A stretch of DNA of 64,000 bases, from NCBI GenBank assembly GCA_026392455.1, contig JAPLCB010000010.1, positions 124,001-188,000 on the forward strand. Direction: 5' to 3'. The notes under the pieces were generated by a model. The model had not been told where the DNA came from. It ran no database searches and saw nothing but the letters and a program-made list of their open reading frames with translations. Of the stretch, positions 1-64,000 are shown in pieces; within the stretch, counting starts at the first letter, position 1, and each line of letters begins with the position of its first letter. Source of the DNA: Propionibacteriales bacterium (GTDB lineage: Bacteria; Actinomycetota; Actinomycetes; Propionibacteriales; Nocardioidaceae). The translations under genes were made by a program, and so were the position numbers.

Positions 1-943
1 GGTCGATGGTCTCGAAGTAGCTCGGCAGGTACTCGTAGCCGACGGCCTCGATCATCTCGACCGAGACGACGGCGTCGTACTGGCCCTCGACGGCGCGGTA
101 GTCGAGCAGGTCGACCTGGACGGCGTCGGCCCGGAGGCCCTCGGCGGCCACGGCGTCGGCGAAACGGGCCCGGGCCAGCGACTGCTGCTCGCTGGACAGG
201 GTGACCGAGCGGACGACGGCACCGCGTCGGGCGGCGCGGATGGCGAGCTCGCCCCAGCCGGTGCCGATCTCCAGGACCCGGGAGCCCGCGGTGACGCCAG
301 CAGCGTCCAGGATGCTCTCGATCTTGCGGCCCTGGGCCTCCTCGAGCGGGGAGCCCGGGGCGGGAGCCTCGAACCGGATCACCGAGGAGTCGTTCCCGAT
401 GCTGACCGAGTCGGTGTCGAAGAGCGCCGACGAGTAGCTCATCGTCGGGTCCAGGAACGCCGCGAACAGGTCGTTGGACAGGTCGTAGTGGTGCGCGATG
501 TTCTTGCGGGTGTTCTTCTCGCTGTTGCGCTGGAGCTTGGGCGGCCGCGCGACGTACGTCGCCCGCAGCCGTTGCATCCAGGCCGGCACCAGGTCGCCGA
601 TCTCGGCACAGAGCACCGTCAGGGTGCCGCCGAGGTCAGCAGCGTCCCAGGCGCCGGTCATGTAGGACTCGCCGAAGCCGATCAGTCCGTCGTTGCCGAG
701 CCGGTTGAAGAACTCGTCGGGGCGGTGCAGCACCAGGTCGGCCTCGGCGACGCCGGGGTCTCCGTCCATCGCGACCGTGATGCCGTAGCGCTCGGTGACC
801 CGCAGGAAGATCCGGCGCGCGATGGCGGCGGAGATCTTGGCCTTCGGGCCCTTGCGCAGCGGGCTGATGTCGGCCCAGCGGTCGGCAACGCGGGACGGGG
901 TCCCGGCGAGGCTCTCGGAGAGGTTCTCGGCGATCGAGGTCAT
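1..943 (-). CDS. Cyclopropane-fatty-acyl-phospholipid synthase-like methyltransferase, C-terminus outside window
   Basis: SAM-dependent methyltransferase of the CFA synthase family, expected to methylate or methylenate unsaturated acyl chains of phospholipids. About 314 residues are visible; the reading frame is still open at the window start, so the C-terminal part is missing. The AdoMet motif VLEIGTGWGE lies near residue 221, preceded by the family segment KNIAHHYDLSNDLFAAFLD. The ATG start overlaps the stop of the DUF1365 gene upstream (ATGA), so translation is coupled. In Mycobacterium tuberculosis the corresponding SigK locus carries ufaA1, a CFA-like enzyme, which supports an acyl-lipid role. 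The exact product (cyclopropane or 10-methyl branch) cannot be told from sequence. Confidence 0.9.
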   Translation of the reverse strand, partial: MTSIAENLSESLAGTPSRVADRWADISPLRKGPKAKISAAIARRIFLRVTERYGITVAMDGDPGVAEADLVLHRPDEFFNRLGNDGLIGFGESYMTGAWDAADLGGTLTVLCAEIGDLVPAWMQRLRATYVARPPKLQRNSEKNTRKNIAHHYDLSNDLFAAFLDPTMSYSSALFDTDSVSIGNDSSVIRFEAPAPGSPLEEAQGRKIESILDAAGVTAGSRVLEIGTGWGELAIRAARRGAVVRSVTLSSEQQSLARARFADAVAAEGLRADAVQVDLLDYRAVEGQYDAVVSVEMIEAVGYEYLPSYFETID

Positions 944-1689
944 CGAACACCTTCCTGGTGATGGGTGGGTCGGGGCTGGACCGGAAGTCGGCGGGCCCAC
1001 AGGCGGATACCTTGTATTCGGATCCGAACGGCCCCGAGGATTGCCGCCGGTGCCGCCCGGAAAATGGTTCGGCGGGTGGTGCTCGTCACGGCCTGCCCGA
1101 GAAGGACGGCGTCGAAGACGGTGCGGTCGGCGGTCACGAGCCGGACCGTGATCTGCAACCGGTCCGTGGGGGCCGGGACGGTGAGCTCGTAATGCCCGTC
1201 GGTGCCGTGGAACGGCGAGACGTACATCGCCTTGGAGACCAGCGCCCGGCCCGCGGCATCGGGGTGCACGAGGTAGGCGTGCCGGTCGCCGTAGGTGTTG
1301 TGCACCTCGACGACCGTGGCCGCGAGGGCGCCGGTCGCGTCGTGGCACCAGAAGACGCTGATCGGGTTGAAGTTGTAGCCGAAGGCGCGGGCATTGGCAG
1401 CCATCAGGATCCGGCCACCGGTGACCACGATGCCCTCGGCGGCCAGGAAGGCCTCCAGGTTCTGCCTGATCGTGCGGTCCGGTACGCCGAGGTGGTCGCG
1501 GGCCTCGAACCGGCCGAGCACCCCGTGGTCGGGGAGCTCGTCGAGGTCGACCACCCACAGGTAGGAGGTGTTGGTGAACCGGTTCTTCAGGGGCCCCCGA
1601 CGGGTGTGCGTGATGGTGCTCCGGTAGATCACCGGGGTACTGGTCAGCGCGCTCACCGGGCTGGGCCGCGAACCGGTCGAGGCGCTCAC
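940..1689 (-). CDS. DUF1365 family protein
   Basis: 249 residues from a GTG that overlaps the upstream FAD-oxidoreductase stop (GTGA), and its own stop overlaps the methyltransferase start. The open frame extends much further upstream, but that part only shadows the neighbouring gene. The family signatures TSYLWVVDLDELPD near the N-terminus, then FGYNFNPISVFWCHD and VHNTYGDRHAYL, mark DUF1365. The family has no established biochemical activity. It is almost always found between an amine-oxidase-like FAD protein and a CFA-type methyltransferase, as here, which implies a shared job in modifying lipid acyl chains (inference). Confidence 0.9.
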   Translation of the reverse strand: MSASTGSRPSPVSALTSTPVIYRSTITHTRRGPLKNRFTNTSYLWVVDLDELPDHGVLGRFEARDHLGVPDRTIRQNLEAFLAAEGIVVTGGRILMAANARAFGYNFNPISVFWCHDATGALAATVVEVHNTYGDRHAYLVHPDAAGRALVSKAMYVSPFHGTDGHYELTVPAPTDRLQITVRLVTADRTVFDAVLLGQAVTSTTRRTIFRAAPAAILGAVRIRIQGIRLWARRLPVQPRPTHHQEGVR

Positions 1690-3011
1690 GCGCTCGGTTC
1701 CTCCGGCCACCCGAGTCCGAGCTTCGCGGCGGCAGCGGCGCCGGACCGGGAGCCGTCCTCGTGGAAGCCCCAGCCGTGCCAGGCACCGGCGAAGACCAAC
1801 CGGTCGCTGTCGATCTCGGGCAGCCGGCGCTGGGCCGCGACCGAGGTCGGGTTGTAGATCGGGTGCGCGTAGTGCCGGACCGCGATGATCTTGGCCGGGT
1901 CGATCTGGTCGCTCGAGCCGAGCGTGACGAAGTAGCGCACGCCGTCTGCCGAGGGCAGGGACATCAGCCGGGTCATGTCGTAGCTGACCGTGACGGCGTC
2001 CTGGCCGGGGCGGTCCCACTGGTTCCAGGAGGCCCAGGCCTTGCGGTTGCGGGGCATCACGGAGTCGTCGGTGTGCAGCTGGGCGATGTTGTCGGAGTAC
2101 GGCATCGCACCGAGCAGCTCGGTCTGCAGCGGAGTCGGCTCGGCCAGCATCCCCAGGGCCTGGTCGGGGTGGGTGGCGACGACGACCGAGTCGAAGCGGT
2201 GCACCTGGCCGTTGCCGTCGGTCACCTCGACGCACTCGGTGGTCGGCAGCACCGACGTCACCTTGGTGCCCAGCAGGATGGTGCCGCCGTTGGCCTCGAT
2301 CGAGGCGGCGACCTTCTCGACGTACCGGTGCGAGCCGCCGGTGACGGTGCGCCACTGCGGGGAGTCGTAGATCGTGAGCATCCCGTGGTGCTGCAGGAAG
2401 GAGAACAGGTAGCGGGCCGGGTACTCCAGCGCGATCGCAGGGTCGCAGGACCAGACGCAGGCCACCAGGGGGGTCATGAAGTGCCGCCGGAAGTACGCCG
2501 AGAACCGGCCCTGGGTGAGGAACTCGTCCAGGGTCTGGCCGTCGGTGGCGCCGTCACCGGCAGCGGTCTGGGCCAGCAGCTTCTTGGCGCGGCGGTGGAA
2601 CCGCGGGATCTCGGTCAGCATCCGCAGGTACGAAGGCCGCAGGTAGTTCCGCTTGGTCGGGAACAGTCCGGCCGGCCCCAGGGCGCCGGCCCATTCCAGG
2701 CCGCGGCCGCCGTGGGCCTCGTCGGCCCGGACCGACATCGACATGTCCGACGGCTGGGTCTGGACGCCGAGCTCGGCAAAGATCCGCAGCAGGGTCGGGT
2801 AGGTGCGCTCGTTGTGCACGATGAAACCGGTGTCCACGTTGACGGTGCCGCCGTCAGCGGTCGGAACCACGTGGGTGTCGGCGTGCCCGCCCAGACGGGA
2901 GTCAGCCTCGAACAGGGTGACCGAGGCGCTCTTGCTCGCCACGTAGGCAGCCGTGAGTCCTGCCACGCCGCTGCCGATGACGCCGACGCGACGGGTGTGC
3001 CGGCCGGTCAT
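1686..3011 (-). CDS. FAD-dependent amine-oxidase-like oxidoreductase
   Basis: 441 residues. A dinucleotide-binding motif GVIGSGVAGLTAAY starts near residue 10 and is followed by the acidic strand end TLFEADSRLGGHADTH, typical of NAD/FAD-binding flavoproteins (COG2907 type). The C-terminal segment RLVFAGAWHGWGFHEDG is the usual second FAD contact. The ATG overlaps the rskA stop (ATGA) and the stop overlaps the DUF1365 start, so the gene sits in a translationally coupled chain. The M. tuberculosis counterpart in the SigK locus is Rv0449c (from memory). The substrate is unknown; the neighbours suggest an oxidation step acting with the CFA-like methyltransferase. Confidence 0.9.
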   Translation of the reverse strand: MTGRHTRRVGVIGSGVAGLTAAYVASKSASVTLFEADSRLGGHADTHVVPTADGGTVNVDTGFIVHNERTYPTLLRIFAELGVQTQPSDMSMSVRADEAHGGRGLEWAGALGPAGLFPTKRNYLRPSYLRMLTEIPRFHRRAKKLLAQTAAGDGATDGQTLDEFLTQGRFSAYFRRHFMTPLVACVWSCDPAIALEYPARYLFSFLQHHGMLTIYDSPQWRTVTGGSHRYVEKVAASIEANGGTILLGTKVTSVLPTTECVEVTDGNGQVHRFDSVVVATHPDQALGMLAEPTPLQTELLGAMPYSDNIAQLHTDDSVMPRNRKAWASWNQWDRPGQDAVTVSYDMTRLMSLPSADGVRYFVTLGSSDQIDPAKIIAVRHYAHPIYNPTSVAAQRRLPEIDSDRLVFAGAWHGWGFHEDGSRSGAAAAAKLGLGWPEEPSA

Positions 3012-3736
3012 GTCGTCTTCGGCTCGAAGTCGAACTCGGCGATCGGGTCCTCGGTCGGGCTGGTCGAACCACCGGAGGGCTCGATGGTGATGCCGACGCC
3101 GGTCGCCTCGTTGGCGTTGCCGTCCAGCAGCTCGGTGCTGAGGTCGGTACCGCCACTCATGAACCCGGCGGGAACCATCTTCCCGTTCTTGATCAGCCAG
3201 AGCTGGTAGACGTGGTCCGCAGGGGCGGCCTTCATGCCTCGGGCCACCAGGACGGCGCGCCCTTCGGAGGCCGAACGGGAGACCGTGGCGCTGGCGCCAC
3301 TGACGAAGTCGACGTTGTAGTGCTCGACGTCGACGGCGGTGAGGACCCGGTCAGCCGCACTGAGCTGGACCGCGGTGTTGTCGTTGCCGGCCTGGTCGAT
3401 GACGACCGCGCCGGTGCCAAGGACACCCAGGACAGCGGCAGCCGCCAGCAGGTTGGTGAACAGGCGCGGGCGGGGACGACGACGGTCGATGGCGACCACG
3501 GCCGGCGGGATCGGCCGGATCTTCCTGATGTCGGTCAGGACCGCGGCACGCATCGATGCGGGGGGAGCGACCGCAGTGAGCTCGGAGAGCAGCAGGGTCG
3601 CGTCCTGGAGGCTCAGCACCTCGTCGCGGCACTCCGCGCAGACGGCCAGGTGGGCTTCGAAACGGGAGCGTTCGAGCTGGTCGAGAGCGTCTACCGCGTA
3701 TGCCCCGGCCAGGGCGTGAATCTCGTGAGCTGTCAT
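3008..3736 (-). CDS. rskA: Anti-sigma-K factor RskA
   Basis: 242 residues. The N-terminal cytoplasmic domain carries the zinc anti-sigma motif H29-x3-C33-x2-C36. A single transmembrane segment lies at about 92-113, followed by an extracytoplasmic C-terminal domain with the family pattern DHVYQLWLI. This is the known layout of RskA, which holds SigK at the membrane and releases it after regulated proteolysis. It overlaps sigK upstream and the FAD gene downstream by four bases each. The length matches the mycobacterial protein (about 230 residues). Confidence 0.93.
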   Translation of the reverse strand: MTAHEIHALAGAYAVDALDQLERSRFEAHLAVCAECRDEVLSLQDATLLLSELTAVAPPASMRAAVLTDIRKIRPIPPAVVAIDRRRPRPRLFTNLLAAAAVLGVLGTGAVVIDQAGNDNTAVQLSAADRVLTAVDVEHYNVDFVSGASATVSRSASEGRAVLVARGMKAAPADHVYQLWLIKNGKMVPAGFMSGGTDLSTELLDGNANEATGVGITIEPSGGSTSPTEDPIAEFDFEPKTT

Positions 3737-4347
3737 TGGCCCACTCCCATCGCGTCGCGCAACCGGATGAGGCCATCCCGGATGCGGGTCTTTGCCGTGC
3801 CGACCGGTAGGTCGAGCATCGTTGCCACTTCGGTGTGGGTGTACCCACCGAAGTAAGCCAGTTCCAGGGCCTCGCGCTGAACGGCGGTGAGTTCAGCGAG
3901 GGCGGCCCGGACCCGTCGTGCCTCCATCGATGCTTCGGCCGCTTCCGCGGTGCTGTCGTGGGGGACTGTCTGTGAGTTCTGGTGGTAGCTGGTGTCCTGG
4001 CGGTTGACGGCCTCCGCGGCGCGGACCCGGTCCACAGCTCGTCGGTGGGCCAGGGTCATCAGCCAGGCCAGCGCGCTGCCCTTGGTCTCGTCGTACCGGG
4101 CCGCGGTGCGCCACACCTGGAGGAACACCTCCTGGGTGACCTCCTCGGCCTGGGCCGGGTCACGGATGACCCGCAGGACCAGGCCGTGCACCCGGGCTGA
4201 TGTGGCGTCGTACAGGGTGGCGAAGGCTTGCTCGTCGCCGCGGGCGGAGAGTCGCAGGCACTCGGCCAGGGAAGTCGAGGATGGTGCGCCGACACCCGCC
4301 CCCTCCGGCGACGAATCGCCGGAGGGAACGGGCTGGAGGTGGGACAC
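3733..4347 (-). CDS. sigK: ECF RNA polymerase sigma factor SigK
   Basis: 204 residues from a GTG. Sigma region 2 (about residues 38-105) has FATLYDATSARVHGLVLRV and EVTQEVFLQVW. Region 4 (about 145-195) has the helix-turn-helix around YTHTEVATMLDLPVGTAKTRI. It is directly coupled to rskA. The identification as SigK rests on the adjacent RskA and on the conserved FAD-DUF1365-CFA tail, as in mycobacteria. It likely controls its own operon and the upstream FAS1 lipoprotein. A second, closely similar sigma factor lies at 35735-36352 without an anti-sigma partner. Confidence 0.93.
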   Translation of the reverse strand: MSHLQPVPSGDSSPEGAGVGAPSSTSLAECLRLSARGDEQAFATLYDATSARVHGLVLRVIRDPAQAEEVTQEVFLQVWRTAARYDETKGSALAWLMTLAHRRAVDRVRAAEAVNRQDTSYHQNSQTVPHDSTAEAAEASMEARRVRAALAELTAVQREALELAYFGGYTHTEVATMLDLPVGTAKTRIRDGLIRLRDAMGVGQ

Positions 4348-4392
4348 GGTGTGTTCCTGTTCCTGTCGTTTGCTACTGGGATTCTGGCTGAA

Positions 4393-5010
4393 TCAGTCAG
4401 TCAGAACGGTGTCGATGATGTAGACCGTGGCGTTGGCGGTCTGCACGTTGCCGCAGACGACCTTCGACTTGACGGTCTTGCCCTCGACGGTGAAGTCCTC
4501 GCCCGAACCCACGACGTTGATGGTGTCGCCGGCCAGGGTCTCGTGCTCGCCCGGCAGGTCCGCCGGAGCGATCTTACCCGCGAGGACGTGGTGCTGCAGG
4601 ACCTTGGTCAGGGCCGGCACGTCCGCGATGAGGGCGTTCAGGGCGTCCGTCGGGATCTTCTTGAAGGCCGAGTCGGCCGGCGCGAAGACGGTCAGGGCCT
4701 CGGCACCGTTGAGGGTCTCAACGAGCTTGGCAGCCTTGACAGCGGCGACGAGGGTGGTCAGGACCGGGTTGGCGCTCGCGGCGGAGGCAACCTGAGCGGT
4801 GGCCATGCCGTTGAAGGAGCCCGGGTCGTTCGGGTCGGTCGGAACGGCGGCGCAACCTGCACCGAACTCCGTGGCGGCCGGGGCCGAGGTCTCGGTGGTG
4901 CCGGTGGCGCCGGTGTCCTCGGAGTCGTCGCCACACGCGGCGAGACCGAAGGAGAGGGCCAGGGTGATCGACGCGATCGCGCCGGTCTTCCGCAGGATGG
5001 AGGAGGTCAT
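4393..5010 (-). CDS. Fasciclin (FAS1) domain lipoprotein, MPT83/MPT70-like
   Basis: 205 residues. A lipoprotein signal peptide ends in LAAC with Cys26 as the expected acylated residue. A Thr/Ser/Glu-rich linker follows, then one FAS1 domain (about 70-205) with NPVLTTLVAAVKAAKLVETL, TVFAPADSAFKKIP and VLQHHVLAGKI. It is a cell-surface adhesion or interaction domain. In M. tuberculosis, MPT70 and MPT83 are the major SigK-controlled proteins but lie away from sigK. Here the FAS1 gene is immediately upstream of sigK on the same strand, only 45 bp away, so regulator and main target appear to share one operon. Confidence 0.92.
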   Translation of the reverse strand: MTSSILRKTGAIASITLALSFGLAACGDDSEDTGATGTTETSAPAATEFGAGCAAVPTDPNDPGSFNGMATAQVASAASANPVLTTLVAAVKAAKLVETLNGAEALTVFAPADSAFKKIPTDALNALIADVPALTKVLQHHVLAGKIAPADLPGEHETLAGDTINVVGSGEDFTVEGKTVKSKVVCGNVQTANATVYIIDTVLTD

Positions 5011-5105
5011 GAGGTTGAGCCTTTCGTTGGGTTTACTTCTTCTGACGGTTCTTGGTGCAGGTGCTAGGTGGAGCAGCTGTTCGTTCTTGCTGTTTCTCGG
5101 CAGTG

Positions 5106-5132
5106 ATTCGGCGCTCAGGAGGAACCGGATTG
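5106..5132 (-). promoter_or_regulatory. Candidate SigK-type promoter of the FAS1-sigK operon
   Basis: Read on the minus strand: CAATCC, 15-bp spacer, CCGAAT, about 95 bp before the FAS1 start. The published mycobacterial SigK consensus as I remember it is CCATCC-N16/17-CCGAAT, so the -10 matches fully and the -35 in five of six positions. A similar pair occurs before the molybdopterin oxidoreductase at 6737-6763. Confidence 0.55.
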
Positions 5133-5163
5133 CTCATCTGCAGAGTTTTTGGGCCGTTTCAGG

Positions 5164-6729
5164 TCACGAAACGGTCACGACGACTTCCTGGATGCCGCTG
5201 GACCCGGCGGGGAAGGGGTTGGCCTTCACCGCGGTCTGCTCGGAGCCGTCATTGCCGAAGGCGCGGACCGACAGCCGGTGGTTGCCGGCCGGGGCGTCCC
5301 AGGGCAGGAACCACTGGCGCCAGTAGTCGTTGCCCCCGCTGGGGCCGAGCTCGGCCTCGGTCCAGGCTCCGCCGTCGATGCGGACCTCGACCTTCGCGAT
5401 GCCGTTGTTCTGGGCCCACGCAACGCCGCCGATGGCGGTCATGCCGGGCTTGATGTTGGTCAGCGCCTTGGGGGTGTCGATCCGGCTCGCGATCTTGATC
5501 GGAGCATCGGTGGCCCACTTGCGGTCGGTCCAGTACGACGTGTCCTTCGCGTACGTGGTGGCGGTCAGTCGGGTGACCCACTTGGTCGCGCTGACGAAGC
5601 CGTACAGGCCGGGCACGACCAGGCGGGCCGGGAAGCCGTGCTCGCGGGGGAGGACCTTCCCGTTCATGCCGATCGCGATGATCGCGTTGCGGCCGTCGAG
5701 GAGCGCCGACATCGGGGTGCCGATCTTGAAGCCCTCGACGTCGGTCGACATCAGCTGGTCGGCGTCCGGCGAGATACCGGCCTGGTCGAGGATCCGCTTC
5801 AGCGGGACCCCCAGCCAGCGGGCGCCACCGACGTACCGGCCACCGACCTCGTTGGAGACGCAGGTGAGCGTGATGTCGCTCTCCTCGAACGCCATGTCGC
5901 GCAGGTCGTTGTAGCTGATCTTGAGCTTCTTGTCGACCATGCCGTCAACCGTGAGGACCCAGTCGTTGTGGTCCACGATCGGGACCGCGAGCTTGGTGTC
6001 GACGCGGTAGAACTTGTCGTTCGGCGTGCTGAACGGCGTGATCCCGGGGACCTTCGCCTCGAGACCGGCCGGCAGCGCCGGCAGGGTGCGCGAGGCCTTC
6101 GGCAGGACGATGTTGGACAGCGACGACCTGGTCTTGTAGATCCACTGACCGGCTCCGGCAGCCGCTGCACCGCCGAGCAGCAGCACGCCGGAGCCGATCA
6201 GGAAGCCTCGACGCGAGCTGCCGGGCTCAGCGTCAGAGGCCGCTACGGGTCCCTCCAGGGCCCGCAGCGCCCGGACCAGCCACCAGAGGGTGAGCGGTCC
6301 AAGTACGGCAGCCACGAGGGCGGGGATGACATCGAGGATCTCGGCGGTCGGGCGCACCAGTGCAGCGACGCCCGCGATGGCAACCAGGATGAAGGTGATG
6401 ACGAGACCGGCACGCAGGTGGCGCCGGGCGATGATGCCGGCGATCGCGGCCAGGACCAGGGTCCCGGCGAAGACGCTGCCGATCAGGATGATCTTGTCGT
6501 TGGTGCCGAACTGGCGGATCGCCCAGGTCTTCATCGGGGTCGGGGTGGCATCGATGACGGCGGAACCGACCGCGAGGATCGGTGACGACTGGGGGTTCAG
6601 CAGGCTCGCCACGAAGTGCGCCACGGCGACCGCGAAGGTTGCGGCCAGGACGCCGATTGCCGCGAACGGGCCGTTTTCACGGGCTCGTCGCGCTACGGAC
6701 ATGAATGTCGTGCTCGACGGTCGCTTCAT
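5164..6729 (-). CDS. Membrane-anchored molybdopterin oxidoreductase, sulfite-oxidase family
   Basis: 521 residues. Hydrophobic helices at about 22-44, 79-101, 107-124 and 133-153 form an N-terminal membrane part. They are followed by SRRGFLIG (about 172-179) and another hydrophobic stretch, a Tat-like element. The extracytoplasmic catalytic domain begins near 235; TLTCVSNEVGG places the molybdenum-ligand cysteine at residue 290. A C-terminal Ig-like dimerisation domain ends at VVTVS. The family oxidises sulfite or reduces sulfoxide-type substrates; the substrate here is unknown. An alternative start is the Met at 6702. A promoter resembling the one before the FAS1 gene suggests SigK co-regulation. 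Confidence 0.88.
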   Translation of the reverse strand: MKRPSSTTFMSVARRARENGPFAAIGVLAATFAVAVAHFVASLLNPQSSPILAVGSAVIDATPTPMKTWAIRQFGTNDKIILIGSVFAGTLVLAAIAGIIARRHLRAGLVITFILVAIAGVAALVRPTAEILDVIPALVAAVLGPLTLWWLVRALRALEGPVAASDAEPGSSRRGFLIGSGVLLLGGAAAAGAGQWIYKTRSSLSNIVLPKASRTLPALPAGLEAKVPGITPFSTPNDKFYRVDTKLAVPIVDHNDWVLTVDGMVDKKLKISYNDLRDMAFEESDITLTCVSNEVGGRYVGGARWLGVPLKRILDQAGISPDADQLMSTDVEGFKIGTPMSALLDGRNAIIAIGMNGKVLPREHGFPARLVVPGLYGFVSATKWVTRLTATTYAKDTSYWTDRKWATDAPIKIASRIDTPKALTNIKPGMTAIGGVAWAQNNGIAKVEVRIDGGAWTEAELGPSGGNDYWRQWFLPWDAPAGNHRLSVRAFGNDGSEQTAVKANPFPAGSSGIQEVVVTVS

Positions 6730-6736
6730 ACAAGGT

Positions 6737-6763
6737 CTTCGCGCCTGGTCGGAGTCCGGATTG
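6737..6763 (-). promoter_or_regulatory. Candidate SigK-like promoter before the molybdopterin oxidoreductase
   Basis: Minus strand: CAATCC, 15-bp spacer, GCGAAG. The -35 and the spacing are identical to the candidate at 5106-5132. The predicted transcription start falls at or one base before the ATG at 6729, so the message would be leaderless. The -10 is weaker (four of six). Confidence 0.35.
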
Positions 6764-6799
6764 GTCGGATCCAGATATTCCTCGCAGTAGGGTCGTGGA

Positions 6800-7798
6800 G
6801 TGGTCAGACAGCGCCCGGTGGCGAGCGGGATCGGGTCGATGCCCGGCGAGGAATTCGGCGAGTCCGTGGCGCTGGTGCTCGGGGAGCTGAGCGACCTTCC
6901 CTACCTGCCGGAGCTGCCCGCACGCGGCACGACCGCGGGGATGACCGGCCGGTCCTTGGCCGTGGTCGCCGAGCTCGGGTTCGATCTGCAGCCGGCCGGT
7001 TGGCGGCTGACCGACGCTGCCGGCGTCGACCACCGCCGGGCGCGGTCGTTGCTGGCCCAGGACCTTGATTCCCTGGAGGCTGCGGCGCAGGGCTACGAAG
7101 GTGAGCTCAAGGTGCAGCTCGCCGGCCCGTGGACGCTGGCGGCGACGGTGGAGCGGCCGCGCGGGGACCGGTTGCTGGCCGATCGCGGAGCAAGACGAGA
7201 GCTGGCCCAGGCGTTCGCCGAAGGGGTCACCGAGCACCTGCGCGACCTCGGACGCCGGGTGCGTGGTGCTCGCTACCTGGTCCAGATCGACGAGCCGGTC
7301 CTCCCGGCGGTGCTCGGCGGCGGGATCCCGACGTCCTCGGGCTTCGGGAGGCACCGTTCGGTGCACCCGCCGGAGGCGACCGAGGTGCTGTCCTGGGTCT
7401 TCGCGGCCGTGGTCGCGGCGGGTGCAGTTCCGGTCGTGCACTGCTGCGCACCCGGCGTCCCGTTCGAGATCTTCGACCAGGCCGGAGCGGCAGGGATCTC
7501 GGTGGACCTCGACGCACTGACGACAGCGGACCTCGACGGCCTGGGCAGTGCGCTGGAGACCGGGAAGCGAGTCTTCCTCGGCGTCGTCCCGAGCACGGAC
7601 CCGGTGCGGGTCCCGACGGTCGGCCAGGTGGTCGAGCGGGTCCAGCGGACGCTGGACATGCTCGGCTTCGGCCTCGACGAGATCGGCGGGCAGCTGGTGC
7701 TCACCCCCGCCTGCGGGCTGGCCGGAGCCACCCCTGGATATGCACGAACGGCGCTCTCCCTGGTAGGGGAGAGCGCCGCACGGCTTGCCGGCGACTGA
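6800..7798 (+). CDS. Cobalamin-independent methionine synthase-like protein (MetE C-terminal domain)
   Basis: 332 residues from a GTG. It contains only the C-terminal catalytic-type barrel of MetE, starting GIGSMPGEEFGES. Candidate zinc ligands are HCC (the H-x-C pair, near residue 214) and the Cys in LTPACGLAG (near 306); the usual Glu ligand is not obvious. Lone MetE-C proteins of this type lie near ligA in mycobacteria (Rv3015c, from memory). Their methyl donor and function are not established, so this should not be called metE. The box TAGGGT lies 6 nt before the GTG and indicates a leaderless transcript. A long hairpin lies inside the last codons. Confidence 0.88.
   Translation: MVRQRPVASGIGSMPGEEFGESVALVLGELSDLPYLPELPARGTTAGMTGRSLAVVAELGFDLQPAGWRLTDAAGVDHRRARSLLAQDLDSLEAAAQGYEGELKVQLAGPWTLAATVERPRGDRLLADRGARRELAQAFAEGVTEHLRDLGRRVRGARYLVQIDEPVLPAVLGGGIPTSSGFGRHRSVHPPEATEVLSWVFAAVVAAGAVPVVHCCAPGVPFEIFDQAGAAGISVDLDALTTADLDGLGSALETGKRVFLGVVPSTDPVRVPTVGQVVERVQRTLDMLGFGLDEIGGQLVLTPACGLAGATPGYARTALSLVGESAARLAGD
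7750..7777. terminator. Hairpin within the 3' end of the MetE-like gene
   Basis: An 11-bp stem (GGCGCTCTCCC with GGGAGAGCGCC, the first arm starting at 7750) with a six-base loop, about 20 bp before the stop codon. The two convergent genes are only 15 bp apart, so this embedded structure is the only visible terminator candidate between them. There is no T-run. Confidence 0.4.
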
Positions 7799-7813
7799 GG
7801 CCGTGATTCCGGG

Positions 7814-9475
7814 TCAGTGAGCGGCGACGGCTCCCGGCCCGTCGGTGGCCATCTCCTCGTGGCTGACGTCCAGGAAGATCCAGAGGACCAGCGACGCCGT
7901 CCAGATCATGAAGGCCCCGACCAGGAAGGCGTTCGTGCCACCCTCGGTGAACGATGCCTGGCCCAGGATCAGCTCCTTGGCGGCTCCGGGTGCCTGGACG
8001 CTGCTGACCACGTCGGCCAGGCGGTCGTGGGTCTGGGTGAAGTAGTGCTGGGCGATCGTGGCCAGCGTGGCCAGACCGAGGGCACCACCCACCTGCTGCA
8101 TCGTGTTCAGGACGCCCGAGGCGATCCCCGAGTCCGCCTCTTCGACGTGGTGCACGGCCGAGAGGGTCAGCGGGATGAAGGTCAGGCTCATCCCGAAGGC
8201 CATCAGGGCGATGAACGGGAAGATGCTCGTCCAGTAATTGATGTCGCTCCCGATGTGCACCAGGTCGCCGTTGTTGGCGGCGAAGTTCGCGACCTGGGCG
8301 TCGATCCCGGCCTTCAGGCTCGCCGCTGAGGTGTCCACCGAGAGTCGGTGGAAGTTGAGCAGGGCAACCCCGGCGAGCAGGGTGCCGGTCCCCGCCAGGA
8401 ACCGCGGGTCGAGCCGGTTCATCAGCTTCGAGCTGATCGTCGCGCCGATCACCATCGCGAACGGGAACGGGAGGAAGGCGAGCCCCGCCTGCAGCGGGCT
8501 GTAGCCCATCACGTTCTGGACGAACTGCGAGAGGAAGAAGAACATCGCGAACATCGCAGCCGGCACGATCATCATCGCGATGAACGCCGTCGCCCGGGTC
8601 CGGTTGGCGAGAATCCTCAACGGGAGCAGGGGATTGGTGACCTGACGCTCGATCGTGACGAACGCAGCGAGCAGCGCGACGCCGGTCAGGATGAAGCCGA
8701 GGGTGCCGCCGTTGCCCCAGCCGTAGCGCTCGTCGCCGGCCCGGGTGATGCCGTACACGAGCGAGACCAGACCCAGGGTCCCGGTGACCGCACCAGGAAG
8801 GTCGAGGGCCACGCCGCGGTTGGTGGCGGACTCCTTGAGGAGCTTGGGGGCGGCGAACGCGGCCACCAGTCCGATCGGGACGTTGATCAGGAAGGTCAGC
8901 CGCCAGCCCTCGATGTCAGCTCCGAAGAACGAGGGAGTCAGGCCGGTGAGCCAGCCGCCGAGGAGCAGGCCGATGGCGGCACCGACCCCGGACATCGCTG
9001 CGTACACCGAGAACGCCTGGTTGCGGCGCGGACCGGCCGGGAAGGTGGTCGTGATCAGTGCCAGCGCAGCGGGAGCGGCCAGAGCGGCGCCGAGGCCCTG
9101 GAGGCCACGGGAGGCGAGCAACATGCCCTCGTTCTCGGCGAGACCGCCCAGACCGCTGGCGACCGCGAAGATCGTCAGGCCGATCATGAAGACCCGTCGG
9201 CGACCGTAGAGGTCACCGAGGCGACCGCCGAGCAGCAGCAGGCCGCCGAACGCGAGGGCGTAGCCGGTGACGACCCACTGCAGGTTCCCGGAGGAGACGT
9301 TCAGGTCCTTGCCGATGAACGGCAGCGCGATGTTGGCGATGGTGCTGTCGAGCACGACCATCAGCTGGGCCATGCAGATGAGCACCAGGGCCCAGCCGAG
9401 GTTCTTGGTGGAACCGGTGTCGTTGGCCTCCGCTTCCCCGGTGGGGGCTGCGTCGGCGGTGGTCATGTCGGTCAT
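7814..9475 (-). CDS. MFS transporter, DHA2 (EmrB/QacA) drug-efflux family
   Basis: 553 residues from the ATG with AGGAAG seven bases upstream; the frame is open further upstream but that part lies over the TetR gene. The first helix region WALVLICMAQLMVVLDSTIANIALP carries the DHA2 motif D-S-T-I-x-N-x-A-L-P. GRLGDLYGRRRVFMIGL is the MFS loop 2-3 motif. About 14 hydrophobic segments are expected for this family. Proton-driven export of drugs or hydrophobic compounds across the cytoplasmic membrane is the likely role. It overlaps the upstream TetR gene by four bases (ATGA), so the regulator and pump are one operon. Confidence 0.92.
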   Translation of the reverse strand: MTDMTTADAAPTGEAEANDTGSTKNLGWALVLICMAQLMVVLDSTIANIALPFIGKDLNVSSGNLQWVVTGYALAFGGLLLLGGRLGDLYGRRRVFMIGLTIFAVASGLGGLAENEGMLLASRGLQGLGAALAAPAALALITTTFPAGPRRNQAFSVYAAMSGVGAAIGLLLGGWLTGLTPSFFGADIEGWRLTFLINVPIGLVAAFAAPKLLKESATNRGVALDLPGAVTGTLGLVSLVYGITRAGDERYGWGNGGTLGFILTGVALLAAFVTIERQVTNPLLPLRILANRTRATAFIAMMIVPAAMFAMFFFLSQFVQNVMGYSPLQAGLAFLPFPFAMVIGATISSKLMNRLDPRFLAGTGTLLAGVALLNFHRLSVDTSAASLKAGIDAQVANFAANNGDLVHIGSDINYWTSIFPFIALMAFGMSLTFIPLTLSAVHHVEEADSGIASGVLNTMQQVGGALGLATLATIAQHYFTQTHDRLADVVSSVQAPGAAKELILGQASFTEGGTNAFLVGAFMIWTASLVLWIFLDVSHEEMATDGPGAVAAH

Positions 9476-10158
9476 GAGGACTTCCTTGCCTTCGTGGTGG
9501 TGGGCGACGTGTAGGTCGACTGGTGCGGTGACGCAGCGTTGCGTCGGTGCTGCTGGGGTTCCCCGGCGCACGAGGGGTGCTGCACGGCGGGGAGGATGAC
9601 GTGGTCGACGACGCGCTCGATGGTGGCGTCGTCGGGAGGAATGCCCAGGATGAACGTCCGGTGCAGCAGGATTCCCGCAAGAGCGGGGCCGATCAGCTCC
9701 AGGTCGAGGTCGCCGCTGATCTCGCCGCGGGCCTGGGCCCGGGCGTAGATCGCCTGGGTGACTGCGACCTTCGGGGCGATGAACTTGTCGCGGAACAGCT
9801 CGGCGAACTCGGGGTCGGTCGACAGGGCGGTGATCACCGATCCGAGGACCTGGGTGGCGGACTCGTTGATGCCCTTGTTCCCGCAGAAGGTGGAGAGCAG
9901 GTCGCCGCGCAGGGTTCCGGTGTCGTGGTCACCGATGTGGGGGGACTGCTTGGCACGGATCAGTGCCTCGACGACCAGGCTCGCCTTGCTCTCCCAGCGA
10001 CGGTACAAGGTCGCCTTGCTGGCCCTGGCCCGCTTGGCGACGGCGTCCATCGTCAGGCGGTCGTAACCGGCCTCGATGAGCAGCTCGACGCAGGCGTCCA
10101 GGATCTCGTCCTCCCGCTCGCCCTCGACGCGGGGGCGGATCGATGTACGCATGTTCAT
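9472..10158 (-). CDS. TetR-family transcriptional regulator of the efflux pump
   Basis: 228 residues. The N-terminal helix-turn-helix spans about residues 15-65 with ILDACVELLIEAGYDRLTM and ASKATLYRRWESKASLV. The C-terminal part is a ligand-binding helical domain. The start is the ATG with a GAGGCAGG Shine-Dalgarno region; the longer open frame upstream has no support. It lies upstream of and overlaps the MFS gene. The perfect inverted repeat 25 bp before the start is the likely binding site, so autoregulation together with pump control is expected. Confidence 0.92.
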   Translation of the reverse strand: MNMRTSIRPRVEGEREDEILDACVELLIEAGYDRLTMDAVAKRARASKATLYRRWESKASLVVEALIRAKQSPHIGDHDTGTLRGDLLSTFCGNKGINESATQVLGSVITALSTDPEFAELFRDKFIAPKVAVTQAIYARAQARGEISGDLDLELIGPALAGILLHRTFILGIPPDDATIERVVDHVILPAVQHPSCAGEPQQHRRNAASPHQSTYTSPTTTKARKSS

Positions 10159-10182
10159 GGTGACCTGCCTCTCGGTACCCGC

Positions 10183-10209
10183 GATGAAACGGAACGGTTT
10201 CGTTTCATC
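10183..10209. promoter_or_regulatory. TetR operator (inverted repeat)
   Basis: GATGAAACG-N9-CGTTTCATC, a perfect 9-bp inverted repeat. A second, overlapping repeat is GAAAC-N6-GTTTC. It lies just upstream of the tetR-MFS pair and is AT-richer than its surroundings. No competing regulator is near. Confidence 0.7.
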
Positions 10210-10436
10210 AACAGAGTACGGGCGAGGCGCATTCCCGCACAATCGAGTTTTTTTCAAGGGTTTCAGGCAGGTGTCCGGATTCGGTCCGGACCGGTCCAGT
10301 AAGTGGTCTATTTCGAAACCGGACATATCAGGTTGTTGTTACTTCTCCGTAGCGCACGTCACATCCGACCTGCTAGAACACGTTTCGGTGCTGACCTCCC
10401 ACAGCACCTTCTCGATGTGGAACAAGGGGTTCTGGA

Positions 10437-13400
10437 ATGCGCTCTCGCGTACCTTCTGGCCGTCGTACCCAGGCACGCGCGCGTCGCGGCCTGGTCGGCA
10501 TGGCCACCGCCATCGCACTCGCTGCGGCTGCTCTCGTCTCGGTCGGTGCGCCTGCTGCGCAGGCCGTTCAGGCTCCCGGCGACGACGTCCCGGCCTGGAA
10601 CGTCGGCTGGAACTGGAACTGGGACACCACGTTCCGGTACGTCGCCGACGGCACCGACGTGACGATCAACGAGAGCGCGAACTACACCGTCGTCTCCCGC
10701 GAGACGTTCCAGGGTCAGGACGCGTACCGGCTGAACCTCACCGGGACGATCAACTCCGGCAGCGGCCAGGTCGTCGCTGACGGTGTCGGCACCGCGTCGC
10801 TCAGCAACTTCTCCGGCAGCGTCTCGGGGACCCGGTACGTGCGGGTCTCCGACCTCGCACTGCTCCAGGAGAACCAGCACCAGGACCTGCGTGCCCGGGC
10901 GACCCTCGGGATCATCTCCCAGAACATCACCGCCGTCATCGACCTGCAGCTGACCCCGCGCGACCAGACGTGGAAGGTCCACAACTTCCCGTTGAACGCC
11001 GGGGATACCTGGAACACCAACACCAACGTCGACTACAACGGTGGGTTCACCTACGACGCCGGTTCCCTGGGAGGCTCCGGCACCTCGACCTTCGGTCCGG
11101 ACACGATGGTGTTCAACGCCCCGTCCAGCGTCGTCAACGAGACCGTCACCACCCCGATCGGCACGGTCAACGCCAAGAAGGTCACGACGGTCAACGCGGA
11201 CAGCACCATGTCCGACCTCTCGTGGTGGTCGCCGACGCACAAGAACCAGGTCAAGGAGATCCTCGTCCTGCCCCTGGACGGTGGATCGATCACCCTGACC
11301 CGCAACATGCGGTCGGCCTCGATCCCGAGCGGTACCCAGTTCTCCGCGACGGCCACCCCGTCCCTGACCTGCGCCGGCGGACAGATCGCCGTCGCCGGCA
11401 ACTTGAGCACCGGCCAGGCCGGCGTGCCGGTCACGGTCCGGCTCGACCAGTCCCAGCTCACTCCGGGCACCGGCATCACCGGTACGGGCACGACGGGTGC
11501 CAACGGTGCCTACAGCGTCACCCTGACGACACCGGGCGTGACCCAGGGCATCAGCGACAACATGGGCAAGAACGGCTCGCGCGCCAACTGGGGTATCACC
11601 GTCGCGGGCGGAGGTGCCACCGGCGCCACCACCGTGGTGATCACTCCGACCAACTGCTCGACGATTGCCTACACCGGCGTCACCAGCGCCCCGGTCTCCG
11701 GTTCGGCCACGGTCAGCGCTCAGCTGACCGACCTCGCTGACCCGAGCGGTGCCGCTGGTCGGTTGGTCACCTTCACCCTCGGTGGCGGCGGCTCGGTCAA
11801 CGGGCTCACCAACGCAGCCGGTGTCGCCACGGCCACCTTGCCGATGAACGGTCCCGTCCGGCTCACCAACGTGACCGCGTCGTACGCCGGTTCCACGGCG
11901 CTCGCCGCGGCCAGCACGAGCTCGAACTTCAACGTCGTGGTGAACCCGACCACAACCTCGGTGCTGCCGTCGATGTCGACGGTCACCATCGGGGACAACG
12001 TCAGCTTCACCGCATCGGTCGTCCCGACAGTCGGATCCAACCCGGGCGGCGCGGTGCAGTTCCTCGTGGATGGCGCGGCATTCGGTGCGGCTGTCCCGGT
12101 CTCCAGCGGCACGGCCACCAGCGCGAACCTGAACACCGGGTCGCTCGCGCTGGGCAACCACACCGTCCAGGCCGTCTACAACGGCGACGCCAGCTTCGGC
12201 ACCAGCAGCTCGGCCTCGGTCCTGTTCCGGGTCCGGGTCCCGCTGCTGCCGGCGACGGCCGCACTGTCGATCACGCCGAACAGCACCGTGTACGGCCAAA
12301 ACGTCACTTTGTCGGCGACGATCGGCACGACCTCGGGCTCAGGCAGCCCGACGGGCTCGGTCACCTTCAGCGAGGGCGGCACCGTGTACGGCACGGCACC
12401 GGTCTCCGGCGGGTCGGCATCGGTCGAGGTGACCACCATCCCCGTGGGTGCGCACAGCATCGTCGCCACCTACTCCGGTGACGACGAGTACAACGGCGCG
12501 GCATCTGCTCCGGGCACCTTGACCGTGGCCAAGGCCGACGTCACTGTCGACCTGACCTCGTCGGACACCACCACGGTGTCCGGGGAAGCGGTCAACTTCG
12601 GTGTCACCGTCGCGGCCCAGGCGCCGGGCGGCGGCCTGCCTCAGGGCACCGTCCAGCTCGCCATCGACGGCACCAACGTCGGGTCACCGGTCACGTTGAC
12701 TGGTGGCGTGGCGAACTTCGACCCGGTGACCTCGCTCACGGCGGGAACCCACACGGTGGCTGTCAGCTACAGCGGCAGCGTGAACTACAGGAGCGGGACC
12801 GACTCGCTGGTGCAGACGGTCGCGAAGGCGGACACCACGACCACGGTGCTGGTCTCGCCGTCGCCGTCCTCGGAGGACCAGCTGATCACGATCACCGCCA
12901 ACGTCGGCGCTGTCGCGCCGGGTGGTGGTGGAGCGACCGGCCTGGTCAGCTTCACCTCGGACGGTGACCCGATCGGTTCCGGGGCCCTCAGCCCGTCGTC
13001 GGGGGGTGCGCAGGCGACCCTGCAGACGTCGACCCTGACCCCCGGGACCCACGTGATCGTGGCGACCTACGCCGGCGACGGCGACTACAACGGCAGTGTC
13101 TCTCCCGACAAGAGCCACACCGTGATCGAGGGGGCCGCGATCGTCGCCACCAAGACCACGGTGACGTCCTCGCAGAACCCGTCCCGCTTCGGTGACTTCG
13201 TGTCCTTCACGGCCACCGTGGTCGACGATGACCCGGTCAACGACCCGACCCCGGCGGACGCCCCGGCATCGGGTGCTGTCCAGTTCTCGATCGACGGAAC
13301 CGATGTCGGTATCCCGGTCGAGGTAGGCCCGGACGGAACCGCCACCAGCCCGCTGGTCTCTTCCCCGGACGCCGGTGACCACACGGTCATCGCTGCCTTC

Positions 13401-14354
13401 GTCGGGAACCCCGGTTGGGGCGGTAGCGGTGACTTCCTGGCGCAGACCGTCTCGGCGGCCGCGGTGGGCCTGACGGTCACCTCCTCGGCGCCGTCGAGCA
13501 GCTACGGCCAGCCGGTCACCTTCAAGGCCGTTGCGGTCACCCCGACCAGCGGGATCGGCAACCCGGACGGGCACGTGCAGTTCCGGGTCGACGGCGTCGC
13601 CGTCGGTAGTGCGGTCGCCCTGGACGGGAGCGGCGAGGCCACCAGCCCGGCGATCTCGACCCTGACCCCCGGCGCCCACACGGTCACCGCGGACTACTCC
13701 GGTAGTACGAACTTCGTCCCGGCTCTGGCCTCGACGTCGCAGAACGTGGGCAAGGTGACGACCGCGACCACGTTGACCGCGGCGCCGTCATCGGTCAACT
13801 TCGGCGCCACGGTAGCGCTCACGGCCACCGTGAGCCCGAGCACGGGTGCCCTGGGTGCCCCGACCGGCACGGTGACCTTCACCGACGGGAGCACCACGCT
13901 CGGAACGGTGGTCGTTGGCGCCAACGGCACCAACGGCACGGCGTCGATCTCGGTAAGCACGCTCTCCGGCGGGGTGCACTCGGTCAAGGCGACCTACTCC
14001 GGGTCGGCCCGGTTCGCCGGCAGTGCCTCGGCCAACGCGACGGTGACGGTGGCCAAGCTGGCCACCACCATCACCGCGCGTCCGGCCCTGGTGAAGCTGC
14101 TGCCGCCCCTGGCGCTGCCGCTGGGCCAGCTCGAGATCAGCCTGAACTCGGCCAACGGCCCGGTCGCCGGTGTCCCGATCGTCTTCACCGTGGGCTCCAC
14201 CACGGTCTGCACGACGAACACGGACGCGTACGGCGTGGCGAAGTGCAACGCGCTCTCCCAGCTGGTGCCGCTGACCCTGCTCGGCTACAAGGCGACCTTC
14301 GCCGGGAACGGGGACTACCTCGGCTCCACGGCAACCGGCGTCATCCTCAAGTAA
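10437..14354 (+). CDS. Secreted Ig-like repeat protein 1
   Basis: 1305 residues. An N-terminal Arg-rich signal peptide (about 1-43) ends near APAAQAVQA. A unique domain (about 45-300) with aromatic WNVGWNWNWDTTF follows, then a Big-1-like domain containing LTNAAGVATATLP. Seven bacterial Ig-like repeats of about 95 residues come next, each with a pattern like GxVxFxxDG and HTVxAxYxGD. A last Ig-like domain carries the cysteine pair CTTNTDAYGVAKC. No LPXTG sorting signal or C-terminal membrane helix is seen, so the protein is probably secreted or held non-covalently. AAGGGG lies 8 nt before the ATG. It is a tandem paralogue of the next gene; the function (adhesion or surface layer) is inference. 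Confidence 0.85.
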   Translation: MRSRVPSGRRTQARARRGLVGMATAIALAAAALVSVGAPAAQAVQAPGDDVPAWNVGWNWNWDTTFRYVADGTDVTINESANYTVVSRETFQGQDAYRLNLTGTINSGSGQVVADGVGTASLSNFSGSVSGTRYVRVSDLALLQENQHQDLRARATLGIISQNITAVIDLQLTPRDQTWKVHNFPLNAGDTWNTNTNVDYNGGFTYDAGSLGGSGTSTFGPDTMVFNAPSSVVNETVTTPIGTVNAKKVTTVNADSTMSDLSWWSPTHKNQVKEILVLPLDGGSITLTRNMRSASIPSGTQFSATATPSLTCAGGQIAVAGNLSTGQAGVPVTVRLDQSQLTPGTGITGTGTTGANGAYSVTLTTPGVTQGISDNMGKNGSRANWGITVAGGGATGATTVVITPTNCSTIAYTGVTSAPVSGSATVSAQLTDLADPSGAAGRLVTFTLGGGGSVNGLTNAAGVATATLPMNGPVRLTNVTASYAGSTALAAASTSSNFNVVVNPTTTSVLPSMSTVTIGDNVSFTASVVPTVGSNPGGAVQFLVDGAAFGAAVPVSSGTATSANLNTGSLALGNHTVQAVYNGDASFGTSSSASVLFRVRVPLLPATAALSITPNSTVYGQNVTLSATIGTTSGSGSPTGSVTFSEGGTVYGTAPVSGGSASVEVTTIPVGAHSIVATYSGDDEYNGAASAPGTLTVAKADVTVDLTSSDTTTVSGEAVNFGVTVAAQAPGGGLPQGTVQLAIDGTNVGSPVTLTGGVANFDPVTSLTAGTHTVAVSYSGSVNYRSGTDSLVQTVAKADTTTTVLVSPSPSSEDQLITITANVGAVAPGGGGATGLVSFTSDGDPIGSGALSPSSGGAQATLQTSTLTPGTHVIVATYAGDGDYNGSVSPDKSHTVIEGAAIVATKTTVTSSQNPSRFGDFVSFTATVVDDDPVNDPTPADAPASGAVQFSIDGTDVGIPVEVGPDGTATSPLVSSPDAGDHTVIAAFVGNPGWGGSGDFLAQTVSAAAVGLTVTSSAPSSSYGQPVTFKAVAVTPTSGIGNPDGHVQFRVDGVAVGSAVALDGSGEATSPAISTLTPGAHTVTADYSGSTNFVPALASTSQNVGKVTTATTLTAAPSSVNFGATVALTATVSPSTGALGAPTGTVTFTDGSTTLGTVVVGANGTNGTASISVSTLSGGVHSVKATYSGSARFAGSASANATVTVAKLATTITARPALVKLLPPLALPLGQLEISLNSANGPVAGVPIVFTVGSTTVCTTNTDAYGVAKCNALSQLVPLTLLGYKATFAGNGDYLGSTATGVILK

Positions 14355-14379
14355 CCCTCCAACCCCTCACTCCCAGTGA

Positions 14380-14403
14380 CCCCGGGGGCGGAAGCCCCCG
14401 GGG
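14380..14403 (+). terminator. Strong GC hairpin between the two Ig-repeat genes
   Basis: Perfect 10-bp stem CCCCGGGGGC/GCCCCCGGGG with GGAA loop, 25 bp after the first stop and 41 bp before the second start. It lacks a T-run, so it may be a weak terminator or an mRNA-processing or stability element that sets different levels of the two proteins. Confidence 0.5.
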
Positions 14404-14444
14404 AACGGATTGCCAGGGTTGCCCTGGAGAAGGAAAGGCCCATC

Positions 14445-17400
14445 GTGCGTAGGCTCACCGCGGCAGTAGCCGCACTCGGAATGGCAGCAGGTCTCAGCCT
14501 GGTCGCGGTCGGCGCGGCAGAAGCCACGCTCACCGCGCCCGCGGCGAACGGGACCGTGATCGCCGGCAACTACACCATCACCGACAGCGGTGCGACCAAC
14601 AACACCCTGGTCGCCGGCATCCCGGGGACCGGGTGCGGGTCCGGAAACGCGCTGGTCCGGATCGAGCTGGCCAACGCCGCCAACACGGCCGTCCTGTCGA
14701 CCTTGCTCAACGTCACCGGAGGCAGCGCGGTCGCCGCGCAGGCCGTCACGCTGACGACCCGGAACTTCGCGAACGGCAACTACACGATCCGGAGCACCGT
14801 CACCAACGTCGTGCGCGGCGGCCTCTTCGGTGCCCAGTGCGTGACCGCGTCGGCCAACTCCACCCGGACCGTGACGATCACCAACACCACGGCGATCAAC
14901 TACTCCGGAGCCACCACGGCCCCGCAGAACACCTCGATCCCGGTCAGTGCGACCGTGACCGACGCGAACATCTCCGGCCTTCCGGTGAGCGGGGTCACCG
15001 TCAACTTCACCCTCGCCGGCGGCGGTTCGGCCTCTGCGCCGACCAACGCGGCCGGTGTCGCCACGGCCAACCTCCCGGTGGCCGGCCCGTTCCGGACAAC
15101 GACCCTGTCGGTCTCGACCCCGGGCAACTCCTCCTACGTCGGCAGCTCGACGAACCTGCAGTTCGAGGTGACCAAGAACGCGTCCTCGACCACGCTGGCG
15201 CAGCCGGCGCCGGTCGTGCACGGACAGGCGACCAGCTTCACCGCCACCGTGGCGAGCGTGAACGGTCTGCCGAACGCTCCGACAGGGACGGTCCAGTTCA
15301 CCGTCGACGGCGGTAACTTCGGTGCCCCGGTCGCGCTGGTGAACGGAGTCGCGACGTCGATCCCGACGTCGAGCCTCAGCACGACCGACCACACCATCGG
15401 GGCGGTCTACGGCGGAAGCTCCGACCACCTCGGCAGCTCCGCCGCGACCAAGACCCAGGTGGTCAACAAGGCAGAGACGACCACCCAGCTCACCGCAGCG
15501 CCGTCGCCGACGGTCAGCGGCCAGGCCGTCACCTTCACCGCCCACGTCGACATCCTGTCGCCGGGCGTCGGTGACGTCATCGGCGGTGTCCAGTTCAACG
15601 TCGACGGGGCTCCCTTCGGTACTGCCGTCCCGTTGAACGGCAGCGACAACGCCACCCTGACGGTGAGCAACCTCAGCACCGGAAACCACGACGTCGAAGC
15701 GGTCTACAACGGCAACGCCGACTTCGCGTCGAGCACGTCGGCAACGGTCTCGCACGGCGTCAACCGTGCCGACACCACGGTGGACCTGAGCTCCTCGGCC
15801 AACCCCGCTTTCTCCGGCGCGCCGATCACCTACACCGCGGTCGTCGCCCCGGTCGCCCCGGGCGCGGGCACCGTGGGTGGGACCGTCCAGTTCGCGATCG
15901 ACGGAGACCCGCTCGGAGGGCCGGTGCCGGTCGTCGGCGGCCAGGCCGTCTCCCCGGTGGCGAACCTGCAGGTCGGGTCGAAGAACGTCACGGCCAACTA
16001 CTCCGGTGACGTCAACTTTGCCGGCCAGTCCGATTCGCTGACCCAGATCGTCGTCGCGGCCCAGACCACGACCACGCTCACCACCAACCCGAATCCGTCG
16101 GTCTTCGGTCAGCCCGTGACCCTGCGGGCCGAGGTCGTCCCGATCGCGCCCGCCACCGGCAACCCGACCGGCTTCGTCCGGTTCATCGTGGACGGTGCGA
16201 GCTACGACTTCGTCGAGCTCTCCGGCCAGGTCGCCGAGACGACCCTCACCGGCATCGCGGTGGGTCCGCACACCGTCAAGGCCGTCTACCTCTCCGACGA
16301 CCTGAACTTCTTCACCAGCACGTCGCAGACGCTCACCCAGACGGTGAACAAGGCATCCACGACCACCTCCCTGTCGACGTCGGTGACACCGTCGGTCTTC
16401 GGCCAGCCGGTGACCTTCACGGCAGCTGTCTCGGTGAACGCGCCGGGTGCCGGGGCACCGACCGGGTCGATCGTCTTCAAGGACGGCGCCACCGTCATCG
16501 GGACCGAGCCGGTCGGCCCGGGCACCGGTGAGCAGGCGTCGATCACGGTCAGCAGCCTGTCGGTGGGCCAGCACGCCATCTCGGCGGCGTACAGCGGCGA
16601 CGGGAGCTTCAACCCGAGCACCGGGAACGTCGCCCAGCAGGTGATCCGGGCCCAGACCACGGTCACGATCGCCTCGTCGGCGAACCCGGCCGCGAACGGC
16701 GAGGGCATCCAGTACACCGCCACCGTCGCTCCGGTCGCTCCGGGTGCCGGGGTGCCGACCGGGAAGGTGACGTTCTACGTGAACGGCGCCAACCTCGGCA
16801 GCAGCCGGACCCTCACCGACGGCGTCGCGACCAGCAGCAACTTCGCGTCGCTGACGCCGGGTACCTACAAGATCACCGCCACCTACAACGGTGACGGCAA
16901 CTTCGTGGGCAGCACCGGTTACCTCGACCAGGGCACCGGCCAGGTTGTCACCAAGGGCAACACCACCATGGTGCTCAGCTCCGGTCCCAGCCCGTCGGTC
17001 TACGGGGACGCGGTCACGGTCAGCACCACGGTCAGCGCGGTCGCCCCGGCGACCCGCCGTCCGACCGGTGTCGTCCAGATCTGGGAGGGTGGCGAGCTCC
17101 TCGGAGCCACCAGCCTGACCCCGGCCTCGGCGTCGAGCACCTCGGAATCGGTGTTCGTGACGACGGGACTCTCCGCCGGCACGCACTCCCTGACCGCGGT
17201 CTACGTCGGCAACTTCAACTTCAACGGAATCTCCAAGACGACCTCCCAGGTCGTCGGCCAGGTCCCGACGGTTGTCGGAGTGGAGTCCGGGAGCAACCCC
17301 GCGGTCTACGGTGACACGGTCACCTTCACGGCCACGGTCAACGCCAGCACGGGAACCCCGACCGGCTCGGTCACCTTCAAGGAAGGTTCGGCTGTCCTCG

Positions 17401-17885
17401 GCACCGCCCCCGTCGGGGCCGGTGGTCAGGCCACCCTCGCGGTGCCGGACCTGCACGCGGGGACCCACACCGTGAAGGCGACGTACTCCGGTGACGTCTC
17501 GTTCGGTGCCAGCACCTCGACCGGGTACGACCAGGTGATCACCAAGGCTCCGACGACCCTCGTCGCGGCCGACGTGAACAACCCGGGCCCGTTGGCTCCT
17601 CGGGCCAACTACATCCGGGCGAAGCTCACCGACCGCTACGGCAACCCGATGGCGGGTCGCACGATCAGCTTCACGGCTCCTCCGGGCGCGGCACGACCGA
17701 TGCGCAACCTGTGCACCGCCGTGACCAACGACCAGGGCATCGCGGAGTGCAACGACCAGGTGATCAGCATCGACCTCAACCTGAACCCGGGCGAGGTACT
17801 GCTGGACATCCACGGTACGTACGACGCGACGTACGTCGGGGACGCCGACACGATCGGCTCCACGGCTCGCGGGCACGAGTACTGA
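14445..17885 (+). CDS. Secreted Ig-like repeat protein 2
   Basis: 1146 residues from the GTG preceded by AAGGAAAG; this start gives a clean signal peptide (VRRLTAAVAALGMAAG, cut near AEA). A unique N-terminal domain of about 120 residues is followed by a Big-1-like domain (LTNAAGVATA-type motif seen as PTNAAGVATANLP). Then come eight Ig-like repeats of about 95-100 residues linked by short KAxTTT or RAQTT spacers. The C-terminal domain has the cysteine pair CTAVTNDQGIAEC, matching the pair in the paralogue upstream. No cell-wall anchor is visible. The start of the open frame 69 bp upstream is rejected because it lies in the hairpin. Confidence 0.85.
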   Translation: MRRLTAAVAALGMAAGLSLVAVGAAEATLTAPAANGTVIAGNYTITDSGATNNTLVAGIPGTGCGSGNALVRIELANAANTAVLSTLLNVTGGSAVAAQAVTLTTRNFANGNYTIRSTVTNVVRGGLFGAQCVTASANSTRTVTITNTTAINYSGATTAPQNTSIPVSATVTDANISGLPVSGVTVNFTLAGGGSASAPTNAAGVATANLPVAGPFRTTTLSVSTPGNSSYVGSSTNLQFEVTKNASSTTLAQPAPVVHGQATSFTATVASVNGLPNAPTGTVQFTVDGGNFGAPVALVNGVATSIPTSSLSTTDHTIGAVYGGSSDHLGSSAATKTQVVNKAETTTQLTAAPSPTVSGQAVTFTAHVDILSPGVGDVIGGVQFNVDGAPFGTAVPLNGSDNATLTVSNLSTGNHDVEAVYNGNADFASSTSATVSHGVNRADTTVDLSSSANPAFSGAPITYTAVVAPVAPGAGTVGGTVQFAIDGDPLGGPVPVVGGQAVSPVANLQVGSKNVTANYSGDVNFAGQSDSLTQIVVAAQTTTTLTTNPNPSVFGQPVTLRAEVVPIAPATGNPTGFVRFIVDGASYDFVELSGQVAETTLTGIAVGPHTVKAVYLSDDLNFFTSTSQTLTQTVNKASTTTSLSTSVTPSVFGQPVTFTAAVSVNAPGAGAPTGSIVFKDGATVIGTEPVGPGTGEQASITVSSLSVGQHAISAAYSGDGSFNPSTGNVAQQVIRAQTTVTIASSANPAANGEGIQYTATVAPVAPGAGVPTGKVTFYVNGANLGSSRTLTDGVATSSNFASLTPGTYKITATYNGDGNFVGSTGYLDQGTGQVVTKGNTTMVLSSGPSPSVYGDAVTVSTTVSAVAPATRRPTGVVQIWEGGELLGATSLTPASASSTSESVFVTTGLSAGTHSLTAVYVGNFNFNGISKTTSQVVGQVPTVVGVESGSNPAVYGDTVTFTATVNASTGTPTGSVTFKEGSAVLGTAPVGAGGQATLAVPDLHAGTHTVKATYSGDVSFGASTSTGYDQVITKAPTTLVAADVNNPGPLAPRANYIRAKLTDRYGNPMAGRTISFTAPPGAARPMRNLCTAVTNDQGIAECNDQVISIDLNLNPGEVLLDIHGTYDATYVGDADTIGSTARGHEY

Positions 17886-17913
17886 GCTGCACCTGAGCGG
17901 GTAGTCCGCTCAC

Positions 17914-17957
17914 CAGCACGACGGCCTCCCGGGTCCACCCGGGAGGCCGTCGTGCTG
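17914..17957. terminator. Bidirectional terminator after the Ig-repeat genes
   Basis: A 21-bp perfect inverted repeat (arms 17914-17934 and 17937-17957, beginning CAGCACGACGGCC) lies between the stop of Ig protein 2 and the convergent membrane-protein gene. It is long enough to serve both strands. Confidence 0.8.
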
Positions 17958-17972
17958 TTCTGGGCGCGCAGG

Positions 17973-18680
17973 TCAGGGAGTCGGTGTCGACTCCGGTGCC
18001 GGGGTGCCGGTCGGCTCCGCGCTGGGGGAGTCTGTCGGCTCCTGGGTCGGGGTCCCGGTGGGGTCGGTGCTGGGCTGCTCGGTCGGTTTCGTGGTCGGCG
18101 TCGGGCTCGGGGCCGGGGTCGGGTCGACCGCGGGGGCCGACGGTTCCGGACTCCTCGCCGGTGCTGACGGGCGCTTCTGGCCGCTGCCGTCCAGGGTCGC
18201 GCTCACGCTGGTCCCGCTCCCGTCCGAGCCGTTGAGCAACGCCGAGAGCGGCTTGCCGAGCACGCCCTCGATGCCGGTCAGCAGGGCGAGGCTCAGGACG
18301 AGGGCGGCAGCCGCGGTCCAGCCGGTGCGCCGCCAGCTGCGTGGGGCAGCGACGACCGGTTCCGGGGCGATCGCGAGCTCGCGGGTGCCGTGGTCGGAGT
18401 CCGGTCGGGGGGCACGGGGGTCCGGGACCGGTGCGAGCGCCGGGGGGTAGCCGGTCTGCCGGACCACCAGGGCGCCCCGGCGGACGGCGTCGCGGCTGCG
18501 TTGCAACGAGGTCGAGTACGTCGCTGTCGCCACGGTAGCCACCACGCTGGCGACGGCCGCACCGATGATGGTGCCGGCCACGCCGAGGTAGGAGGCTGCG
18601 AAGGCAGCCGACGAGGCTGCCAGCGCGCTCACGACGAGCTGGGTCAGGCTGAACGAGGGGCGGTCGTTGTGGGGGGACAT
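17973..18680 (-). CDS. Two-helix membrane protein with Pro/Thr-rich tail, function unknown
   Basis: 235 residues, not recognised as a named family. Hydrophobic stretches lie at about 12-52 (LVVSALAASSAAFAASYLG and IIGAAVASVVATVATATY) and 118-137 (AAAALVLSLALLTGI). The last 70 residues are almost entirely Pro, Thr, Ser and Glu (PTPAPSPTPTTKPTEQPS), a low-complexity tail expected outside the membrane to span the cell wall. The coding evidence is the consistent frame and the clear membrane-tail layout. It is convergent with the Ig-repeat genes. Confidence 0.7.
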   Translation of the reverse strand: MSPHNDRPSFSLTQLVVSALAASSAAFAASYLGVAGTIIGAAVASVVATVATATYSTSLQRSRDAVRRGALVVRQTGYPPALAPVPDPRAPRPDSDHGTRELAIAPEPVVAAPRSWRRTGWTAAAALVLSLALLTGIEGVLGKPLSALLNGSDGSGTSVSATLDGSGQKRPSAPARSPEPSAPAVDPTPAPSPTPTTKPTEQPSTDPTGTPTQEPTDSPSAEPTGTPAPESTPTP

Positions 18681-18792
18681 CCAGTGCTTTCCTCAGGCGG
18701 TGCTTGCGCGCAAGCCGGTCTCCCTGATGGAACGCACCGTCGTGGTGACCGGTTTCGATTCGGCGACGTGATACCGCGCACGTCCTGCCCGG

Positions 18793-19434
18793 TCAGGAGG
18801 CGTCGTGGACCCGGCTCAGCAGTCCGGTGGTCTCCCGCAGGGCGGCCGCGTTCCAGTCACGGGCGCCGGCCAGCATGTAGTGGCCACGACCGGGCATGTC
18901 GACGAAACGCGCCTCCTCGGCGACCCGGGAGGCCCGCTCGATGAAGATCCGGGAGGCCTTGGGGCTGGTGATCCGGTCCCGGCTGCCGTGCACGGCCACG
19001 ACCTGCTTGCCGGCCAGTGCGTCGACGGGTTCGTCCGCGGGGAACCAGGGAGCCAGTCCTACGACGCCGACGACGCTGGGTTCGTCGGCCACCCAGGCGG
19101 CGGTCCGGGCGCCCATGGAGTGCCCGAGCAGGACCGTGGGAACACCGGAGTAGGTCTGCTCGAGGTCCTGCAGGGCGAGGCGAGCGTCGCGGACGGGGCT
19201 GGGCAAGGCTCCCGGCGCAGCGTTCCAGCCCTTGACCACGAACCGGAGCAGGGCCACCGCGTATCCCTGCTCGACCAGCGTCGGCGAGATCGAGTCGAAC
19301 ATCGCCCTGGTCCGCCGCAGGGCCAGGCTGCGGTGGTCGACCGGCCGCTGCCCGAACTCGGCGCCCCCGTGGAGCATCACCACGAGCCCTCGCAGCTCGT
19401 CGGGAACCGGGCTCATCGTCAGGCGGTCGTGCAT
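18793..19434 (-). CDS. Alpha/beta hydrolase, dienelactone-hydrolase-like
   Basis: 213 residues. The nucleophile elbow GHSMGAR (Ser near residue 98), an oxyanion-side motif VVMLHGGAE near the N-terminus, and a late GRGHYML give the catalytic His. VAVHGSRDRITSP supplies the acidic residue. GGAAGG-type ribosome site (GGAAGG, 7 nt) precedes the chosen ATG; the longer frame upstream lies over the ligA promoter. It is transcribed away from ligA. The substrate is unknown. Confidence 0.85.
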   Translation of the reverse strand: MHDRLTMSPVPDELRGLVVMLHGGAEFGQRPVDHRSLALRRTRAMFDSISPTLVEQGYAVALLRFVVKGWNAAPGALPSPVRDARLALQDLEQTYSGVPTVLLGHSMGARTAAWVADEPSVVGVVGLAPWFPADEPVDALAGKQVVAVHGSRDRITSPKASRIFIERASRVAEEARFVDMPGRGHYMLAGARDWNAAALRETTGLLSRVHDAS

Positions 19435-19480
19435 GGGCGATCCTTCCAGGAAGACCGGGGATTCACGGACCCGGACGTAG

Positions 19481-22108
<2,628 letters not shown>

Positions 22109-22172
22109 GCTGGCGAGCGTAGCGACGGTGAGACCGGTTTCGCCGTTCGTGAAGTACCTCTAACCTTCCCCC

Positions 22173-23225
22173 ATGACGAAGATTGATCCGGCAGCGCCGG
22201 TCCTGGTCACCGGTGGCAGCGGCTACGTCGCGAGCTGGGTGGTCCGGTACCTCCTCGAGGACGGCCGCACGGTCCGCGCGACCGTGCGCGACCCCAAGAA
22301 GCTCAAGGGCCTCGAGCACCTGCACGCTCTCGCCGCCGAGCACCCGGGCCGCCTGACGCTGCACCGCGCCGAGCTGATGGAGCCGAACAGCTACACCGAG
22401 CCCATGGTCGGCTGCGAGCTGGTCATCCACACGGCATCGCCGTTCCTCCTCGGCAAGGTCAAGAACCCGCAGAAGCAGCTGGTCGACCCAGCGCTGGAGG
22501 GCACCCGGAACGTGCTGGCCAGCGCGAACGAGGTCGGTTCGGTCAAGCGGGTCGTGCTGACCAGCAGCGTGGTCGCGATCTGTGGCGACAACGTCGACAT
22601 GGTGGGCAAGGACCAGTTCACCGAGGACGACTGGAACACCACCAGCACCCTGGACCACCAGCCCTACCCGTTCTCGAAGACCGTCGCCGAGCGCGAGGCC
22701 TGGAAGATCGTCAAGGGGCAGGACCGCTGGGACCTGGTCACCATTCACCCGGGCCTGGTGGTGGGTCCGTCGTTGACGGCGGCGAGCAAGTCCGGCACCT
22801 TCCGGACGATGGGCAGCTTCACTGACTTCTCGCTGGCGACCGGTGCTCCGGCGCTCCAGATGGGCGTCGTCGACGTCCGCGACGTCGCCCGCGCCCACAT
22901 CGCCGCGGGGTACACCCCGCAGGCGCACGGCCGGTACATCACCAACGCCGAGACGATGAGCATGCTCGACATCTCCCGTGCCCTGCGGGCGCGCTTCGGC
23001 TGGAGGCCGGCGTTCCCGCTGATCGAGGCACCCAAGCCGCTGATCAAGCTGGCTGCGCCGGTCGCGGGCCTGACCCGCAAGTTCGTCGAGCTGAACGTCG
23101 GCTACCCGCTGAAGTTCGACAACTCCCGCACGGTCAAGGACCTGGGGATCGACTTCCGGCCCGGGGCCGAGTCGGTCGGGGACCACTTCCAGCAGATGAT
23201 CGACGACGGGATCGTGCGGGGCTGA
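22173..23225 (+). CDS. Extended short-chain dehydrogenase/reductase
   Basis: 350 residues. The nucleotide-binding motif TGGSGYVAS is at about residue 13, with VRATVRDPKK consistent with NADP(H). VVLTSSVVAICGDN carries the catalytic Ser/Thr region and YPFSK is the Tyr-x3-Lys pair (near 168). It resembles dihydroflavonol reductase/aldehyde reductase-like enzymes that reduce a carbonyl; the actual substrate is not known. TAACCT lies 6 nt before the ATG, so the transcript is probably leaderless. It stands alone between the DinB gene and gatCAB and is followed by a GC-rich dispersed repeat. Confidence 0.9.
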   Translation: MTKIDPAAPVLVTGGSGYVASWVVRYLLEDGRTVRATVRDPKKLKGLEHLHALAAEHPGRLTLHRAELMEPNSYTEPMVGCELVIHTASPFLLGKVKNPQKQLVDPALEGTRNVLASANEVGSVKRVVLTSSVVAICGDNVDMVGKDQFTEDDWNTTSTLDHQPYPFSKTVAEREAWKIVKGQDRWDLVTIHPGLVVGPSLTAASKSGTFRTMGSFTDFSLATGAPALQMGVVDVRDVARAHIAAGYTPQAHGRYITNAETMSMLDISRALRARFGWRPAFPLIEAPKPLIKLAAPVAGLTRKFVELNVGYPLKFDNSRTVKDLGIDFRPGAESVGDHFQQMIDDGIVRG

Positions 23226-23234
23226 CGCGCGGCG

Positions 23235-23274
23235 CTGGTCGGGGTGCCGGCGCCCCGGCGCCGGCCTCGAAACC
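23235..23274. repeat. Dispersed intergenic repeat (copy A)
   Basis: CTGGTC-GGGTGCCGGCGCC core followed by GGCGCCGGCCTCGAAACC. It includes a 9-bp hairpin (GCCGGCGCC/GGCGCCGGC, loop CC). The same GGCGCCGGCCTCGAAACC ending occurs at 34006-34024. REP-like; it may also act as terminator of the upstream dehydrogenase gene. Confidence 0.55.
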
Positions 23275-23314
23275 CGGTGACCCGGCGATCCTCGCCGCCA
23301 CTAGGATTGCCCGC

Positions 23315-23614
23315 ATGCCTGAAATCACTCGCGACGAGGTACGCCACCTGGCCGACCTCGCCCGGATCGAGCTCGACGACGCCGAGCTCGATCACATCGC
23401 TCCGCAGCTGTCGGTGATCCTGGAGAGCATCGCCTCGATCGCCGAGGTCGCCGCCGCGGAGATCCCGCCGACCTCGCACGCGATCCCGCTGACGAACGTG
23501 TTCCGCGAGGACGTCGTCCGGCCGAGCCTGACCGCCGAGCAGGCGCTGTCGGGTGCCCCGGCGAGCGAGCAGCAGCGCTTCTCCGTCCCGCGGATCCTGG
23601 GAGACGAGCAGTGA
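23315..23614 (+). CDS. gatC: Asp-tRNA(Asn)/Glu-tRNA(Gln) amidotransferase subunit C
   Basis: 99 residues, normal for GatC, with [17 protein letters not shown] and the C-terminal SVPRIL segment that wraps GatA. It is a non-catalytic subunit stabilising the GatA-GatB complex that converts misacylated Glu-tRNA(Gln) or Asp-tRNA(Asn). It is the first gene of the gatCAB operon, overlapping gatA by GTGA. TAGGAT lies 7 nt before the ATG. Confidence 0.96.
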
Positions 23615-25131
23615 GCCTGTTGAAGAAGAGCGCCGCCGAGCTGGCCGACATGCTTGCCGCCGGCGAGACCACCAGCGTCGCGCTGACCCAGGCCCACCTC
23701 GACCAGATCGCTGCGGTCGACGGCGCGGTGCACGCGTTCCTGCACGTCGACACCACCGGTGCGCTCGCCGCTGCGGCCGCGTCCGACGCCCGCCGCGCTG
23801 CCGGGACGCCGGCCTCCGCCCTGGACGGCGTACCGATCGCCGTCAAGGACGTGCTGGCGACCGAGGGTCTGCCGACCACGTGCGGCTCGAAGATCCTCGA
23901 GGGCTGGATCCCGCCGTACGACTCGACCGTGGTCGCGAAGCTCAAGGCCGCCGGCCTCCCCATCCTGGGCAAGACCAACATGGACGAGTTCGCGATGGGC
24001 TCCTCCACCGAGCACTCCGCGTACGGGCCGACCCACAACCCGTGGGACCTGGACCGGATCCCCGGTGGCTCCGGCGGCGGTTCGGCCGCTGCTGTCGCCG
24101 CCTTCGAGGCCCCGCTGGCGATCGGCACCGACACCGGAGGCTCGATCCGCCAGCCGGGTGCGGTCACCGGCACCGTCGGTCTCAAGCCGACGTACGGCGG
24201 GATCTCGCGCTACGGCCTGGTCGCGATGGCCAACTCGCTCGACCAGGTCGGCCCGGTCACCCGCACGGTGCTGGACTCGGCGCTGCTCCACGAGGTCATC
24301 GGTGGGTACGACCCGCTGGACTCGACCTCGATCAACGAGCCCCTGGCCGCCCTGGCCGACGCCGCGCGAGCGGGCGCTGCCGGTGACCTCTCCGGCGTCC
24401 GCGTCGGGGTCATCTCCGAGCTGGGTGGCGAGGGCTACCAGCCCGGCGTCCAGCAGCGGTTCGACGAGGCGGTGGCCCTGCTGGTGCAGGCCGGTGCCGA
24501 GATCGTCGAGGTCTCCTGCCCGAGCTTCGTGCACGCACTCGCCGCGTACTACCTGATCATGCCGAGCGAGGCCTCCTCCAACCTGGCCCGCTTCGACGCG
24601 ATGCGCTACGGCCTGCGGGTCCTCCCCGAGGGCAACGACGACCCGAGTGCCGAGGACGTGATGCGGGCCAGCCGCGACGCCGGTTTCGGTGACGAGGTGA
24701 AGCGCCGGATCATCCTGGGCACCTACGCGTTGTCCAGCGGCTACTACGACGCGTACTACGGCCAGGCGCAGAAGGTCCGGACGCTGATCAGCCAGGACTT
24801 CGAGGCCGCCTTCGCGAAGGCCGACGTCCTGGTCTCGCCGACGGCCCCGACCACGGCGTTCAAGATCGGCGAGAAGCTCGACGACCCGTTGGCGATGTAC
24901 CTCAACGACGTCGCCACGATCCCGGCGAACCTGGCCGGGATCCCCGGCCTCTCGTTGCCCGCCGGTCTGGCGCCGGAGGACGGTCTCCCGGTCGGCTTCC
25001 AGATCCTCGCCCCGGCCCTCGCCGACGACCGGCTGTACCGGGTCGGCGCCGCGCTCGAAGCCCTGCTGGAGAAGCAATGGGGCGGTGCCCTGCTCGACCA
25101 GGCCCCGACCCTGAACGGGAGCAACGCATGA
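23611..25131 (+). CDS. gatA: Asp-tRNA(Asn)/Glu-tRNA(Gln) amidotransferase subunit A
   Basis: 506 residues from a GTG overlapping the gatC stop. Amidase-signature enzyme: catalytic Lys in [12 protein letters not shown], the Gly/Ser-rich loop [11 protein letters not shown] and the cis-Ser/Ser pair in [12 protein letters not shown]. It hydrolyses glutamine and passes ammonia to GatB. The stop overlaps the gatB start (ATGA), so the three subunits are made together. Confidence 0.97.
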
Positions 25132-26621
25132 CCGAGTCCCTGATCTCGTACGACGACGCGATCGCCGCGTTCGACCCGGCGATGGGCCTCGAGGTCCACG
25201 TCGAGCTCAACACCAACACCAAGATGTTCTGCGGCTGTGCGGTCGAGTTCGGTGCCGAGCCGAACACCCAGACCTGCCCGACCTGCCTCGGCCTGCCCGG
25301 CTCGCTGCCGGTCATCAACGGCCGTGCGGTGGAGTCGGCGATCCGGATCGGCCTCGCGCTGAACTGCGAGATCGCCGCGTGGTGCCGGATGGCCCGGAAG
25401 AACTACTTCTACCCGGACATGCCGAAGAACTTCCAGACCTCCCAGTACGACGAGCCGATCGCCTTCGACGGCTACCTCGACGTCGAGGTCGACGGTGAGA
25501 CGTTCCGGGTCGAGATCGAGCGCGCCCACATGGAGGAGGACACCGGTAAGTCGCTGCACGTCGGCGGTGCGACGGGTCGCATCCAGGGAGCCGACTACTC
25601 GTTGGTGGACTACAACCGCGCCGGCATCCCGCTGATCGAGATCGTCACCCGCCCGATCACCGGAGCAGGCGCTAAGGCGCCCGCCGTCGCCAAGGCGTAC
25701 GTCGCCACCCTGCGCGACCTGCTGCTCGGCCTGGACGTCTCGGACGTGCGGATGGAGCAGGGCTCGATGCGCTGCGACGTCAACCTCTCGCTGGCGCCGA
25801 AGGGGAGCGAGGTGCTCGGCACCCGGACCGAGACCAAGAACGTGAACTCGCTGCGCTCGGTCGAGCGCGCCGCCCGGTACGAGGTCTCCCGTCAGGCGAC
25901 CTTGCTGACCGACGGCACCTCGATCCTGCAGGAGACCCGGCACTGGCACGAGGACACCGGGGTCACGACCTCGGGCCGGGAGAAGTCCGACGCCGACGAC
26001 TACCGCTACTTCCCCGAGCCGGACCTGGTGCCGGTCGCGCCGAGCCGGGAGTGGGTCGCGGAGCTCAAGGCCGCCCTGCCCGAGCCGTTGCGGGTGAAGC
26101 GTGCCCGGCTGCAGACCGACTGGGGCTTCACCGACCTGGAGATGCGCGACGTCGTCGCCTCCGACGCGGTCGTCCTGATCGAGCAGACGGTCGCCGCTGG
26201 TACGACGCCGCAGGCTGCCCGGAAGTGGTGGGTGGCCGAGCTGACCCGGCGCGCCAACTCCGACGGCGTCGAGCTCACCGAGCTGCCGATCACCCCGGCC
26301 CAGGTCGCGGCGATCCAGGCCTTGGTGGACGCCGGCGAGATCAACGACAAGCTGGCCCGCCAGGTCTTCGAGGGGGTCCTCGCCGGCGAGGGTGAGCCGG
26401 CAGCCGTGGTGGCTTCCCGCGGGCTCGCGGTCGTCTCCGACGATGGCGCCCTGGGCGAGGCGATCGATCGCGCGATCGAGGCCAACCCCGACGTTGCCGA
26501 GAAGATCCGCGACGGCAAGCACGCTGCCGCGGGAGCGCTCATCGGTGCGGTGATGAAGGACATGAAGGGTCAGGCCGACGCAGGTCGGGTCCGCGAGCTC
26601 GTCCTGGAGAAGCTCACCTAG
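25128..26621 (+). CDS. gatB: Asp-tRNA(Asn)/Glu-tRNA(Gln) amidotransferase subunit B
   Basis: 497 residues from the ATG that overlaps the gatA stop. The signature [16 protein letters not shown] and the Cys pairs in FCGCAVEFG and TCPTCLG match GatB, as does the C-terminal YqeY-like tail ([24 protein letters not shown]) that holds the tRNA. It binds misacylated tRNA and activates its acyl group for transamidation. The operon ends here; a short hairpin AGCCCG/CGGGCT spans the stop codon. Confidence 0.97.
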
Positions 26622-26663
26622 CCCGTTCCTCGGGCTGAACGGCCGGTTCAGCGGCCGGTTCGG

Positions 26664-26886
26664 CGGTGTTAAGGTCTGCTGTCCTCCGCCGGAGGGCAAC
26701 AACTACATCAATCACGTTCGTGTTGGGGAAAGCCGGTCGAAATCCGGCACTGACCCGCAGCCGTAGGTCGCACACCGCGAGGTGGACGACGAGTCGGAAT
26801 GCCTGGCACGTGACGTCCTCGCACAACGCTGTCGTGGTACGCAGCGGGCGGCCTCGGCTTCCCGCTCATGCAGCGGGAAGGAAATC
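26664..26886 (+). promoter_or_regulatory. Cobalamin (adenosylcobalamin-type) riboswitch with Shine-Dalgarno-sequestering hairpin
   Basis: The conserved core is GGGGAAAGCCGGT, CGAAATCCGGCACTGACCC and GCAGCCGT (26724-26764), with the 3' B12-box-like GAGTCGGAATGCCTGGC (26791-26806). TCACGT (26712-26717) pairs with ACGTGA (26808-26813). The expression platform is a perfect 9-bp hairpin, CTTCCCGCT (26858-26866) with AGCGGGAAG (26872-26880), which buries the ribosome site GGGAAGGA six bases before the ATG. An alternative partner AGCGGG (26843-26848) can pair with the same CCCGCT (26861-26866). The layout argues for translational control: B12 off, no B12 on. The exact 5' edge is uncertain. Confidence 0.9.
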
Positions 26887-28512
26887 ATGTCCTACCTCCC
26901 TCGCCTGGGTGCGCTCGTCGCAACCTCGGCCCTCACCATCACCGGGCTGACCCTGGTCGCCCCGCCGGCGGCCCATGCTGCAGCCGATGCCCGCCCGGTG
27001 GCGATCGCCACCAAGTGGGTCAAGAACCAGCTGACCGATGGCCTGATCCACAACGATCAGTACAACTTCGACGACATCGGCCTCTCGATCGACGCTGGGT
27101 TCGGGCTCGCGGCCGTCGGCGGGCAGAGTGCCACCGTCGGGCAGATCGCCGACGCGGTCGGACCGCAGCTCACGACCGGCTACGTCCAGAGCGACGAGTA
27201 CGACTACCCGCCGCCCAGCTTCGACCCCGTCCTGGTCCAGGTGGGCTACTACGGCGCTCAGGCAGCCAAGGCGCTGGTGTTCGGCCAGGTAGCCGGGAAG
27301 GACACCGCCACCTGGGGCGGCGTCGACCTCGTAGACGCCGTCGAGGACCGGATCGCGGCCGCGCCCGTGGCGGGTCGGCTGAACAGCGACAGCTCGTACG
27401 GCGACTACACCAACACGATCGGTCAGGCGTTCGCAGCCCGAGGACTGGCGGCGGCCAGCTCGTCGAAGGCGTCCGACGCTGTCGCCTTCCTGCTGCGTCA
27501 GCAGTGCACCGCGGGCTACTTCCGGCTCGCGCTGACCGATGCGACGTGCGACGCTGACTCGGCGGCTGCCGACACGGACGCGACCGCGATCGCCGTGCAG
27601 CAGCTCGCCGCGATCACCTCGCCGACCGTGGCGGTCACCAGCGCCCTCGCCGCTGCCAGGACCTGGCTGCTCGGCGCCCAGCGGTCCGACGGCTCGTTCG
27701 GGGGCGGCGCCTCGACCACCGTCTCGAACACCAACAGCACCGCGGCCGCCGGCATCGCGCTGGCGAAGCTCGGCGAGGAGGACGACGCGGCGCAGGCCGC
27801 CGTCTGGGTCCGTCAACGTCAGGCCGACGAGCTCAACGCCTGCCCCAGTGCGCTGTTCGCCGAGACCGGCGCGCTGGCGTACAACGACGAGGCGACAGCC
27901 GCTGCCCGCGCCGACGGCATCACCGTAGGGGCCCAGGACCAGTGGCGTCGTGCCACCGCTCCGGCGATCCCGGTTCTGCAGTTCGCACCGGCAGCGGTTC
28001 CGGCGCTGGGCCTCACCGGCCCGTCGGGTTACCGTCGTGCGGGCACGGCCGCGGCGTACACCGTCTCCGGGGTCGTCCCGGGTGACAAGGTCTGCTTCAC
28101 GGTGAACGGGGTCAACCGACCGGTTGCCGCTGGCGCGAACGGTACGGCGGTCCTGACCACCGTGCTCCCCGCCGGTACGGCCAACCGGACGGTCGCCGTC
28201 AAGGACCGGGTGGGCACCAGCAAGTCGGTCGTCACGAAGGTCCTCGGGTCCAAGACCCTGCTCGTGACGCCGGCGATCAAGCGGGTCCGGCAGGGCAAGT
28301 TCGTGAAGGTGACGGTCTCCGGCCTGGCGGCCGCCGAGTCGGTGATCCTGCGCTACCAGGGCGTCGTCGTGGCAACCGGCAAGGCCGGCGCGAACGGGAC
28401 GTTCGCCCGCTACGTCAACGTCGGCCGGCGCCTGGGCACGGCCGGGATCGCCGCCTACGGCCAGTTCCCGGCGATCCGCAAGGGTGCCACCACGATCACG
28501 GTGACCCGCTGA
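26887..28512 (+). CDS. Secreted alpha/alpha-toroid protein under cobalamin riboswitch control, candidate B12-binding protein
   Basis: 541 residues. Signal peptide of about 31 residues ending PPAAHAA. Residues about 36-365 look like a prenyltransferase/squalene-cyclase-type alpha/alpha toroid, with helical pairs and a QRSDGSFGGG turn near 264. Three cysteines near 205-220 (QQC, ATC) and one near 318 may form disulfides. The C-terminal 160 residues are beta-rich, Ig-like (SGVVPGDKVCFTVNG and KVTVSGLAAAESV). Eukaryotic transcobalamin and intrinsic factor combine an alpha/alpha barrel with a beta domain, so the riboswitch plus this fold suggests an exported corrinoid-capture protein. That function is inference. 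No membrane anchor or transporter gene is adjacent. Confidence 0.8.
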   Translation: MSYLPRLGALVATSALTITGLTLVAPPAAHAAADARPVAIATKWVKNQLTDGLIHNDQYNFDDIGLSIDAGFGLAAVGGQSATVGQIADAVGPQLTTGYVQSDEYDYPPPSFDPVLVQVGYYGAQAAKALVFGQVAGKDTATWGGVDLVDAVEDRIAAAPVAGRLNSDSSYGDYTNTIGQAFAARGLAAASSSKASDAVAFLLRQQCTAGYFRLALTDATCDADSAAADTDATAIAVQQLAAITSPTVAVTSALAAARTWLLGAQRSDGSFGGGASTTVSNTNSTAAAGIALAKLGEEDDAAQAAVWVRQRQADELNACPSALFAETGALAYNDEATAAARADGITVGAQDQWRRATAPAIPVLQFAPAAVPALGLTGPSGYRRAGTAAAYTVSGVVPGDKVCFTVNGVNRPVAAGANGTAVLTTVLPAGTANRTVAVKDRVGTSKSVVTKVLGSKTLLVTPAIKRVRQGKFVKVTVSGLAAAESVILRYQGVVVATGKAGANGTFARYVNVGRRLGTAGIAAYGQFPAIRKGATTITVTR

Positions 28513-28513
28513 T

Positions 28514-29653
28514 CTAGGAAGTGCCGGGGTCGACCAGCAGGATCCGGTCGTCCCCGCCCTGGGGGTCACCACGTCCGTCACGGTTGGACGTGGTGACCCA
28601 CAGGTTGCCGTCGGGGGCGACCACGACGGTCCGCATCCGGCCGTAGTCGCCGACGAAGAAGTCGGTCTGGTCGGCAGCGCCGTCGCTGCCGACGGCGATG
28701 CGCCAGAGCCGCTGACCGCGCAGCGACGCCATCCAGAGGTGCCCGTCGACGAACGCCAGGCCGGACGGTGAGGCGTCCTGGGTCTCCCAGACGACCTGCG
28801 GGTCGCGGAACCTGGTGCGGTTCTCGTCCGACGTGGCTCTGCCCTCGACGGCCGGCCAACCGTAGTTCGTCCCGGCCTCGATCAGGTTGAGCTCGTCGAA
28901 GGTGTTCTGCCCGAACTCCGAGGCCCAGAGCCGGCCCGCACCGTCGAACGCGATGCCTTGGACGTTGCGGTGTCCCAGGCTCCAGACCGGGGAGCTCGGG
29001 TCGGGGTTGCCGGGAGCCGGCGCGCCGTCGGTGGTGATCCGGAGGATCTTGCCGCCCAGCGAGCCCTTGTCCTGGGCGATCTCGGGGTTGCCGCTCTCGC
29101 CGGTCGAGACGTACAGGTACCCGTCGGGCCCGAACGCCAGCCGTCCGCCGTCGTGGATGAACCCGCGCGGGATGCCGGTCAGGACCGGCGTGACCCCGGA
29201 GAGCCGTCCACCGGCGAAACGTACCCGGAGCACCCGGTTGTCGGCATCGGTCGAGGCGTAGACGTAGATCAGCTTGTCGGTCGCGTACGACGGTGAGACC
29301 GCAAGTCCCAGCAGGCCGGCCTCGCCGCCCGAGCGGGTCTCGTCGATCGTGCCGACCGCGGCCACCCGGCTCCCGGCGATCTGCAGGATCCGTCCGGAGT
29401 CGCGCTCGGTGACCAGGGCCGAACCGTCCGGGAGGAAGTCGATTCCCCAGGGAACCTCGAGGTTGCGGGCGACCGTTCCGATCACCTTCGGTGCCGGGGT
29501 CCTCACCGAACCGGTGGTGGCGGGGCTGGTCGCGACCGGCGCGGCCGTGGTGGGGCCGATGCTCGGGGTGGCCTTCTGGGGATCGCTCCCGCACGCTGCG
29601 AGCAGGGCCAGGGCTCCGGCCAGGGCGATGGTGGTGGGCAGAGGTGGCTTCAC
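28514..29653 (-). CDS. PQQ-type glucose/sorbosone dehydrogenase family lipoprotein
   Basis: 379 residues from a GTG. Lipoprotein signal with lipobox LLAAC (Cys near residue 21), then a Thr/Pro linker, then a six-bladed beta-propeller. Family motifs include EVPWGIDFLPDGSALVTERDSGRI, GGEAGLLGLAVSP, FIHDGGRLAFGPDGYLYVSTGE and SLGHRNVQGIAFD. It oxidises sugars or related alcohols outside the membrane if PQQ is bound; some relatives lack activity. TAGGTT lies 7 nt upstream of the GTG. It is convergent with the riboswitch-controlled gene, with two bases between the stops. Confidence 0.9.
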   Translation of the reverse strand: MKPPLPTTIALAGALALLAACGSDPQKATPSIGPTTAAPVATSPATTGSVRTPAPKVIGTVARNLEVPWGIDFLPDGSALVTERDSGRILQIAGSRVAAVGTIDETRSGGEAGLLGLAVSPSYATDKLIYVYASTDADNRVLRVRFAGGRLSGVTPVLTGIPRGFIHDGGRLAFGPDGYLYVSTGESGNPEIAQDKGSLGGKILRITTDGAPAPGNPDPSSPVWSLGHRNVQGIAFDGAGRLWASEFGQNTFDELNLIEAGTNYGWPAVEGRATSDENRTRFRDPQVVWETQDASPSGLAFVDGHLWMASLRGQRLWRIAVGSDGAADQTDFFVGDYGRMRTVVVAPDGNLWVTTSNRDGRGDPQGGDDRILLVDPGTS

Positions 29654-29695
29654 GCCCCCGAACCTAGCCGGGACCCCCCAGCGGACGGGATCGGC

Positions 29696-30634
29696 TCAGA
29701 AGAGGGTGCCGTGGTCCGGGACCCGGTCCAGCAGCTCCAGCAGGAGCTCGTGCACCTCGTCGGGCTTCTCCATCGCGACGAAGTGGCTGGCGTTGAACTC
29801 GACGTAGCTGGCGCCGGGGATCCGTTCGGCCGCTGTGCGCATGTCCTCGGCAGACGCGAGCAGGTCCCAGTGGCCGGCGACGAAGGTCGTGGGGACCTGG
29901 ATCTGGCGCAGACTGACCCGTAGGTGCTTCGAGGTCTGCACCGCCAGGTGCATGTACCAGTCGACCGGTGTCGCCAGCATCGCCTTCACGGTCGCTGCGG
30001 TCAGCTCGGCGTCGGCGACCGGAAGCATGAACCCGGAGTGGCTGAGCACCGCGACGGTCTTCGGGCCGACCGGGAGCCTGGTGGTGACCAGGCTGGCGGG
30101 CTTGCCCACCCACCGCATCACCCGGGCCGCACTGACGGTGATCGCGCCGCGCACGAGGCGGGGGACACCCAGCGGGGCGAGCATCGACGAGAAGGTTCCG
30201 CCGGGTACGCCGGCGACGGCGAAGAGCCCGTCGACGCGGTCGGGGTGCAGCGTGGCCAGCTCGAAGGCGGTGTTGACGCCCATCGACCACCCCATCACCG
30301 TGCACGACTTGATCCCGGCCGAGTCGAGAACGGCGACGGCGTCCTCGACGAACGAGTCGATCCCGACGTGGTCGGGGTCGCTGGGCCGTTCGGAGCCGCC
30401 GGTACCGCGGTGGTTCCAGGAGATCACCCGGACGCCGCAGTCGGGGTCGAGGAGCGCCGGCCAGGCGTAGGGGTTGGTGCCGAGCCCGTTGCAGAGCAGC
30501 ACGGTGGGTCCGGCGACGTCGTTGGTCCACGCCTGCAGACGGGTGCCGTCCGACGAGGTGACCGTGTAGAAGCGCAGCGCCAGGCCGTCGTCCGGTTCGG
30601 GGACGAGGTGGAGCAGCGCTTCGGAGGCAGACAT
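29696..30634 (-). CDS. Alpha/beta-fold hydrolase
   Basis: 312 residues. Classic fold: VLLCNGLGTNPYAW (oxyanion loop), SWNHRGTGGSERP, nucleophile elbow GWSMGVN (Ser near 117), acidic residue in AGHWDLLAS and His in NASHFVAMEKPDEV. Substrate unknown; the layout is that of epoxide hydrolase/haloperoxidase-like esterases. GACACT lies 6 nt before the ATG. It stands 42 bp downstream of nothing co-directional, so it is probably a single-gene unit. Confidence 0.88.
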   Translation of the reverse strand: MSASEALLHLVPEPDDGLALRFYTVTSSDGTRLQAWTNDVAGPTVLLCNGLGTNPYAWPALLDPDCGVRVISWNHRGTGGSERPSDPDHVGIDSFVEDAVAVLDSAGIKSCTVMGWSMGVNTAFELATLHPDRVDGLFAVAGVPGGTFSSMLAPLGVPRLVRGAITVSAARVMRWVGKPASLVTTRLPVGPKTVAVLSHSGFMLPVADAELTAATVKAMLATPVDWYMHLAVQTSKHLRVSLRQIQVPTTFVAGHWDLLASAEDMRTAAERIPGASYVEFNASHFVAMEKPDEVHELLLELLDRVPDHGTLF

Positions 30635-30736
30635 GGGTCGAGTGTCTCCCAGGCCCTCTGCGTAAGGGGGCTTTCGTGGCTGATCTCACGCGATCAGCGA
30701 CTGGTCAGGGGCACTCGCTCTTCAGTTGTGTCCGGT

Positions 30737-30952
30737 TCAGCCGGTGTGGCTGATCTGCGCACTCGCCGCGGCGGGTTCCGGGCGCACGGAGCGGCGCGCC
30801 AGGAAGTCAGCGACGAACTCCTCGACCTCGACACGTTCGATCCGTCGGGCGGTCAGGACCGTGCACGCTGCCATCGCGTTGCGGCGTGCCTGCTCCTGGC
30901 TGCGGGTCGACCACCGGGAAGCGAGGCCCAGCGGCATCGTCAGCAGTTTCAT
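30737..30952 (-). CDS. Small hypothetical protein, 71 residues
   Basis: Not recognised. A good ribosome site GAGGAG five bases before the ATG supports translation. The N-terminal half is basic (MKLLTMPLGLASRWSTRSQE, ARRNAMAACTVLTARR) and is followed by an acidic helix VEVEEFVADFLARR. No signal peptide or membrane helix is evident. It lies between two oppositely oriented single genes. It could be a small regulatory or inner-cell protein; no function is proposed. Confidence 0.5.
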   Translation of the reverse strand: MKLLTMPLGLASRWSTRSQEQARRNAMAACTVLTARRIERVEVEEFVADFLARRSVRPEPAAASAQISHTG

Positions 30953-31118
30953 CAGGGCTCCTCACTGGTGTGTTGGTACTGGAGAACCTCCCAGGTGCGG
31001 GCAACGGGACGGTCACGCCGGTGTGACGGGAATGTGAACTTGGTCTCACAGCGGCGAGACCGGCCCGCACCCGGGGGAGGCCTTGAGGACGCCACGGATC
31101 AGGAGCAGGATCGAGTCC

Positions 31119-32198
31119 ATGAGCGCAACAATCCTGCTGGTGGGGACCCGCAAGGGCCTCTGGGTCGGTCGGTCCGACGAGCACCGCTCCACCTGGTCCT
31201 GGACCGGGCCGCACTTCGACATGATGGAGGTCTACTCCTGCATGGTCGACGATCGCGGCGCCCGGCCGAGGTTGCTCGTGGGAGCGTCCTCCCCGTGGAC
31301 CGGCCCGCAGATCCAGATGTCCGACGACCTGGGGGAGACCTGGGCGCCGACCGCGGGAGCGCACTTCCCCACGGACGTCGACGCCTCGGTCGAGCGGGTC
31401 TGGCAGCTGGTGGCCGGGACCACCGACGGCGTGGTCTACGCCGGGACCGAACCCGGTGCGGTGTTCCGGTCCGACGACGGTGGCGCCAGCTTCGCCCTGG
31501 AACGAGGCCTCTGGGCCCACCCGCACCGCCCGGAGTGGGGCGAGGGTTTCGGGGGGCAGGCGTTCCACACGATCCTTCCGCACCCGACCGATCCGGATTC
31601 GCTGACGGTGGCCATCTCCACCGGAGGCTGCTACCAGACCGCTGACGGTGGTGCGACCTGGGACGCACGCAACAGCGGCGTACGGGCGGAGTTCCTCCCC
31701 GAGGGTGCGCAGTACCCGGAGTTCGGTCAGTGCGTCCACAAGATCGCCCGTCATCCCGAAGTCCCGGAGCGGTTGTTCCTGCAGAACCACGGCGGCGTCT
31801 ACCGCTCCGTCGACCACGGTGCCAGCTGGCAGTCGATCGGAGCCGGGCTTCCGGCGGACTTCGGGTTCCCGCTGGTGGTCCATCCCCACGAGCCCGCGAC
31901 GATCTTCGTGTTCCCGGTCAACGGCGGTGACCGGCGCTACCCGCCCGGTGCGCGGGCCGCGGTGTGGCGTTCGCGAGACGCCGGCGAGTCCTGGGAGGCC
32001 TTGGCCGACGGTCTGCCCGGTGATTTCTACGTCGCGGTGATGCGCGACGCGATGTGCACGGACGGCCATCCGTCACCAGGCATCTACCTGGGAGCCCGCA
32101 ACGGAGCAGTCTGGGGATCGGCCGATGCCGGCGGGACCTGGCGCCAGCTCGTGGCCAACCTCCCGGACGTGATGGTGGTGCGCGCCGCGGCCCTGTGA
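31119..32198 (+). CDS. BNR/sialidase-like beta-propeller protein
   Basis: 359 residues. Several BNR repeats with the S-x-D-x-G-x-x-W pattern are seen: [50 protein letters not shown] and [10 protein letters not shown]. It starts [17 protein letters not shown], typical of cytosolic WD40/YVTN/BNR-like proteins of unknown role. No signal peptide and no sialidase active-site set is visible, so enzyme activity should not be assumed. CAGGAT lies 7 nt before the chosen ATG; the frame is open 36 bp further upstream. Confidence 0.85.
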
Positions 32199-32256
32199 GG
32201 GTCGAGGAGCGAAACCCCTGTGCAGGTGCCCGGCCGCGTCGGGAACAATGGGTCTC

Positions 32257-33942
32257 ATGACCTCTAGCTCCGGCACCCACGACATGAAGCCCCGCTCCCG
32301 CGACGTCACCGACGGCCTGGAGAAGGCCGCCGCGCGGGGGATGCTGCGGGCGGTAGGGATGGGGGACGACGACTGGGTCAAGCCCCAGATCGGCGTCGCG
32401 TCGAGCTGGAACGAGATCACCCCGTGCAACCTGTCGCTGGACCGGCTGGCGAAGGCGGTCAAGAACGGCGTGCACGCCGCCGGCGGCTACCCGCTCGAGT
32501 TCGGCACCATCTCGGTCTCCGACGGCATCTCGATGGGCCACGAGGGGATGCACTACTCCCTCGTGAGCCGTGAGGTCATCGCCGACTCGGTCGAGACCGT
32601 GATGATGGCCGAGCGACTCGACGGCTCGGTGCTCCTGGCCGGCTGCGACAAGTCGCTCCCCGGGATGCTGATGGCAGCTGCCCGCCTCGACCTCGCCTCG
32701 GTCTTCCTGTACGCCGGGTCGACGATGCCCGGCAGCGTGGACGGCCACGACGTCACGATCATCGACGCCTTCGAGGCCGTCGGCGCCTGCCTGGCGGGCA
32801 AGATCACCCGTGAGGAGGTCGACAAGATCGAGCGCGCCATCTGCCCGGGCGAAGGCGCCTGCGGCGGCATGTACACCGCGAACACGATGGCCTCGGTCGC
32901 CGAAGCTCTCGGCATGTCGCTGCCCGGGAGCGCCGCTCCGCCGGCCGTGGACCGTCGTCGCGACGGCTTCGCGCACCGTTCCGGCGAGGCCGTGGTGGCG
33001 ATGCTGGCCCAGGGCATCACCGCTCGCCAGATCATGACCCGCGAGGCGTTCGAGAACGCGATCGCGGTCGTGATGGCGCTCGGCGGCTCCACCAACGCGG
33101 TCCTGCACCTGCTCGCCATCGCGCGCGAGGCCGAGGTCGACCTGACCATCGACGACTTCAACACGATCGGCGACAAGGTCCCGCACCTCGGTGACCTGAA
33201 GCCGTTCGGCAAGTACGTGATGAACGACGTCGACAAGATCGGCGGCATCCCGGTGGTCATGAAGGCGCTGCTCGACGCCGGCCTGATGCACGGCGACACG
33301 CTGACCGTCACCGGCAGGACGATGCGCGAGAACCTCGAGGCGCTGAACCCGAAGCCGCTCGATGGTGAGGTGCTCCGCCAGATCTCCGAGCCGATCCACG
33401 CCACCGGCGGCATCACCATCCTCAAGGGCTCGCTGGCCCCTGAAGGTGCCGTGGTGAAGTCGGCCGGGTTCGACGACACCACCTTCACCGGTACCGCCCG
33501 GGTCTTCGACGGCGAGCGTGCTGCGCTGGACGCGCTGACCGAGGGCAAGATCCTCGCGGGCGATGTCGTGGTGATCCGGTACGAGGGACCCAAGGGTGGA
33601 CCTGGGATGCGCGAGATGCTGGCCATCACCGGCGCGATCAAGGGTGCCGGGCTCGGCAAGGACGTCCTGCTGATCACCGACGGCCGCTTCTCCGGAGGCA
33701 CCACCGGCCTCTGCGTCGGCCACATCGCTCCGGAGGCGGTCGACGGCGGCCCGATCGCGTTCATCCGGGACGGCGACCCGATCACGCTCGACGTGGCCAA
33801 CAAGACCCTCGAGGTCACCATGGACGACGTCGACTCCCGCAAGGTCGGTTGGGAGCCGAACCCGCCGAAGTACACCCGCGGCGTTCTCGGCAAGTACGCC
33901 AAGGTCGTCCAGTCGGCGGCCCACGGAGCCGTCTGCGGCTAG
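32257..33942 (+). CDS. ilvD: Dihydroxy-acid dehydratase
   Basis: 561 residues. Third step of valine and isoleucine synthesis: dehydrates 2,3-dihydroxy-isovalerate or -methylvalerate. Cluster-binding cysteines are seen in [19 protein letters not shown] and [13 protein letters not shown]; the C-terminal [19 protein letters not shown] carries the active-site serine. The N-terminus [21 protein letters not shown] matches family members. The ATG at 32257 is chosen over one at 32248 because AACAAT lies 7 nt before it (leaderless pattern). It lies 5 kb from ilvBNC, separated by an accessory region. Confidence 0.97.
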
Positions 33943-33948
33943 CTCCTG

Positions 33949-34024
33949 CTGATTGAGGTGTCGGCGCTCCGGCGGCGGGTGGTGCTGGTTGAGGTGTCGG
34001 CGCTCTGGCGCCGGCCTCGAAACC
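33949..34024. repeat. Dispersed intergenic repeat (copies B and C in tandem)
   Basis: Two related units, CTGATTGAGGTGTCGGCGCT (33949 on) and CTGGTTGAGGTGTCGGCGCT (33985 on). The second ends GGCGCCGGCCTCGAAACC like the copy at 23235-23274. Only the second forms the GGCGC-based hairpin. It lies between ilvD and the VOC gene. Confidence 0.55.
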
Positions 34025-34052
34025 TCTCGGTCCGATCGGGCAGGGTGGGGTC

Positions 34053-34472
34053 ATGGACCAACGGATCAGCTTCATCACCCTCGCTGTCGCCGACCTCGAA
34101 CGCACCCGTGCCTTCTACGTCGACGGCCTCGGCTGGACGCCTCAGCTCTTCGTCCCCGGCGAGGTCCTGATGATCAGGGCCGGTGAGCACCTGGTGCTCT
34201 CGCTGTGGTCCGAGGCCGGCTTCGAGGCGGAGGTCGGCCCGATCCGGCGTGGGGCCGGAATCGTCCCGATCACGCTGGCCCACAACGTTCGCAGCGAGGT
34301 CGAGGTCGACGAGGTCCTCGCGCTGGCGGGGTCGGTCGGGGCAGACCCGATCAGCGTCGGGGAGCATCGGGACTGGGGCGGCTACACCGGCTACTTCGGT
34401 GATCCCGATGGGTATCGCTGGGAGATCGCCTTCAACCCGGAGCAGACGCTCGCGTTCGTGGTTCCTGACTGA
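34053..34472 (+). CDS. VOC-superfamily (glyoxalase/bleomycin-resistance-like) protein with exchanged 3' end
   Basis: 139 residues, normal for a single-unit VOC protein. It has ISFITLAVADLERTRAFYVDGLGW at the start and GYTGYFGDPDGYRWEIAFNPEQ at the end, where Glu is the usual metal ligand. Activity could be dioxygenase, isomerase or drug binding; not known. CAGGGT lies 6 nt before the ATG. The 3' end from 34384 is repeated exactly at 35619-35689. After the repeat this copy ends TLAFVVPD in AT-richer DNA, whereas the distant copy ends TLAAIVLPD in host-like GC-rich DNA. The last codons here are therefore probably supplied by an inserted element. Confidence 0.9.
   Translation: MDQRISFITLAVADLERTRAFYVDGLGWTPQLFVPGEVLMIRAGEHLVLSLWSEAGFEAEVGPIRRGAGIVPITLAHNVRSEVEVDEVLALAGSVGADPISVGEHRDWGGYTGYFGDPDGYRWEIAFNPEQTLAFVVPD
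34384..34454 (+). repeat. 71-bp direct repeat, left copy (att-like)
   Basis: Identical base for base to 35619-35689, from ACACCGGCTACTTCGG to AGACGCTCGCG. It lies in the 3' end of the VOC gene. The sequences diverge abruptly on both sides. Confidence 0.9.
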
Positions 34473-34538
34473 CAAAGCCCCTGGGTTCTGCCACCTGTCT
34501 GGACCGGGCCTGCTGCGCTCCCGCCTGAACAGGTCGAG

Positions 34539-34561
34539 GGCTGGGACACTTCGTCCCAGCC
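34539..34561 (+). terminator. Hairpin at the left side of the inserted element
   Basis: Perfect 9-bp stem GGCTGGGAC/GTCCCAGCC with loop ACTTC, 66 bp after the VOC stop and 44 bp before the next start. No T-run. It could end VOC transcription or be a structural part of the element. Confidence 0.4.
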
Positions 34562-34604
34562 GAGCGCTGGCCCCCGTCCTCCCATTTCGCGAATGTGATC
34601 CAAC

Positions 34605-35576
34605 GTGCCGATTGAAGACGCCTGTCCAGAATGCGGGGGCGTCGAGCATCGGCTGATCTCGCCGGGTCTCGCCGAGTGCACCTCGACAATCCGCTGGACT
34701 GAGATTGAGCAGCAAGTCTCGTACGAAACCGTTGATGATCCCGGCGCGTTCTACAACTTGGGCCTTCGAGGTACAAAGCAGGTGGCTGTCACCCGGAACG
34801 TCGAGGTTGAGCACTCCCGCATTTGTGGCCATCGCTTCGAGTTGGAGGTAGGAATGTCAACTGTCGCGTGCGTGAGCGGCCCGGACGGCAAGTGTGGGGC
34901 GTTCGCAGTTGGTCACTGCGCTGACTGCTCCAATCCTGCTTGCCGGTTTCATGGTCAGTTCTTCGATGGTCGGCTGCTTTGCGACATCTGCAGAGTGGCG
35001 ATCGAGAACCAGCGGGCGCTCGAAGCCGCAGAGGCCGCGAAAATCGCCGCGACTGAGGCAGAGAAACGTAGGCAACAAGCGGCAGAGCACGCCCGCATCG
35101 AGAGTGAGAAGCAGGCGGCAGCGCAGGCATCGGCCAAGGCCACGTACGACGCGTTGCCGGTGTACTCGGATGCGGACTGGATTGAGATTCTCAATGGAGG
35201 CACCGAGCCGCCGGGAAAGCGACCGACCGCGATCACCAAGTTGGACGCCGTCAGGCTGATCAATGCGTCGGGAAAGCGTTCTCGGCGCATTGCGGTGAAG
35301 CGATGGACATTCCTCAATCTCCACGGCTACCTCACTACGGCCGGGTGGGTCGTCGGTCGTACGACCCATCAGGTCACGATTCGAGGCGAGAACGTGACCG
35401 AAACGGTTTGGGTCGTGTTAACCAGCGATGGCACCACGCACTTCGGGTCTCCCTACAAGCGCAAGATTCACGTCTACGCCAAGGGCGGGCCAGGATGGAC
35501 ACCGTCTACCGAGGCATTTAAGCGAGCCAGACCATTCCTCGACCGTCGTCCCCTGCATTTCAAGGACGCTCCCTGA
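34605..35576 (+). CDS. Zinc-ribbon protein of unknown function, cargo of the inserted element
   Basis: 323 residues from a GTG; not recognised. Possible metal sites: C7-x2-C10 with C25; C97, C105-x2-C108, C113 and C126-x2-C129 in a knuckle-rich segment. Residues about 132-170 form an Ala/Glu/Lys coiled coil (EAAEAAKIAATEAEKRRQQ). The C-terminal 140 residues contain a possible winged-helix-like unit (AVKRWTFLNLHGYLTTAGWVV) and a basic tail. No signal peptide or membrane helix. Codon use (TTG, ACT, GAT) differs from neighbouring genes, consistent with transfer. A nucleic-acid or sensor role is possible but unproven. No clear ribosome site before the GTG. Confidence 0.75.
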   Translation: MPIEDACPECGGVEHRLISPGLAECTSTIRWTEIEQQVSYETVDDPGAFYNLGLRGTKQVAVTRNVEVEHSRICGHRFELEVGMSTVACVSGPDGKCGAFAVGHCADCSNPACRFHGQFFDGRLLCDICRVAIENQRALEAAEAAKIAATEAEKRRQQAAEHARIESEKQAAAQASAKATYDALPVYSDADWIEILNGGTEPPGKRPTAITKLDAVRLINASGKRSRRIAVKRWTFLNLHGYLTTAGWVVGRTTHQVTIRGENVTETVWVVLTSDGTTHFGSPYKRKIHVYAKGGPGWTPSTEAFKRARPFLDRRPLHFKDAP

Positions 35577-35578
35577 CC

Positions 35579-35710
35579 GTGCCATTGTTCGCCACAACGG
35601 CTGGCGAAGGTCGTGGCCACACCGGCTACTTCGGTGATCCCGATGGGTATCGCTGGGAGATCGCCTTCAACCCGGAGCAGACGCTCGCGGCGATCGTCCT
35701 GCCGGACTGA
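35579..35710 (+). pseudogene. Displaced 3' fragment of the VOC gene
   Basis: In frame from GTG: 43 codons whose last 30 (HTGYFGDPDGYRWEIAFNPE then QTLAAIVLPD) are a VOC C-terminus. The first 13 are unrelated. It is the probable original end of the VOC gene, pushed 1.2 kb away by the insert. It is too short to fold as a VOC domain. Confidence 0.75.
35619..35689 (+). repeat. 71-bp direct repeat, right copy (att-like)
   Basis: Exact copy of 34384-34454 within the VOC 3' fragment. The downstream sequence (GCGATCGTCCTGCCGGAC) has the high GC of the host. Confidence 0.9.
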
Positions 35711-35734
35711 GGTCCCCGAAGCGGGTGACCGTTG

Positions 35735-36352
35735 TCAGGCGGCCTCGTCCACCAGTGAACGCAGGCGCATCAGGCCGTCGCGGATCCGGGTCTTCGCCGT
35801 ACCCAGCGGGATCCCCATGATCCGGGCTGTCTCGGCATGGGTGTGCCCACCGAAGTAGGTGAGCTCGACAACCTGTCGCTGGATCACGGTGAGCGACGCC
35901 AGAGCCGTCCGCACCCACTGGGCTTCCATCGATGCTTCGGCGGTTTCAGCAGTGACGTCGTAGTCGACCGACGAGTTGTGCTGGTGGTAGGCGGTGTCCT
36001 GTCGGCTGATTGCTTCGGTGGTGCGGATCCGATCGACTGCGCGACGACGGGCAAGGGTCGTCAACCACGACATCGGGGCTCCCCTGGTGGGGTCGTACCG
36101 TGCTGCCATCCGCCAGACCTGCAGATAGGTCTCCTGGGTGACCTCGTCGGCGATGGAGTGGTTTCGGACCAGACGGAGGACCAGTCCGTAGATGCGCGCC
36201 GAGGTGGCGTCGTAGAGCGCAGCGAAGGCGACCTCGTCACCGAGCGCCGAGCGAGCGAGCAGCCGCTCCAAGGAACCGGCGGACGCGTTCCCGCCGACGA
36301 CCAGCCATGCAGGGTCGTCGTGCAGCGGGCGGACGGGAACAGGCGCGGTCAC
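35735..36352 (-). CDS. ECF sigma factor, SigK-like, without anti-sigma neighbour
   Basis: 205 residues from a GTG with a strong GGAGG five bases upstream; the frame continues upstream but has no better site. Region 2: FAALYDATSARIYGLVLRLVRN and EVTQETYLQVWRM. Region 4: YFGGHTHAETARIMGIPLGTAKTRIRDGLMRL. It is clearly a paralogue of the sigma factor at 3733-4347, including the linker AVDRIRTTEAISRQDTAYHQ. No gene for an RskA-type protein adjoins it; the right flank is a non-coding stretch and the left flank the inserted element. Confidence 0.92.
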   Translation of the reverse strand: MTAPVPVRPLHDDPAWLVVGGNASAGSLERLLARSALGDEVAFAALYDATSARIYGLVLRLVRNHSIADEVTQETYLQVWRMAARYDPTRGAPMSWLTTLARRRAVDRIRTTEAISRQDTAYHQHNSSVDYDVTAETAEASMEAQWVRTALASLTVIQRQVVELTYFGGHTHAETARIMGIPLGTAKTRIRDGLMRLRSLVDEAA

Positions 36353-36687
36353 TGCGTCCTCCGGCTGACGTGCGCACCTCCCGAGATTCGACGAGTTCGG
36401 TCCGGGAGTCGTTCTGACCTCAAGGCCAGGGCGAAGCATCCAAGGCATCGGTGATCGTGCTGCCCCGCGAGCGTCTGGTCCTGGTCTTCAAGGTTCGGCC
36501 AGAGGATCGGTACTTACGAGACCGACCTGAGCAGTTTGTCCGTGGTGAGTCTGGTGCGGCCCGAACCGGACAGCGCCGGACAGCCCCTCGTCCGTCGGCG
36601 TCCAAACGGGGTGCGGGCTACGTCACCAGACGGGGCAGGGTCGCCGGCGGCTGCACGGGCTACCGCGCCGAACCGGGTCGGTGCCGG
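36353..36687. other. 335-bp stretch without a supported gene
   Basis: No reading frame here has a start, ribosome site and family resemblance. The open frames that cross it are GC-driven. It contains the upstream region of the SigK-like gene but no promoter I can name, and the short direct repeat CGGACAGC (36570-36590). Confidence 0.5.
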
Positions 36688-37194
36688 TCATGCCAGCGGA
36701 CGAACCGCCGGTCGGAACGCCAGGTAGTGGACGTCGGTCAGCGGGCGGGAGAGCGCCTCGAAGAGCCGGCGCCCCGGGCCCCAGCTGCGACGGATCACCT
36801 GCGCCGCGTGCCGGCGTTCGGAATCGTCGACGAGCACCCGTCCGACGGCGGCGATCGGTTCGCCACGGGGCACACCCCGGGCCGAGCAGGGTGCGATCAG
36901 CGCCCGCCCGTCGTTGCGCAGGCGCTTGGCCTTGAAGGCGTTGACCTCGGTCCAGACGTAGAGCTCGTCGCCGTCCCGGGCGAACCAGACCGGTGCCGGG
37001 ATCGCGGTGCCGTCCCGCTTGTAGGTCACCAGCAGGACGTGGGTGCCGGTGATCGGCGTGAAGTCGCCGTAGGTCACCGGAAGGTCGAGGACCTTCAGGG
37101 CATCGTCGTGACGGACGGCGTTCGCTGGCCGCTTCAGCACCTTCAGGACAGGTGCGGAGAGCCGGGCGGGCACGAGGGGAGTCATGCCGACCAT
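36688..37194 (-). CDS. PPOX-class (FMN/F420-binding split-barrel) protein
   Basis: 168 residues. Split-barrel pattern: GTHVLLVTYKRDGTAIPAPVWFARDGDELYVWTE then NAFKAKRLRNDGRALIAPCSARG. This is the flavin/deazaflavin-dependent oxidoreductase family related to pyridoxamine 5'-phosphate oxidase. Cofactor (FMN, F420 or haem) and substrate cannot be told. The start at 37194 has GAGG seven bases upstream; the Met three codons later is an alternative. It is divergent from the broken gene that follows. Confidence 0.85.
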   Translation of the reverse strand: MVGMTPLVPARLSAPVLKVLKRPANAVRHDDALKVLDLPVTYGDFTPITGTHVLLVTYKRDGTAIPAPVWFARDGDELYVWTEVNAFKAKRLRNDGRALIAPCSARGVPRGEPIAAVGRVLVDDSERRHAAQVIRRSWGPGRRLFEALSRPLTDVHYLAFRPAVRPLA

Positions 37195-37283
37195 CGTCGG
37201 TCCTCGGCGGCGCCCGGACATCCGACCGCGGGAGGATCTGCGTCGGTGCCGCCAGTGCGGTGCAAGGGTGGTCGAATGGGGGA

Positions 37284-38246
37284 GTGACCCCTCAGCGCTG
37301 GGACTACGACTGGTTGCCGATCTACTTCGTCAGCCTGCTGCTGGTCGCGTTCCTGCTGGTGATCGCCGCGATCGGCAACGAGAAGGCGACGCCGCGGGTG
37401 CCGGCCGCAGCGGCGGTGCTCCCGACGCCGTCGGTGAACGACCCCGGCGCGGCCGCCGAGGACGTCGCCCCGCCGGTCCCGGCCCGGATCTTCGACGGTC
37501 ACCGCCTGCTGGTCGCGTACTACGGAACGGCCGGGACGGGATCGCTCGGCGTCCTCGGGGAGGGCTCGCCGGAGGAGATCATGCCGCGGTTGGTCCGTGC
37601 CGCTCGCGCGTACGCCGTGACCGGTCGACCGGTGCAGCCGGTGTTCGAGCTGATCGTGACGGTCGCCCACGCCGGTCCGACCAGGTCCGGGCAGTACAGC
37701 TCCGACATCGATCGGGCTGGCGTTTAGCGGTACATCGACGCAGCGCACCGGTTCGGGGCCCTGCTGGTCCTGGACCTGCAGCCGGGGAAGGCCAACTTCC
37801 TCCAGGTCGCCAAGCGCTGGGAGTGGGCGCTGAAGGATCCGCGGGTCGGGCTGGCCCTCGATCCCGAGTGGCGGATGAGCCAGGGCGGTGTCCCCGGACG
37901 GCGGATCGGCTCGGTGTCGGCGTACGAGATCAACGAGGTCTCCCGGTGGCTGGACGATCTGACCGTTGCCGAAGGCCTTCCGCAGAAGGTCTTCGTGCTC
38001 CACCAGTTCCGGACCGACATGATCCGCAAGATCAACCTGGTCAGCGCGCGACCGAACCTGGCCATGGTCCAGCACGTCGACGGCTTCGGGTCGCCGGCCG
38101 CCAAGCTGGCGACGTTCCGCGCGGTGCTCCGGCCACGTCAGTTCACCCCGGGTCTGAAGCTGTTCTACGACGAGGACGTCCCGCTGATGCAGGCAGCCCG
38201 GGTGCTCCGGATCCGTCCGGAGATCTCGTTCGTCAGCTACCAGTAG
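37284..38246 (+). pseudogene. Membrane-anchored barrel-like protein interrupted by an in-frame TAG
   Basis: A single frame runs from GTG 37284 to the stop at 38246 (320 codons), broken only by TAG at 37725-37727. The first part has one membrane helix (LPIYFVSLLLVAFLLVIAAI) and a Pro/Ala linker, then GHRLLVAYYGTAGTGSLGVLG. After the TAG the frame goes on as RYIDAAHRFGALLVLDLQPG, KRWEWALKDPRVGLALDPEWRM and ISFVSYQ. Both halves read like one TIM-barrel-like extracytoplasmic domain, and the codon use does not change. A CAG or GAG to TAG change would explain it. Function unknown. A sequencing error or readthrough is possible. Confidence 0.75.
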
Positions 38247-38265
38247 CTCCGGTTAGGTTGATGCC

Positions 38266-38955
38266 GTGCGCCACAACGAGTACGACCAGCCGGTCGGTGA
38301 TCCGGTGGTGTGGTCGCCCCGTCCGGCGGTCGTGCCGGTCACTCTCGTCGGCCGGTACTGCCGCCTCGAGCCGTGGACGACGCGCCACCTCGCGGGCCTG
38401 TACGCGACCACCGTCCAGGGCTCGCCGACGAGCAGCTGGACGTACCTGAACACCCCGTCCCTGGCGAGCCCTGCCGGACTCGGGTCGTGGCTCGACGGTC
38501 TCGCTGCGGACCCGATGGTGGTGCCCTTGGTGATCTGCGAACCCGACGGAAACCCGGTCGGCACCGCGTCGTACATGCGTCTGGACGCGGCGAACGGCTC
38601 GGTCGAGGTCGGATCGATCGCCTACGCGGCTGCCCTGCAGCGGACGACGGCGGCCACCGAGGCGATGTACCTGATGATGCGCCACGTCTTCGACGACCTG
38701 GGCTACCGCCGGTACGAGTGGAAGTGCGACTCGTTGAACGCGCCCTCCAGAAGGGCCGCCGAGCGTCTGGGGTTCACCTACGAGGGGACCTTCCGCAATG
38801 CGTTGGTGTACTACGGCCGCAACCGGGACACCGCGTGGTTCTCCATCACGGACACGGAGTGGCCGGCGATCAGGTCAGCCCTGGAGGCCTGGCTGGCCCC
38901 GGAGAATTTCGACGCCGGCGGAAACCAGAAGGCATCCCTGGGGACTGCGCGTTGA
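38266..38955 (+). CDS. GNAT acetyltransferase, RimJ/RimL-like
   Basis: 229 residues from a GTG with TAGGTT 6 nt upstream (leaderless). The start GRYCRLEPWTTRHLAGLY and the later VEVGSIAYAAALQRTTAATEAMYLMMRHVFDDLGYRRYEWKCDS split over several motifs match the type that acetylates N-terminal amino groups or small amines. RRAAERLGFTYEGTFRNA is the final acetyl-CoA motif. Target unknown. It precedes the ilvB leader and ends about 100 bp before it. Confidence 0.9.
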   Translation: MRHNEYDQPVGDPVVWSPRPAVVPVTLVGRYCRLEPWTTRHLAGLYATTVQGSPTSSWTYLNTPSLASPAGLGSWLDGLAADPMVVPLVICEPDGNPVGTASYMRLDAANGSVEVGSIAYAAALQRTTAATEAMYLMMRHVFDDLGYRRYEWKCDSLNAPSRRAAERLGFTYEGTFRNALVYYGRNRDTAWFSITDTEWPAIRSALEAWLAPENFDAGGNQKASLGTAR

Positions 38956-39016
38956 GCTCAGGCTCGCCACCATCCGGGACGTCCGTCCCACAACGTGGGA
39001 TCCCTGGCAAACTGGG

Positions 39017-39046
39017 TTGAGCGCCGCGAGCGCCGAGGGGCATGAT
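39017..39046 (+). promoter_or_regulatory. Promoter of the ilvBNC operon
   Basis: TTGAGC (39017-39022), 18-bp spacer, CATGAT (39041-39046). The predicted transcription start is the A of the leader-peptide ATG at 39053, so the leader would be translated from a leaderless message. Confidence 0.55.
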
Positions 39047-39052
39047 GTGCTC

Positions 39053-39094
39053 ATGCGTTTTGAACTTGTAGTACGCACGCGACGCGTGAGCTGA
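39053..39094 (+). CDS. ilvB leader peptide
   Basis: 13 codons: [13 protein letters not shown]. The Leu-Val-Val run gives the branched-chain codons that a stalled ribosome would sense. It is followed by the terminator hairpin at 39124-39156 and then ilvB, the standard attenuator order. Short ilv leaders of this kind are known in corynebacteria and streptomycetes. Confidence 0.8.
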
Positions 39095-39123
39095 GGCCAA
39101 CCGCCTCTTCGCACCCGCGTCGA

Positions 39124-39156
39124 CCCCTCGCTGCCTGGATGGCCGAGGGGTTTTTT
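39124..39156 (+). terminator. ilvBNC attenuator terminator
   Basis: Stem CCCCTCG (39124-39130) with CGAGGGG (39144-39150), immediately followed by six Ts. It lies 30 bp after the leader stop and 69 bp before ilvB. Upstream GACGCG/CGCGTC and GAGGC/GCCTC segments can form competing structures. Confidence 0.85.
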
Positions 39157-39224
39157 GTTGGAACCAGTCACGTACAGCACGACCGAGACACCAAAGGCCA
39201 GCTAATGGAAATGAGGACAGGGCG

Positions 39225-40991
39225 ATGAGCGAGCAGGGCGGTGCCGGGACCCAGGTCACCGGCGCACAGAGCCTGATCAAGTCGCTGGAGAGCGCGGGCG
39301 TCGAGAACATCTTCGGCATCCCGGGAGGCGCGATCCTCCCGGCGTACGACCCGCTGTTCGACTCCTCGATCCGGCACATCCTGGTGCGCCACGAGCAAGG
39401 TGCTGGGCACGCGGCCCAGGGCTACGCGGTGGCCAGCGGCAAGGTGGGGGTCTGCATGGCGACCAGCGGCCCCGGCGCGACCAACCTGGTCACCCCGATC
39501 GCGGACGCCTACATGGACTCGGTCCCGATGGTCGCGGTCACCGGTCAGGTGCCCGCCGCCGCGATCGGTACCGATGCCTTCCAGGAGGCCGACATCCGCG
39601 GCATCACGATGCCGATCACCAAGCACAGCTTCCTGGTCACCGACCCTGCCGACATCCCGCGCACCGTGGCCGAGGCCTTCTACCTGGCCTCGACCGGTCG
39701 CCCTGGCCCGGTGCTGGTCGACGTGGCGAAGTCCGCCCTCCAGGCGATGACGACGTTCACCTGGCCGACCGAGCTCAACCTGCCGGGGTACCGCCCGGTG
39801 ACCCGCCCGCACGCCAAGCAGATCCGGGAGGCGACCAAGCTCATCCTGGAAGCCCGCAAGCCGGTCCTGTACGTCGGCGGCGGGGTCATCCGCGCGCGTG
39901 CCAGCAAGGAGCTCCGCGTCCTCGCCGAGATGACCGGAATCCCCGTGGTCACCACCCTGATGGCTCGGGGTGCGTTCCCGGACAGCCACCCGCAGCACCT
40001 CGGGATGCCGGGGATGCACGGCACCGTCGCTGCGGTGGCCGGTCTGCAGAAGAGCGACCTGATCATCAGCCTGGGCGCGCGCTTCGACGACCGCGTCACC
40101 GGCAACCTGGACTCGTTCGCTCCGGGCGCCAAGGTCATCCACGCCGACATCGACCCGGCCGAGATCGGCAAGAACCGCGCCGTCGACGTCCCGATCGTCG
40201 GCGACTGCCGCGAGGTCCTGGCCGACCTGATCGTGGCGCTCCAGGCAGAGCAGGACGCCGGCAACACCGGCGACTTCGAGGGCTGGGTCGCGTTCGTCGC
40301 CGGTGTGAAGGCCCAGTACCCGCTCGGCTACGACACGCCGGCCGACGGTCTTGCTCCGCAGTACGTGCTCGAGCGGATCGGCCAGATCAGCGGCCCGGAG
40401 TCGATCTACTGCGCCGGCGTCGGTCAGCACCAGATGTGGGCCACCCACTACCTCGGGTTCGAGAACCCGAACACCTGGATCAACTCCGGGGGGCTCGGCA
40501 CGATGGGCTTCGCGGTGCCGGCTGCGATGGGTGCCAAGGTCGGTGCGCCGGACACCACGGTGTGGGCGATCGACGGGGACGGCTGCTTCCAGATGACCAA
40601 CCAGGAGCTCGCCACCTGCACCCTGGAGGGCATCCCGATCAAGGTCGCGATCATCAACAACGAGTCGCTCGGCATGGTGCGGCAGTGGCAGACCCTGTTC
40701 TACGAGGGTCGCTACTCCAACACCGACCTGCACACCGGGCCGGCCCGTCGGGTGCCCGACTTCGTCAAGCTCGCCGACGCCTACGGCGCCGTGGGCCTGT
40801 CCTGCGACAACGCCTCCGACGTCGACGCCACCATCAAGAAGGCGATGGAGATCAACGACGTCCCGGTGGTGGTCGACTTCCGCGTCCACCGCGACGCGAT
40901 GGTCTGGCCGATGGTGGCTGCCGGAACATCCAACGACGAGATCAAGTACGCCCGCGGTCTCGCGCCCAAGTTCGAGGAGGATGACCTGTGA
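39225..40991 (+). CDS. ilvB: Acetolactate synthase large subunit
   Basis: 588 residues. First common enzyme of valine, leucine and isoleucine synthesis, using thiamine diphosphate and FAD. Catalytic Glu is in [16 protein letters not shown]; the ThDP motif is [15 protein letters not shown] followed by IINNESLG. The start has AGGACAGGG upstream. It overlaps ilvN by GTGA. Expression is set by the attenuator 70 bp upstream. Confidence 0.97.
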
Positions 40992-41536
40992 GCGTGCACA
41001 CCCTCAGCGTTCTGGTCGAGAACAAGCCCGGCGTCCTGGCCCGTGTCTCCGGGCTGTTCAGCCGCCGCGGGTTCAACATCGACTCCCTGGCGGTCGGCCC
41101 GACCGAGCACCCGGAGATCTCCCGGATGACGATCGTGGTCAACGTCGAGGAGTCGCCGCTCGAGCAGGTCACCAAGCAGCTCAACAAGCTGATCGAGGTG
41201 ATCAAGATCGTCGAGCTCGACGACCGTGACGCGATCGAGCGCGAGCTGGTCCTGGTCAAGGTCAAGGCGGACGTCGAGACGCGCTCCCAGGTGCTCGACG
41301 TGGTTCAGCTCTTCAAGGCCCGGGTCGTCGATGTCGCCACCGACGCGATCACCCTCGAGGTCACCGGCAACTCCGACAAGCTCGCAGACTTCCTGCGGGT
41401 GCTGGAGCCGTTCGGCATCCGCGAGCTCGTCCAGTCCGGGTTGGTCGCCATCGGCCGTGGCGGTCGCTCGATCAGCGAACGGACCCTCAAGCCGGTTCCG
41501 GTTCCGGTGGCCCAGGCCCTGGCCGATCCGGCCTGA
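40988..41536 (+). CDS. ilvN: Acetolactate synthase regulatory small subunit
   Basis: 182 residues from a GTG. N-terminal ACT domain with [25 protein letters not shown] and a C-terminal ALS-SS domain ([20 protein letters not shown]). It confers valine feedback inhibition on IlvB. Also called ilvH in some genomes. Translation is coupled to ilvB by a four-base overlap. Confidence 0.96.
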
Positions 41537-41630
41537 GTTCAGCACCACCACGACGTACCAGTAATCTCATCTGCGCTCGAACATCGAGCCCCACAAGCTC
41601 GAACGAGCGAAACGACGAAGGAGAGCCCCC

Positions 41631-42656
41631 GTGGCTGAAATTTTCTACGACGACGACGCCGACCTGTCCCTGATCCAGGGCAAGCAGGTCGCGGTGATCG
41701 GTTACGGCAGCCAGGGCCACGCCCACGCGCTCAACCTGCGCGACTCCGGTGTCGACGTCCGGGTCGGCCTGAAGGCGGGCTCGAAGAGCATCGCGAAGGC
41801 CGAGGAGGAGGGTCTGCGCGTCCTGGAGGTTGCTGAGGCGGTCCAGGAGGCCGACGTCATCGTCATCCTCGCTCCCGACCAGTTCCAGCGGCACATCTAC
41901 GCGGAGTCCATCGAGCCGCACATCACCCCGGGTGACACGCTGGTCTTCGGCCACGGCTTCAACGTCCGCTTCGGCTACATCCAGGCCCCCGAGGGCGTCG
42001 ACGTCATCCTGGTCGCCCCGAAGGCCCCGGGCCACACGGTGCGCCGCGAGTACGTCGCCGGTCGCGGCATCCCGGACATCATCGCGGTCGAGCAGGACGC
42101 CTCGGGCACTGCCTGGGACCTGGCGAAGTCGTACGCCAAGGCCATCGGTGGCACCCGCGCCGGTGTCATCAAGACCACCTTCACCGAGGAGACCGAGACG
42201 GACCTGTTCGGCGAGCAGGCTGTTCTCTGCGGCGGCGTCTCCCACCTGGTCCAGGCCGGTTTCGAGACCCTGACCGAGGCCGGCTACCAGCCGGAGATCG
42301 CCTACTTCGAGGTCCTGCACGAGCTGAAGCTCATCGTCGACCTGATGTGGGAGGGCGGCATCGCCAAGCAGCGCTGGTCGGTCTCCGACACCGCTGAGTA
42401 CGGCGACTACGTCTCCGGTCCGCGCGTCGTCACCCCCGAGGTCAAGGCCAGCATGAAGTCGATCCTCGACGACATCCAGAGCGGCGCCTTCGCGACCCGG
42501 TTCATCGCCGACCAGGACAACGGTGGTGCTGAGTTCCTGAAGCTCCGCGAGGAGGAGGCCGCGCACTCGATCGAGGCCACCGGCCGTGCGCTGCGGTCGC
42601 ACTTCGCGTGGAAGCAGACCGACGCGGACTACACCGAGGGTTCCGCTGCTCGCTGA
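41631..42656 (+). CDS. ilvC: Ketol-acid reductoisomerase
   Basis: 341 residues from a GTG with GAAGGAGAG upstream. Class I enzyme: NADP-binding [19 protein letters not shown] and the metal-binding C-terminal domain with [19 protein letters not shown]. Second step of valine/isoleucine synthesis. It is 94 bp after ilvN and most likely in the same operon. A 23-bp perfect hairpin follows the stop. Confidence 0.97.
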
Positions 42657-42765
42657 CCGGGCGCAGATGTCCCACTTCTGAACGCCGACCGGGCGCAGAT
42701 GTCCCAGCAACTGGGACATCTGCGCCCGGTCGGTGAAGTTTTGCGGGACATCTGCGCCCGCTCGC
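42655..42765. repeat. GGGCGCAGATGTCCC repeat cluster forming the post-ilvC terminator
   Basis: Four copies: direct at 42655-42674 and 42687-42707, inverted at 42711-42731 and 42745-42760. The middle two make a perfect 23-bp hairpin (42685-42707 with 42711-42733, loop CAA). The first copy begins on the ilvC stop codon. It probably ends the ilv operon, but four copies exceed what a terminator needs. Confidence 0.75.
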
Positions 42766-42810
42766 GGTACTGAAGGCGCCTCTCATCTCGACCCGAACCC
42801 TTCCCTCGAA

Positions 42811-42826
42811 CTAGAACACGTTCTAG
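42811..42826. promoter_or_regulatory. KstR-type operator
   Basis: CTAGAACACGTTCTAG, a palindrome containing an exact match to TNNAACNNGTTNNA, the mycobacterial KstR steroid-catabolism operator as I remember it. Its right arm overlaps the -10-like box TAGGAT (42824-42829), which lies 6 nt before the ATG of the next gene, so bound protein would block the promoter. Confidence 0.65.
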
Positions 42827-42835
42827 GATTTGGGT

Positions 42836-43318
42836 ATGGACCTCGCCACGATCGAAGAAATCCGTCAGCTCAAGTACCGCTACTTCCGCACCCTCGACCT
42901 GAAGATGTGGGACGAGTTCGGCGACTGCCTCGCCGAGGACGTCGTAGCCCGGTACGGGACCCAGGCGATGGACAAGCCCCTGCACTACGACAACCGCGCC
43001 GACGTCGTCGAGTTCATGGCGGGCAACCTCGGCGAGGGGATCGTGACGATCCACATCGCCAACCACCCCGAGATCGACGTCCACGGAGACACCGCGACGG
43101 GAAGCTGGGCGTTCGAGGACACCGTGATCGTCCCCGACTTCAAGATCATCATCCGCGGCGGCGGCTACTACATCGACGAGTACCGCAAGGACGCCGACGG
43201 GAAGTGGCGGATCGCCGCGACCAAGTACGAGCGGATCTTCGAGTCGATGACCTCGTTGGAGGACACCCCGAGCTTCAAGCTGATCGCGAACCGTTGGGAC
43301 CCGAGCCTCAAGCACTGA
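42836..43318 (+). CDS. SnoaL/NTF2-like protein
   Basis: 160 residues. DLATIEEIRQLKYRYFRTLDLKMWDEFGDCLAEDVVARYG is the typical first helix pair of the SnoaL-4 group, followed by the curved sheet ending DADGKWRIAATKYERIFESM. The fold hosts ketosteroid isomerases, dehydratases and cyclases. The His/Asp pair near the start is consistent with a dehydratase or isomerase. With a KstR-type operator on its promoter, a role in steroid or related ring degradation is likely, though no other steroid gene is in the window. Confidence 0.87.
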   Translation: MDLATIEEIRQLKYRYFRTLDLKMWDEFGDCLAEDVVARYGTQAMDKPLHYDNRADVVEFMAGNLGEGIVTIHIANHPEIDVHGDTATGSWAFEDTVIVPDFKIIIRGGGYYIDEYRKDADGKWRIAATKYERIFESMTSLEDTPSFKLIANRWDPSLKH

Positions 43319-43319
43319 C

Positions 43320-43381
43320 GGTTTCACGCCACCTGGCGTGAAACCTGCTCCCCAGCCCGATGCAACAGGCTGGGGAGCAGG
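43320..43381. terminator. Double hairpin terminator
   Basis: First stem GGTTTCACGCCA/TGGCGTGAAACC (43320-43345). Second stem CCTGCTCCCCAGCC/GGCTGGGGAGCAGG (43344-43381). It separates two convergent genes and can serve both strands. Confidence 0.75.
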
Positions 43382-43395
43382 TTTCGTGCGGGTGG

Positions 43396-44202
43396 CTACT
43401 TCACCTCGGAGCGGGTGACCACGAACAACCCGATCGCCAGCGGAATGGCCAGCCAGAACGTCCCGGAGACGGCGAGGTGGGCCCAGTCCTTGCCGGCCAG
43501 GTCGCCCTCGTACAGGCGCGTCGAGGCGAAGTTGAAGTCGACCCATCCTTGACGGTCCGCGAACCAGTCCTGGAAAGCCGCCAGCGTGCCGAGAGCTGCT
43601 GGCAGCACCAGCGCGTACACGAAGTAGCCGACGATCGCGCCCGGCGAGCTGCGGATCAGGATGCCCAGGGTGAAGCCCATCAGCATGCCGAGCGCATCGG
43701 CGAGGAAGATCAGGGCGGCTTCTCCGAGGGTGATGTCCCAGGTGGTGCCGACTCCCGCGATCGCCGATCCGACGACGTTGCCGAGAGCCCCGACGCCGAA
43801 GGCGATCCCGATCGAGGCAGCGCCGACCAGCAGCGTGGCGAGCAGCTTGGCGGCGATCACCCGCCCGCGGTGGGGTACCAGTGTGAAGGTGGTCAGTCCG
43901 CTGCGCTGGCTCCACTCGCTGGTGACCGACAGGATCGCGATCATCGGGAGCACCACGGACATCGGGAAGCCGACCGCCGCGGCGAACCCGTCGTAGCTGA
44001 TCTGGTCGTCCGGGGCGAACAGCACGGTCGCCACCGTGGCAAGGGTGGACAGGATCCCGACGCTGGCCAGCAGCCAGTACCCCGACCGGGTGTTGAACAT
44101 CTTGGAGACCTCGACGCCGACGATGCGCGACAGCGGGATCGCGTCGTGGGCTCGGGAATTGCGGGCGACAGGGACCGTGCGCTCGATCGTGGTGGTACTC
44201 AT
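43396..44202 (-). CDS. ABC-2 type transporter permease
   Basis: 268 residues with about six hydrophobic segments, e.g. GYWLLASVGILSTLATVATVLF, VVLPMIAILSVTSEW, KLLATLLVGAASIGIAFGVG and FWLAIPLAIGLFVV. The SEWSQRSGLTTFTLVPHRG loop is typical of ABC-2 permeases. It forms an exporter with the ATPase gene that overlaps it by ATGA. Substrate unknown. Confidence 0.88.
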   Translation of the reverse strand: MSTTTIERTVPVARNSRAHDAIPLSRIVGVEVSKMFNTRSGYWLLASVGILSTLATVATVLFAPDDQISYDGFAAAVGFPMSVVLPMIAILSVTSEWSQRSGLTTFTLVPHRGRVIAAKLLATLLVGAASIGIAFGVGALGNVVGSAIAGVGTTWDITLGEAALIFLADALGMLMGFTLGILIRSSPGAIVGYFVYALVLPAALGTLAAFQDWFADRQGWVDFNFASTRLYEGDLAGKDWAHLAVSGTFWLAIPLAIGLFVVTRSEVK

Positions 44203-45131
44203 GCTGCCCTGCTCTCGGACGTCGTGCTCTGGGTGGTGGGGGTTGCTTCCCGTTGGGACTCTGCGGTCAGCTCGAGGAACATCTCTTCCAGTCCGGCCCC
44301 GTCCGCGGACCGGAGCTCGACCAGCGGTACGCCGGCCGCGAGCGCGATCCGGCCGACGAGGGCGGGGTCCGAGTCGGTTCGGATGGACCCGTCCGGGCCG
44401 AGGGTGTGGGCAACACCGGCGGCCGCCAGTGCTCCGGAGAGGGCCGGTGCCTGGGGCGTGCGGACGACGGTCCCGGCAGCAGCGAGCAGCTCCTCCTTGG
44501 TGCCCTGGGCGACGACCCGCCCGTTGCCGATCACGACCAGGTCGTCAGCGACGACCTCGATCTCGTGGAGCAGGTGGGAGGAGAGCAGGACCGTCCCGCC
44601 CTGGTCGGCGTACTCGCGGAGCAGGTCCCGCATCCACCGGATGCCGGCCGGATCGAGCCCGTTGGCCGGCTCGTCGAGGATCAGGGCTTCAGGATTCCCG
44701 ATCAGGGCCGTCGCGATCCCGAGCCGCTGGCGCATTCCGAGTGAGTAGTTCTTCACCCGGCGCTCGGCCTCGTCCTCGGTGAGGCTGACCTTGTGCAGCA
44801 TCTCGTCGACCCGGGCTCTCGGCAGACCCATCGTCCGCTGGGCGATCGCCAGGATCTCGCGACCGGTACGTCCGGCGTGCTGGGCTGACGCATCCAGCAG
44901 GACCCCGACATCGAGTCCCGGGTTGGGCAGCTCGGCGAACGGCCGCCCGTTGATGGTCGCGGTCCCCGAGGTGGGCCTGGTGAGCCCGACCATCATCCGC
45001 ATGGTGGTGGACTTCCCGGCTCCGTTCGGCCCGAGAAACCCGGTCACGCGCCCGGCTCGGGCGGTGAACGTGACGTCATCGACAGCGGTGAACCCGCTGT
45101 ACTTCTTCGTGAGTGCATCGACGGTGATCAT
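44199..45131 (-). CDS. ABC transporter ATP-binding protein
   Basis: 310 residues. Walker A GPNGAGKST (near 40), signature motif YSLGMRQRLGIA, Walker B LILDEPANGLDP and the H-loop LLSSHLLHE. The C-terminal 90 residues include a low-conservation domain common in drug/antibiotic exporters. The start MITVDALTKKYSGF is chosen because it begins the domain; GAGTTT lies just upstream as a possible -10 box. Overlaps and pairs with the permease gene. Confidence 0.92.
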   Translation of the reverse strand: MITVDALTKKYSGFTAVDDVTFTARAGRVTGFLGPNGAGKSTTMRMMVGLTRPTSGTATINGRPFAELPNPGLDVGVLLDASAQHAGRTGREILAIAQRTMGLPRARVDEMLHKVSLTEDEAERRVKNYSLGMRQRLGIATALIGNPEALILDEPANGLDPAGIRWMRDLLREYADQGGTVLLSSHLLHEIEVVADDLVVIGNGRVVAQGTKEELLAAAGTVVRTPQAPALSGALAAAGVAHTLGPDGSIRTDSDPALVGRIALAAGVPLVELRSADGAGLEEMFLELTAESQREATPTTQSTTSESRAA

Positions 45132-45243
45132 GACCAAAACTCTGGGCCCTGGCACTGCACCACCGCATCGGGGAAGACACCCTGGTCACCCCTGAGATCG
45201 GGAGCCGGGGGCTCGGGGATGACCCCCGCGTCCTGCCAGCCGC

Positions 45244-45678
45244 TCAGAGCCCGTCGAGGGTCGTACGGAGCTGCTTGATCGTCTTCCTCGCGAGGATCGG
45301 GAGGTAGGCCGCGACCACGGGCACGGCCAGGGCCGACGCGCCGCGCAGCTGGAAGGTCGCGTGGTAGTCGACCCTGGTGCCGGTCCCGTCGGGGGCGAAG
45401 CTGAAGCGGTCGTCGCCGACGAAGGAGTCGTTGGTTCCTTGGAAGTGCAGCCGGGAGTTCGGTTCGTGCACCAGGGTGACGTAGGTCAGATCGGCTTCGC
45501 GACCCAGGAACTCCGAGACGTTGCGGTACGTCGCGCCCGGACCGACCTGGCCGGAGAGCAGGCTGCAGCGGACCGTGCCCGGGTCCCAGGTCTCGGTGCT
45601 GCGGAAGTCGGCCATGAAGGCGAAGACGGACTCGGGGGACGCGGGCGTGGTGAAGGTCCTGCGGGCGTTCAGCTTCAT
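45244..45678 (-). CDS. SRPBCC/polyketide-cyclase-like protein
   Basis: 144 residues. START-like fold: FTTPASPESVFAFMADFRSTETWDPG at the N-terminus, then a beta-rich middle and a long C-terminal helix with LARKTIKQLRTTL. Family members bind hydrophobic ligands. TAACGT lies 6 nt before the ATG, and the gene is divergent from the FrnE-like gene with 54 bp between the starts. Confidence 0.87.
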   Translation of the reverse strand: MKLNARRTFTTPASPESVFAFMADFRSTETWDPGTVRCSLLSGQVGPGATYRNVSEFLGREADLTYVTLVHEPNSRLHFQGTNDSFVGDDRFSFAPDGTGTRVDYHATFQLRGASALAVPVVAAYLPILARKTIKQLRTTLDGL

Positions 45679-45732
45679 GCCCCGACGTTACCGAGCAGGA
45701 ACAAAGCCCGGCGTTGCTCGGTTCTGACCGGC

Positions 45733-46440
45733 ATGCGCATCGAGATCTGGAGTGACGTCGTCTGCCCGTGGTGCTACATCGGTAAGCGCCGGTTGGAGAA
45801 CGCTCTCGCTGCCTTCGAGCACGCCGGGGAGGTCGAGGTCGTCTGGCGTTCGTTCCAGCTGGACCCATCGGCGCCCGCGGTTCCGGTCGAGACCGTGGCC
45901 GAGTCCCTCGGTCGCAAGTACGGCGGTGGGGCAGAGGCAGGTCGGGCGATGATCGACCGGGTTGAGGCGGTTGCGGCCGAGGAAGGCCTGCTGTTCCGGC
46001 ACCACGCGTCCCTGCGGGTCAGCACGGTCGATGCCCACCGGATCCTGCACCTGGCGCTGGACTCCGGCGGCCCGGTGCTCCAGGGCCGACTCAAGGAGGC
46101 CTTGCTGGCGGCGTACTTCGTGGAGACCGAGAACGTTGCGGACCGGGCAACGCTGACCCGGATCGCGACGGACGTGGGCCTGGATCCGACCCGGGTCGCC
46201 GAGGTGATGGCCGGCACCGAGTACGCCGAGGCGGTCGAGGCAGACATCCGTGAGGCCAGCGCCCTCGGCGCGAACGGAGTGCCGTTCTACGTGATCGACC
46301 GCAAGTACGGGGTCTCCGGGGCGCAGCCGGCCGAGACGTTCGTGCAGGTCCTCGAGCGGGCCTGGACGGATCTGCACCCGCAGCTGGACCTGGTCGGCGG
46401 GGGAGCGGAGGCGTGCGGGCCGGACGGGTGCGCCGTGTGA
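45733..46440 (+). CDS. DsbA-family oxidoreductase, FrnE-like
   Basis: 235 residues. Thioredoxin-fold motif CPWC at about residue 11-14 in IEIWSDVVCPWCYIGKRRLE, then a helical insert and the cis-Pro region GANGVPFYVIDRKYGVSGAQPAE. FrnE-type proteins are cytosolic disulfide oxidoreductases; no signal peptide is present here. The C-terminal EACGPDGCAV adds a second Cys pair of unknown use. Confidence 0.9.
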   Translation: MRIEIWSDVVCPWCYIGKRRLENALAAFEHAGEVEVVWRSFQLDPSAPAVPVETVAESLGRKYGGGAEAGRAMIDRVEAVAAEEGLLFRHHASLRVSTVDAHRILHLALDSGGPVLQGRLKEALLAAYFVETENVADRATLTRIATDVGLDPTRVAEVMAGTEYAEAVEADIREASALGANGVPFYVIDRKYGVSGAQPAETFVQVLERAWTDLHPQLDLVGGGAEACGPDGCAV

Positions 46441-46457
46441 GGTCGGGGCGGACTGGT

Positions 46458-47923
<1,466 letters not shown>

Positions 47924-47948
47924 ACCGGCGGTACCGGACCGAGGACCC

Positions 47949-48584
47949 TCAGGCCAGGGGGTCGACCTTCCAGCGGCCGTCGACCTTCTTGACCGGAACC
48001 GACGCTGACTTCGTCTCCGACTTGCCGTCCACCGTGGCGGCGACGTCGACGTCGACCGTGCCCGTTCCGGCCGCGTCGTTCAGGGTCACCTTGGTGGCCT
48101 TGATCGAGTCGATGGTCAGGGGGGCCGGGGTCGCCTTGGCGGTCTCGTCGACGCAGCGCTGGTAGAAGTCGCTCTGCTCGGGCGTGAGCACCAGGTTGTC
48201 GACGAGCTGCTGGCAACCGGCCTTGTCGCCGCTGGCGACCTTGTAGGTCCCTTCGAGCAGGGCGATGACCGCGGCCTTGGCCTGGTCCTCGGCACTCGCA
48301 GGCTTCGCGTCGTCGCCGCCGCGGAAGATGAAGAAGAGCCCACCACCCAGTGCCAGGGCGACGACCAGGGCAGCCGCGATGAAGAGGAGCTGCCGGTTCC
48401 GGCCCGCCGGTGCAGCCGGTTCCACCACGGGTGCGGGGTCGACGTCGACGGGCTCGGCGGCGTCCGGGTCGGCGATCTCGGGCTCGACCTCGGCCTCGGC
48501 GCCGTCCTGGACGCTGTCCTTGGTCAGGCTGACGGCGTCCGGCTGGTCCTCGTGCTCGGAATCGGGCGCGGTGGGTTCACTCAT
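47949..48584 (-). CDS. Membrane-anchored hypothetical protein
   Basis: 211 residues, unnamed. An acidic, Asp/Glu/Pro-rich cytoplasmic part (about 1-60) precedes one membrane helix (LLFIAAALVVALALGGGLFFIF, about 65-87). The extracytoplasmic domain (about 95-211) carries two cysteines (AGCQQL, QRCVDE) and ends DGRWKVDPLA, as in DUF4878-like lipoprotein domains. CAGGAT lies 6 nt before the ATG. Confidence 0.75.
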   Translation of the reverse strand: MSEPTAPDSEHEDQPDAVSLTKDSVQDGAEAEVEPEIADPDAAEPVDVDPAPVVEPAAPAGRNRQLLFIAAALVVALALGGGLFFIFRGGDDAKPASAEDQAKAAVIALLEGTYKVASGDKAGCQQLVDNLVLTPEQSDFYQRCVDETAKATPAPLTIDSIKATKVTLNDAAGTGTVDVDVAATVDGKSETKSASVPVKKVDGRWKVDPLA

Positions 48585-48775
48585 GCGGTCATCCTGACAG
48601 AGGAACCTGTTCCCCGGGCAGCTACCTCGGTCGAGTGGACATCCGGCCCCCGGAGGACCGGTTCGGGTAGAGTTCCCGCTGGCACAGCGTCGTGCACGTC
48701 GACCGTCTCGGAGACCCGGTTCTCCGGCTCAGGTCGACCCTCACCAGCCGACATCCAAGAGCCGAGGAACCTCAC

Positions 48776-50365
48776 GTGGGCAAGCCCGTCGTACTCATCG
48801 CCGAAGAACTGAGCCCCGCCACCGTCGAGGCACTCGGCCCGGACTTCGAGATCCGCAGCTGCAACGGTGCCGACCGGGCCGAGCTGCTGGCGGCGATCGT
48901 CGACGTCGACGCGATCCTGATCCGGTCGGCCACCCAGGTCGATGCCGAGGCGCTGGCCGTGGCGACCAGGCTCAAGATCGTCGCGCGGGCCGGTGTCGGG
49001 CTCGACAACGTCGACGTCAAGGCCTCCACCCAGGCCGGCGTGATGGTCGTGAATGCTCCGACCTCGAACATCGTCAGCGCTGCCGAGCTGGCAGTCGCCC
49101 TGATGCTGGCCGCCGCTCGCCACGTCTCGCCGGCCCACGCAGCGTTGCGCAACGGGGAGTGGAAGCGGTCCAAGTACACCGGCATCGAGCTGTACGAGAA
49201 GACCGTCGGGATCGTCGGGCTCGGCCGCATCGGTGTGCTGGTCGCCCAGCGGCTCTCCGCCTTCGGCATGAACGTGATCGCCTACGACCCCTACGTCCAG
49301 GCGGGCCGGGCCGCTCAGATGGGCGTCCGGATGGTCAGCCTCGAGGAGCTCCTGGCCGAGTCGGACTTCATGAGCGTGCACCTGCCGAAGACACCGGAGA
49401 CGGCCGGTCTGATCGGCGCCGAGCAGCTCAAGGCGGCCAAGCCGACCCTGGTCCTGGTGAACGCCGCTCGCGGCGGCATCGTCGACGAGGGTGCGCTGTA
49501 CGACGCGCTGAAGAACGGTGAGATCGCTGCGGCCGGCCTCGACGTCTTTGCCAAGGAGCCGTGCACCGACTCGCCGCTCTTCGAGCTGGAGAACGTCGTC
49601 GCGACGCCGCACCTCGGAGCGTCCACCGACGAGGCGCAGGAGAAGGCAGGTATCGCGGTGGCCAAGTCGGTACGGCTTGCTCTCAGCGGCGAGCTCGTCC
49701 CCGACGCGGTCAACGTCCAGGGCGGCGTGATCGCCGAGGACGTCCGTCCGGGCATCCCGCTGACCGAGAAGCTCGGTCGCATCTTCACCTCCCTGGCCGG
49801 GGAGGTCGCGCAGTCCCTCGACGTCGAGGTCCGCGGCGAGATCACCGAGTTCGACGTGAAGGTGCTCGAGCTCGCAGCGCTCAAGGGAGTCTTCGCGGAC
49901 ATCGTCGAGGAGCAGGTCTCCTACGTGAACGCGCCCTTGCTGGCGGCCGAGCGCGGGGTCGCCGTGCGCCTGGTCACCGAGGCCGAGAGCCCGGACCACC
50001 GCAACGTGATCACCATCCGCGGGACCCTGGCCGACGGCAACCAGTTCTCGGTGTCGGGCACGCTGGTCGGCATCAACCAGCGGGAGCGCCTGGTCGAGGT
50101 CAACGGCTTCCTGGTCGACCTCGAGCCGACCGAGCACCTGGCCTTCTTCCGCTACGAGGACCGGCCGGGGATGGTCGGGACCGTCGGCCAGATCCTGGGC
50201 GACGCCGGGGTGAACATTGCCGGGATGCAGGTCTCCCGCGACGCCAAGGGCGGGAAGGCGCTGGTCGCGCTGTCGGTGGACTCGGTGGTCCCGGCCGAGG
50301 TGCTCGAGCAGATCCGCGCCGCCATCGACGCCGAAACGGTGCGCGGGGTCGACCTCTCGGACTGA
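48776..50365 (+). CDS. serA: D-3-phosphoglycerate dehydrogenase
   Basis: 529 residues from a GTG with GAGGAA seven bases upstream. Nucleotide-binding VGIVGLGRIGVLVAQRL; catalytic region TPHLGAST with His near 280. Then the ASB domain (about 320-450) and a C-terminal ACT domain (AFFRYEDRPGMVGTVGQILG) give the long mycobacterial-type enzyme inhibited by serine. First step of serine synthesis. The frame is open 84 bp upstream without a ribosome site. Confidence 0.96.
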   Translation: MGKPVVLIAEELSPATVEALGPDFEIRSCNGADRAELLAAIVDVDAILIRSATQVDAEALAVATRLKIVARAGVGLDNVDVKASTQAGVMVVNAPTSNIVSAAELAVALMLAAARHVSPAHAALRNGEWKRSKYTGIELYEKTVGIVGLGRIGVLVAQRLSAFGMNVIAYDPYVQAGRAAQMGVRMVSLEELLAESDFMSVHLPKTPETAGLIGAEQLKAAKPTLVLVNAARGGIVDEGALYDALKNGEIAAAGLDVFAKEPCTDSPLFELENVVATPHLGASTDEAQEKAGIAVAKSVRLALSGELVPDAVNVQGGVIAEDVRPGIPLTEKLGRIFTSLAGEVAQSLDVEVRGEITEFDVKVLELAALKGVFADIVEEQVSYVNAPLLAAERGVAVRLVTEAESPDHRNVITIRGTLADGNQFSVSGTLVGINQRERLVEVNGFLVDLEPTEHLAFFRYEDRPGMVGTVGQILGDAGVNIAGMQVSRDAKGGKALVALSVDSVVPAEVLEQIRAAIDAETVRGVDLSD

Positions 50366-50371
50366 GATCAC

Positions 50372-50389
50372 GTCAGTCCTGACTTTTTT
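50372..50389 (+). terminator. serA terminator
   Basis: Short stem GTCAG/CTGAC with TC loop, directly followed by six Ts, 6 bp after the stop codon. The stem is weak but the T-run is unusual in this GC-rich DNA. Confidence 0.5.
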
Positions 50390-50494
50390 GGCGGAACCCC
50401 TATCCGAGATGTCGGAGTTGCGGTAATTTTCAGGCCTATCGCCGGGCCGGTCCGACTGCACCTCGGACTGCTCGATCACCGTGTGGGGGAAACT

Positions 50495-51403
50495 GTGACT
50501 GTTCGTGCGCGCGCCCGGATCCTTGTCGGGCTGTCCCTGCTGGCGATGCTCGCCGCCCTCGTTCCTGGTCTGCCCGGTCTGCCCGGTCCGCCGGAGGCCC
50601 GGGCGGCAACGACTGTCGGCACGGCGACCTCGGCGCCGAACTGCGGGGTCAACACCTACCGCAAACCCGACGGGACGCGGTGGCGCTGCACCCTCGGCGA
50701 GAACTTCGACGGCACCCGCTTGAACACGAACCTGTGGCGGGTGATGACCAGCGACCGATTCAGCTACGACGACCGGCCCGACTGCTTCGTCAACGACCCC
50801 GACAACGTCAAGGTCGCGAACGGGGTGCTCCGCCTGACCGCCCGACGCGAGGCGTCGGCGTTCAACTGCTACCGCAAGTCCGGCACGGTCCGGACCCGGT
50901 ACAGCGCGGGGATGGTGAGCACCTTCGGGAAGTGGACCCAGGCGTACGGACGGTTCGAGTTCCGGGCCAAGTTCCCCTACACGACCCAGCGCGGCATCCA
51001 GGGGTCGTTCTGGTTGTGGCCCGATGGTGCGAGCGGGGCGACCTGGCCGATCTCGGGCGAGATCGACGTCGCCGAGTGGTACAGCAGCTACCCGGACCGG
51101 GTGATCCCGTACCTGCACTACGGCACCTCGTTCCTGGCCCCCAAGAGCGCGACCACGAACAACAACTGCCTGGTCCGGCGGGTCCAGGACTGGCACACCT
51201 ACGTGCTGGAGTGGACGCCGCAGGGGATCAGGATCATGTACGACGGGGTGACCTGCCTCTACCGCAAGGGCGGCGGAGCGCCGTTCAACCGCGACTTCAT
51301 GATGGCGATGTTCCAGGGGTTCGGCCTGGGCAAGAACGCCCCGACCTCGTCGACCCCTGCGGTCTCCACCACCCAGATCGCCTGGGTCCGGGTCTGGTCC
51401 TGA
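50495..51403 (+). CDS. Secreted GH16 glycoside hydrolase 1
   Basis: 302 residues from the GTG preceded by GGGGA. Signal peptide about 1-40 (ILVGLSLLAMLAALVPG). GH16 jelly-roll with the catalytic motif GEIDVAEWY (E-x-D-x-x-E), and AYGRFEFRAKFPYTTQRGIQ before it. Likely endo-beta-1,3-glucanase or related; the group is not resolved. Four to six cysteines suggest disulfides. A close paralogue follows 127 bp later. Confidence 0.92.
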   Translation: MTVRARARILVGLSLLAMLAALVPGLPGLPGPPEARAATTVGTATSAPNCGVNTYRKPDGTRWRCTLGENFDGTRLNTNLWRVMTSDRFSYDDRPDCFVNDPDNVKVANGVLRLTARREASAFNCYRKSGTVRTRYSAGMVSTFGKWTQAYGRFEFRAKFPYTTQRGIQGSFWLWPDGASGATWPISGEIDVAEWYSSYPDRVIPYLHYGTSFLAPKSATTNNNCLVRRVQDWHTYVLEWTPQGIRIMYDGVTCLYRKGGGAPFNRDFMMAMFQGFGLGKNAPTSSTPAVSTTQIAWVRVWS

Positions 51404-51530
51404 CCAACCGGTCTCAGCGGATCCGGGGGCAACCTAGGCAGGGTGCCCGGTTTCCGCTAGTTTTACCGCCATCGAGGGTTCGGACCGGTTGCACCCGGTT
51501 TGCCCTCGAACCGCCGAGTGGGGAGTTCTG

Positions 51531-52439
51531 ATGCTCAGTCATGCCCGTAGTCGCACCCGTGCCCGTCGCCGTCTCCAGGTCCTGGTGGCCCTCGGGGCGA
51601 CAGTGGCAGGTTTGTCCGTGGTGCCGGCATCCGGCGTCGCGCCAGCCGTCGCTGCGCCGTTGCCCCCCGCCAGCGCGTGCGGTCCGACAGCGGTGCTCAA
51701 GGCTGACGGGAGCCCGTGGGTCTGCACCTTCGCCGACGACTTCTCGGCGAGCACGCTGGACCTGACCAAGTGGACGCCCCAGCTCACCGCGACCAGTGGT
51801 TTCGACCAGAACAACACCTGCTTCACCGACAGCAGCCGCAACCTCGCAGTCTCCAAGGGGATTCTGAGCCTGACCAGCCGGAAGTCGTCCTGGGCCAGCA
51901 CCTGCACGTCCCCGAAGGGCTCGTTCAGGACCAAGTACTCCTCCGGCATGGTGAGCACCTACACGAAGTTCACCCAGGCCTACGGCCGCTTCGAGTTCCG
52001 GGCGAAGTTCTCGACGTCGAAGCAGCCGGGGATCCAGTCGGCGCTCTGGCTGTACCCCGAGGTCCCCGGCAACGTGTGGCCGTTCAGCGGCGAGATCGAC
52101 ATCGCCGAGTGGTACAGCAAGTACTACGACCGGGTGATCCCGTTCCTGCACTACGGCGGCACCTACGCCGACGCGTACGCGACCAACAACCACTGCCTGG
52201 TCCCCGACGTGGGCGGGACGTGGCACACCTACGTGCTGGAGTGGACCCCGGCTTCGATCTCGTTCATCTACGACAACCAGGTCTGCCTGACGAACACGAC
52301 GGCATCGGGCAAGGACCCGTTCAACAAGGCCTACATGGTCGCGCTGACACAGCTGATCGGCAGCGGCGCGAACGAACCGACGTCGCGCACACCGGGGACC
52401 AACACGATGCAGGTCGACTACGTCCGGGTCTACTCCTAG
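51531..52439 (+). CDS. Secreted GH16 glycoside hydrolase 2
   Basis: 302 residues from the ATG with GGGGAG five bases upstream. Signal peptide about 1-41 (RLQVLVALGATVAGLS, cut near AVAA). Catalytic motif GEIDIAEWY, preceded by AYGRFEFRAKFSTSKQPGIQ. It shares order and most motifs with GH16 protein 1, so the pair arose by tandem duplication. Each gene has its own upstream region, so separate regulation is possible. Confidence 0.92.
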   Translation: MLSHARSRTRARRRLQVLVALGATVAGLSVVPASGVAPAVAAPLPPASACGPTAVLKADGSPWVCTFADDFSASTLDLTKWTPQLTATSGFDQNNTCFTDSSRNLAVSKGILSLTSRKSSWASTCTSPKGSFRTKYSSGMVSTYTKFTQAYGRFEFRAKFSTSKQPGIQSALWLYPEVPGNVWPFSGEIDIAEWYSKYYDRVIPFLHYGGTYADAYATNNHCLVPDVGGTWHTYVLEWTPASISFIYDNQVCLTNTTASGKDPFNKAYMVALTQLIGSGANEPTSRTPGTNTMQVDYVRVYS

Positions 52440-52440
52440 C

Positions 52441-52460
52441 GAGCGAGCGAGCGAGCGAGC
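52441..52460. repeat. GAGC tetranucleotide microsatellite
   Basis: Five perfect units of GAGC directly after the stop of the second GH16 gene. It lies 10 bp before the stop codon of the convergent MocR gene, outside both coding regions. Confidence 0.8.
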
Positions 52461-52469
52461 GGGCCGGGC

Positions 52470-53903
52470 TCAGGCGACCAGCGTCGGCTCGCGCCGTCGC
52501 AGCGCTGTCGGATCTGCCAGCGTGGCTGCCCAGGCCTCGCCCAGCCGGCTGATCGCGTCGCCGAGGACGTGCGCGGGCTGGGTGTAGGGGATGCGCAGGA
52601 ACCGGTCGAGGCCGCCGTCCGGGGCGAAGCTGGGTCCCGGCGCCAGCAGCACGTCGCGGGCGGCCGCGTGCGGGACCAGGTCGGAGGAGTGCGACGCGGG
52701 CAGCTCGCACCACAGGTTCAGACCGCCTGAGGGGCGGCTGACCTTCCAGTCCGGGAGGTGCAGCGCGATCGCGGCGATCGCTGCGTCCCGGCTGGCACGC
52801 AGCGTGCTGCGGCGGTGCTCGATCAGGTGGGCGTGGTTGCGGATCAGCTCCGTGGCGACGAGCTGCTCCAGCAGCGGCGCCCCCAGGTCGAGGGAGAGCC
52901 GGGCGCGGAACATGTCCTCCATGACGGCATGAGGCGCGCGCAGCCACCCGACCCTGATCCCGCCCCAGAAAGGCTTGCTCAGGGAGCCGACGGTGATCGC
53001 GTCCCGCTGGTAGGACGCGAACGGCGCGGGCATGGTCTGGCCGTCGAGAGCCAGGTCGACCATGGACTCGTCGATGATCGGAACCGTGCCGGCCTTCTCC
53101 ATCGCCGCGGCAACGGCCGCGCGGCTGTCGTCGGAGAGCAGGTGCCCGGTCGGGTTGTGGAAGTCCGGGATCAGGTAGGCGACCTGCGGGCGGGACTGCT
53201 CGACCGCGTTGATCAGGTCGTCGGCGACGGGTTCGACCCGCCCGACCGGGCTGGTGATCAGCCGGGCGCCGGCGTGCCTGAGCGCTGCGATGGCGTTCGG
53301 GTACGTCGGGTTCTCCACCAGGGTTCGGGTGCCTCGGCCGATCATCGCGCGGGCGGCGATCGCGACGCCGGACTGGGCGCCCGGGACGATCATGATCTGC
53401 TCCGGGGTGGTGGCCAGACCGCGCGCGGTGTACCGCTCCGCGACCGCCTCGCGCAGCACCTGGAGCCCCGAGGGGTAGTAACCGGGGCTGGCGAGGTAGG
53501 CCGGGAGCTCGGCCACCGCGTGCTCGTACGCCGCCAGGATGCCGGGGCCGGGGACCGGGGCGGCACAGGTCAGGTCGATCTTGTCCTCCGGCAGGCTGCC
53601 GGGCGGTAGCAGGTGGTCGCCGCGAAGCCCGCTGGACGCCGGCAGGCTGGCGATGCTTCCGGAGCCCTGGCGGGACACGAGGTAGCCGTGGTCGCGCAGC
53701 TCCGCGTAGGCGCGGGTGACGGTGGTCCGGCTGACGCCCAGGGCTTCGGTGAGCTCACGCTCGCTCGGGAGCCGTACGCCGACCGGCACCCGGCCGTCGG
53801 TGATCAGCACCCGCAGGCCCTCGGCGAGACCGCGGTACGCAGGCTCACGATCGAAGTCGCCGACGAGGGCGGCGACCCGGTTGGCGGCGATGATCCTGCT
53901 CAA
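52470..53903 (-). CDS. MocR-type GntR regulator with aminotransferase domain
   Basis: 477 residues from a TTG with AAGGAG five bases upstream. N-terminal winged helix (about 15-85) with LPSERELTEALGVSRTTVTRAYAELRDHGYL, then a full PLP-aminotransferase-like domain with the Lys in SLSKPFWGGIRVGW (near 308) and NPTGH. MocR proteins sense PLP or a PLP adduct. It is divergent from a YczE-type membrane protein gene, a known partnership (YczR/YczE). Confidence 0.92.
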   Translation of the reverse strand: MSRIIAANRVAALVGDFDREPAYRGLAEGLRVLITDGRVPVGVRLPSERELTEALGVSRTTVTRAYAELRDHGYLVSRQGSGSIASLPASSGLRGDHLLPPGSLPEDKIDLTCAAPVPGPGILAAYEHAVAELPAYLASPGYYPSGLQVLREAVAERYTARGLATTPEQIMIVPGAQSGVAIAARAMIGRGTRTLVENPTYPNAIAALRHAGARLITSPVGRVEPVADDLINAVEQSRPQVAYLIPDFHNPTGHLLSDDSRAAVAAAMEKAGTVPIIDESMVDLALDGQTMPAPFASYQRDAITVGSLSKPFWGGIRVGWLRAPHAVMEDMFRARLSLDLGAPLLEQLVATELIRNHAHLIEHRRSTLRASRDAAIAAIALHLPDWKVSRPSGGLNLWCELPASHSSDLVPHAAARDVLLAPGPSFAPDGGLDRFLRIPYTQPAHVLGDAISRLGEAWAATLADPTALRRREPTLVA

Positions 53904-53918
53904 CTGGACTCCTTCATG

Positions 53919-53960
53919 CAGACCACTTTACCTCGATTGGCTATTTAGGACCAGACCAAT
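53919..53960. promoter_or_regulatory. Candidate MocR operator in the divergent intergenic region
   Basis: Direct repeats CAGACCA at 53919-53925 and 53952-53958, 33 bp apart, and an inverted pair ATTGG (53936-53940) / CCAAT (53956-53960). MocR regulators often bind direct repeats. The stretch is AT-richer than its surroundings. Confidence 0.4.
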
Positions 53961-53978
53961 TCAAGGGACAGTTGCACC

Positions 53979-54092
53979 ATGAGCGCCTTCAACAACTCCC
54001 GCATGGGTACCCCTCCGCTGGGACGGCAGCGTCGTAGCAGCCGTCGTCCGATGTTCCTCGACCGGTTGATCAACCGTGCCCAGAACCGCTGA
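53979..54092 (+). CDS. 37-residue basic peptide
   Basis: MSAFNNSRMGTPPLGRQRRS then SRRPMFLDRLINRAQNR, strongly basic with an amphipathic end. AAGGGA lies about ten bases before the ATG. It ends inside the first codons of the YczE-type gene (17-bp overlap), so it could couple translation. Not recognised; the coding status is uncertain. Confidence 0.45.
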   Translation: MSAFNNSRMGTPPLGRQRRSSRRPMFLDRLINRAQNR

Positions 54093-54843
54093 CCGCCCGG
54101 TGCGCGAGCTGGCCCGGCTCGGTCCGGTCGAGCAGCTCCGCGCCGGGCGGCTGGTACGCCGGCTCGGCCAGCTCGCGGTCGGGCTGGTGCTGTACGGCCT
54201 GACGCTGGCGATGATCATCCGTGCCGCCGTCGGCAACGCGGCCTGGGACGTGCTCCACCAGGGGATCGCCAAGCACTCGCCGCTGACGATCGGTGAGGCG
54301 GTGATCGTGATGAGCCTGGTCGTGCTGGTCCTGTGGATCCCGCTCAAGGAGCTGCCGGGCCTCGGCACGATCGCGAACTCGTTCCTCGTCGGCATGTCGG
54401 CCGACGTCTTCCTGCGGCTGTTCTCGACCCCCGACGAGCTCGGCCTCCGGGTCCTGATGATGGTCGTCGGCGTCGTGCTCAACGGTGCCGCGACCGCGCT
54501 GTACATCGGCTCGCAGTTCGGGCCGGGACCGCGCGACGGCCTGATGACCGGCCTGCACCGGCGTACCGGCGTCTCGATCCGGCTCGTCCGGACCGGGCTC
54601 GAGCTCAGCGTGGTCGGGATCGGCTTCGCGCTCGGCGGGGTCGTCGGCCTCGGCACGATCGTCTACACCCTGGCCATCGGCCCGCTGGTCCAGCTGATGC
54701 TGCCCTTCGCCGTGGTCGAGCTTCCCCGGTCAGTTCCTGGTGGCGATCAGGGCGACCGCGTCCGGGGCGACCATCACCTCGACAGCGGTGAACCGCTCGT
54801 CGGTCAGCCAGGTCTCCCGCAGGGTGTCCACCCGGCCCAGTGA
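54076..54843 (+). CDS. YczE/YitT-type membrane protein
   Basis: 255 residues from a GTG. Several hydrophobic helices: LAVGLVLYGLTLAMIIRA, AVIVMSLVVLVLWIPL, GLRVLMMVVGVVLNGAATALYIG and GIGFALGGVVGLGTIVYTLA. The sequence GNAAWDVLHQGIAKH and GPRDGLMTGLHRRTG match the YczE family, usually controlled by an adjacent MocR. The last 38 residues lie over the opposite methyltransferase gene and look non-native (GDQGDRVRGDHHLDSGEP), so the original stop may have been lost near 54730. Confidence 0.87.
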   Translation: MPRTADRPVRELARLGPVEQLRAGRLVRRLGQLAVGLVLYGLTLAMIIRAAVGNAAWDVLHQGIAKHSPLTIGEAVIVMSLVVLVLWIPLKELPGLGTIANSFLVGMSADVFLRLFSTPDELGLRVLMMVVGVVLNGAATALYIGSQFGPGPRDGLMTGLHRRTGVSIRLVRTGLELSVVGIGFALGGVVGLGTIVYTLAIGPLVQLMLPFAVVELPRSVPGGDQGDRVRGDHHLDSGEPLVGQPGLPQGVHPAQ

Positions 54844-55296
54844 GATCGGCGGCCAGCCCTCGCACGGTGCGAAGTCGTCCATGACCACGATGCCCCCGGG
54901 TTCGACCAGGTCGGCGATCAGGTCGACCGAGGCGTCGTCCGGCGAGGACGGGTCGAGGAAGAGCAAGGAGTACGGGCCCTTGTCGCGAAGGGTCGACCAG
55001 TCTGCGGAGAGGACCTCGACCTGCGGGTCGTCCTCGAAGATGTCCTGGGCTGCCACCGCGAGCTTCTCGTCGAGCTCGGCCGACAGGATCATCGCGCCGT
55101 CACGGGCTCCTGAGCGCAACCAGGCGGTGCCGACGCCGCACCCGGTCCCGAACTCGGCCATCGTCCCGTTCCTGGTCGCAGCCAGGGCGGCGAGGAGCCG
55201 ACCGGTCTCGTTGCGGCAGAAGGAGACGTAGCCCGCCCGGCGGGAGACGTCGAACGCGCGCGCCACGATCGGCGGAACGTCAGGAGGCGCGCTCAT
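54730..55296 (-). CDS. Class I SAM-dependent O-methyltransferase-like protein
   Basis: 188 residues. AdoMet motif MAEFGTGCGVGTAWLRSGA (near 46-64), then ILSAELDEKLA and LLFLDPSSPDDASVDLIADLVEPGGIVVMDDFAP, as in the catechol O-methyltransferase-like group. Substrate unknown. AACACT lies 6 nt before the ATG. Its 3' part overlaps the membrane-protein gene by 114 bp on the other strand. Confidence 0.85.
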   Translation of the reverse strand: MSAPPDVPPIVARAFDVSRRAGYVSFCRNETGRLLAALAATRNGTMAEFGTGCGVGTAWLRSGARDGAMILSAELDEKLAVAAQDIFEDDPQVEVLSADWSTLRDKGPYSLLFLDPSSPDDASVDLIADLVEPGGIVVMDDFAPCEGWPPISLGRVDTLRETWLTDERFTAVEVMVAPDAVALIATRN

Positions 55297-55415
55297 GGCG
55301 CCAGTGTTCCAAACAAGACGCCTCGGTCCGGATATCGGCGCGAAGTCTCGGATCGTGGGACATCTTCGGTAATCCAGGTGCGCCCACGGTTAACGCGTCC
55401 TAACCTGACACCACC

Positions 55416-55469
55416 ATGCGGACGTTCCTCGTAGTAATTCGCCGCCGTGGCGGGGCCTCGCACTCGTAG
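55416..55469 (+). CDS. leuB-proximal leader peptide
   Basis: 17 codons: MRTFLVVIRRRGGASHS. Phe-Leu-Val-Val-Ile near the start places Leu, Val and Ile codons for ribosome sensing. TAACCT (55401-55406) is a likely -10 box, so the untranslated leader would be 0-3 nt. It precedes three competing RNA segments and the leuB gene. Confidence 0.7.
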   Translation: MRTFLVVIRRRGGASHS

Positions 55470-55478
55470 GCCACCTCG

Positions 55479-55561
55479 CCGCGGAGTTCGGCGTACCCCG
55501 CCATCGGCCTACGAACCCCTCCGCGTGCGACCAGCGAACAGCTGTTCTCGAACCGCGGAGG
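55479..55561 (+). promoter_or_regulatory. Three-segment RNA switch upstream of leuB
   Basis: CGCGGAG (55480-55486), CTCCGCG (55519-55525) and CGCGGAG (55554-55560): the middle segment can pair with the first or the third. The first lies about 10 nt after the leader stop codon, where a ribosome terminating normally or stalled would decide which pairing forms. No T-run follows, so control is more likely on translation or through Rho. Confidence 0.55.
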
Positions 55562-55588
55562 TCACTCCGTAGCGAATCGAGAACCGTC

Positions 55589-55714
55589 ATGTACGAGAAC
55601 TATCCCGAGTGGGGCCCCGCGAAGCACGACCCCGAGAGCCCGGCCGCCCAGCGCGCCGTCCACCCGGCTCTTGACCTGCGAGACGCGGGCGGCCAGCGCC
55701 CCGACGACAACTAG
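55589..55714 (+). CDS. 41-residue protein between the leu leader and leuB
   Basis: [20 protein letters not shown] then [21 protein letters not shown], a hydrophilic, acidic small protein. It sits 28 bp after the RNA switch and its TAG stop forms part of the -10-like box TAGCCT of leuB. Not recognised. Its fixed place and a sensible composition argue for translation, but the ribosome site is weak. Confidence 0.5.
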
Positions 55715-55724
55715 CCTTTCCGGC

Positions 55725-56783
55725 ATGTCATCACAGTCTCTGAAGCTTGCAGTCATCCCGGGCGACGGGATCGGAACCGAGGTTACGGCCGAGGCCCTCA
55801 AGGTCCTCGAAGTGGTCACGCCCTCGGACGTGAAGTTCGAGCCGACCCGCTACGACCTGGGCGCCGAGCGCTACCTGGCGACCGGCGAGGTCCTTCCGGA
55901 CACGGTCCTGGAGGAGATCCGCCACCACGACGTGATCCTGCTGGGGGCCGTCGGTGGCAAGCCCAACGACCCGAACCTGCCTCCGGGCATCCTGGAGCGC
56001 GGGCTGCTGCTGCGGCTGCGTTTCGAGCTCGACCACTACGTGAACCTGCGCCCGTCGCGGATCTTCCCGGGCTCGGTCTCTCCGCTCGCCAACCCGGGCG
56101 AGGTCGACTTCGTCGTCGTCCGCGAGGGCACCGAGGGTCCGTACACCGGCAACGGTGGCGCCCTGCGTGTCGGTACGCCGCACGAGGTCGCCACCGAGGT
56201 CTCGGTGAACACCGCGTTCGGTGTCGAGCGGGTCGTCCGGGACGCCTTCGCCCGCGCCCAGCGACGGCCGCGCAAGAAGCTCACCCTGGTCCACAAGACC
56301 AACGTGCTGGTCAACGCCGGCTCGGTCTGGTGGCGCCTGTTCCAGTCTGTCGCTGCGGAGTACCCCGAGGTCACCACCGACTACATGCACATCGACGCCG
56401 CGATGATCTTCATGACCACCGACCCGGCCCGCTTCGACGTGATCGTCACCGACAACCTGTTCGGCGACATCATCACCGACCTGGCCGCTGCGGTCACCGG
56501 CGGGATCGGTGTGGCCGCCAGCGGCAACATCAACCCGGACCGGACCGCGCCCTCGATGTTCGAGCCGGTGCACGGATCCGCGCCGGACATCGCCGGGCAG
56601 CAGAAGGCCGACCCGACCGCCGCAATCCTGTCGGTGTCGCTGATGCTCGATCACCTCGGTCTGACCGACGCCTCGCAGGCCGTCGAGACCGCCGTGATCG
56701 CCGACCTGGCCTCGCGCGAGCCGGGCGTAGCCCTGACCACTGCGCAGATCGGCGACCGGATCGCAGCCCGCGTAGCCGGTTAG
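55725..56783 (+). CDS. leuB: 3-isopropylmalate dehydrogenase
   Basis: 352 residues. Start [20 protein letters not shown]; substrate residues in [19 protein letters not shown]; metal site and signature [21 protein letters not shown]. Third step of leucine synthesis. TAGCCT lies 7 nt before the ATG, pointing to its own leaderless promoter besides read-through from the leader. Confidence 0.96.
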
Positions 56784-56790
56784 CGACCCC

Positions 56791-56855
56791 GTTGGTTGGT
56801 GCCTGTCGAAACCACTGCGGGGTTCGGATTGTCGGCTTCGGCAGGCTCCACCAAC
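56791..56855. repeat. Imperfect inverted repeat between leuB and ilvE
   Basis: GTTGGTTGGTGCCTGTCGAA on the left pairs with TTCGGCAGGCTCCACCAAC on the right, with a GC-rich loop of about 25 bp. REP-like. It may terminate leuB. Confidence 0.5.
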
Positions 56856-56879
56856 GACCAAGAGAGATAGCGTGACCAC

Positions 56880-57971
56880 ATGACCCTCGACATCGCGATC
56901 GTCCCCTCGGCCACCCCGCGCTCCGCTGCGCAGGTCGCTGAGATCCTGGCCGACCCTGGCTTCGGGACGTACTTCACCGATCACATGTTCACCGTCGAGT
57001 GGACGCCCGAGAAGGGCTGGCACGACGCCCGCATCACGGCGTACGGACCGCTCACCCTGGATCCGGCGACGGCGGTGCTGCACTACGCCCAGGAGACCTT
57101 CGAGGGGATGAAGGCCTACCGGCACACCGACGACTCGATCTGGACGTTCCGTCCCTACGAGAATGCCGGTCGGATGAAGCGGTCCTCGCACCGCTTGGCG
57201 CTGCCGGTCCTCGAGCCCGAGGACTTCGTCCAGGCTGTCGACGCGCTCGTCGAGGTCGACCAGCGATGGGTCCCGGAGTCAGGTTCGGAGAAGAGCCTGT
57301 ACATCCGTCCGTTCATGATCGCTACCGAGGCCTTCCTCGGGGTGCGTCCGTCCCAGCACGTCACCTTCATGGTGATCGCGTCCCCGGCCGGTGCGTACTT
57401 CAAGGGTGGCGTGAAGCCGCTGACGCTGTGGTTGACCGAGGAGTACACCCGGGCCGGCCGCGGCGGCATGGGGGCGGCCAAGACCGGCGGCAACTACGCC
57501 AGCTCGTTGGTCGCCCAGCAGGAAGCGATCGGCCAGGGCTGCGACCAGGTGGTCTTCCTCGACGCCCAGGAGGGCAGGTACGTCGAGGAGCTCGGCGGCA
57601 TGAACCTCTACTTCGTCTTCGCCGACGGCCACATCGTGACGCCGGAGACCGGGACGATCCTCGAGGGCATCACCCGCTCGGCGATCATCGACCTGGCCCG
57701 GAAGTCCGGCCGCACGGTGGACGAGCGCCGGTTCTCGATCGACGAGTGGCGCGACGGGGTCGCCTCGGGCGAGATCGTCGAGGTCTTCGCCTGCGGAACG
57801 GCCGCCGTGGTCACGCCGGTCGGCACCCTGAAGTGGGACGGTGGTCAGGTGCAGGGCTCGACCGAGACCGGTGCCTTCACCAGCGAGATCCGGCAGTCCC
57901 TGGTCGACATCCAGTACGGCCGGGCCGCCGACGAGTTCGACTGGATGCACCGGGTCACCACGACCGACTAG
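56880..57971 (+). CDS. ilvE: Branched-chain amino acid aminotransferase
   Basis: 363 residues. PLP-dependent class IV fold: ARITAYGPLTLDPATAVLHYAQETFEGMKAYR, split over two motifs, and the PLP Lys in AAKTGGNYASSLVAQ (near 201). EELGGMNLYFVF and TILEGITRSAII follow. Final step in valine, leucine and isoleucine synthesis. TAGCGT lies exactly 6 nt before the ATG. Its end overlaps the convergent patatin gene by 4 bp. Confidence 0.96.
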   Translation: MTLDIAIVPSATPRSAAQVAEILADPGFGTYFTDHMFTVEWTPEKGWHDARITAYGPLTLDPATAVLHYAQETFEGMKAYRHTDDSIWTFRPYENAGRMKRSSHRLALPVLEPEDFVQAVDALVEVDQRWVPESGSEKSLYIRPFMIATEAFLGVRPSQHVTFMVIASPAGAYFKGGVKPLTLWLTEEYTRAGRGGMGAAKTGGNYASSLVAQQEAIGQGCDQVVFLDAQEGRYVEELGGMNLYFVFADGHIVTPETGTILEGITRSAIIDLARKSGRTVDERRFSIDEWRDGVASGEIVEVFACGTAAVVTPVGTLKWDGGQVQGSTETGAFTSEIRQSLVDIQYGRAADEFDWMHRVTTTD

Positions 57972-58801
57972 CCGCGCTGGCCCCAGACCGCACCGACCTG
58001 GTCGGCGGCGAGCAGGCCCTGGCGCAGCCCTGCCTCGGCGGAGGCCCGGCGTCGCGCGGGATCCAGCGAGTTCGGCCCCATCGCATCGCGGGCCGGCTGG
58101 TCGGGGCTGACCGTCGTGTGCGCCCGGACGCCGGCGCGCGCCAGCTGCAGGTCGAGGTGGTGCTCCGGCGTGAGCGAGTCGGGCATCGGGGCGATCACCA
58201 CGGCGACGTCGGCCGCGCCGACCAGATCGGCGTTCGCCGGCGAACGCATCCCGCCGTCGACGTAGGTGGTCCCGCCGATGGTGACCGGTGGCCAGACCAG
58301 CGGAACGGCACAGCTCGCGGTGACCGCGTCGAGCAGCGAGACGCCCGAGGTCCGGTCGAACACCTCGAACCTGCCGTGGTCGACGTCGACCGCGGTGATC
58401 AGGAGATCGCGCTCGGGCCAGTCCGGATCGCCGATCCGCGAACGGATCACCTCGACCCGGGCCGGTGCGTCGCTGGTCCCGGTGCCACGGGCTGCCACCC
58501 CGATCCGCTTGAAGCGGGTCGGCTCGTCGGCCGGGCGCGACATCAGCAGCGCCAGCTTGATCATGGTGACCTCGTCGAGGTCGGCCGCGATCTCGTGGGT
58601 CGCGGGTTGCAGCTGCTCGTCGTACGCGTTGGTCACCGGCCCGAGGCGCAGCCGGGTCCCGACCACGGAGCCCGCTGAGGTGCCGATGACGGTGTCCGCG
58701 TCGCTCAGGTCGACCCCCGCGCGGCGCAGCCCCTCGAGCACCCCGAGCTCCCAGGCGACACCGGTGATGCCACCGCCTCCGAGGACCAGTGCTCGGACCA
58801 T
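57968..58801 (-). CDS. Patatin-like phospholipase family protein
   Basis: 277 residues. Oxyanion motif LVLGGGGITGVAWELG at the N-terminus, the catalytic Ser in GTSAGS (near 42) and the Asp in YVDGGMRSPAN (near 184). It is a cytosolic acyl hydrolase of the RssA/patatin type; substrate unknown. It is divergent from the cimA leader. Confidence 0.9.
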   Translation of the reverse strand: MVRALVLGGGGITGVAWELGVLEGLRRAGVDLSDADTVIGTSAGSVVGTRLRLGPVTNAYDEQLQPATHEIAADLDEVTMIKLALLMSRPADEPTRFKRIGVAARGTGTSDAPARVEVIRSRIGDPDWPERDLLITAVDVDHGRFEVFDRTSGVSLLDAVTASCAVPLVWPPVTIGGTTYVDGGMRSPANADLVGAADVAVVIAPMPDSLTPEHHLDLQLARAGVRAHTTVSPDQPARDAMGPNSLDPARRRASAEAGLRQGLLAADQVGAVWGQRG

Positions 58802-58852
58802 CTCAGGAGGCCTTCCGTGGAGCGGAACCGTCGGGTGTGGCAGACTCGGGCT

Positions 58853-58882
58853 GTGCCTTCAGCAAGCATCATTATTGCCTAG
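58853..58882 (+). CDS. cimA leader peptide
   Basis: Nine codons from a GTG: MPSASIIIA, with three consecutive Ile codons (ATC ATT ATT). CAGACT lies exactly 6 nt before the GTG, so the message is probably leaderless. The intrinsic terminator at 58909-58939 follows. The run of Ile codons fits sensing of the pathway end-product isoleucine. Confidence 0.8.
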   Translation: MPSASIIIA

Positions 58883-58907
58883 CGCGCCGGGACAGCCCCC
58901 GACGCGC
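58882..58907 (+). promoter_or_regulatory. Pause or pre-terminator hairpin in the cimA leader
   Basis: GCGCG (58882-58886) pairs with CGCGC (58903-58907), and CGGG (58888-58891) with CCCG (58898-58901). It starts in the leader stop codon, so a ribosome finishing or stalling at the Ile codons would alter it. Confidence 0.55.
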
Positions 58908-58908
58908 C

Positions 58909-58939
58909 AACCTCTCGTTCACCGGGAGGTTTTTTCTTT
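58909..58939 (+). terminator. cimA attenuator terminator
   Basis: AACCTCTCG (58909-58917) pairs with CGGGAGGTT (58923-58931) over nine positions including one G-U, loop TTCAC, then TTTTTTCTTT. It lies 27 bp after the leader stop and ends 25 bp before the cimA start. Confidence 0.88.
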
Positions 58940-58963
58940 GCTCGACCCACGAAGGATCCGACG

Positions 58964-60538
58964 ATGACCACGCCCGACGCGTTCCACGTCTACGACACCA
59001 CCCTGCGCGACGGCGCGCAGCAGGAGGGGCTCAACCTCTCGGTGGCGGACAAGCTCGCGATCGCTCGGCACATCGACGGTCTCGGGGTCGGCTTCATCGA
59101 GGGCGGTTGGCCCGGTGCGAACCCGAAGGACACCGAGTTCTTCGCCAAGGCTCGCGAGGAGCTGAAGCTCCAGAACGCCCAGCTCGCTGCGTTCGGTGCC
59201 ACCCGCCGGGCCGGGATCAGGGCCGCCGACGACCCGTTGATCGCGGCGCTCCGCGAATCCGGGGCCCCGGTGGTCACGCTGGTGGCCAAGTCCCACGATC
59301 GGCACGTCGAGCTGGCGCTGCGGACCACGCTGGAGGAGAACCTGGCGATGGTGCGGGACACCGTCGAGCACCTAACCGCCGAGGGGCAGCGGGTCTTTCT
59401 AGACGCTGAGCACTTCTTCAACGGCTACCGGGACAACCGCGCCTACGCTCTCGAGGTGCTGCGCACGGCCTTCGAGGCCGGCGCCGAGGTGGCCGCCCTC
59501 TGCGACACCAACGGCGGGATGCTGCCCTCCTGGGTCAGCGACGTCGTCGACGACGTGGTCTCCTCGACCGGCGGTCGGATCGGCATCCACGCCCACAACG
59601 ACACCGGGTGCGCGGTCGCCAACAGCCTGGCCGCGGTCGACGCCGGGGCGACGCACGTCCAGGGCTGCATCAACGGGTACGGCGAGCGCACCGGGAACGC
59701 CGACCTGATCAACGTGGTCGCCAACCTCGAGCTGAAGATGGACCGCAAGGTGCTGCCGGCCGGCCTGCTGCGCGACGCCACCCGGATCGCGCACGCCGTT
59801 GCCGAGGTCACCAACGTGCCGCCGTCGTCGCGGCAGCCGTACGTCGGGGTCTCCGCGTTCGCCCACAAGGCAGGCCTGCACGCCAGCGCCATCAAGGTCG
59901 ACCCGAACCTGTACCAGCACATGGAGCCCGAGGGCGTCGGCAACGACATGAGGCTGCTGGTCTCCGACATGGCCGGTCGGGCCTCGATCGAGCTCAAGGG
60001 ACGCGAGCTCGGCTTCGAGCTCGGTGCCGACGTGATCGTCGCGGTGACCGCGAGGGTCAAGGAGATGGAGCAACGGGGCTACACCTTCGACGCTGCAGAC
60101 GCGTCCTTCGAGCTGCTGCTCGCCGGCGAGGTCGCGGGCGTGCGGCCGTCGTACTTCGAGGTGGAGTCCTGGCGGGTGATCACCGACTCGGCACCGGGTG
60201 CCGAGGCCGGCTCCGAGGCCACGGTGAAGCTGATGGCCGGGGGAGAGCGCCTGGTGGTCACCGGGGAGGGCAACGGACCGGTCAACGCTCTGGACCACGC
60301 CCTGCGCCAGGCGATCGAGCAGCTGTACCCCGAGATCGTGAAGTTCGAGCTGATCGACTACAAGGTCCGCATCGTCGACCAGGGGCACGGCACCGACGCC
60401 ATCACCCGGGTGCTGATCGAGACCACCGACGGTCAGTCGTCGTGGGTCACCGTGGGGGTCGGGCACAACGTCATCGAGGCCTCGTGGGAGGCGCTCATCG
60501 ACGGTCTGACCTTCGGACTGCGCCGGCACGGGGCCTAG
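58964..60538 (+). CDS. cimA: Citramalate synthase
   Basis: 524 residues. HMG-CoA lyase-like TIM barrel: [19 protein letters not shown] (metal and acetyl-CoA/pyruvate site), [32 protein letters not shown] and [15 protein letters not shown]. The C-terminal LeuA-type allosteric domain spans about 390-524. The GWPGANPKD and [14 protein letters not shown] pattern is that of CimA rather than LeuA. Condenses pyruvate and acetyl-CoA to citramalate, giving 2-oxobutyrate for isoleucine without threonine. Controlled by an Ile leader and terminator. It overlaps arcC by 4 bp tail to tail. Confidence 0.93.
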
Positions 60539-61455
60539 ACGATCCGGGTGCCGGCCGTCCCGGCGACCAGAGCGGCCAGGTCGTCGAGGGCACCGATGAC
60601 GGCGGGGCGTCCGGTCGTGCGGACGAACTGTGAGGCGGCCTTGATCTTCGGCCCCATCGACCCGGCGTCGAGCGCGAACGTGTCGAGCTCGTTCGGTGTG
60701 GACCGTTCCAGGCGTTGCCGGTCGGGCCCGGGCCAGCCGGTGTAGATCCCGTCGACGTCGGTGGCAATGACCAGGAGGTCGGCGCTGAGGTTGATGGCCA
60801 GCATCGCCGCGGTGGCGTCCTTGTCCACCACGGCCTCGACGCCGTGCAGGGTCCCGTCCGGGCCGAAGGCGGTCGGAATGCCGCCGCCACCCGCGCAGAC
60901 GACGATGGTGCCGGCTTCCAGGAGTTGTCGGATCGGCCGGATCTCGAAGATGCGACGTGGCTCGGGGCTGGCGACCACCCGTCGGTAGCCGTCACCGTCG
61001 GCGGCGATCGTCCAACCGGCCGAGGCGGCCAGCACCTCTGCGTGAGCGCGTGGGTAGACGGGGCCGATCGGTTTGGTCGGGGTTGCGAACGCAGGGTCCT
61101 CGGGGTCGACCTCGACCATCGTCAGGATCGTCGCCAACGGTTGGTCGGCCGGGAGCAGGTTTCCGAGCTCCTGCTCGATGACGTAGCCGATCATGGCTTC
61201 GGTCTGTGCCCCGAGCACGTCCAGTGGATACGCGGGGACCTCGACGTACGAGGCGGCCTGGAGGGCGAGGAGGCCAACCTGCGGGCCGTTGCCGTGGGCG
61301 ATCACGATCTCGTGGCTCCGGCCCTGGTCGACGACCTGGGCGATCCGGGCGATCTGGGCCGCCGCCTGCCGGATGTTCGCGCGCTGGTTCTCGGCGGTCA
61401 GGGGCTGGCCACGGCGCAGCAAGGCGTTGCCGCCGAGCGCGATGACCACCCTCAT
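60535..61455 (-). CDS. arcC: Carbamate kinase
   Basis: 306 residues. [18 protein letters not shown] at the N-terminus, [31 protein letters not shown] and [18 protein letters not shown] are the family motifs. Makes ATP from carbamoyl phosphate, or carbamoyl phosphate in reverse. Its ATG overlaps the upstream TetR stop. No arcA, arcB or arcD lies in the window, so the source of carbamoyl phosphate here is not shown. Confidence 0.94.
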
Positions 61456-62066
61456 CGGCCGGGGGCTGGTGGACCGACCACCCGGTTCGCCAGGTCCTCC
61501 CAGCCGTCGCTGATCCGTTCCACGCTCATCTTCTCGATGGTCAGCTGCTGACGCAGGATCGGCACCTCCAGCGGCGCCAGCAGCGCGGTGGCGAGGAGGG
61601 GCACGTCGCCGCCCACGTCGAGCTGGCCGAGCAGGTAGCGCACGTGCGTGGCCGTGAAGGAGTACGCCGCGTAGCTCCGTCCGGTATCGGCACCTGACGC
61701 AGCGAGCAGCAGGTCCGCGTTGGTCAGGTTCGAGACCAGCCGGGCACGGCCGAACGCGAGCAGCCGTTCCCGGGGTGGCGCGCCCGGACCGAGCGGCGGC
61801 GGTCCGCTGATCACCGAGGCCTGGAACGCGGCCTCCGACTCGTCCAGCAACCGCGCCATCAGGCCGGCGCGGTTGCCGAACCGTCGGAAGACGGTGCCCT
61901 TGCCGACCCCGGCTGCATCGGCGACGGCGTCCATGGTGACCGCGTCGACCCCGCACCGGTCGATGAGCTGCTGGGCGGCGCACAGCACGGCATCCCGGTT
62001 CCGTGCGGCGTCGCTGCGCTCGCGCGGCTGCTGCCCGAGGATCGGGAGCAGCTCATAGTCGGTCAT
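61452..62066 (-). CDS. TetR-family regulator
   Basis: 204 residues. Helix-turn-helix at about 20-70 with [29 protein letters not shown]. Effector domain follows. TAGGTT lies exactly 6 nt before the ATG (leaderless). It is coupled to arcC by an ATGA overlap and divergent from an FMN reductase gene; the palindrome in between is the likely operator. Confidence 0.92.
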
Positions 62067-62142
62067 GGACCCAACCTAATCTGCTCCGGAGCCTGCTCCG
62101 CCGCCCGGCAGCAGAAATTCTCGACCGGAGCGGGAATAGAAG

Positions 62143-62156
62143 CGGACCGCGGTCCG
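62143..62156. promoter_or_regulatory. TetR operator between regulator and FMN reductase
   Basis: CGGACCGCGGTCCG, a perfect 14-bp palindrome, 47 bp before the reductase start and 77 bp before the TetR start. Its position suits control of the reductase and perhaps of the regulator. Confidence 0.65.
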
Positions 62157-62202
62157 GTTATGTCTCCTGAAGCGTTCCCCCACACCTCAGGAGCTCAGTC
62201 CC

Positions 62203-62745
62203 ATGACCCACGTAGCCGTTCTCGTCGGCAGCCTCCGCGCCGACAGCGTCAACCGACAGGTAGCAGAGTCCCTCAAGGCCCAGGCCCCGGCCGGGGTCAC
62301 CATCGACATCGTCGAGGGGCTCGCGGACGTGCCGTTCTACAACGAGGACCTCGACGCCGGGGCAGCGCCGGCTGCTGCCACCGCCCTGCGCGAGCTGGTC
62401 GCCGGGTCCGACCGGGTGCTGGTGATCACCCCGGAGTACAACGCCACCATGCCCGCCGTGCTCAACAACGCGATCGACTGGCTGTCGCGGCCCTACGGCG
62501 CGGGCGCCATCGCCGGCAAGCCGTTCGGTGTCATCGGCGTCACCCCGACGCCGTACGGCGGCAAGTGGGCGCACGAGCACACGGCTCTGTCGGCGAAGAT
62601 CGCCGGTGCCGTGGTCCTCGAGGACGTCACCGTCTCGCAGACCTCGATCGACGTGGACGTCCTGAGCGACCCCGAGGTCCAGGGCCGGTTGCGCGCCGCG
62701 CTCGGCGCCCTGGTCGCGTACGTCCCGGACACCACCGCGGCCTGA
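62203..62745 (+). CDS. NADPH-dependent FMN reductase-like protein
   Basis: 180 residues. Flavodoxin-like: VAVLVGSLRADSVNRQVAESL (phosphate loop), FYNEDLD, and VITPEYNATMPAVLNNAIDWLSRP. Typical of quinone/azo/chromate reductases; substrate unknown. AGGAG lies nine bases before the ATG. The divergent TetR and the palindrome suggest induction by a small ligand such as a quinone. Confidence 0.92.
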   Translation: MTHVAVLVGSLRADSVNRQVAESLKAQAPAGVTIDIVEGLADVPFYNEDLDAGAAPAAATALRELVAGSDRVLVITPEYNATMPAVLNNAIDWLSRPYGAGAIAGKPFGVIGVTPTPYGGKWAHEHTALSAKIAGAVVLEDVTVSQTSIDVDVLSDPEVQGRLRAALGALVAYVPDTTAA

Positions 62746-62786
62746 GGTAACTGCCGGGGGACCGGGTCGGGCATAGCCTGCTCTGC

Positions 62787-64000
62787 ATGGCCGAGCTGCA
62801 CGACCTGACCGCCCTCGAGCAGGGCGCGGCGATCGCCGCGGGCGAGACGTCCGCAGCGGAGCTCGTCGAGCACTACCTCGAGCGCGCTGAGCGGCTGAAC
62901 CCGTCGCTCGGCGCGTTCGTCACGTTCACCGGCGAGCAGGCGCGCCAGCGCGCCAGGTCGGTCACCGCCGTCGGCCCGCTGGCCGGGGTTCCGACGGCGA
63001 TCAAGGACCTGAACGCGACCGCCGGTGTCCGCACCATGTTCGGATCCGCCCTGCTGCGCGACCACGTTCCGGACGAGAGTGACGAGGTGGTCCGACGGAT
63101 CGAGTCCGCCGGCCTGATCAGCCTGGGCAAGACCAACACCCCGGAGTTCGGCTCGCCCTGCTACACCGAGTCCGCGGTGGCGCCGCCGGCGGTCACTCCG
63201 TGGGACCTGACCCGGATGGCCGGAGGCTCCAGCGGAGGCGCCGCCGCGGCGGTCGCCGGCGGACTGGCGGCACTGGCCCAGGGTTCGGACGGGGGAGGGT
63301 CGATCAGGATCCCGGCGAGCTGCTGCGGGATCGTCGGGCTGAAGCCGAGCCGCGGCCGGGTTTCCGGGGCGCCGATGTACGGCGACGTTACCGGCCTGGC
63401 CACCAACGGCCCGCTCGCCCTGACGGTGCGGGACGCGGCCGCACTGCTGGACGTGATGGCCGGCCGAGCCGTCGGCGACCCGTTCTGGGCTCCTGCTGAG
63501 GCCGCCCCGTTCCTGGCCGCGTGCGAGGTCGGACCTGGCCGGTTGAAGGTCGCGCGGTTCGCCGTCCCGGTGATCGCCCAGACCGGGGTCGACCCCGAGT
63601 GCCTGGCGGCGTACGAAGCCGCGAGCACGTTGCTGGAGGGGCTCGGTCACCACGTCGTCGAGATCGACCCGCCGATGCCGCGGGAGGCGGTGACGACGTT
63701 CGAGACCTGTTGGGCCGTGCTGACCGGATTGTCGACGGCGGGCCTCGACGAGCCGTCCCGCCGCGAGCTGCAGCCCCTGACGCGCTGGCTGGGCGAGCGC
63801 GGCGAAGCGGTCAGCGGTCCCGCCTTCGGGCTGGCCCTCGGTGAGCTCCGCCGGATCGCGGCCCGGGCCCTGGCGGTGCTGGCGCCGTACGACGTCGTCC
63901 TGACGCCGACCCTGGCCCAGCCACCGCTCCCGGTGGGCGCCCTGCGCAACGACGACGACCCGGCCGCCGACTTCGAGGCCCAGAAACAGTTCACCCCGTG
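62787..64000 (+). CDS. Amidase-signature family protein, cut by window end
   Basis: 404 codons visible, no stop. Catalytic Lys in VPTAIKDLNAT, the Ser-rich loop MAGGSSGGAAAAVAGG and the Ser-Ser region GSDGGGSIRIPAS. Starts LHDLTALEQGAAIAAGETSA. Unlike gatA it stands alone, so it is more likely a stand-alone amidase than a tRNA amidotransferase. TAGCCT lies 7 nt before the ATG. Confidence 0.92.
   Translation, partial: MAELHDLTALEQGAAIAAGETSAAELVEHYLERAERLNPSLGAFVTFTGEQARQRARSVTAVGPLAGVPTAIKDLNATAGVRTMFGSALLRDHVPDESDEVVRRIESAGLISLGKTNTPEFGSPCYTESAVAPPAVTPWDLTRMAGGSSGGAAAAVAGGLAALAQGSDGGGSIRIPASCCGIVGLKPSRGRVSGAPMYGDVTGLATNGPLALTVRDAAALLDVMAGRAVGDPFWAPAEAAPFLAACEVGPGRLKVARFAVPVIAQTGVDPECLAAYEAASTLLEGLGHHVVEIDPPMPREAVTTFETCWAVLTGLSTAGLDEPSRRELQPLTRWLGERGEAVSGPAFGLALGELRRIAARALAVLAPYDVVLTPTLAQPPLPVGALRNDDDPAADFEAQKQFTP

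Follow-up and report, generated by a model that had tools for sequence, protein, structure and literature searches.

The locus considered here, which lies in a window of 64,000 nucleotides of a Propionibacteriales contig, raises the question of why a cobalamin riboswitch should stand directly before the gene of an exported alpha/alpha-toroid protein; to our knowledge, the capture of B12 before the membrane step is poorly known in Gram-positive bacteria. We consider it probable that a corrinoid-capture system of the transcobalamin kind is here split into halves and serves an ECF-type B12 importer, the gene product being its secreted alpha/alpha-toroid half. The features of the locus, in window positions, are the following:

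25128..26621, + strand: gatB, conserved upstream neighbour and marker of the native locus, context only (synteny)
26704..26824, + strand: cobalamin riboswitch aptamer, RF00174 (cmscan 34.0 bits, gathering threshold 31.5, E 6.2e-5)
26843..26882, + strand: likely expression platform (fold and motif scan)
26843-26848, + strand: platform segment B, AGCGGG (fold and motif scan)
26861-26866, + strand: platform segment C, CCCGCT (fold and motif scan)
26872-26877, + strand: platform segment D, AGCGGG, running into GGAAGGA at 26876-26882
26887..28512, + strand: gene of the secreted toroid protein, 541 aa, SCO2321-like (translation; NCBIfam NF053823, E 2.1e-12)
26887..26982, + strand: probable Sec signal peptide, about residues 1-32 (by eye)
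26983..27984, + strand: alpha/alpha toroid domain, about residues 33-366 (alignments, PDB profile search)
28003..28509, + strand: two tandem Ig-like repeats, about residues 373-541 (half-against-half comparison; weak Big_6 match)
28514..29653, - strand: glucose/sorbosone dehydrogenase-like gene, common downstream neighbour, context (PF07995, 2.7e-75; synteny)

That a cobalamin riboswitch core directly precedes the gene, as the original prediction had stated, was borne out by the analysis of the leader. Membership in RF00174 was judged by a score above the curated gathering threshold and a conserved, covarying core, and the leader element displays both, the match being the sole one at gathering level in the 64-kb window. 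In an alignment of 27 sequences—the window plus 26 homologue loci—standard pairs occupied 96.3% of the cells, and 57 cells had changed on both sides, as against a mean of 18.4 upon shuffling (none of 500 shuffles being as high) and 6-17 in the slid controls. The custom model R1 gave 102.2 bits at 26702-26823, with the window itself among its training sequences. Rfam placed a riboswitch at 27 of the 29 best homologue loci; of the 78 named loci, 66 carried the element immediately before their best toroid gene, and 11 more had it between tandem toroid genes. The covariation, together with this conservation across relatives, ruled out a chance riboswitch.

The listed start of the open reading frame, a GTG at 26782, falls inside the aptamer, and the start codon is likely the ATG at 26887, after GGAAGGA, which start gives the product of 541 aa; GC by codon position in the gene is 0.69/0.56/0.90. 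According to the fold and motif scan, segment C can pair either with B, which arrangement leaves the Shine-Dalgarno sequence free, or with D, which arrangement hides it; the leader between the aptamer and the gene is likely a sequestor/anti-sequestor over the Shine-Dalgarno sequence, between whose states the RNA would switch.

The protein, for its part, conforms in outline to the signal peptide, toroid region and C-terminal beta domain originally proposed: its N-terminus is Ala-rich with an AHA site near residue 31 (both read by eye), the toroid emerges from a PDB profile search, and the beta domain resolves into two repeats. Within the toroid, Cys207 and Cys221 are invariant in the alignments, and the GR, DGSFGG and NxNST motifs are conserved. 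The C-terminal region is a tandem repeat, one half aligning against the other with 96.8% probability (23 sequences), and the repeats are assigned as Ig-like by a single weak match (Big_6, 0.3); they are optional and variable in the family, being missing in its shorter members of about 345-365 aa. Because the C-terminal domain is such a repeat, we dropped the idea of a one-piece transcobalamin. This domain compared with DUF4430, the transcobalamin C-terminal-type domain, at 0.34% probability and with the beta protein discussed below at 0.3%, so that no DUF4430-like beta-grasp domain was found in the window polypeptide.

A profile of 33 toroid domains matched squalene-hopene cyclase (1.6e-21) and the TED domain of complement C4A (2.4e-4) in the PDB, and farnesyltransferase beta weakly (0.26-1); cyclases and TED domains appeared among the matches of these searches, and transcobalamin was absent from them. 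The alpha/alpha toroid fold of the transcobalamin N-terminal domain is recognized by profile at the level of the superfamily only, and the window protein had no match to Pfam PF01122 (Cobalamin_bind; best value 0.082, in 2 of the 33 toroid domains). The similarity to NF053823 covers residues 188-343 and reaches 46.7 bits where the equivalog cut-off is 300, which score places the protein outside SCO2321 proper. Moreover, control genomes also gave weak matches to the SCO2321 model (4 of 14 in one search, 3 of 14 in another), and part of what it recognizes may be toroids of a generic kind. Four of nine proteins compared with it matched both the toroid and the beta family in NCBIfam, and are natural toroid-beta fusions.

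The genes for EcfT, the ATPase and EcfS were not found at the window locus, where gatB and the glucose/sorbosone dehydrogenase-like gene adjoin; the earlier statement that no transporter lies beside the gene is accordingly correct for the window, but fails for most of the named relatives. Comparison with relatives, which the same prediction had proposed as a check, revealed a same-strand EcfT gene after the toroid gene in 64 of the 69 named loci having at least 2.5 kb of downstream sequence, and in close relatives the riboswitch-linked toroid gene is followed by the ECF genes, usually with an anchored protein bearing a beta domain (the beta protein). Since close relatives mostly encode the toroid together with a membrane transporter, it probably makes up half of a bacterial equivalent of the human B12 carrier. 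By synteny the window keeps the toroid gene at its native locus, and the missing transporter looks like a derived state.

The host does possess an ECF operon, on another contig and with a cobalamin riboswitch of its own (33.0 bits), whose EcfS candidate scored 31.6 bits against PF12822 ECF_trnsprt (cut-off 30.7) and whose beta protein is of the SCO2322 type (E 2.6e-9, 37.6 bits, cut-off 85); no toroid gene lies behind that riboswitch. In all seven genomes with a detached toroid, the host included, an EcfT of this kind is encoded elsewhere, with a riboswitch and a beta gene at six of the seven loci, the seventh being cut at a contig end. The EcfT tree put the host ECF genes in a different lineage (support 100/99), a placement repeated in a second tree, both trees being midpoint-rooted only, and the long branch of L215 meeting the host's group in one of them. 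A simple relocation of the remaining operon was dropped, since the host ECF genes belong to another EcfT lineage; for the same reason, a replacement of the ECF genes is the better account. The host genome also carries seven matches to B12-binding domains, and gave no match for CbiC.

Outside the Nocardioidaceae the link among toroid, riboswitch and ECF genes is looser. Eight SCO2321-family loci there, scanned for elements at the gathering score, had a riboswitch directly before the toroid gene in three instances, and tblastn found no ECF gene at three of the eight. Of two Streptomyces-like SCO2321 loci, one matched AdoCbl-II below threshold only, and the other gave no match; at the Streptomyces-like L221 and L222, SCO2321-type toroids are beside EcfT and EcfS genes. 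The element that precedes the beta gene at L215 scores 26.9 bits, likewise below threshold. The four loci sampled deeper in the Actinomycetota (L217-L220) combine toroid and ECF genes with DUF4430 genes.

The candidate beta half would be a separate protein, and not the C-terminal domain of the window protein. An initial motif expression for beta proteins recovered none in the 78 loci; ORF calling then gave an ORF in 66 EcfT-bearing loci, some of these being second toroid genes or wrong frames; the domain pattern was present in 52 of the 66, of which 38, together with the host's, formed alignment A4. The SCO2322-type operon beta protein had no significant match in Pfam (best 0.018, in one of 39 members, to a phage tail family), its profile had none in the PDB, and no direct similarity to transcobalamin-1 was detected (1.1 bits, 280 of 5000 shuffles being as high). 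With hhalign, alignment A4 alone resembled DUF4430 weakly (P 0.019), and upon adding four diverse members the comparison, still weak, reached P 0.0017 and 15% probability, with none of 200 column shuffles as high. The DUF4430 domains of the phylum, in turn, resemble the C-terminal domain of transcobalamin-1: a profile of 25 domains (alignment A6, from 25 of 30 loci, two being wrong-frame and three left out) gave three PDB matches in all, among which transcobalamin-1 (4kki) ranked second (E 0.032), and scored 19.5 bits against it, with at most 11.0 in 5000 shuffles. The transcobalamin-like reading originally advanced for the gene is partly supported: it gains from the ECF genes beside the relatives' toroids, but loses its one-protein form, in that the protein's own C-terminal domain is unlike that of transcobalamin; the fold agrees at superfamily level only.

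As to how such a system would operate, we infer candidate corrinoid binding by the toroid, a toroid/beta sandwich, a hand-over to EcfS and the direction of the switch. When adenosylcobalamin is scarce, the 5' leader would leave the Shine-Dalgarno sequence free, and the toroid would be synthesized and secreted. It may then hold a corrinoid at the cell surface, probably against the membrane-anchored beta-domain protein encoded with the ECF transporter, and pass it to EcfS for ATP-driven uptake. Once adenosylcobalamin accumulates, the aptamer would bring the leader into its sequestor hairpin, so that translation would stop. Only tentatively, as a doubtful extension, do we propose that the cell releases the toroid as a diffusible carrier of corrinoids, which would work with whichever ECF importer is present. 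In the window's clade the native beta-ECF genes would then have been lost and their place taken by an ECF/beta operon of another lineage, with the native toroid and its riboswitch retained.

The same evidence must be weighed for other roles. The toroid might belong to a B12-uptake system without binding corrinoids, either as a scaffold or by tethering the proteins of the ECF complex or the beta protein to polymers of the cell wall through its Ig-like repeats, while the capture itself would fall to EcfS or to the beta protein. The match to the TED domain, which is a binding and not a catalytic toroid, would suit that role, as would the optional, variable repeats and the want of a significant match to a cobalamin-binding family; but the minimal members of about 345-365 aa consist of the toroid only, so that the conserved part is the ring, the conserved G, D, N and T residues with the two invariant cysteines would fit a ligand cavity, and toroid and beta are fused in some genomes. 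We regard this role as unlikely. Very unlikely, in our judgment, is a ligand other than B12 itself (cobinamide, other cobamides, cobalt complexes): the riboswitch ties the gene merely to cellular cobalamin, and the characterized B12 ECF transporter takes cobalamin and cobinamide, according to the part of that report consulted (PMC5997447), yet against such a ligand stands the absence of a CbiC match in the host.

Finally, an exported enzyme of the terpene-cyclase/prenyltransferase superfamily, with B12 control as an incidental circumstance, would accord with squalene-hopene cyclases as the best fold relatives and with a DxDxT stretch of the toroid that aligns with the cyclase DVDDT, which motif we take to be catalytic. 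The last Asp of that aligned stretch is replaced, however, and the signal peptide (by eye), the single toroid domain and the linkage of the toroid gene with ECF and beta genes all speak against an enzyme; this explanation is scarcely credible, and a terpene cyclase was rejected on the context of ECF and beta genes. The split corrinoid-capture system remains the probable reading. In a group common in soil, the two halves of a transcobalamin-like device would then each be encoded by a riboswitch-linked gene of its own; natural fusions of them exist, and in one clade toroid and transporter have become separated. Corrinoid binding, the sandwich model and the exchange of partners thereby become open to direct tests on small soluble proteins. 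A function would also be suggested for SCO2321 and SCO2322, families for which we found no published function, and the diffusible carrier, if true, would be the bacterial equivalent of intrinsic factor: released separately from its receptor, it could be shared among cells.

With respect to known systems, the animal transcobalamin, intrinsic factor and haptocorrin (PF01122 plus a DUF4430-type domain) share with the window protein the alpha/alpha toroid, secretion and a presumed role as corrinoid carrier, but the latter lacks a PF01122 match and DUF4430, and has Ig-like repeats instead. SCO2321 (NF053823) and SCO2322 (NF040672) are homologous to the toroid (E 2.1e-12) and the beta protein (E 2.6e-9), with scores that fall well short of the curated cut-offs; by its name the SCO2321 family is one of membrane proteins, whereas the window protein shows no C-terminal anchor. 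Literature searches on SCO2321-SCO2325 revealed no function: for SCO2321 they returned a single paper, listed as dealing with a cell-penetrating peptide, and for SCO2322-SCO2325 they returned nothing. By role, BtuG of Bacteroides is alike, as a surface accessory protein capturing B12 for a transporter, but it is described as a lipoprotein that works with the outer-membrane BtuB (PMC6143338, in part). ECF-CbrT is likewise an ECF-type B12 importer, for which the consulted part of the report mentions no extracellular capture protein (PMC5997447), as against the dedicated secreted factor proposed here. The nearest precedent is that of Burroughs et al. (2007; PMC1796856), who, in the sections consulted, predicted, for other bacteria, B12 scavengers built of a toroid and a beta-grasp domain, and proposed that animal transcobalamin descends from bacterial proteins. 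Their SLBB proteins share with the window protein the secreted alpha/alpha toroid and a proposed B12 scavenging, and have a transcobalamin-type beta-grasp domain, to which the beta protein here may correspond; their operons also contain CbiO/CbiQ-like transport genes and often encode another extracellular SLBB protein, their hosts, mainly low-GC Gram-positives and planctomycetes, usually lack key B12-synthesis enzymes, and the toroid/beta-grasp fusion is a common architecture. The word riboswitch is absent from the main text. In contrast to the SLBB systems, the halves here mostly have a gene each, the beta protein of the operon belongs to a very divergent type (SCO2322) and the window toroid stands alone with its own riboswitch; the general idea was already predicted in 2007, and it is the split arrangement that looks new.

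From the sequence comparisons set out here, we consider it likely that the toroid gene of the window encodes one half, the alpha one, of a transcobalamin-like system split between separate genes, with putative corrinoid capture as its role. The relevant elements of the window are the following:

26704-26824, + strand: cobalamin riboswitch, 34.0 bits versus a gathering score of 31.5 (Rfam)
26843-26848, + strand: segment B, AGCGGG, after the aptamer
26861-26866, + strand: segment C, CCCGCT, able to pair with B or D
26872-26877, + strand: segment D, AGCGGG, running into GGAAGGA
26887 (ATG) to 28510-28512 (stop), + strand: toroid gene, 541 amino acids, in the best reading of its start

A longer open reading frame from the GTG at 26782 was set aside because that start falls within the aptamer.

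The cobalamin riboswitch that the original prediction had placed ahead of the gene is the sole RNA family to reach the gathering level in the 64-kb window, and its aptamer is kept and covarying in the relatives. Leaving aside the host's own locus, the 29 best homologue loci were scanned with Rfam at relaxed thresholds, and 27 proved to have a cobalamin-class aptamer directly upstream, none being found in L027 or in L025, the latter with only 79 bases upstream; those elements often scored under the Rfam gathering level (10 of 15 in one scanned set). The window's aptamer aligned with 26 of those 27—the truncated one of L021 being excluded—showed 96.3% canonical pairing and 57 changes affecting both partners of a pair, with 0 of 500 shuffles as high. 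A covariance model made from these 27 aligned aptamers was run on 78 named loci, which set represents the closest relatives, since from one scan of GTDB species genomes the best 80 of 223 relatives were retained, 78 of them distinct. In 66 loci an element was located no more than 400 nt ahead of the best toroid gene, and in 11 further ones between two tandem toroid genes, which counts are not independent because some loci share genomes with the training loci; the remaining locus, L139, has only 55 nt available upstream. Cobalamin riboswitches are common in the order generally, at least one being present in 96 of 98 genomes. Tandem toroid genes (two or more) were observed in 11 Nocardioides loci (L113-L115, L118, L122, L128, L132, L134, L136, L140, L141), where the detected riboswitch sits between the first and the second, so that the first gene seems to be without one.

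In the window leader, the pairing of C with D hides the Shine–Dalgarno sequence, the pairing of C with B being the alternative. The exact six-base B-C-D triple was present in 26 of 60 leaders (the window's plus 59 of 64 submitted) whereas 100 shuffled sets averaged 0.36 such leaders and never exceeded 3, which comparison is not a probability because the leaders are related; upon simple folding, 34 of 59 leaders had the Shine–Dalgarno sequence mostly within a stem, and the other 25 did not. The leader arrangement supports translational control, through a switch whose direction, together with the effect of the ligand, we infer.

The absence of an adjoining transporter, as originally described, is true of the window. 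In the relatives the same gene does stand beside ECF-importer genes and seems to lead an operon. Of the 69 named loci where the downstream sequence reaches 2.5 kb or more, 64 have EcfT there on the same strand (over all 78 loci the count is 66), usually with EcfS next. Between toroid and EcfT, ORF calling gave in 52 of the 66 EcfT-bearing loci a frame with the beta pattern, which by eye has a signal-like start, a beta domain, a linker rich in proline and a C-terminus that is hydrophobic and ends in basic residues. The five of those 69 loci with no downstream EcfT (L077, L078, L079, L082, L096) are among the closest relatives of the window protein. The gatB gene, which marks the native toroid locus, was found no further than 5 kb upstream in 69 named loci, out of 73 whose upstream sequence is 1.5 kb or longer. 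In L039, L041 and L042 a riboswitch–toroid–beta–EcfT–EcfS block is situated between gatB and a glucose/sorbosone dehydrogenase-like (GSDH) gene; L038, L043 and L044 have the order of the window, gatB–toroid–GSDH, without an ECF gene; and in L034-L036 gatB and toroid are followed by a hydrolase gene, no GSDH gene being found. This synteny—the gatB–toroid–GSDH order kept, the ECF block absent—accounts for the window's missing transporter.

The host genome contains three cobalamin riboswitches: the window's; that of L054 (G000:C3:85651-85876, - strand), the strongest, at 99.1 bits; and that of L055, at 33.0 bits on another contig, ahead of an operon for a beta protein, EcfT, fused ATPases and EcfS. 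The L054 element precedes apparent ribonucleotide reductase genes of the B12-independent class, as judged from translations read by eye. The L055 EcfS matches PF12822 (31.6 bits versus a cut-off of 30.7), and the beta protein matches the SCO2322 family (2.6e-9, under the cut-off). We searched eight genomes for the L055-type EcfT: seven in which the toroid gene is detached, with no ECF genes behind it (the host being one of them), and G001, where a weak beta match follows the toroid and the contig stops soon afterwards. All seven with a detached toroid have this EcfT; G001, a genome 75% complete, does not. Riboswitch and beta gene precede EcfT in six of those seven genomes, the locus of the seventh ending at a contig end. 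In midpoint-rooted EcfT trees (73 rows, and 56 rows by a quick method) the seven fall together, apart from the Nocardioidaceae gatB-locus operons and near L070, L072, L073 and L226, the first three of which loci have their own toroid and no gatB match; the cluster has support of 100/99 in the 73-row tree, where the long branch of L215 meets it. Synteny and the EcfT tree point to a probable loss of the native ECF genes and their functional replacement by those of another lineage, with the native toroid and riboswitch being retained. The host has seven B12-binding domain matches and no match to CbiC, which the identical search found in 7 of 14 control genomes; the two results are consistent with a B12 user unable to make the ring.

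As to the protein itself, the proposed signal peptide agrees with a signal-like N-terminus (by eye), and the alpha/alpha toroid is borne out by a profile of 33 toroid domains, whose PDB matches are squalene-hopene cyclase at 1.6e-21, the TED domain of complement C4A at 2.4e-4 and a weak one, farnesyltransferase beta, at 0.26-1. The whole protein had no significant Pfam match (best, TED_complement, 0.029); the SCO2321 family (NCBIfam) matched residues 188-343 with an E of 2.1e-12, far under the equivalog cut-off. Of 98 genomes, 42 carry a toroid homologue, a count that includes the host. The proposed C-terminal beta domain stands in modified form: the region consists of two tandem repeats (half versus half, 96.8% probability) that look Ig-like, the Big_6 match being weak (0.3). 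The original observation is thus upheld, and its proposed reading is supported in part: extracellular, transcobalamin-like corrinoid capture is favored by the ECF and riboswitch linkage in relatives, but Cobalamin_bind (Pfam) gave no significant match, and transcobalamin was absent from the PDB matches of both toroid profiles.

A link to transcobalamin is provided by DUF4430 (PF14478), a domain of the transcobalamin C-terminal type, found in 34 of 198 genomes evenly sampled from the phylum. By the coordinates, read by eye, at least 17 of those 34 genomes carry a toroid match to the SCO2321 family no more than 6 kb away on the contig of the DUF4430 domain; the SCO2321 model also gives weak matches in 3-4 of 14 control genomes. 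In L217 a riboswitch (69.2 bits) comes first, then DUF4430 (24.4 bits versus a cut-off of 23.8), toroid, beta and EcfT; L219 has DUF4430, EcfT, EcfS, toroid; and L218 and L220 have DUF4430, EcfS, toroid, tblastn finding no EcfT in either. These last three loci have strong riboswitches (89-106 bits); that of L218 immediately precedes the DUF4430 gene, and those of L219 and L220 lie some 2.8 kb upstream of it. A profile of 25 DUF4430 domains had three PDB matches at E ≤ 10, the second being the C-terminal part of transcobalamin-1 (E 0.032; 19.5 bits versus at most 11.0 in 5000 shuffles). The operon beta protein, with no significant Pfam match, gave a P of 0.019 against DUF4430 in hhalign (control toroid, 0.5) and, together with four diverse members, 0.0017 at 15% probability, with 0 of 200 column shuffles as high; it had no direct signal against transcobalamin-1 (280 of 5000 shuffles as high). 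By these profile comparisons the beta protein is further from transcobalamin than the DUF4430 domains are. Natural toroid–beta fusions exist, four of nine proteins tested matching both SCO2321 and SCO2322 (NCBIfam):

L056, 7866-9770: toroid–beta fusion
L060, 7510-9213: toroid–beta fusion
L064, 8284-10176: toroid–beta fusion
L062, 8207-9946: toroid–beta fusion

The L060 and L062 fusions end in a hydrophobic stretch and a basic tail, resembling a membrane anchor.

Outside the Nocardioidaceae the association with riboswitch and ECF genes loosens. Among eight loci drawn there from SCO2321-family matches (L223-L230), three (L223, L224, L227) have a gathering-level riboswitch immediately ahead of the toroid, in a scan that at this level would miss the weaker riboswitches common in Nocardioidaceae, and tblastn found no ECF genes in three (L223, L225, L228). 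In L229 such a riboswitch precedes a separate beta gene, the toroid–ECF operon having no gathering-level one of its own; this riboswitch and the weakly matching beta gene directly behind it (L229:1900-2650) were observed on the strand opposite that operon. Two Streptomyces-like SCO2321 loci yielded a single riboswitch match between them, to AdoCbl-II and below threshold. In L215 the beta gene is preceded by an element that also falls below threshold (26.9 bits), and a strong riboswitch points the opposite way.

Elsewhere in the window, a 75-base direct repeat (34380-34454 and 35615-35689, 98.7% identical) corresponds to the 3' part of a glyoxalase-family gene, and its copies flank a 323-amino-acid ORF (34605-35573) with no Pfam match, as though insertion of that ORF had duplicated the end of the gene.

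The kind of protein is already known: Burroughs et al. (2007; PMC1796856) predicted that bacterial transcobalamin-like proteins, combining toroid and beta-grasp, scavenge B12 alongside CbiO/CbiQ genes; low-GC Gram-positives and planctomycetes were the main groups concerned, and animals were proposed to have gained the proteins from the former; in the main text of that paper "riboswitch" is absent and "actinobacteria" occurs once, in the context of ComEA. A search for bacterial transcobalamin-like proteins with ECF transporters or riboswitches, covering titles and abstracts, with subscription journals thinly represented, found no actinobacterial split system. As far as could be seen, then, what is new with respect to those predicted scavengers is the split, riboswitch-linked actinobacterial form, along with the detached toroid.
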